Source of the DNA: a virus
DNA length: 21,398 nucleotides
IMG/VR virus record: IMGVR_UViG_3300021963_000760
Span: 1 to 21,398 of that record
Strand: one strand, 5' to 3'
In this document: positions 1 through 21,398 of the stretch, piece by piece
How positions within the stretch are numbered: position 1 is the stretch's first letter
Layout of the letters: every line of letters begins with the position of its first letter
Notes under the pieces: model-generated
What the model was told of the DNA's origin: nothing
Databases searched by the model: none
What the model saw: only the letters and a program-made list of their open reading frames with translations
Made by a program: the position numbers and the translations under genes

Positions 1-1
1 T

Positions 2-142
2 GAACACGCCCGCCTCAAGGCCGAGGTCGAGCGGCTGACCAAGGCCGGGGATAACCTTGTCTATGTGGTCACCGAACACCCAGTCGCTGAACCATTCGTA
101 AAGGCTTGGTTCGCCGCCAAGGAGGGCGAGCAGTCCAAATGA
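2..142 (+). CDS. Small coiled-coil protein, family copy 1 (5' end outside window)
   Basis: The open frame enters from the left edge and ends at TGA 140-142, so only the last 46 residues are visible. They begin with EHARLKAEVERLTKAGD, a leucine-heptad stretch that should form a coiled coil, and end with AWFAAKEGEQSK. The same two blocks recur in the next two genes, so this is one member of a tandemly duplicated family. The C-terminal AAKEG codons contain AAGGAGG, which can serve as the ribosome binding site of the next gene, whose ATG overlaps this stop. Function is unknown. The shared heptad suggests the copies may form dimers or heterodimers with each other (inference). Confidence 0.7.
   Translation, partial: EHARLKAEVERLTKAGDNLVYVVTEHPVAEPFVKAWFAAKEGEQSK
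11..53 (+). repeat. Coiled-coil cassette repeat, copy 1
   Basis: First of three near-identical direct repeats of about 43-49 bp (also 271-318 and 480-528). It begins CGCCTCAAGGCCGAGGTCGA and is read in frame as RLKAEVERLTKAGD in each of the three successive small genes. The flanking sequence differs between copies, so the cassette is conserved while the rest of each gene has diverged. Confidence 0.9.
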
Positions 143-399
143 GCATCAAGCGATGGAAACTTGGCTTTAAGCGTTGCAATTGCGTTAAGTGCGAAGCCGC
201 CATTACATTCGAGCAAACCGAGGGAAACTGCGGATGGGTAATGTGGGCAGACCATAAGGATGAAGTCTCACGCCTCAAGGCCGAGGTCGAGCGGCTTCGC
301 AAGGCCGGGGATGCGATGGCTGAAGACCTGATTGGAGAGTTCGGCAGTTATAACAGCGTCTACGATTGGAACGCCGCCAAGAAAGGAGGCCAATCATGA
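139..399 (+). CDS. Small coiled-coil protein, family copy 2, with N-terminal CxxC
   Basis: 86 aa from ATG 139, chosen because it forms an ATGA overlap with the preceding stop at 140-142. An earlier in-frame start at 106 would lie deep inside the previous gene. The N-terminal part is basic and carries C-N-C-V-K-C (residues 13-18), which could bind metal or form a disulphide. The middle contains the family heptad RLKAEVERLRKAGDAM, and the end reads WNAAKKGGQS like its neighbours. The AAAGGAGG run that encodes this tail lies 6 bases before the next ATG and is a good Shine-Dalgarno site. I do not recognise a known family. It is part of an early small-gene operon. Confidence 0.75.
   Translation: MSIKRWKLGFKRCNCVKCEAAITFEQTEGNCGWVMWADHKDEVSRLKAEVERLRKAGDAMAEDLIGEFGSYNSVYDWNAAKKGGQS
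271..318 (+). repeat. Coiled-coil cassette repeat, copy 2
   Basis: Second copy of the direct repeat. It matches copy 3 except for a short difference in the middle, where the plus strand reads GCGGCTTCGC in place of GCGGCTGACC, giving RLRKAG rather than RLTKAG. Confidence 0.9.
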
Positions 400-623
400 A
401 AGAGCATCTTTTGATTTTCTGGCAAAGGAAACTTGAGGATGCGTATCGGGAAAACTATGACCTCCAAGCCGAGAACGCCCGCCTCAAGGCCGAGGTCGAG
501 CGGCTGACCAAGGCCGGGGATGCGATGGTTTCAGAATGGGCAAACGGAGAGGAGAAGGATGCTAAAAACTTCCTCAAGGCGTTGGTAATCTGGAACGCCG
601 CCAAGGAGGGCAAACAGCCGTGA
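396..623 (+). CDS. Small coiled-coil protein, family copy 3
   Basis: 75 aa from ATG 396, which overlaps the previous TGA (397-399) and is preceded by AAAGGAGG at 6-base spacing. An upstream in-frame start at 366 is less likely. The product begins MKEHLLIFWQRKLED and runs into an extended heptad region (about residues 12-44) that includes NARLKAEVERLTKAGDAM. It ends WNAAKEGKQP. With copies 1 and 2 it forms a set of three consecutive paralogues. Probable soluble alpha-helical protein that oligomerises through its coiled coil (inference from the heptads). Function unknown. Confidence 0.8.
   Translation: MKEHLLIFWQRKLEDAYRENYDLQAENARLKAEVERLTKAGDAMVSEWANGEEKDAKNFLKALVIWNAAKEGKQP
480..528 (+). 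repeat. Coiled-coil cassette repeat, copy 3
   Basis: Third direct repeat, the longest match (to GGGGATGCGATGG). It is in frame with the small gene at 396-623. Confidence 0.9.
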
Positions 624-850
624 GCCGCCAAAAATCTGACGGACTGTCTCGAGACTCTATCGATGTAGGGGCTGGCATGATCCTTTTTGGAAAGCGATGG
701 CTTGTCGTAGAGATGGATTACAAAAGCCATAGCGACCACGAAGGAATGGACGTTGGTATGGTGCTCGTCCCTTGGGAGTCGATTGACCCGACCATGTATC
801 GCATTAAGCCGAAGCTTCGCCGTAAGGCCAAGGAGAGCAATCAGCCATGA
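620..850 (+). CDS. Hypothetical small protein, GTG start
   Basis: 76 aa starting at GTG 620, which overlaps the previous TGA (621-623). AGGAGGG lies about 10 bases upstream. The N-terminus MSRQK also opens the protein at 1423. The core (residues about 18-60) reads as short beta strands (GMILFGKRWLVVEMDY, then GMVLVPW). The end KAKESNQP resembles the AAKEGKQP tail of the coiled-coil family, and its codons again contain a ribosome-binding-like AAGGAGAG just before the next ATG. No recognised family. Confidence 0.7.
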   Translation: MSRQKSDGLSRDSIDVGAGMILFGKRWLVVEMDYKSHSDHEGMDVGMVLVPWESIDPTMYRIKPKLRRKAKESNQP

Positions 851-1077
851 AGCACCCGAAGCAGGTCGGTATGTCCTGCAAGAATACGCGCTTCATCAAA
901 GCCTCCCTCACCCCTTACGAAGCCAGGCTCGTCGAGAAGACCACCAAAGCCGACCGTGATCGCTGGAACGAACTGATGGCCAAACCTTGGAACAAATGGC
1001 AACCCACTCAACCTCCCGCCCCAACAACTACGGCAAAATCAAGCAAGCGGTCGTCGAAGCCCACGCCGCCGGCCTGA
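847..1077 (+). CDS. Hypothetical small basic protein
   Basis: 76 aa from ATG 847, forming an ATGA overlap with the stop of the previous gene. AAGGAGAG lies 12 bases before the start. The protein is rich in Lys/Arg, has a helical stretch around TPYEARLVEKTTKADRDRW, and ends in a Pro/Thr/Ser/Lys-rich tail. The tail is encoded by sequence that overlaps the next gene in another frame by 82 bases. The C-terminal composition may therefore be shaped by the overlap rather than by its own function. No family recognised. Confidence 0.65.
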   Translation: MKHPKQVGMSCKNTRFIKASLTPYEARLVEKTTKADRDRWNELMAKPWNKWQPTQPPAPTTTAKSSKRSSKPTPPA

Positions 1078-1181
1078 CATACGCCGACGTCCAGGCCAAG
1101 TACGGATACCGCCGCGCCAGCCTTTACGAAGCCGCCAGACACCTTACCCCCAGACTCAAACCCTCCAAACATCGCACATGA
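996..1181 (+). CDS. Small putative helix-turn-helix protein
   Basis: 61 aa from ATG 996. A TTG at 987 would add three residues. The core AGLTYADVQAKYGYRRASLY reads like a helix-turn-helix (LTYADVQAKYG as first helix and turn, RRASLYEAARHL as recognition helix), similar to short phage or transposase-type DNA-binding domains. The first 82 bases overlap the end of the gene at 847-1077 in a different frame. The stop TGA overlaps the ATG of the next gene at 1178. Likely a small DNA-binding regulator of the phage (inference). A second HTH-like protein lies at 1423-1644. Confidence 0.65.
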   Translation: MATHSTSRPNNYGKIKQAVVEAHAAGLTYADVQAKYGYRRASLYEAARHLTPRLKPSKHRT

Positions 1182-1426
1182 GAAAGCCCCCAATCAACCT
1201 GACCCAGTATACCCATAAGATGCCCCGCCGCTGCCATGCCCTGCTCGTCATCCTCGACGGGGGCAAGGTCGAGCATCCCGAGTTCGTGGCCTACAGCCGG
1301 GACGAGTTCGCCACCGAGCTGGCCAAGTGGAAGCGCAACGTGCTGCCGACCCTCCGCCGCTCCAACGTCGAGTTCTGGGAACTGCACAACGGCGATCACC
1401 AGGCGGTCAACTTGCTCAACCGATGA
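1178..1426 (+). CDS. Hypothetical small protein
   Basis: 82 aa, ATG at 1178 overlapping the previous TGA. A second in-frame ATG lies 14 codons later, so the true N-terminus could be MPRRCHALLV. The sequence looks like one compact alpha/beta domain: CHALLVILDGGK is a strand-turn, RDEFATELAKWKRNVLPTL is an amphipathic helix, and NVEFWELHNG is a closing strand. No recognised family. It sits between two HTH-like genes and is coupled to both. Confidence 0.65.
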   Translation: MRKPPINLTQYTHKMPRRCHALLVILDGGKVEHPEFVAYSRDEFATELAKWKRNVLPTLRRSNVEFWELHNGDHQAVNLLNR

Positions 1427-1644
1427 GCCGGCAGAAAATCAATTGCTACGGGCGTCCGCCGGCAAGGCTCGCTGTCCTAGAGGGCATCAAGCACGGCCTG
1501 ACCGCCAAGGAGACAGCCTATGCCTACGAGTATAGCATCCGTGCCGTGCAGGAAGCCGCCTCCCGCATGAAGGTGTCCTTCATCTGGTCTGGCATCGGGC
1601 GACCCCCTAAACACCTGCCTAATAATAACAATGAACATCAATAA
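1423..1644 (+). CDS. Small putative helix-turn-helix protein (sigma-region-4 style)
   Basis: 73 aa from ATG 1423, which overlaps TGA 1424-1426. A longer upstream frame exists but lies inside the previous gene. After MSRQK the segment RLAVLEGIKHGLTAKETAYA followed by YEYSIRAVQEAASRMKV has the pattern of a helix-turn-helix in which a hydrophobic helix is followed by L-T-x-K-E-x-A and a recognition helix. This is common in sigma-70 region 4-like and small phage regulators. The end is Asn-rich and overlaps the next gene by 14 bases. Probable DNA-binding protein, with the target unknown. Confidence 0.65.
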   Translation: MSRQKINCYGRPPARLAVLEGIKHGLTAKETAYAYEYSIRAVQEAASRMKVSFIWSGIGRPPKHLPNNNNEHQ

Positions 1645-2353
1645 GGGCTGGAAGCGGTTCATGGCGGTCGGTTGCTCCCACGGGATGTATGCCGACCCGA
1701 AGGCCATCGAGGGCGTCCTCAAGTTCAAGGAACGCTGGAAGCCCCACATGACCGTCCACCTAGGCGACTTCGTGGACATGACCCCCTTCATGTCGTCGGC
1801 GCGGGGCAAGGGCGACGCCGTCGAACCCGATATCGGCGGGGGGCTGAAATTTCTAGACCAGCTCCGCCCGAACGTCGTTCTGGCCGGCAACCATGAGGTC
1901 CGCCTGTGGCGCGAAGCGGCCTCGGACGACGAAGTCTATTCCGGCTACGCCCTTCGCCTGATCAACGACATCACCGAGCATTGCCGGAAGCGGAAAGCCC
2001 TGTTCGTCGAATACACGGGCATCTGGCAGGCGTTCCAGTTGGCCAACTACAAGTTCACCCACGGAACCGTCTACGGGGAGAACGCACCTCGGGACATGGC
2101 CGAGATGTACGGCAACGTAATCTTCGCCCATACGCACAAGGTCGGACGCATGACGGGACGCCGGGACGATACTCCGACGGGCATCAGCGTCGGCACCCTG
2201 ACCCGTAGGGGGGCTATGGATTACGCCAATACCCGCCGCGCCACGTTCGCCTGGTCGCAAGGCATGGCCTTCGGCTACTACAACGACGAGCAACTCATCC
2301 CTTGGGTGCATGAGCAGCCGCAGGGTCAGGACGAATGGATTCTCCCGGTATGA
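1631..2353 (+). CDS. Calcineurin-like metallophosphoesterase
   Basis: 240 aa. The order of motifs is that of the calcineurin-like phosphoesterase superfamily: GCSHG (14-18), GDFVD (45-49), GNHE (86-89), FTHG (142-145) and AHTH (166-169). These residues normally hold two metal ions and hydrolyse phosphomono- or diesters. The first motif is normally D-x-H, but here it is C15-S16-H17, so the first metal-ligand Asp is replaced by Cys. The other ligands (D46, N87, H88, H144, H167, H169) are present. Phage members are proposed to act on nucleotides or nucleic acid ends; the substrate here is unknown. The start overlaps the preceding gene by 14 bases, and the gene is coupled through ATGA to the next. 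Confidence 0.85.
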   Translation: MNINKGWKRFMAVGCSHGMYADPKAIEGVLKFKERWKPHMTVHLGDFVDMTPFMSSARGKGDAVEPDIGGGLKFLDQLRPNVVLAGNHEVRLWREAASDDEVYSGYALRLINDITEHCRKRKALFVEYTGIWQAFQLANYKFTHGTVYGENAPRDMAEMYGNVIFAHTHKVGRMTGRRDDTPTGISVGTLTRRGAMDYANTRRATFAWSQGMAFGYYNDEQLIPWVHEQPQGQDEWILPV

Positions 2354-2580
2354 AGACCGAAGACGTCCTGAAGAAACTTTGGAAACTGAAGTCCAAGGGG
2401 GCCGACGAGATTCCGAAGGGCTTCAAGGACTTGGAGCAGTTGACGAAGGACTGGAAGGTTCACCGCACGACGGCGCGGGAATGGGCGTTGGCGTTGGTCA
2501 AGGCCGGCGAGCTGAAGCAAATCAGACTTCGCTTTTTTGATGGACGCCGCATCCAGATGAAGTATTTCTATGGGAAATGA
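2350..2580 (+). CDS. Small winged-helix-like DNA-binding protein
   Basis: 76 aa from ATG 2350, an ATGA overlap with the phosphoesterase stop. Upstream in-frame starts at 2335 are less likely. The C-terminal half, LTKDWKVHRTTAREWALALV then KAGELKQIRLRFFDGRRIQM, fits a winged helix: a turn, the recognition helix TTAREWALALVKAGEL, and a beta hairpin wing. It ends the first plus-strand transcription unit and is followed by a strong terminator. Likely a phage regulator or replication accessory (inference). Confidence 0.65.
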   Translation: MKTEDVLKKLWKLKSKGADEIPKGFKDLEQLTKDWKVHRTTAREWALALVKAGELKQIRLRFFDGRRIQMKYFYGK

Positions 2581-2601
2581 AACCCATTTGCTTCAAGACT
2601 A

Positions 2602-2611
2602 GGGGGGGGGG
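2602..2611 (+). repeat. Run of ten G residues
   Basis: An uninterrupted G10 tract in the 153-base gap between the winged-helix-like gene and the methyltransferase gene. It lies outside convincing coding sequence. It could vary in length by slippage or be an assembly inaccuracy. Confidence 0.85.
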
Positions 2612-2633
2612 AATTACTCTGGTACGAAAGGTG

Positions 2634-2675
2634 GGCCAGTCCGTTCCGGCAAAGGAGGGACTGGTCTTCTTTTTT
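2634..2675 (+). terminator. Rho-independent terminator
   Basis: A perfect 7-bp stem, CCAGTCC (2636-2642) with GGACTGG (2658-2664), closes a 15-base loop and is followed directly by the T-rich stretch TCTTCTTTTTT. It lies 55 bases after the stop of the winged-helix-like gene and separates the small-gene operon from the methyltransferase unit. The rest of the gap (2676-2733) probably contains the promoter of that unit, but I see no convincing -35/-10 pair. Confidence 0.85.
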
Positions 2676-2733
2676 ATGAAGATAAAACTTTTACCGTTGC
2701 CACAGGCACGGATCAATACATCGCTACTTTCCT

Positions 2734-3966
2734 ATGCGTTACCTCTCCGTCTGCTCCGGCATGGAAGCCGCCTCTGTCGCCTGGCACCCGCTCGGCTGGA
2801 CTCCAGTCGGCTTTTCCGAAATCGAACCCTTCCCCTGCGCTATCCTCAAACACCGATTCCCCAACGTACCTAACTATGGATCACTCACCGAATACCAATC
2901 GTGGCCCCTCGAGCGTGGAGCAATCGACCTTCTGGTCGGAGGAACTCCTTGCCAGTCCTTCTCCGTCGCCGGACTCCGCAAAGGACTTACCGACCCACGG
3001 GGCAACCTCGCTCTCACCTTTCTTGGCTTGTCTGACAAACTCAAGCCCCGCTGGATCGTCTGGGAAAACGTCCCCGGTGTCCTGTCTTCGGGAGGAGGGC
3101 GGGACTTTGGTTCCTTCCTCGGGGCGTTGGTCGAACTCGGGTATGGGTTCGCCTACCGAGTGCTGGACGCTCAACACTTCGGAGTTCCCCAGCGTCGTCG
3201 TCGAGTCTTCGTTGTCGCACATCTTGGAGACTGGCGAGCTGCCGCCGAGGTTCTATCTCTCGCCGAAGGCTTGCGCGGGTATCTTGAGACGGGCAACAAA
3301 ACGAGGAAAGGCGTTGCCGCCGATGCTGGAGCAGGCGTTGAGGCAGGCGGCCTCCAGCGGACAGTCGGAACCCTGTGCGCCGACACCCACCCAGGAGCCT
3401 ACTCAGGGCAGGATGCCTACACCGGGCGACTGATTCCTTCCCATTGGCAGGGCGGCGATGTCCACCCGACGCTTAACCAGTCCGCAAAGGGCAGCGGTGG
3501 CGTCGGATCGTCTAATCAGGAACTGTTCAGCCAAGGCGGTACGTACCTTGTGCCGGGTCAGCCAACCCCCTACCGCAAGTCCAAGCGAGCCTGCTCCACG
3601 ACCGACGACGAGCGTGTCGAGGCCGAGGCGTTGGCGGTGACGACTTCAGCCCCGCTGCATTTCGACACCTATAACCAGACGACCTCCAACATCAGCTTCA
3701 CGCTTTCTTGTTCCGCATCTGACGCAAACCATACCGGGACTGTATTCGTTCCGAATATGGCCGTCCGTCGCCTGACGCCTGTCGAGTGCGAACGCCTCCA
3801 AGGCTTCCCCGACAACTGGTCGCGCATCAGCTGGAAGGGCAAGCCCGAGGAGGACTGTCCCGACGGCCCGCGCTACAAGGCCTGCGGAAACTCAATGGCA
3901 GTACCTGTGATGGCTTTCATCGGGAAAAGGATTGAAGAGGTCGAGGCAAAGGGACACCAGTCCTAA
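2734..3966 (+). CDS. Cytosine-C5 DNA methyltransferase
   Basis: 410 aa, complete. It transfers methyl from S-adenosylmethionine to C5 of cytosine in DNA. Motifs in order: motif I-like SVCSGMEAASVAW near the N-terminus, motif IV GGTPCQSFS with catalytic C73, motif VI ENVPG (111-115), motif VIII QRRRRVF (153-159), the variable target-recognition region (about 165-340), motif IX RRLTPVECERLQGFP (from 345), and motif X RYKACGNSMAVPV (380-392). All catalytic residues are intact, so it should be active. A phage orphan methyltransferase like this usually protects virion DNA from host restriction. No partner nuclease is present nearby. The gene opens a new transcription unit after a terminator and contains another reading frame (2876-3433). 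Confidence 0.95.
   Translation: MRYLSVCSGMEAASVAWHPLGWTPVGFSEIEPFPCAILKHRFPNVPNYGSLTEYQSWPLERGAIDLLVGGTPCQSFSVAGLRKGLTDPRGNLALTFLGLSDKLKPRWIVWENVPGVLSSGGGRDFGSFLGALVELGYGFAYRVLDAQHFGVPQRRRRVFVVAHLGDWRAAAEVLSLAEGLRGYLETGNKTRKGVAADAGAGVEAGGLQRTVGTLCADTHPGAYSGQDAYTGRLIPSHWQGGDVHPTLNQSAKGSGGVGSSNQELFSQGGTYLVPGQPTPYRKSKRACSTTDDERVEAEALAVTTSAPLHFDTYNQTTSNISFTLSCSASDANHTGTVFVPNMAVRRLTPVECERLQGFPDNWSRISWKGKPEEDCPDGPRYKACGNSMAVPVMAFIGKRIEEVEAKGHQS
2876..3433 (+). CDS. Overlapping out-of-frame ORF within the methyltransferase gene
   Basis: 185 aa from ATG 2876, read in the +1 frame relative to the methyltransferase and wholly inside it. Residues 125-155 (RFYLSPKACAGILRRATKRG then KALPPMLEQAL), preceded by SLSHILETGELPP, match a protein signature that I recall from many phage genomes, typically encoded next to or overlapping cytosine methyltransferases. 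Other segments (SGKTSP, GGTLVPSSGRWSNSGMGSPT, LNTSEFPS) also read like that family. The N-terminal third is Ser/Pro-rich and low in predicted structure. No Shine-Dalgarno site is seen, so expression may depend on coupling or internal initiation. The function of the family is unknown to me. The overlap is seen directly; the homology is from memory and needs a search. Confidence 0.6.
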   Translation: MDHSPNTNRGPSSVEQSTFWSEELLASPSPSPDSAKDLPTHGATSLSPFLACLTNSSPAGSSGKTSPVSCLREEGGTLVPSSGRWSNSGMGSPTECWTLNTSEFPSVVVESSLSHILETGELPPRFYLSPKACAGILRRATKRGKALPPMLEQALRQAASSGQSEPCAPTPTQEPTQGRMPTPGD

Positions 3967-3973
3967 AGCCACC

Positions 3974-5968
3974 ATGACCACCGAAGATCGCATTTCCGGG
4001 GCGAGAGCCTATCTCGCCAAGCTGCCTGCCGCCGTCGCCGGCCAAGGCGGACACCCCGCCACCTACCGCGCCGCCAGCATTCTGGCCAACGGGTTCGACC
4101 TGCCGTGGTCGGACGCATGGGCCTTGCTTCAGGAGTTCAACGCCCGTTGCTCGCCCCCTTGGTCGGAGAAAGACCTGCGTCACAAGTTGAACGACGCCTA
4201 CGTCAAGCCGCACGAACGCCAGAAGGGATGGCTGTCGAAGGGCAAGGACAACGAACGCAGGGTCGGCGCGAACGGACGCTTCGTCTTCGACCCGAACCGG
4301 GTGGCGGAGCTGGTCGACGTCCAGACGCCGTTCACGACCGCCGACGTGCTGCTGAACTGCTTCAAGGATGAGGACGTCATCTGCATCACGAACGAGGCCG
4401 GCCAGACCGAAGACGGCAAGTGGTTCCCGGCGTCGAAGGGCATCTTTCTTACCCGCGCCGAGTGGATCACCAAGTTCTTCGGCCCCGGAGCCGTGGGGGC
4501 TGCGAAGTTCGCCGGCACGGAGTCGGGGGCTTGGATTCGTATCAACCCCTTCACGCCCGACGACTTCACGGGTACCGACGGTTCGGTGTCGGCCTACCGC
4601 CATGTCTTGGTCGAGTTCGACAAGAAGGCCAAGGACGAGCAGATTGCCATCTTCCAGCAGTCCAACCTGCCCATCAGCCTGCTCGTCGACTCGGGCGGCA
4701 AGTCAGTCCACGCCTGGGTGCGTGTCGACGCCCAGAGCAAGGAGCAATGGGAGGAACGCCGTAATACGGTGTATGACTACCTTTCCGACCACGAACCCGA
4801 CCCGCAGAACAAGAACCCTTCCCGCTGGAGCCGGCTGGGGGGTATCATGCGCGGCGAGAACGAGCAGAAGATCGTGGCGTTCAAGATTGGTTCGCTGGAC
4901 TGGGACGAGTTCATGGCGTGGCGGGAGGGTCAGGACTTCCCCGAGGAGGTCACGACGGACATCCTTGAGAACTACGACGTCCTGAACGACCCGAACACGG
5001 TCATCGGCCACGGACGCTGGTTGCAGAAGGGCGGCTCGCTGCTTATCACCGCGCAGTCCGGCATCGGCAAGTCATCCTTCGCCATGCAGATGGCCATGTC
5101 ATGGGCTTGCGGACGGGAGTTGTTCGGCATCCCGGCGAAGCACCCGCTGAAGATGGGCGTCCTCCAGGCGGAGGGCGACGTCGGCGACATGGCCCAGTCC
5201 TTCCAAGGCGTCATGTCGGGCATGAGGCTCAACAACGACGAGAAGGCGATGGTCAGGCAGCACCTGCATTTCTTCAATGAGTCGTCGAAGCGCGGCTCGG
5301 ACATCATCCAGCTCGCCCGTAAGATCATCGTCCGGCATAAGTTGGACGTCATCGTCCTCGACCCGCTGATGGCCTACATCGGCGGCAACATCAACGACAA
5401 CGTCGACGTGACGAACTTCTGCCGTGGTCTGCTGGAGCCGATGCTGAAGGAGACGGGGTGCATCGCCATCCTGATTCACCACGAAGGCAAGCCGAAGGCC
5501 AAGGAGGTCACGGACGGCCAGACCTTCTCGGACATGATGTACAGCGGGACGGGCGGGGCGGAGTTGGTGAACTACGTCCGTGCCGTCCTGAACATCCGTC
5601 GGGAGTCGAAGGACTTGCCGGTGTTCTCGTTCAACCTGTCGAAGCGCGGCAAGGAAGCCGGGATGCGGACGCCCGACGGCAAGCCTACCCTTGTCCTGAA
5701 ACTGAAACACGCCGACGACCGGGTATTCTGGGAGGTCGCCCCCTTGGCCGGCGGTTTCGAGCTGCTCAAGGTCGGCCAGCAGTATCGTCACTTTGAGTCC
5801 AAGCCCCGCATCAGCCGGGGGGCTTTGCTGGAGGAACTGGTGGCGGATCACAAACTCCAGAGGGACCAGGCGGAAGCCCTGATTAAGGCTATGGTGACCA
5901 ACGGCATCATCGAACCCCGCAAGGTGGGGGCTGCGTTGTACTACCAAGGCACAAAATACGACGCATGA
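3974..5968 (+). CDS. Primase / RepA-like helicase fusion
   Basis: 664 aa from ATG 3974, seven bases after the methyltransferase stop. A TTG at 3932 would overlap that gene. The N-terminal 75 residues resemble the helical PriCT-type domain found in phage primases (GGHPATYRAASILANGF, ending LRHKLNDAY). Residues about 205-300 look like an archaeo-eukaryotic primase core: HVLVEFD (210-216) with acidic metal ligands and SGGKSVH (240-246). Residues 350-600 form a RecA-fold ATPase of the RepA/AAA_25 type: Walker A AQSGIGKSS (360-368), Walker B VIVLDP (459-464), and IHHEGK further on. The C-terminus (about 610-660) looks like a winged helix. It probably primes and unwinds phage DNA. It is coupled by ATGA to the Mom-like gene. 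Confidence 0.85.
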   Translation: MTTEDRISGARAYLAKLPAAVAGQGGHPATYRAASILANGFDLPWSDAWALLQEFNARCSPPWSEKDLRHKLNDAYVKPHERQKGWLSKGKDNERRVGANGRFVFDPNRVAELVDVQTPFTTADVLLNCFKDEDVICITNEAGQTEDGKWFPASKGIFLTRAEWITKFFGPGAVGAAKFAGTESGAWIRINPFTPDDFTGTDGSVSAYRHVLVEFDKKAKDEQIAIFQQSNLPISLLVDSGGKSVHAWVRVDAQSKEQWEERRNTVYDYLSDHEPDPQNKNPSRWSRLGGIMRGENEQKIVAFKIGSLDWDEFMAWREGQDFPEEVTTDILENYDVLNDPNTVIGHGRWLQKGGSLLITAQSGIGKSSFAMQMAMSWACGRELFGIPAKHPLKMGVLQAEGDVGDMAQSFQGVMSGMRLNNDEKAMVRQHLHFFNESSKRGSDIIQLARKIIVRHKLDVIVLDPLMAYIGGNINDNVDVTNFCRGLLEPMLKETGCIAILIHHEGKPKAKEVTDGQTFSDMMYSGTGGAELVNYVRAVLNIRRESKDLPVFSFNLSKRGKEAGMRTPDGKPTLVLKLKHADDRVFWEVAPLAGGFELLKVGQQYRHFESKPRISRGALLEELVADHKLQRDQAEALIKAMVTNGIIEPRKVGAALYYQGTKYDA

Positions 5969-6630
5969 GCATCGTTTCCACCCTGCACGTCCGGCCCATC
6001 GATTATCGGTTGGCGATGGATACCATCGTCAAGAATCATTACCTACATAGGGAATGTTCCTGCTCGGCGGCGTTCGGTCTGTTCACGGACGAGAAAACCA
6101 ACGACGACTTTTTCCAGCAAGGCCGGCTTGTCGGCGTAATCGTCTTTGGCAAGCCGTCTTCCTACACCCTTTGCAATGGCATCTGCGGCGACGACGAGAG
6201 CAAGAACGTCGTGGAGTTCAACCGCCTATGGGTCGAGGACTCGATGCCCAAGAATACCGAAAGTTTCTTTGTCGGCCAAGCCCTTCGCCAATGCCCTTTT
6301 GAAATCATCGTGTCCTTTGCCGATTCCGAGCAGGGTCATGTGGGGTACATCTACCAGGCGACCAACTGGATTTACACGGGGGTAAGCCCCAAGATGAAGT
6401 ACTTCAGGCCGAAGAACGCCTCCGACAACGCCGGGGGTACGGTCTATCGCCGACGTGAACGCATGGCCAAGCAGGAAATCATCGATCAGTTCGGCGAAGA
6501 CATGGTCGAGGAATACTTCAGCAGCATGAAGTATCGTTACATCTACTTCAACTGTTCCAAGACCCGAAAGAAGGAACTGATGAAGAAGCTGAAGTACCCA
6601 GTCCTCCCCTACCCCAAAAAAGCCATCTAG
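5965..6630 (+). CDS. Mom-like DNA modification acyltransferase (GNAT fold)
   Basis: 221 aa, with ATG overlapping the helicase stop. The sequence carries the hallmark segments of the phage Mu Mom family: NHYLHR near the N-terminus, RLVGVIVFGKP, EFNRLWVEDSMPKN (from residue 84), and IVSFADSEQGHVGYIYQATN (115-134). Mom converts adenine in DNA to N6-carbamoylmethyladenine, protecting phage DNA from many restriction enzymes; the family has a GNAT fold. The C-terminal region RRRERMAKQEIIDQFGED followed by a YIYFNCSKTRKKELMKKL segment is typical of phage members. Placement right after primase/helicase and near a cytosine methyltransferase suggests a combined replication and modification unit. Family assignment is strong; the exact chemical product here is inference. 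Confidence 0.88.
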   Translation: MSIVSTLHVRPIDYRLAMDTIVKNHYLHRECSCSAAFGLFTDEKTNDDFFQQGRLVGVIVFGKPSSYTLCNGICGDDESKNVVEFNRLWVEDSMPKNTESFFVGQALRQCPFEIIVSFADSEQGHVGYIYQATNWIYTGVSPKMKYFRPKNASDNAGGTVYRRRERMAKQEIIDQFGEDMVEEYFSSMKYRYIYFNCSKTRKKELMKKLKYPVLPYPKKAI

Positions 6631-6632
6631 CC

Positions 6633-6650
6633 GCCCCGTGGCGGGGCTTT
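6633..6650. terminator. Probable bidirectional terminator between convergent operons
   Basis: Stem GCCCCG (6633-6638) and CGGGGC (6642-6647) around a TGG loop, followed on the plus strand by TTTC. On the opposite strand the hairpin is followed, about 10 bases on, by a run of six T (complement of 6616-6621). It separates the plus-strand Mom-like gene (ends 6630) from the minus-strand holin gene (ends 6666), so it can end transcription from both sides. Confidence 0.7.
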
Positions 6651-6665
6651 CAGGGTCTGGGGCGA

Positions 6666-6968
6666 CTACTTACCCTTGCGGAGCCTAGAAAGGGCGTAGT
6701 CGACCAGTTCTGGGCTTGCGTACCCCGCCATGCCGGCGGCGGCGTAGGCTAGGGACTCCGACGAGAAGTAGCCCTGAATGGCCATCCCAGTCAAGAGGGC
6801 GGTCAGGCCGGCCGTGGCGGTGCGACGGGCGATGTACCCTAGGGACTGCTTCTCGGTCGAGCAGAAGTAGCGGACGAGCCATGAGACCGAGCCAATGGCG
6901 ATGCCGATGCCCACGTCACGAATCTGGACGGGAATGTCGTCGGGGGTAGGGGGTAGGGCGGCACTCAC
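6666..6968 (-). CDS. Putative holin
   Basis: 100 aa, starting at GTG (complement of 6966-6968), which overlaps the stop of the upstream gene as GTGA. Three hydrophobic segments (about 18-35, 50-68, 72-90) are separated by short charged loops, and the C-terminus is basic (SRLRKGK). Size, topology and position at the end of the late operon next to a peptidase and a lipoprotein match phage holins, which form the inner-membrane hole at lysis. No specific holin family can be named with certainty. It is the last gene of the minus-strand block before the convergent terminator. Confidence 0.7.
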   Translation of the reverse strand: MSAALPPTPDDIPVQIRDVGIGIAIGSVSWLVRYFCSTEKQSLGYIARRTATAGLTALLTGMAIQGYFSSESLAYAAAGMAGYASPELVDYALSRLRKGK

Positions 6969-7249
6969 GAAATGCGGGGGGGCTTGGCGTTAGGGGTAAG
7001 GAGTACCCGGCGGTAATCTTGTGCCCAAAGGACGGCGGCGAGGTCTTTGCCTGCGCGGTCGACTTGGGCTTCGGACATTTCAGGGAAGGTCAGGTGGACC
7101 TGCTCATGGCAGAGGACTTCCAATTGCCGCTTGGCACCTAGACGGGGGTCAATCTCGATCAGCCCTTCGCCAATGGTCGCTTGGCCCCAGGCTCGCTGCC
7201 GGCCGAGTTTAACGTAGACCACCTTACTCTTTTGGCGTTTCTTCGTCAT
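6965..7249 (-). CDS. Small HExxH zinc metallopeptidase-like protein
   Basis: 94 aa from ATG at 7249 (MTKKRQKSK). A longer frame to 7303 would run back into the upstream gene, which it already overlaps by 26 bases. Residues around 47-55 read LEVLCHEQVHLTFPEMSE, giving the zinc-binding HExxH (HEQVH), with a later acidic residue available as third ligand. Proteins of this size with HExxH are common in phage lysis regions and also resemble the catalytic part of IrrE/SprT-like peptidases. It could be a peptidoglycan peptidase acting as endolysin or a protein-processing enzyme. There is no signal peptide. No other lysin candidate is visible in the window. Confidence 0.7.
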   Translation of the reverse strand: MTKKRQKSKVVYVKLGRQRAWGQATIGEGLIEIDPRLGAKRQLEVLCHEQVHLTFPEMSEAQVDRAGKDLAAVLWAQDYRRVLLTPNAKPPRIS

Positions 7250-7964
7250 GGGAGGGTTTGTTGACCGAGTCGCGCACCTTGTCGGCCAGCCACCAGAGGC
7301 CAAGGCCAGAGCAGACGAGGAGGGTACCGCCGGCGATGTACTCGAAATAGGGACTGTCGATGATGAACGGCACGGCTCCGCAGAAGGCTCCGCAGAGGAG
7401 CAGGGGGATGCCGATGCGTGGCCCCATGAAGGCGGTCGTCACCGCACCGATCACGGCGAGTCCGGCACCCGTCATGGTCCAGATGTTGTTGGAGGCTTCC
7501 TGCTTCACGCGCACGACTTCGGCGGTCAGCTCGGCGATACGGGCATCCTTCAGGCCGGAGACTCGCTTGGCTTCGGCTTGGTCGGCTTCTAGTTTCTCCC
7601 AAGCACGGTTGACGGCGGTGGCGAGTTGCCGACCGAAGGCCATCTGCTTCGTGTAGTCGACGGGGTCAGCCTTGGTCGCACGGGCGACGGCGAAAGCGAC
7701 GTCGGCCTCGGGGGGCGGCGGGAGGTAGGACTGGGCTAGTCGGGATTCGGCGACGACGACCTTGGGCTTGTCGGCGTTACGCTCGATGGCGACGAGCGCG
7801 GCACCGACTCGGTGATCCGTCTTGTCGAGGTCTTTGCCTAGGGTCTGGACGACCGAAGGAGTCGTCGGGGCGTCCGGCTGCTTCGGCAGTTCAGCCTGGG
7901 GATTGCTGAACATACTGCACCCAGCGGTCAGGGCCAGCACGGCGATGACCAAGATGAGCCGCAC
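7224..7964 (-). CDS. Lipoprotein with coiled coil and C-terminal membrane segments (spanin candidate)
   Basis: 246 aa from GTG at 7964. Residues 1-16 form a lipoprotein-type signal sequence ending LALTAGC, so Cys16 could be lipidated after signal peptidase II cleavage. A Pro-rich stretch follows, then a helical coiled coil (about 118-158, EKLEADQAEAKRVSGLKDA and beyond) and three hydrophobic segments (161-180, 183-202, 208-227), then a charged tail. A lipid anchor at the N-terminus with membrane helices at the C-terminus is the layout of a unimolecular spanin, which links outer and inner membranes at lysis. The three-helix C-terminus and the length are larger than the classic case. It lies three bases after a small membrane-protein gene. 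Confidence 0.65.
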   Translation of the reverse strand: MRLILVIAVLALTAGCSMFSNPQAELPKQPDAPTTPSVVQTLGKDLDKTDHRVGAALVAIERNADKPKVVVAESRLAQSYLPPPPEADVAFAVARATKADPVDYTKQMAFGRQLATAVNRAWEKLEADQAEAKRVSGLKDARIAELTAEVVRVKQEASNNIWTMTGAGLAVIGAVTTAFMGPRIGIPLLLCGAFCGAVPFIIDSPYFEYIAGGTLLVCSGLGLWWLADKVRDSVNKPSHDEETPKE

Positions 7965-7967
7965 GTC

Positions 7968-8102
7968 TTACTTGTCTCCCTTGAGAGCGATCAGGAGTTC
8001 CTTGCCCTTGGCTTCGACGCCGTCGAGCTTGGCCCGGTTCTTACGGAAGACGAGGATGCCGACGGCCACGCCGGCGAGGAAGGAGAGGATGGCAAGGATC
8101 AT
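7968..8102 (-). CDS. 44-aa single-span membrane protein
   Basis: Reads ATG at 8102 to TAA at 7968-7970. The product starts MILAILSFLAGVAVGILVF, one transmembrane helix, followed by a basic turn (RKNRAKL) and a helical charged C-terminus ending KELLIALKGDK. Its ATG lies one base after the tail-fibre stop (TAATATG), and its stop lies three bases before the lipoprotein start, so it fills the gap exactly as part of the operon. The topology suggests a small membrane protein of the lysis cassette (for example an antiholin or accessory), but there is no direct evidence of function. Confidence 0.65.
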   Translation of the reverse strand: MILAILSFLAGVAVGILVFRKNRAKLDGVEAKGKELLIALKGDK

Positions 8103-8103
8103 A

Positions 8104-9471
8104 TTAAGCAGGACGCATCCCGATGCGGTAGTTCACGCCTCCGATGGTGACGAGTAGGTCGTTGGTGTCAGCGCCGCCAGAGTGGGCCACAATGCTGTTG
8201 ACCGAGAACACGGGACCGGAGGCGGTAGAGAGGGTCGTTCCCTTGACGTTGCCGACTACTTCAAACTTAGAGGTGGAGGTGTAGCCAGTTGCGACTCCGA
8301 CGCCGACGTTGCCGGAAGCGTCCACGACGAGCGCGGAAGTGTCTGGGGTGGTAGAGTCCTCAACCAGCAGAGCGTTGCCAGACCCTCGCTGGGTAACGCG
8401 CAAGGCCGGGAGGACGTTGCTCGTATCGACATTCTGCGGCTGGTTGAAGGTGTTGCCTGAAGTGGTAGAAGCACATACCCTAGCAATTCCGTTGCCGTCA
8501 CGGAAGTTGAGATTTGTGCCAGCGGTCGGAATCCAAAGGTCGCCTGGTTCGGTTGCCCAAGTGGAAGTCCCTCCGATACCGATGTTGAGTCCTGCACTTC
8601 CAGCGAGGGATGTGCAAGCAATTCTGTTCAAGAATGTGCCTCCTCCTTCAAGAACTGCCGCTTGAGTGGTAAAATTAGAAGGGTTGTCTACAAGCGGGTA
8701 AAAGTTGGCCTGCACATAACCTACCCCAGCGAACCCCTGAGAGTTGACCCACGACTCCGTAGCGTATCCAGCCAGAGCAGACGAGTCGATGAACCCAGCC
8801 GGGTTGCTGGCGTCGTACTTGTCGTCAAGCGCGGATTGGAGATCGGTCTGGCTGGAGAGGGTACCTAGGATGTTGCCCCAAGAAACAGAAGCCGTCCCGG
8901 TGTAGGCGGTCGTCTGGACGGTGCTGTCTGGGAACGTGATGCCCGAGGACGGCTGGATCGTGAACTGGCCGTAGCCCGTATGGTTGAGCGACAGGGCAGT
9001 CGACGTGAGTTGGGCGACATTAGCACCAGCACCCTGAATGGTAAGGCCGGCAAAGGTCGGGGAGTTGAGCGTACCGAGCTGAAGATTATCCCGTGCCAAG
9101 GCAAGGTCGGTAAGGCCAGTCAGGTTGCCGGCCTTCGTCAGGTACGGGGTCAGCGCGGACGCCGTGATGAAGCCGTCGGGGTTGGTCGTCGAGTACTTGC
9201 CGTCCAGAGCCGCCTGGAGGTCGAGCTGGGCCGAGAGGGTGCCAGTAATGCCACCCCAGACAGCGTATTCGTCCTGCGGGGTGATCCACTCGGTGTTGTA
9301 ATTGACCCCGTCTACCTTCGCCAGCACCTGACCAGTCGTGCCGCCCACGGGGACGCCCTGCCCGGGGACGCCCTGAATGCCCTGCGGACCTTGGGGGCCG
9401 GTCGGGCCGGCGGGGCCGGCGAACAGGACTTCAAAGGCGGCTTGGTCGTTGATGCTGATCGTAAAGGCCAT
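8104..9471 (-). CDS. Tail fibre protein with collagen-like segment
   Basis: 455 aa. Residues 19-39 are seven consecutive Gly-X-Y triplets (GPAGPTGPQGPQ...), a collagen-like trimerising segment common in phage fibres. Two copies of a related block follow at 72-107 (WGGITGTLSAQLDLQAALDG...) and 198-233 (WGNILGTLSSQTDLQSALDD...). The C-terminal half has Gly/Ser/Thr-rich beta repeats including SGNVGVGVATGYTSTSKFEV, like trimeric receptor-binding fibres. The start shares one base with the preceding stop (TGATG). It is likely the host-recognition fibre at the tail tip, placed last among the virion genes and before lysis. I see no intramolecular chaperone domain at the C-terminus. Confidence 0.85.
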   Translation of the reverse strand: MAFTISINDQAAFEVLFAGPAGPTGPQGPQGIQGVPGQGVPVGGTTGQVLAKVDGVNYNTEWITPQDEYAVWGGITGTLSAQLDLQAALDGKYSTTNPDGFITASALTPYLTKAGNLTGLTDLALARDNLQLGTLNSPTFAGLTIQGAGANVAQLTSTALSLNHTGYGQFTIQPSSGITFPDSTVQTTAYTGTASVSWGNILGTLSSQTDLQSALDDKYDASNPAGFIDSSALAGYATESWVNSQGFAGVGYVQANFYPLVDNPSNFTTQAAVLEGGGTFLNRIACTSLAGSAGLNIGIGGTSTWATEPGDLWIPTAGTNLNFRDGNGIARVCASTTSGNTFNQPQNVDTSNVLPALRVTQRGSGNALLVEDSTTPDTSALVVDASGNVGVGVATGYTSTSKFEVVGNVKGTTLSTASGPVFSVNSIVAHSGGADTNDLLVTIGGVNYRIGMRPA

Positions 9472-9800
9472 CAGGAGTTGGAAACTTTGTTAGGGGTGAC
9501 GTTCGGCAGGATTTCAATGCGGACGGTGGCCGAATAGAAGACCTCGGTCGTGTTCTGGAAGAACTGGATATCCCAGTAGGCCGTACCGGGGTGCCATTCC
9601 TGCGTCTGGTTGGACGAGACGGTGAAGGTCGTGGGGCTGGTAATGGCCACGTCGAGGTAGTGTAGCTTGTTTCGGGCGTCGCGCAGCGCGGTGACGATGG
9701 TCACCCCGGTCAGGTCGGCAGGCCAGCCTGGTTCAGTCGTATAGGTTCCGGCACCGTTGAAGGTTACCCCCTGCTTGAACTGATGATTGGTGCAAGACAT
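9471..9800 (-). CDS. Small virion / tail-fibre-associated beta protein
   Basis: 109 aa. The layout (QGVTFNGAGTY, then PADLTGVTIVTALRDARNKL, then GTAYWDIQFFQ and a final ATVRIEILPNVT) matches a widespread small phage protein in which an ADLTG-type strand pair precedes a W-D-I/L strand; these usually lie just before tail fibre or tail-tip genes. It is a predicted all-beta, Ig-like domain. It ends by TGATG coupling into the tail fibre gene, and the conserved motif TTGACANNNGGCTAAACCC lies upstream at 9813-9831. A structural role at the tail tip or capsid surface is likely; the precise role is unknown. Confidence 0.65.
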   Translation of the reverse strand: MSCTNHQFKQGVTFNGAGTYTTEPGWPADLTGVTIVTALRDARNKLHYLDVAITSPTTFTVSSNQTQEWHPGTAYWDIQFFQNTTEVFYSATVRIEILPNVTPNKVSNS

Positions 9801-9812
9801 GGTTTGCCGTTT

Positions 9813-9831
9813 GGGTTTAGCCGTATGTCAA
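9813..9831 (-). promoter_or_regulatory. Conserved late-gene motif, copy 1
   Basis: Minus strand reads TTGACATACGGCTAAACCC and stands 12 bases before the ATG of the gene at 9471-9800, in the 44-base gap after the previous stop. It matches the four other copies at 14366, 16131, 17645 and 20598. It could be a phage-specific promoter or a translation or RNA-processing signal. Confidence 0.7.
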
Positions 9832-9844
9832 CAGACCTTGGAAA

Positions 9845-10678
9845 TCAGTCGTTTGCCTCTATATCCTTAATCCAAACCCCCCCCAGAACATCAGCAGGAC
9901 TTGGAAGCGTGAAAGTCCATACTGCATTGGACGGCTGGAAGTAAGTTTGAGTCCCATTGTCTGGGAAATCGCCCCGGCAATAATTGGTGTCAGAAGGGGT
10001 TACGCTTTTTGTCACAAGCTTTATCTGTGGCGGGGAATAATCATAGTCAGACCACCAATAGGCCAACTGAAACTCCCTACGGAAATAAAGCGGGTGGTTG
10101 AAAAGAAGAAAAACATAGTAGGTGTACGGCTGGCTGGCACTTGGGTTTTGAATCCAGTTACCGTCTTGAAAGATCAGGTCGTGATAGATGATGGTGCGCG
10201 CAGAAATTCCTGCGTCAGGTGAGTTCAGGTAAGAAGATGCTTCGGAGACTTCCTGCCATTGCTGCAAAGCAACTCCGCACTTATTGGCAGGGACGCTTCC
10301 GAACCCCGTGTCTTGTTGATCCATGTTCGCCGTGTAGCCTGAAAAGAAGTCTGGTACAAATGAGATTTGATACGCGCTAGTGGCATAATTAGTCATGCCT
10401 TGATAATTTACTATAGTCTTGGTAGAATTATCCCATTCTTCAACGAGCCTAAAATACCTAGGGATTAGCCTGTTCCTGTTTTCTCCTGTTCCTGTCGTGT
10501 AAAAATCAAGAGTCCAAGTACGAATAGGAACACCGGCAGGGTCATTCCCCATTTCTTGATTAGGAGGAATTCCATCCGTAGGATTCAAAGGGTAATCTGA
10601 ACGCACATATGTAAGGCCATTATAGGTCACGACTGACCCAGGCCCATACGGTGTAGATGGGTTCCAAGGTTCGGCCAT
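9845..10678 (-). CDS. Putative tail-tip / adhesin protein with carbohydrate-binding-like N-terminus
   Basis: 277 aa, ATG immediately after the previous stop (TAAATG). The N-terminus WNPSTPYGPGSVVTYNGLTY has the spacing of small chitin- or carbohydrate-binding modules (Trp, Tyr, Gly-x-Val, Tyr-x-Gly-x-x-Tyr) found in phage tail proteins. The rest is rich in Tyr, Trp, Phe, Asn and Pro, as expected for an exposed beta-rich protein, and matches no family I recognise. Base composition is clearly more AT-rich than in the capsid genes. It probably takes part in surface recognition (inference). Confidence 0.6.
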   Translation of the reverse strand: MAEPWNPSTPYGPGSVVTYNGLTYVRSDYPLNPTDGIPPNQEMGNDPAGVPIRTWTLDFYTTGTGENRNRLIPRYFRLVEEWDNSTKTIVNYQGMTNYATSAYQISFVPDFFSGYTANMDQQDTGFGSVPANKCGVALQQWQEVSEASSYLNSPDAGISARTIIYHDLIFQDGNWIQNPSASQPYTYYVFLLFNHPLYFRREFQLAYWWSDYDYSPPQIKLVTKSVTPSDTNYCRGDFPDNGTQTYFQPSNAVWTFTLPSPADVLGGVWIKDIEAND

Positions 10679-11281
10679 TTACTTGATTACATCCCACCAC
10701 CAAGTAGCCATGCCTTGGCCTGACTTTAGTCGGTTTACGATTAGGTTTCCGTTGCTGTAAAATCCGACGCCGGTGAGAGAATATGTACTGACTCCGACAG
10801 TCGTAGTCTTGACGACTTTTGCCAAAGGATAGTGACTTTCTGTTTCCGTGTCCACGGGTGGTGTCGTCACGGCAAGAAACACGATTTCAGCAGTTCTAGG
10901 GAAGTACTTATTTGCCTCATAGGTTACTTTTACCAAGATATATCCGTTGTCTGTTACCGTGATCGTTGGCGGAGGACTTTGGTCGATATAATTTGTTCCA
11001 ATCTTGGGAATGTAACGATTAACAGTACCAGGCGTCACAGTTACCTTGTCGCCGCTAATGGTCGGGTCCAAAGGATTTAGTATAGTTCCTTGATAAACTT
11101 CTTGTGGCAAGCCATAGCAGGTGCCGTTTGTACCGCCGAAAAACGTAATGTCATTCGACATCATGGTCTGCGCTCCCGAAGCAGCCGATGCGACTTTATT
11201 AAGGTCGGAAGCCATGATTGGCTGTCCCTTGGCAAACGATCCTTGAACCGCTGAACTATTGAATCCAGTAAGGGAGCGCAT
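10679..11281 (-). CDS. Hypothetical tail protein
   Basis: 200 aa, starting with TGATG overlap on the upstream gene. The N-terminal SFAKGQPIMASDLNKVASAA resembles the start of phage baseplate or tail-fibre-like proteins where a helix follows a short strand. The middle is beta-rich (KVTVTPGTVNRYIPKIG, ITVTDNGYILVKVTYEANKY). No enzyme motif is visible. It shares the AT-rich composition of the next gene. Likely a virion protein of the tail tip, on position. Confidence 0.5.
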   Translation of the reverse strand: MRSLTGFNSSAVQGSFAKGQPIMASDLNKVASAASGAQTMMSNDITFFGGTNGTCYGLPQEVYQGTILNPLDPTISGDKVTVTPGTVNRYIPKIGTNYIDQSPPPTITVTDNGYILVKVTYEANKYFPRTAEIVFLAVTTPPVDTETESHYPLAKVVKTTTVGVSTYSLTGVGFYSNGNLIVNRLKSGQGMATWWWDVIK

Positions 11282-12213
11282 CAGCTTGCCTGGGTATTGG
11301 GATAGATATCCTTGTCCCAGCCGGAGATACCTGAGAGCATGAGGTCAGCCGTGACCTTGTAGATGCCGCCGAACTCTTCTACCGAGGCATTGGTTACGAG
11401 GAAAGACTTGTTGATTTGCGAAGACCAACGCTCGTCCCATTGGAAGGAACCAGCGTAACCGCCAGTAGCAAGCTGACGATATGCTTCAGGGATACTCCAG
11501 TTGCTGCCATCCGTGACCCATCCGACATAGGAAGCGTAGGTCAAGGCCAAGCTGATATCGTTCACATAGAACAGTACGCGCATCGTGTTGGACGGCTTAT
11601 AGTAGTTCTTGATGCCGGCCTTGATGTTGACCTTGGATACGGTCTCCTCGGCGTTCTGATTGGGAAGGAATCCGACAAATTGGAAAGCCTGAACTGCACC
11701 GCCTGCGGCGACGCTAGGACGCCACAAAGCCCTGTTGGGATTTGTGGCGATGTTGTTGTCCCATCCCGTTCCAGTTGGAAATCCGGCCAGTTTGTTTACA
11801 AGTCCGCCGGACGTGCAATTAACCAGAAGGAAATTAGGATGATGCTCGATGGGTTCGGAGGCGGCAGACCCAGTCATAACCATCTGGGGGTTCGTGCGAC
11901 TACCGCCGTTCACGTTAGGATCGATACCGCAGAAGTCTGCGGTGACGGTCAGTACATCGGCCTTCTCGTAGACGTAGTTAGCTTTCCAGACCTTGAGCTG
12001 AGAGAGGTTACTGGGAGCGATTTCACCGACCAGAGTCTGGAACGTAGCACCCTTTGCGAAGGTAGTGGTGAAGCCGTTCATCTGGCTGTTCGTCCATTTG
12101 AATTTGACCTGTGCCTGGAGAAGTCCGAAGCCGTCTGACTCGACCTGCCACCCGGGCTGGGCGATAGGTGTGATCAGGTTATTGCCGAATCCGATGCGTG
12201 TAGGTGATGCCAT
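11281..12213 (-). CDS. Hypothetical tail protein downstream of tape measure
   Basis: 310 aa, coupled to neighbours by single-base TGATG/ATG overlaps. It lies directly after the tape-measure gene, where phages encode the distal tail or tail-tip proteins. Sequence features: many Asn, Gly, Ser, Thr and aromatic residues, an N-terminal GWQVESDGFGLLQAQVKFKW strand pair, and a late segment YGGYAGSFQWDERWSS-like rich in Trp. There is no recognised motif. A distal-tail-like role is inference from gene order only. Confidence 0.5.
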   Translation of the reverse strand: MASPTRIGFGNNLITPIAQPGWQVESDGFGLLQAQVKFKWTNSQMNGFTTTFAKGATFQTLVGEIAPSNLSQLKVWKANYVYEKADVLTVTADFCGIDPNVNGGSRTNPQMVMTGSAASEPIEHHPNFLLVNCTSGGLVNKLAGFPTGTGWDNNIATNPNRALWRPSVAAGGAVQAFQFVGFLPNQNAEETVSKVNIKAGIKNYYKPSNTMRVLFYVNDISLALTYASYVGWVTDGSNWSIPEAYRQLATGGYAGSFQWDERWSSQINKSFLVTNASVEEFGGIYKVTADLMLSGISGWDKDIYPNTQAS

Positions 12214-13412
12214 TATCGTGTGACTTCGTCAGGGGTTCGTGGTGCGGGTTCGTCTTTAGGACGAGTGTGTTCGGCGGTGGCCTCGGTCGCCGTGGCGATC
12301 CGTTCAAGTGGGGTGAAGGCCACAGCTCCGAAGATGTCGCCGCCGCCCATCTGCTGCATCTGGGAAGCCGCGCCGGCCTCGGACATACCGAAGGGGGTCA
12401 GGATTTTGCCGTTACCCTTGAGACGCTTTTCAAGTTCTTTTTTATAACGCTCAAGGTCTTCAGGGCGATATTGATACTTAATTTCGGCATCTTCAATCAG
12501 CCTTTTTTTGAGTTCATCGTTAGTCAATCCTTTAGGAGCGTTCCTGATTTCACGGGCGGCCTTTTCTTCTACGCTTTCAAACGGATTCCAGAAACCGGGG
12601 TCCAACATATTATCAATCAACTCTGCTAGGGTTTCCATGAATCCATGAAACTTACCAAGGATGTCCACAAGGATATTCGTGATAGAACGTCCGATATTGG
12701 ACATGAAATCACCAAGTCTTGCCGCCGCGCTCGTATTTTCTTCGCTGGATTTGTAATAAGTGTGAGCTGCGTCAGCAACTGCTTTCGATCCTGCCTTGAT
12801 GATTGGAAGCAAATCCTTGAACGAGTCGCCGAACATCTTCGTGCCGTAATAAAGCAACGTGGCTTCGTCCGTGCCGGCGGCGTAGGCATCGGCCAAGGTC
12901 ATCATCGCCTTCTGATGGTTAAAGGTACCATTAGCCACCTCGTCCATGCCGATTCCCATCTTGGCTAGAATGTTGGTCAGCTCGCCGCCTTTGATTTTAG
13001 CCTCGCCCATGCGGCGCGTGAACTCGGCAGTAGAACTAACCATTGTCTGTAGGCTTACACCGAATACCTGACCAATGGCTTCAAGGTTACGAACCTGACT
13101 GATAGAAAGACCCGTGGAGATGGAAGCCAAGCGAATGGACTTTGCGTAGTCCGCAATTTCCTTAACTTTGGAAAGCGCGGCAGAAAGCATACCGCCGAAG
13201 GCATCGAAGAAAGCACCGATGACTCCGCCGATAGGGCCACCAAGCATCGTGCCGATACCCATACCAGTACCCATTTTATCAGCCGTCGCCTGGAACGGAT
13301 TAACACCCCCCTTAACAGAACCTGCAAGTCCCCCAAGAGACTTGCCGGCGTTGGCAAGACCCTTCTCCAGCTCGGTCTGGTCTAGTCCAATTGTTACTGA
13401 TAGGTCGGCCAT
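12213..13412 (-). CDS. Tape-measure protein (short)
   Basis: 399 aa. The N-terminus MADLSVTIGLDQTELEKGLA is typical of phage tape-measure proteins. It is followed by a Gly-rich hydrophobic region (about 48-80) and long helices with heptad character. The C-terminal part contains a charged segment (LERYKKELEKRLKGNGK). The protein sets tail length and helps deliver DNA through the host membrane. At about 1.5 Å per residue, 399 residues would give a short tail near 60 nm (calculation from general knowledge). It lies after the chaperone-like gene with a 5-base gap. No tail-chaperone frameshift is visible. Confidence 0.8.
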   Translation of the reverse strand: MADLSVTIGLDQTELEKGLANAGKSLGGLAGSVKGGVNPFQATADKMGTGMGIGTMLGGPIGGVIGAFFDAFGGMLSAALSKVKEIADYAKSIRLASISTGLSISQVRNLEAIGQVFGVSLQTMVSSTAEFTRRMGEAKIKGGELTNILAKMGIGMDEVANGTFNHQKAMMTLADAYAAGTDEATLLYYGTKMFGDSFKDLLPIIKAGSKAVADAAHTYYKSSEENTSAAARLGDFMSNIGRSITNILVDILGKFHGFMETLAELIDNMLDPGFWNPFESVEEKAAREIRNAPKGLTNDELKKRLIEDAEIKYQYRPEDLERYKKELEKRLKGNGKILTPFGMSEAGAASQMQQMGGGDIFGAVAFTPLERIATATEATAEHTRPKDEPAPRTPDEVTR

Positions 13413-13417
13413 CGGTG

Positions 13418-14011
13418 TCAGGGTAGGTTGTTCGCCTTTTTGTAGGCTTCAATACGGGCGTCGAAATTCTCTAAATCTTTCTCCTGCTCCGTGGAAAGTA
13501 TATCAACCTTGGCCCCGTTGTAGATCGCGCTGGCGACGGCCATCCAGACTGCCTCGCCTTCCGGCATCGTCCAAGCCTCTTCCAGGCTGACACCGTTGCG
13601 GCACAGGTTGGAAACGCAGGACAGGGGAAACGGAATGTCCTCGTACTTCTTGCCGTTACCCTTGTCTTCCTTCTTCCAGAACTTGGGGTAGGACAAGGAC
13701 ACCTTGATGCATCCGAGGATGGTACCCACGCAGCGCGAGTAGTACTTCTTGTTGATCGCCATGTAGGCGATGTAGAGTTTCTCGATGTAGGACAGCGGAC
13801 GGGCCATCTTTTCCTTGTCGTAGGTCGACAGAATCCGCGCCGCCATGACGACCTGCACCGGGTCGAACTTCTTATTTGCCGGGTCGAGGAACGGCGACTC
13901 GATGGCCTCCAGCGCGATACGGTGACGAAGGCAGAAAGGACGAAGCGTCCTGCCGCACACCTTGTTCTGGCGGGGCAGGACGGTCGTAGCCTGTAGGTAT
14001 CGAGCATCCAT
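13418..14011 (-). CDS. Probable tail assembly chaperone
   Basis: 197 aa from ATG at 14011 (MDARYLQATT); upstream in-frame extension to 14101 is Arg/Ser-rich and lies over another gene, so it was not used. The body is alpha-helical (PVQVVMAARILSTYDKEKMA, LYIAYMAINKKYYSR, GVSLEEAWTMPEGEAVWMAV). Its place, between the probable tail tube gene and the tape-measure gene, is where phages encode the tail chaperones G/GT. I see no slippery heptamer and no overlapping -1 frame, so a GT-type fusion is not evident. Unrecognised at family level. Confidence 0.55.
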   Translation of the reverse strand: MDARYLQATTVLPRQNKVCGRTLRPFCLRHRIALEAIESPFLDPANKKFDPVQVVMAARILSTYDKEKMARPLSYIEKLYIAYMAINKKYYSRCVGTILGCIKVSLSYPKFWKKEDKGNGKKYEDIPFPLSCVSNLCRNGVSLEEAWTMPEGEAVWMAVASAIYNGAKVDILSTEQEKDLENFDARIEAYKKANNLP

Positions 14012-14027
14012 CGTGGATGCCGCCCTA

Positions 14028-14357
14028 TTAGGCGATCTGCGAGTACTTGACGCCCTTGATGGTGACCTTGCGGAAGTCCTTGTTCGTACCCTTGTCCTCA
14101 AGGGACTTCAGAATCCATTGGATGCCGAGGTAGGTGAACTGGGTGCCGATTTCCGGGGTTTCGCCGGTCTTCAGGACGCCGTCGAGGGTGATTTCCTGAT
14201 AGAGGTCGTCCAGGCGGTCGGTGATGACACGGCCTTCTTCGTCCATGACTTCGACGTCGATCTTGAAGCTCTGCGACAGGGAGTCGGACTGGAGGGTCGC
14301 ATAGGTGACCGTACCATAGAGTCCGTAAAAGTGTGCTACGCCGTAATCGATTGCCAT
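14028..14357 (-). CDS. Probable tail tube protein
   Basis: 109 aa, the gene just after the tail-terminator gene and before the chaperone-like gene, the usual location of the major tail protein. The product is short for a tube protein and beta-rich: YGTVTYATLQSDSLSQSFKI, VEVMDEEGRVITDRLDD, QFTYLGIQWILKSLED. The strands match a small tail-tube fold in outline. A conserved motif lies 8 bases before its ATG, which fits a highly expressed late gene. It may instead be a head-tail connector subunit. Confidence 0.5.
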   Translation of the reverse strand: MAIDYGVAHFYGLYGTVTYATLQSDSLSQSFKIDVEVMDEEGRVITDRLDDLYQEITLDGVLKTGETPEIGTQFTYLGIQWILKSLEDKGTNKDFRKVTIKGVKYSQIA

Positions 14358-14365
14358 AGTCGTAT

Positions 14366-14384
14366 GGGTTTAGCCAAGTGTCAA
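14366..14384 (-). promoter_or_regulatory. Conserved late-gene motif, copy 2
   Basis: Minus strand TTGACACTTGGCTAAACCC, identical to the copy at 17645. The TGA of TTGACA is the stop codon of the gene at 14381-14824. The motif ends 8 bases before the ATG of the probable tail tube gene. Confidence 0.75.
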
Positions 14385-14824
14385 GGGGACGGGGGCATGA
14401 CGCCCCAGACGGTGTATTCCAGCACGTTTCCGTAACGACGCTGGCTCATGCCTTCCTCGTCGTTCTCAATCCACAGGTCGTACAACTGGCCGTCGGTGGA
14501 AGGGTTCCAGAGGGCTTTCAGGGCCGGCACGTCGCGCATGGCCCCGATGACCTCCACGACCCTAGCTCGGTGGGTGTCGAGCGTCTCGTCGTCGGCGGAC
14601 GAGTAGATGTACAGTTTCAGGGTTGCCTTGTAATTGCCAAGGGTCTGGGAGCCGAGGTCTTCGACGTTGCTGCTGGACTCGGCGTGGGCGATGATGATCG
14701 GGATGACCCGGATGTCGTCGGTCACGCCCTTATGCACGGCGACGCCTGGGAACAGGGGGGCGAGGTAGCCGGCCACCCTCGTTTCGAGGACGGTGCGGAA
14801 ACTGAAGAAGGTAGGAGTGGGCAT
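14381..14824 (-). CDS. Probable tail terminator protein
   Basis: 147 aa, coupled by TGATG. It lies after two head-tail connector genes and before the tail tube gene, where the tail terminator (lambda gpU-like) is encoded. The pattern fits: a helix near the N-terminus (RTVLETRVAGYLAPLF), a strand GVAVHKGVTDDIRVIPIII, another strand TLKLYIYSSADD with a helix THRARVVEVIGAM, and a final strand YGNVLEYTVWGVM. The terminator caps the tail tube and joins it to the head. Family identity is inferred from order and shape rather than from a firm motif. Confidence 0.6.
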   Translation of the reverse strand: MPTPTFFSFRTVLETRVAGYLAPLFPGVAVHKGVTDDIRVIPIIIAHAESSSNVEDLGSQTLGNYKATLKLYIYSSADDETLDTHRARVVEVIGAMRDVPALKALWNPSTDGQLYDLWIENDEEGMSQRRYGNVLEYTVWGVMPPSP

Positions 14825-15792
14825 CAGGGTGTGTTGGTAAGGGATAGGTTAAACCCGTTTTGTAGCCGGCGAACGACTTCTGCCAGTTTACCGTGGTTGC
14901 GCGGAGCTTGCAAATGCTTGAGCATGGCCACACGCATTGCAAAGGCACGGTGGTTCATGGCCATCCGCATGAAGTGATAGCCTTGGCTGTAGTTACGGCC
15001 TACGGTCGAGCCGAGCTTGATCACGGGGTCGGCGACGCCAAGCCGTGCTTGGTAGATGGACGTGCCTGAACCCTGCCGGCTAATCCAGGCGGACGTGGGC
15101 ATCGGGCGTAGTTTAAGGCCAGCGTAGTACCAGCCGGACTTGAGTTTGCCGACGCGCTGCTGTACCCGCTTGATGTAGGCATCGACTGGCTTCATGTCGT
15201 CTACGAAGTATTTATCCTTCTTGGATGTCTCGTAGACCTTGTACGATGGACTGCCGCGCCGCTTTTCGTGGATTGACTTAACTTGAGCCTCTGTCGTACC
15301 AAGGATAAAACGAGCATTACTGTACTTGTTATTTCCTTGAATACGCTTGAAATAGTCAAATAGTCCTTGACCAAAGATACCGCCATTTTCTTGAATCATC
15401 CCAAAAACATAGCCTGGGTCTGCAAAGACTGGACGCTTCATCTTCTCTTTCGCCCAAGCCGAGAAAACTCCTAGGTTATTCTGCGCGGCGACGCCAGCAG
15501 CGGGTGCCATGAACAAAGGTGCGAAAATCTTGCGTACGTCACGGCTCACGGCGGCGTCGCCCTTCTTCTTGGCCTTGCTTCCGAAGCCGCCTTCCCCGCC
15601 CTTCGTGATTGAAGGCTTGGACCCTGAGAACGGGGGGGTGAAGTCGCACATATCCTTGGCGAATAGGCCAGCCTGCTGCTTCACGACGCCCTCGATGCTC
15701 TTACGCATGACCAAGGCGTACAGGGCTAGGTGCTTGGCAAACTCGGTGTAGTCTACCTTGACGCCCTTGGCGACTGTGACCACATAGGCCAT
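14824..15792 (-). CDS. Putative head-tail connector / tail completion protein
   Basis: 322 aa from ATG at 15792 (MAYVVTVAKG), which overlaps the upstream TAA. An earlier in-frame start at 15828 would overlap that gene. The protein has a positively charged, helical first half (EFAKHLALYALVMRKSIEGV, and GSKAKKKGDAAVSRDVRKIF) and a mixed second half ending in a basic helix (HLQAPRNHGKLAEVVRRLQN). It stands between the neck protein and the tail terminator, which suggests an HK97 gp10-like or lambda gpZ-like joining role. It is longer than the usual 150-200 aa of those. No family recognised with confidence. Confidence 0.5.
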   Translation of the reverse strand: MAYVVTVAKGVKVDYTEFAKHLALYALVMRKSIEGVVKQQAGLFAKDMCDFTPPFSGSKPSITKGGEGGFGSKAKKKGDAAVSRDVRKIFAPLFMAPAAGVAAQNNLGVFSAWAKEKMKRPVFADPGYVFGMIQENGGIFGQGLFDYFKRIQGNNKYSNARFILGTTEAQVKSIHEKRRGSPSYKVYETSKKDKYFVDDMKPVDAYIKRVQQRVGKLKSGWYYAGLKLRPMPTSAWISRQGSGTSIYQARLGVADPVIKLGSTVGRNYSQGYHFMRMAMNHRAFAMRVAMLKHLQAPRNHGKLAEVVRRLQNGFNLSLTNTP

Positions 15793-16130
15793 TACTGAAC
15801 CTTGGTCTGGACTTTGACGATGACCCAAGCCGACGGGGTGCGGTCCGTCACGGTCATAATGCGGAACTCCTGACCCCCGTAGGCCACCACATTCCCGAAG
15901 GCGATCAGGCCGGGGTGGGCGGCGGCGTCCGTCCGCAGGAACTTCATGTCGAACGAGGTCTGGTTCATAAAGCCCCCCGTTTCCAAGTCCTGCATGATGG
16001 CCGGCTGCGACATCAGGGCGTTTAAGGGTACTGGCGTCCCGCCTGGGACGTTTTTAACGGTCACAGCCTTGGGAATCTCGGAAAGGATTTCCGAGGCGTC
16101 TACAGCCCATTCGTCCGTGATTCCCGACAT
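15792..16130 (-). CDS. Putative head completion / head-tail joining protein
   Basis: 112 aa, first gene after the major capsid protein, preceded by a terminator and by motif copy 3, with ATG directly following the motif. The product is a small mixed protein: N-terminal helical DEWAVDASEILSEIPKAVTV, then the strand region GGTPVPLNALM, and a final beta region GQEFRIMTVTDRTPSAWVIV. Order and size match head-closure or stopper proteins of siphoviruses. Family not established. Confidence 0.5.
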   Translation of the reverse strand: MSGITDEWAVDASEILSEIPKAVTVKNVPGGTPVPLNALMSQPAIMQDLETGGFMNQTSFDMKFLRTDAAAHPGLIAFGNVVAYGGQEFRIMTVTDRTPSAWVIVKVQTKVQ

Positions 16131-16149
16131 GGGTTTAGCCCATTGTCAA
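16131..16149 (-). promoter_or_regulatory. Conserved late-gene motif, copy 3
   Basis: Minus strand TTGACAATGGGCTAAACCC, with the ATG of the gene at 15792-16130 starting at once after CCC. It directly follows a strong terminator, so the downstream gene would need a new transcription start or read-through. This fits a role of the motif in initiating expression. Confidence 0.75.
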
Positions 16150-16186
16150 AATAAGAAACCCTCCCCCCGTGGCGCGGGGAGAGGGC
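16150..16186 (-). terminator. Rho-independent terminator after the major capsid gene
   Basis: Read on the minus strand, the stem CCCTCTCCCC (16176-16185) pairs with GGGGGGAGGG (16159-16168) over ten base pairs, with one G-T, around a 7-base loop, and is followed by TTTCTTATTTT. It lies 43 bases after the capsid stop and should end or attenuate the capsid transcript, isolating abundant capsid mRNA from the connector genes. Confidence 0.82.
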
Positions 16187-16228
16187 TTCGCATTGTCGCT
16201 TTGGGGGATTTTAAACTCCCCCGAAAAC

Positions 16229-17143
16229 TTACGAGGTGAAGGCGATGCGCTGGAGGGCGTTCGGGTTACCGACCGCAGAACCAACGAGCCAGAGGGCCGA
16301 CATATTGTGCTTACCGGCCTGCCAGTTGTACCAGTAGCGGAGAGCGAAGGAGAACTTGCTGTCCGGGTCCTGAACGACCATCTGTTCGCCACCGCCGGTG
16401 GTCGGGGTAGCAGGAACACGGGTCACGATCACCAGGCCCTCCTTGCAGGAGGCGACGCCGTTAAGACCTTCGGTGAAGGCCGTGCCAGAGGTCGGGAAAC
16501 CGTTGTACTCGGAGACGCTGAAGCCGTGGAGTTCCTTGCTGATGGAGTTCTTCTGGATCACGTCGCTGTTGCCGTACGAGAAGGTCTGGGCAACGGAAGC
16601 GTCCTGAACGAGCTGGCCCATGGCGTCGGGGCTGATGAGCAGCTTGCGACCGATGTGGGGCAGGTTAGCCTTGGTGAGGTTCTTCGCAGCGTTGGCCACG
16701 GCGATGCGGTTGAAGCCGCTGGTCGCGCCGGAGTAGGCTTCGGTGGCGAAGTTGGCGGCGGTCACCTTGGAGAGGACTTCGTCGAACAGGGACTTCTGGA
16801 CGGCGTTGGCGATCGGGGCGAAGAACAGGCGACGGAGGCGTTCCAGGCTCAGGGTGGAGGCTTCGTAGTCGGTGAAGGCGACGTCGACATACTTGAGGTC
16901 GGCGATGGTCACCGGGACGTCCGTGGAGACAGCGTCCGAGGGGACGAAGCCGTTGGCGGCGTTGAAGGTGGTGGCCGTGAAGGAGCCGGCGTAACGGGTG
17001 TGAACCGTGGTGCCGCGCTCGGCGACGTAGTTGCCGAAGTCGGTGACGGCGATTTCCGTCAGGGGAACGAGTTCGGGGACGAGGGTGCGGAGGGACTCTT
17101 CGGCGACGAGCTGGAGGGTCAATCCACCAATGCTGTTAGACAT
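16229..17143 (-). CDS. Major capsid protein (HK97 fold)
   Basis: 304 aa. Size, position after a scaffold-like gene and a prohead protease, and a typical layout support this: N-terminal helix (LVAEESLRTLVPELVPLTEI), a spine/P-domain region (KYVDVAFTDYEASTLSLERL), long helix LFFAPIANAVQKSLFDEVLS, and C-terminal strands around FSFALRYWYNWQAGKHNMSA. These are features of HK97-fold phage coat proteins of the P22/gp5 type. The subunits form the icosahedral head. A terminator follows the gene. No conserved motif stands before this start; its leader (17144-17179) is a C-rich 36-base stretch. Confidence 0.85.
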   Translation of the reverse strand: MSNSIGGLTLQLVAEESLRTLVPELVPLTEIAVTDFGNYVAERGTTVHTRYAGSFTATTFNAANGFVPSDAVSTDVPVTIADLKYVDVAFTDYEASTLSLERLRRLFFAPIANAVQKSLFDEVLSKVTAANFATEAYSGATSGFNRIAVANAAKNLTKANLPHIGRKLLISPDAMGQLVQDASVAQTFSYGNSDVIQKNSISKELHGFSVSEYNGFPTSGTAFTEGLNGVASCKEGLVIVTRVPATPTTGGGEQMVVQDPDSKFSFALRYWYNWQAGKHNMSALWLVGSAVGNPNALQRIAFTS

Positions 17144-17179
17144 AGTAGGGAGTTAGGTTGGGTTGGAGAGGGAAAGGGA

Positions 17180-17641
17180 TCAGCGAAGGCCGGCGGCGCG
17201 GAGGATGGCCGGACGGTTCTTGCTGTAGAAGTCGGAAGCAGCCTTGGGGTCGGTCTGCTTGAGGGCCACCCACTCGGCGGAGATATCCTCGTCGCTCTTG
17301 GAGGTAGCGGCGACTTCGGCGGGGGTGACTTCAAGGGGGGTGACGCCGACGGAGGCGGCGATGGCAGCGGCCTTCTTGCCGGCGGTTTCCTGCGAGGCCG
17401 TGATTTCCTTCGCCTGGGCTTCGGCCTTGGCGCGGATTTCATCAGCGGCGGCGAGCTTGGCAGAAAGGTCTTCGACCTTGACGGCGAACTCGGCGAGCGA
17501 AGCGTCCTTGGCGGACATCGCAGCGGTCAGTTCTTCGACCTTGGCAGACAGGGAGGCAACTTCGCTGGCCTTGGCTTCGACCTCGGCGGTCTTGCCGGTG
17601 AAGGCTTCCTTCAGCGAGTTAAGGCGTTCTTCGAGCGTCAT
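17180..17641 (-). CDS. Capsid scaffold-like coiled-coil protein
   Basis: 153 aa from ATG at 17641 (MTLEERL). An alternative TTG start at 17656 would add MAKPK, but those codons are the conserved motif itself. The sequence is almost pure coiled coil from 10 to 90 (AEVEAKASEVASLSAKVEEL and following Ala/Glu/Lys heptads). It then has a linker with SVGVTPLEVTPAEVAATSKS and a basic C-terminal helix ending PAILRAAGLR. This is the pattern of phage head scaffolds, encoded between protease and capsid genes. It presumably guides capsid assembly and is removed by the S49-type protease. In lambda the scaffold is nested in the protease gene; here it is separate. Confidence 0.75.
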   Translation of the reverse strand: MTLEERLNSLKEAFTGKTAEVEAKASEVASLSAKVEELTAAMSAKDASLAEFAVKVEDLSAKLAAADEIRAKAEAQAKEITASQETAGKKAAAIAASVGVTPLEVTPAEVAATSKSDEDISAEWVALKQTDPKAASDFYSKNRPAILRAAGLR

Positions 17642-17644
17642 CTT

Positions 17645-17663
17645 GGGTTTAGCCAAGTGTCAA
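17645..17663 (-). promoter_or_regulatory. Conserved late-gene motif, copy 4
   Basis: Minus strand TTGACACTTGGCTAAACCC ending 3 bases before the ATG of the scaffold-like gene. The TGA of TTGACA is the stop codon of the protease gene, as in copy 2. Confidence 0.75.
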
Positions 17664-18730
17664 GCCTTGGGCTTGCAATCGGTGTCCACGGGGGGGCATC
17701 CTTCGTCGGGGATTTCCGCATCGTCCTCGTCTTCGTCCGAATCCGTGCCGTCCGGCTTCTTCTTCTTTTTCTTCTTCTTCTTGTCGTCGGAGATCGGGGC
17801 GACGCCGTCGTCATCCTCACCCTGTTCGGGCGAGACGTCGGCGGCCTGGGCGTAGCCGGCAGGGCCGGTCGACGGCACCTGCTTCTCGGCGCGTTCGTAG
17901 ATGGCGTACTCTTCGGGGTCGATGGCCATCAGGACATCGTCAAGGGTGTTCATCAAGCCAGAGATGAGGTTCTTCTCGGCGGCTTTCTTGCCCGTCCAGC
18001 ATTGACCCTGCATATCGACGGGGTCGGCGTAGGTACGAACCTTGATTACATCGGAAATGAACCAGGCGTGGGACTCGTCGCAGTCGTCTTGGAAGAGTTT
18101 ACGCTGTTCGGGGGTGAGGGACGTGCCAGCGAAGCCAGCTCCCTTTGCCCAGCCGGACTTGATAAGGTCGACGGTGATGCCGTCCTCGGCGAAAGCCGCC
18201 TTCATGTCGTAGAACGGAATGTAGACGCCGATGCTTCCGACGGTGGCCGACGGGCTGGCGTAGGTCTCGTCGCATTGGCTCATCAGCCACATGGCTGCGG
18301 AGCAGGACTGCTTGCTGGTGTAACCAATGGTGTGATTCTTGCACTTGCGGATGCGTTCGGCGAGTTCGGGAACGCCGGTGACCGTGCCGCCAGGCGAGTC
18401 GAAGTCGAAGATGATATGCTCGACGCCGGGATCACGTTCGGCTTCCTCCAGCATCTCCTCGACGTCATCGACGTCGACCGCTCCCATCATCTTTTCAAGT
18501 TCCGTAAGGCCGGAACCGATGACACCCTTGACGGGGATGATTGCCAGTTCGCCGCTCTTGACGAGCATCGGACGTGGGCCAAAGAGCATCTCCATCATGT
18601 CCTCGATATCCCCGTTGCCCTTGATGTCGGCTGGGGAGATTTCGGCCACCTTGTCGAGGTAAGCCTTGGCCTTCGTCGGCTCGATGAGAATCGGGGCGAA
18701 GGTCTTGAATGCGTTGGAAAGGGAATACAT
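17660..18730 (-). CDS. Prohead protease, S49 (SppA/lambda C-like) family
   Basis: 356 aa. It has an S49 serine peptidase core: strands with SPGG (112-115), catalytic Ser144 in SCSAAMW, and Lys196 in IKSGWAKGAG, spaced 52 residues apart as in bacterial SppA. It processes scaffold, portal or capsid proteins during head maturation, and is encoded between portal and scaffold as in lambda. From about 285 the C-terminus is low complexity: acidic patches, nine consecutive Lys (318-326), then Asp/Glu-rich SDEDEDD. This charged tail may mimic a scaffold or bind other head proteins (inference). Start chosen at ATG 18730, 3 bases after the portal stop. Confidence 0.88.
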   Translation of the reverse strand: MYSLSNAFKTFAPILIEPTKAKAYLDKVAEISPADIKGNGDIEDMMEMLFGPRPMLVKSGELAIIPVKGVIGSGLTELEKMMGAVDVDDVEEMLEEAERDPGVEHIIFDFDSPGGTVTGVPELAERIRKCKNHTIGYTSKQSCSAAMWLMSQCDETYASPSATVGSIGVYIPFYDMKAAFAEDGITVDLIKSGWAKGAGFAGTSLTPEQRKLFQDDCDESHAWFISDVIKVRTYADPVDMQGQCWTGKKAAEKNLISGLMNTLDDVLMAIDPEEYAIYERAEKQVPSTGPAGYAQAADVSPEQGEDDDGVAPISDDKKKKKKKKKPDGTDSDEDEDDAEIPDEGCPPVDTDCKPKA

Positions 18731-18733
18731 GGA

Positions 18734-20329
18734 TTATTTGTTGAAGGTTTCTTCGTCGTCCGGGTCGACGTCGTCTTCGACGATCTTCGCACCGTCGTCC
18801 ATCTTGTCCGGCTCGTCTTCGGCGACGGAGGCGTTGATGTCGGCTGGGGCGACGTTCTGCGGCTTGTAGAGCATCGAGAGCGGGACGTCGAACTCCTTGG
18901 CGAGGTCGAGCAGGTAACGCTTCTCGGCGGCGTTCTCGCGCATCTTCTCCTTCGGGTCCAGACCCTCTTCAAGGTAGTTGTCCGTAAGGCTCTTTAGGCC
19001 TGACTCGATGTCCATGCGGTTCTGCTGCGCGTCACGACCGGCGTCGACGGTGACACGGCGGGGCGTCGTCCAAGTGACGTTCGTCCAATACTCGGTCGAG
19101 CGGAGGAAGCCGTCCTTGATGGCACAGCCGATGACATAGCCCCAGACGGGGGTGAGGAAACGCTGGATCATCACCTGCTGGCGATGCGAGAACTTGCGGT
19201 CGGCCTTGGCCACCACGAACCTCATCACAGCTCCCCCTGCCTTCGTCGGATTCGCGCTAAATTCGTACGGGAGCATTCCTGCGAGGGAGTCACGCTCAAG
19301 GTGTTCGATGAATCCGTCGAAGGTCTTGTTCGGGCGGTTCGACTCAAAGGACTCCAGGCGTTCGCCGGGGGCGAGGGCCAGCACCTTTCCGCCGAGGAAG
19401 GTCGAAGCCTCGCTCGGGTCGGTCATGCCGTCGCCGTAGTCCTGCGGCTTCATGCCGAAGGCTTCAAAGTCGGACTGGGTGCCGTCGAAGTTCGGATTCT
19501 CACGGGTGATCGTGCGCGTGATGTCCGACGCCGTCTTCACGGCGAGTTTTTCGAGGGACAGGATTTCCAGCATATCGACCAAGTTATTGATCGAGTGCTG
19601 GAGGGGGCTGTACGCTCGCGCACCCGAGGCCAGCTCGGGTTCGTAGAGGTGCATCACGGCGTTGGCCGGCACCAAGCGGCTGGAGCCGTCCGAACGGATT
19701 ACATTATAGAAAATCGGCTGTCCGTACGGGCCGAACTGAATCCCGTCCACCATGCCCGGAGGCACTTCGTTGTTCGACGAGTTGCCGACACGGTGGCTCT
19801 CGATGACCTGAAGGCGGGGTTCGCCGCCGGGGCCACGGGTCTTGATGATGAAGCACTCGCCGTCACGGTCCATCAGGCGGCAGCAGATGTGCTGGAGTTC
19901 AAAGAACGAGAAGCGGCCCGTGATGTCGCAGGCACGGGAACCCCATTGCTTGAAGTAAGCCTCGGCGGCGTCGTCCCACATCTCGTCGCCCGACTGGGAC
20001 TGGGGCTTGATGCCGGCCCCGACCGTGTAGAGGGCCATGTCCGACAGCACCTGACGGATCAGGCCGGCGTTCAGTTCCAACCAGCGCATCTTGCGCGTGG
20101 TTTCCATGCGGTCGAAGACCGTCATGGTCTTCTTGAAGTCCTGCGGCCAAGACGACCAAATCCAAGAACGCTTGTTGCTGAACTTCGCCGACTCGAAATT
20201 GGAGAAGATACCCGGACCAGAGCCGCCGCCCGACGCCTGCTTCACGGGTACCGGCGAAGCGGCTCCCTTCGGCGTCTTGGGTGCTTTCACCTGCGGGACC
20301 GCAGGGTTCTTGGTCTTTTTGGGTCGCAT
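18734..20329 (-). CDS. Portal protein, lambda family
   Basis: 531 aa, starting at TGATG overlap with the gpW-like gene and preceded by GAGGA at suitable spacing. It is preceded by the terminase and gpW-like genes and followed by an S49 protease, the lambda B position. Typical stretches are RKMRWLELNAGLIRQVLSDM (N-terminal helix), FSFFELQHICCRLMDRDGEC, YSPLQHSINNLVDMLEILSL, and TPVWGYVIGCAIKDGF. The dodecameric portal forms the vertex through which DNA is packaged. The N-terminal 45 residues are a Lys/Pro-rich tail, and the C-terminal 40 are acidic. Confidence 0.9.
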   Translation of the reverse strand: MRPKKTKNPAVPQVKAPKTPKGAASPVPVKQASGGGSGPGIFSNFESAKFSNKRSWIWSSWPQDFKKTMTVFDRMETTRKMRWLELNAGLIRQVLSDMALYTVGAGIKPQSQSGDEMWDDAAEAYFKQWGSRACDITGRFSFFELQHICCRLMDRDGECFIIKTRGPGGEPRLQVIESHRVGNSSNNEVPPGMVDGIQFGPYGQPIFYNVIRSDGSSRLVPANAVMHLYEPELASGARAYSPLQHSINNLVDMLEILSLEKLAVKTASDITRTITRENPNFDGTQSDFEAFGMKPQDYGDGMTDPSEASTFLGGKVLALAPGERLESFESNRPNKTFDGFIEHLERDSLAGMLPYEFSANPTKAGGAVMRFVVAKADRKFSHRQQVMIQRFLTPVWGYVIGCAIKDGFLRSTEYWTNVTWTTPRRVTVDAGRDAQQNRMDIESGLKSLTDNYLEEGLDPKEKMRENAAEKRYLLDLAKEFDVPLSMLYKPQNVAPADINASVAEDEPDKMDDGAKIVEDDVDPDDEETFNK

Positions 20330-20595
20330 CAGAGTCCTCGGAAATTATTGAGCATATTGATGACCCGGACACGGTCGATGGAGCCGTAGGTCTGGGGGTC
20401 TTTGACCATCAGCGCGTAGCGGCATTCCACCAGAACGGTGGAGATATCCATCGGGAACTCCTTCACGACGTTCGTGCCGGAATCGGAGTATTCCATCATG
20501 GTCTTACCCTGCTTCAGGAGTTCCTTCGCCTTGGCGACGATCTCAAGGATGTCGCAAATGTCGAAAATAAGGAAGATACCTTGGGGTCGTGCCAT
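20329..20595 (-). CDS. gpW-like head-tail joining protein
   Basis: 88 aa between terminase large subunit and portal, exactly where lambda encodes W. The pattern of helix, beta hairpin and second helix, KAKELLKQGKTMMEYSDSGT then DISTVLVECRYALM, resembles gpW (helix, GKxxxxx, strand turn, helix). It would bind inside the connector after packaging to allow tail attachment. Start at ATG 20595, just after motif copy 5. The match to gpW is at pattern level rather than from a firm signature. Confidence 0.6.
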   Translation of the reverse strand: MARPQGIFLIFDICDILEIVAKAKELLKQGKTMMEYSDSGTNVVKEFPMDISTVLVECRYALMVKDPQTYGSIDRVRVINMLNNFRGL

Positions 20596-20597
20596 TT

Positions 20598-20616
20598 GCG
20601 TTTAGCCCCGTGTAAA
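20598..20616 (-). promoter_or_regulatory. Conserved late-gene motif, copy 5 (divergent)
   Basis: Minus strand TTTACACGGGGCTAAACGC, two bases before the ATG at 20595. It departs from the consensus TTGACANNNGGCTAAACCC at two positions only (TTT for TTG, CGC for CCC). It is the first copy met by transcription from the right. Confidence 0.6.
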
Positions 20617-20619
20617 AGG

Positions 20620-20687
20620 GCCGGCTGACCCCACCCCATGTACGATCCACAAGAGCCACCCGTGGTATGTCTGTCGAGTCAGCCGGC
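20620..20687 (-). other. Long-loop inverted repeat between terminase and gpW-like genes
   Basis: GCCGGCTGAC (20620-20629) pairs perfectly with GTCAGCCGGC (20678-20687) around a 48-base loop that contains a further CCAC/GTGG pairing. On the minus strand the arm is followed by CCCTTTTAC and then by motif copy 5. It may be a transcription terminator or attenuator after the terminase, or a structured RNA element controlling the downstream capsid operon. The rest of the 125-base gap (20688-20720, near the terminase stop) shows nothing further. Confidence 0.7.
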
Positions 20688-20720
20688 TTGCGACTAACCA
20701 TGCCATGAGGCGTAAGGTCG

Positions 20721-21398
20721 TCAAGCGGTTTCGTCCTCGGTCTGCTTTTCGTCCGGCTTTCGGTCTTCCGGCTTGCCGTTGCGGTTCTTACCGCGCCCGA
20801 TGAGCTTGGCCATCAGGGCTGGCACCATGCCGATGACCTCGGCGTCCCAGAGGTGGTTTGCCCGTTCGCCGATGGGAAGCCAGATGGCCTGCCCGTTCGC
20901 CTGGCGGGTGCGGTGTTCCGACTGCATCTGCTTGCGGTACTCGTCGCCAGCGTCCTCCGGGTAGGTGTGGTGACCTGCGCGGCGAAGGCGGGTGATCGAG
21001 TCCTTGAAGTACAGGTTGGAGAACAAGTACAGTTTGCAGGACGTCTGACCGACTTGGATGACCTTGGCACGGGCGTAGGGTCGGTAGGCCACTTTGATGC
21101 CGTAGGGCGTCTGGATACGCCACGGGAACTCGTTCTGGCCGGAACCCTTGGTGGCGTTCCAAGCGTACTTCGCACACATACGGTAGACGGTGTCCGTGTT
21201 CGGGCCGTCGCCCGAGTCGACGAAGACGAAGAAGTCGGCCACCTCTAGTCGCTTCTGGGCTTCGCGCAGTTCCTCTTCGGTGTCGCAGTAACCCCATTGC
21301 ACCATGCGTGACTTTCCGTCCAAGGCCCACGCCCGGACGATCCAGTAGAAGCCCTTTCGCTGCACATCGACCGCCATGAAGCGGAGCCGTGCGAACTG
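20721..21398 (-). CDS. terL: Terminase large subunit, GpA family, C-terminal part (truncated by window)
   Basis: 225 residues visible; the frame is open to the right edge (upstream codons give QFARLRF before the internal ATG at 21377), so the start lies outside. The content is the C-terminal nuclease domain of GpA-type terminases: MAVDVQRKGFYWIVRAW with the acidic residue, VADFFVFVDSGDGPNTDTVY with DSG, NATKGS, and NHLWDAEVIGMVPALMAK at the end. It cuts concatemeric phage DNA and drives packaging; the ATPase half lies to the right of this window. The C-terminal 30 residues are charged and variable. Confidence 0.9.
   Translation of the reverse strand, partial: QFARLRFMAVDVQRKGFYWIVRAWALDGKSRMVQWGYCDTEEELREAQKRLEVADFFVFVDSGDGPNTDTVYRMCAKYAWNATKGSGQNEFPWRIQTPYGIKVAYRPYARAKVIQVGQTSCKLYLFSNLYFKDSITRLRRAGHHTYPEDAGDEYRKQMQSEHRTRQANGQAIWLPIGERANHLWDAEVIGMVPALMAKLIGRGKNRNGKPEDRKPDEKQTEDETA

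Follow-up and report, generated by a model that had tools for sequence, protein, structure and literature searches.

A gene overlapping phage cytosine methyltransferase genes in the +1 frame, possibly encoding a displaced part of the same enzyme

The window analysed here, a stretch of 21,398 nucleotides from a viral contig, carries a gene for a C5-cytosine methyltransferase (MTase) surrounded by head, tail and replication genes of phage type, and entirely within this gene, in the +1 register relative to it, lies a second open reading frame of 185 codons. On the evidence of sequence comparisons this nested frame is a real, non-accidental overlapping gene, although its translation is inferred. 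What the comparisons establish is the overlap itself, selection specific to the +1 frame, the maintenance of starts in several clades, and homology at the level of profiles; translation, assembly with the MTase and any effect on activity or specificity are all inferences, made without expression or protein data. To our knowledge, same-strand overlapping genes under demonstrable selection have rarely been documented in bacteria and phages; such an overlap is easily missed, because annotation usually retains one frame, and literature searches returned no published description of this one. The features of the locus are collected in Table 1.

Table 1. Coordinates of the methyltransferase gene, the nested +1 frame and their parts in the window.
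Feature	Position (nt)	Strand	Remarks
Frame-0 C5-cytosine MTase, 410 aa	2734..3966	+	PF00145, E 2.2e-50
Frame-0 motifs: I-VIII, residues ~1-165; IX, ~343-362; X, ~383-397			
Catalytic PCQ of frame-0 MTase	2947-2955	+	
Frame-0 residues 179-338, place of small/target-recognition domain	3268..3747	+	predicted disordered; 5' part overlaps +1 domain
Nested +1-frame ORF (P0001), 185 aa	2876..3433	+	open from ATG 2876 to TGA 3433
Candidate start ATG of +1 ORF, without Shine-Dalgarno	2876..2878	+	kept in 24 of 27 relatives
Alternative start TTG of +1 ORF, GGAGGAGG upstream	3107..3109	+	Shine-Dalgarno score 6
Conserved +1 domain SLSHILETGELPPRFYLSPKACAGILRRATKRGKALPPMLEQALRQAA, predicted helical mini-domain under +1 selection	3209..3352	+	wobble reversal, pLDDT, hhalign

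The methyltransferase and the frame nested in it

A sequence-only reading of this DNA had pointed to the 185-codon frame, which is indeed open throughout, and had quoted RFYLSPKACAGILRR and SLSHILETGELPP from its product, both of which are there as quoted. It had also held the MTase to be intact in its own frame, which is borne out by the match to PF00145 (172 bits, residues 1-401) and by the presence of motifs I to X; with motifs I-VIII including PCQ and ENV, plus IX and X, the frame-0 product satisfies the criterion for a C5 MTase. Between motifs VIII and IX, no recognisable small or target-recognition domain (TRD) was found in frame 0 by alignment to M.HhaI or with AlphaFold, a result to which the shallow alignment may contribute. 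This judgement rests on the lack of alignment to M.HhaI for residues 167-316 (the alignment covers 2-166 and 317-399) and on the disorder predicted for residues 179-338 (pLDDT mostly 25-45), which separate two confident parts, 1-178 and 340-410, of a model whose best PDB match is M.HhaI. The model was built on only 27 sequences, and a variable TRD can be poorly predicted. As had been claimed, the +1 frame overlaps the start of the target-recognition region, its conserved domain covering the 5' part of the place of the small domain; the +1 ORF of the window ends ~26 codons past this domain.

Homologues of the +1 product are numerous. With tblastn, 129 phage records were matched, including P1 (dmt), Omegavirus mycobacteriophages, and Vibrio, Pseudomonas and gut phages, and there were further matches in 482 stretches in IMG/VR, at least 331 stretches in GTDB genomes and 527 plasmid records, the latter mostly P1-like. 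At all 330 loci that were fetched, P1 dmt and prophages of many phyla included, the matching frame is open and is +1 of the MTase ORF (L088 was counted as +1 by its main MTase ORF, a small secondary MTase match having given another register). The same register is found in 56 of 56 cases in a divergent second clade (Streptococcus, Lachnospiraceae and Blautia phages, and others) and, wherever both frames can be placed, in the 25 of 200 Pseudomonas genomes that match. No stand-alone homologue of the +1 product was found among the 330 loci, the second clade, or these 25 Pseudomonas genomes. Motif IX/X is in frame 0 without stops in the 257 loci where the motif can be placed. The overlap is ancient and widespread, extending over P1, Vibrio, Pseudomonas, Bacillota, mycobacteriophage and environmental viruses. 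In some Pseudomonas loci (L373-L377) the +1 domain is truncated or altered past YFLSxKA, possibly a natural loss of the second product.

A search of the 185-aa product against phage protein profiles, which had been proposed as a check, matched phrog_16143 (E 1.8e-5, residues 57-131), a family of 139 aa annotated 'DNA methyltransferase' whose profile also matches the +1 products of clade 2. The match indicates that such +1 frames have been called as proteins before; the family has no functional description, and the overlap is not noted in it. Sequence searches of Pfam, NCBIfam, PADLOC and the PDB with the +1 product yielded no family. The earlier description of the frame as a conserved phage ORF of unknown function linked to cytosine MTases stands as far as conservation is concerned, given hundreds of loci; 'function unknown' can be made more specific, given the resemblance of the domain to the segment that follows motif VIII in MTases.

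Two features of the neighbourhood were also recorded. Positions 5965-6630, closely downstream of the MTase and a primase-like gene, encode a DNA modification protein of Mom-like type (phrog_1384, E 5e-53). Positions 2602-2675, immediately before the MTase gene, contain ten consecutive G and an inverted repeat (CCAGTCC...GGACTGG) with T-rich sequence after it, an arrangement resembling a terminator; a similar sequence occurs in locus L028.

Selection along the two frames

A frame at +1 to a conserved gene automatically inherits some of its conservation, and for this reason three selection tests were made. Column diversity, calculated on 86 representatives with <70% identity, follows the ordinary frame-0 pattern in motifs I-VII. 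Over the last ~48 codons, the frame-0 wobble position, second in the +1 codon, hardly varies at many sites, with no change whatever at those of a number of G, I, R, L and A residues in the domain, while the +1 wobble approaches saturation. In this block, residue diversity is 0.43 for +1, versus 0.77 for frame 0 and 0.77 for +2. The +1-specific constraint starts sharply at the SLS of the domain.

In synonymous shuffles of frame 0, the +1 amino-acid diversity of the domain rises to 0.81, compared to 0.35 in the real sequences, with much smaller effects upstream, and a mean of 224 stops appears in the +1 frame where the 86 divergent representatives have none. The stop counts are partly ascertained, since most loci were found via +1 similarity, and the z-scores from the shuffles overstate significance, since related sequences are non-independent.

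The wobble-reversal tests are independent of ascertainment by +1 similarity. In the clade of the window (27 sequences), the pairwise differences per codon at frame-0 positions 1/2/3 are 0.096/0.063/0.285 over motifs I-VII and 0.251/0.202/0.498 over motifs IX-X; over the +1 domain they are reversed (0.263/0.174/0.121). The same reversal can be seen in P1-like dmt genes, in Bacillota viruses and in a third viral clade, while the small Pseudomonas set is neutral in this respect. Judged by these substitution patterns, the DNA of the domain is evolving as a +1 protein, with frame-0 residues as variable as those of a non-coding frame, and the homologues are not accidental frames, because in the domain it is +1 that is under selection. 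The loss of synonymous variation in the MTase frame that the sequence-only reading had suggested looking for is strong over the domain in the wobble tests, and the mutual constraint it had anticipated at the start of the target-recognition region is supported by the reversal.

Identity of the +1 domain and comparison with split methyltransferases

AlphaFold (99 sequences) predicts that the +1 product is disordered at its N-terminus and forms, within residues ~112-164, a confidently modelled helical domain, with pLDDT of 88-97 from about residue 120, so that order and disorder are complementary between the predicted models of the two frames. Foldseek found nothing significant for the +1 model in the PDB, and in a viral library only two weak matches (E 6e-3 and 7e-3), to an ORF of Mycobacterium phage Thibault and to a 521-aa 'cytosine specific methyltransferase'. 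More informative is the hhalign comparison of the +1 domain profile, built from both clades, with the segment from motif VIII to GNGF of ordinary MTases (Prob 87.5, score 35, versus at most 13.6 for 40 scrambled or reversed decoys), in which SLSxILE..V..KYYLS.K of the +1 product is aligned with the canonical L.xIL....V..KYTL(S/T).K. The quoted score was obtained with templates picked by another motif; a run in which templates were chosen by a motif-like pattern was not relied on. Single HMM matches between the +1 domain and frame-0 MTases are marginal (E 0.003-5), several of them falling after motif VIII. The profile homology is remote and based on small alignments; we read it nonetheless as homology, in which case the +1 domain would be the segment that the MTase itself has after motif VIII, moved into a different frame.

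The explanation that we consider probable is that the nested frame encodes a separately translated small-domain subunit, giving a two-subunit MTase from the same DNA, with translation and subunit function being inferred. A ribosome would start internally on the MTase message and read the +1 frame, producing a chain whose N-terminus, a by-product of the DNA that encodes motifs IV-VIII, is mostly without structure and whose C-terminal part is a helical mini-domain of ~48 residues. This mini-domain would be the displaced counterpart of the segment after motif VIII that opens the small, target-recognising domain, and the frame-0 protein would retain the catalytic large domain (motifs I-VIII and X, and also IX) without a recognisable folded small domain at that place. 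Most likely the two polypeptides would assemble into one MTase of two subunits, in which part of the small domain is contributed or stabilised by the +1 protein. As the +1 protein resembles the DNA-recognition piece of the enzyme, one DNA stretch may encode two halves of one enzyme. By analogy, we propose that the gene in the window works like those of M.AquI and M.EcoHK31I.

The small chain of M.EcoHK31I is said to have been traced in 1995 by Lee et al. to an alternative frame nested in the large-chain gene. The window likewise has a C5 MTase with a second ORF nested in another frame, and under selection. Both M.AquI and M.EcoHK31I occur naturally as C5 MTases made up of two polypeptides; such split enzymes function in trans, as do fragments of M.SssI, M.HhaI and others (PMC3404938). 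In M.EcoHK31I the larger chain bears motifs I-VIII and X, and only motif IX is on the small chain (PMC3404938), the predicted TRD being on the large one, while the window has motif IX in frame 0 and the post-VIII segment on the +1 chain. Since motif IX stays in frame 0, the window was not filed as EcoHK31I-type (motif IX only on the small polypeptide), and its frame-0 protein, unlike that of M.EcoHK31I, might be active alone. M.AquI consists of two polypeptides, divided within the variable region that follows motif VIII (PMC3404938), a position that the window would share, the difference being that the small chain of M.AquI bears motifs IX and X, which the window has in frame 0.

Other loci come closer to these two enzymes. 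The EcoHK31I-type criterion is met in L441, where the domain and motif IX are in +1 and motif X is in frame 0, as well as in L442 and most of L513-L552. The last two belong to a second family (L442:2246-3181, L513-L552; matching phrog_1008) whose +1 ORFs lie nested within C5 MTases over nearly their full length: frame 0 has motifs I-VIII and X without IX, the +1 ORF of most members carries a motif-IX-like LNPxFxEWLMGWPxGWT, and selection visibly passes from frame 0 to +1 beyond motif VIII, returning to frame 0 at motif X. In its placing of motifs I-VIII, IX and X this family agrees with M.EcoHK31I. Related to it, and not to the family of the window, are gp56/gp57 of Paenibacillus phage Arcticfreeze, where a cytosine MTase gene contains the whole of a +1 ORF and both products are annotated as MTase; the passages located in the 48-genome paper on P. 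larvae phages (PMC6070908) do not discuss the nesting. The AquI-type criterion (a second chain with part of the variable region as well as IX and X) does not hold for the window; only one of 327 loci, L284:2677-3735, extends in +1 that far, with a 353-codon +1 ORF that runs from the domain through the region after it to motifs IX and X, and with I-VIII in the other frame. In the mycobacteriophages Broseidon and DarthPhader (L557:1402-2497, L558:1501-2512) the C5 MTase is split: one ORF holds motifs I-VIII, and a second, annotated ORF, at +1 to the first and overlapping its end, holds the IX-X half. L284 and the mycobacteriophage pairs resemble M.AquI more than the window does.

A broader proposition, on which we are evenly divided, is that phage and prophage C5 MTases of this kind, P1 Dmt included, form a large undescribed class in which the catalytic domain is in frame 0 and all or the first part of the TRD is a separate +1 polypeptide, with the selected frame changing in the course of the gene and both products being needed for the enzyme or for its specificity.

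Start sites and alternative readings

A start at ATG 2876 is plausible but not certain. In the 27 relatives the frame-0 codon at this point is TAT in 23, CAT in 1 and TAC in 3, versus an overall TAT:TAC ratio of 126:162; a Shine-Dalgarno sequence was looked for upstream of the ATG in the window, and none was found. The one at GGAGGAGG, before the alternative TTG, may be a by-product, because the same letters encode the GGR motif of frame 0. Bacillota-type loci retain an ATG where the start is expected while frame 0 alternates between Asn, Asp and His (AAT 78, GAT 10, CAT 7), the third base always being T and C-ending codons never occurring. Sequences like Shine-Dalgarno precede the starts in several clades, with AAGGAG before TTG, GAGG in Bacillota, and GGAG before ATGCAA in the +1 ORFs of P1 and Pseudomonas.

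Just after the start, the motif Q[LIVM][TSDN][LFMI][FWYL] is present in 26 of the 86 representatives, versus 0.8 expected from synonymous shuffles, and in several frame-0 contexts, an excess which suggests, as far as such counts allow, that the +1 N-terminus is also under selection. The motif resembles the bacterial clamp-binding consensus QL[SD]LF, and could point to an independent overprinted phage protein (a sliding-clamp adaptor, a regulator or a counter-defence factor, for example) that is translated without being an MTase subunit. We regard this as unlikely, though still worth keeping in view: most representatives lack the motif, the N-terminus in the window reads EQSTFW and not QLxLF and so does not meet the clamp-binding criterion, and the conserved domain resembles an MTase segment, no copy of the domain apart from an MTase having turned up in the loci and genomes searched.

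The sharp onset of constraint at SLS would also be expected from a programmed frameshift to +1 after motif VIII, fusing the N-terminal half of the MTase to the +1 domain. Upstream of the domain, however, no stop interrupts the +1 frame over 82 codons or more in 86 of 86 representatives, an openness which a shift does not need and which compares with 19.6 of 86 expected from synonymous shuffles and with 1 of 31 MTases without the domain (collected with the Pfam model or through similarity to one such MTase). Start codons, moreover, are retained in several clades, a single shift would lose motifs IX-X, and no fixed slippery site is visible, as frame-0 third positions vary at motif VIII. A frameshift appears improbable to us.

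That +1 similarity and openness merely echo the conservation of the MTase is tenable for most of the N-terminal part: the first ~80 columns show no clear +1-specific constraint, with +1 diversity equal to that of +2, and MTases without the domain give +1 matches of E 1e-13 to 1e-16 over this part, which, from its substitution pattern, is probably a by-product chain. As an account of the whole frame it is very hard to sustain, and for nt 3209-3352 it is refuted by the far greater conservation of +1 than of frame 0 and the unchanging wobble sites. Constraint on RNA or DNA, such as a structure or a binding site, could likewise suppress synonymous change, and can practically be discarded, because every third base, the +1 wobble, is near saturation with the +1 residues invariant, a codon-level and not a nucleotide-level pattern.

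If the reading of the +1 product as a small-domain subunit is correct, a possible second subunit has been missing from studies of cytosine MTases such as P1 Dmt, and the specificity of these enzymes would not be readable from one frame. It would also mean that a protein domain can move to another frame instead of another place.
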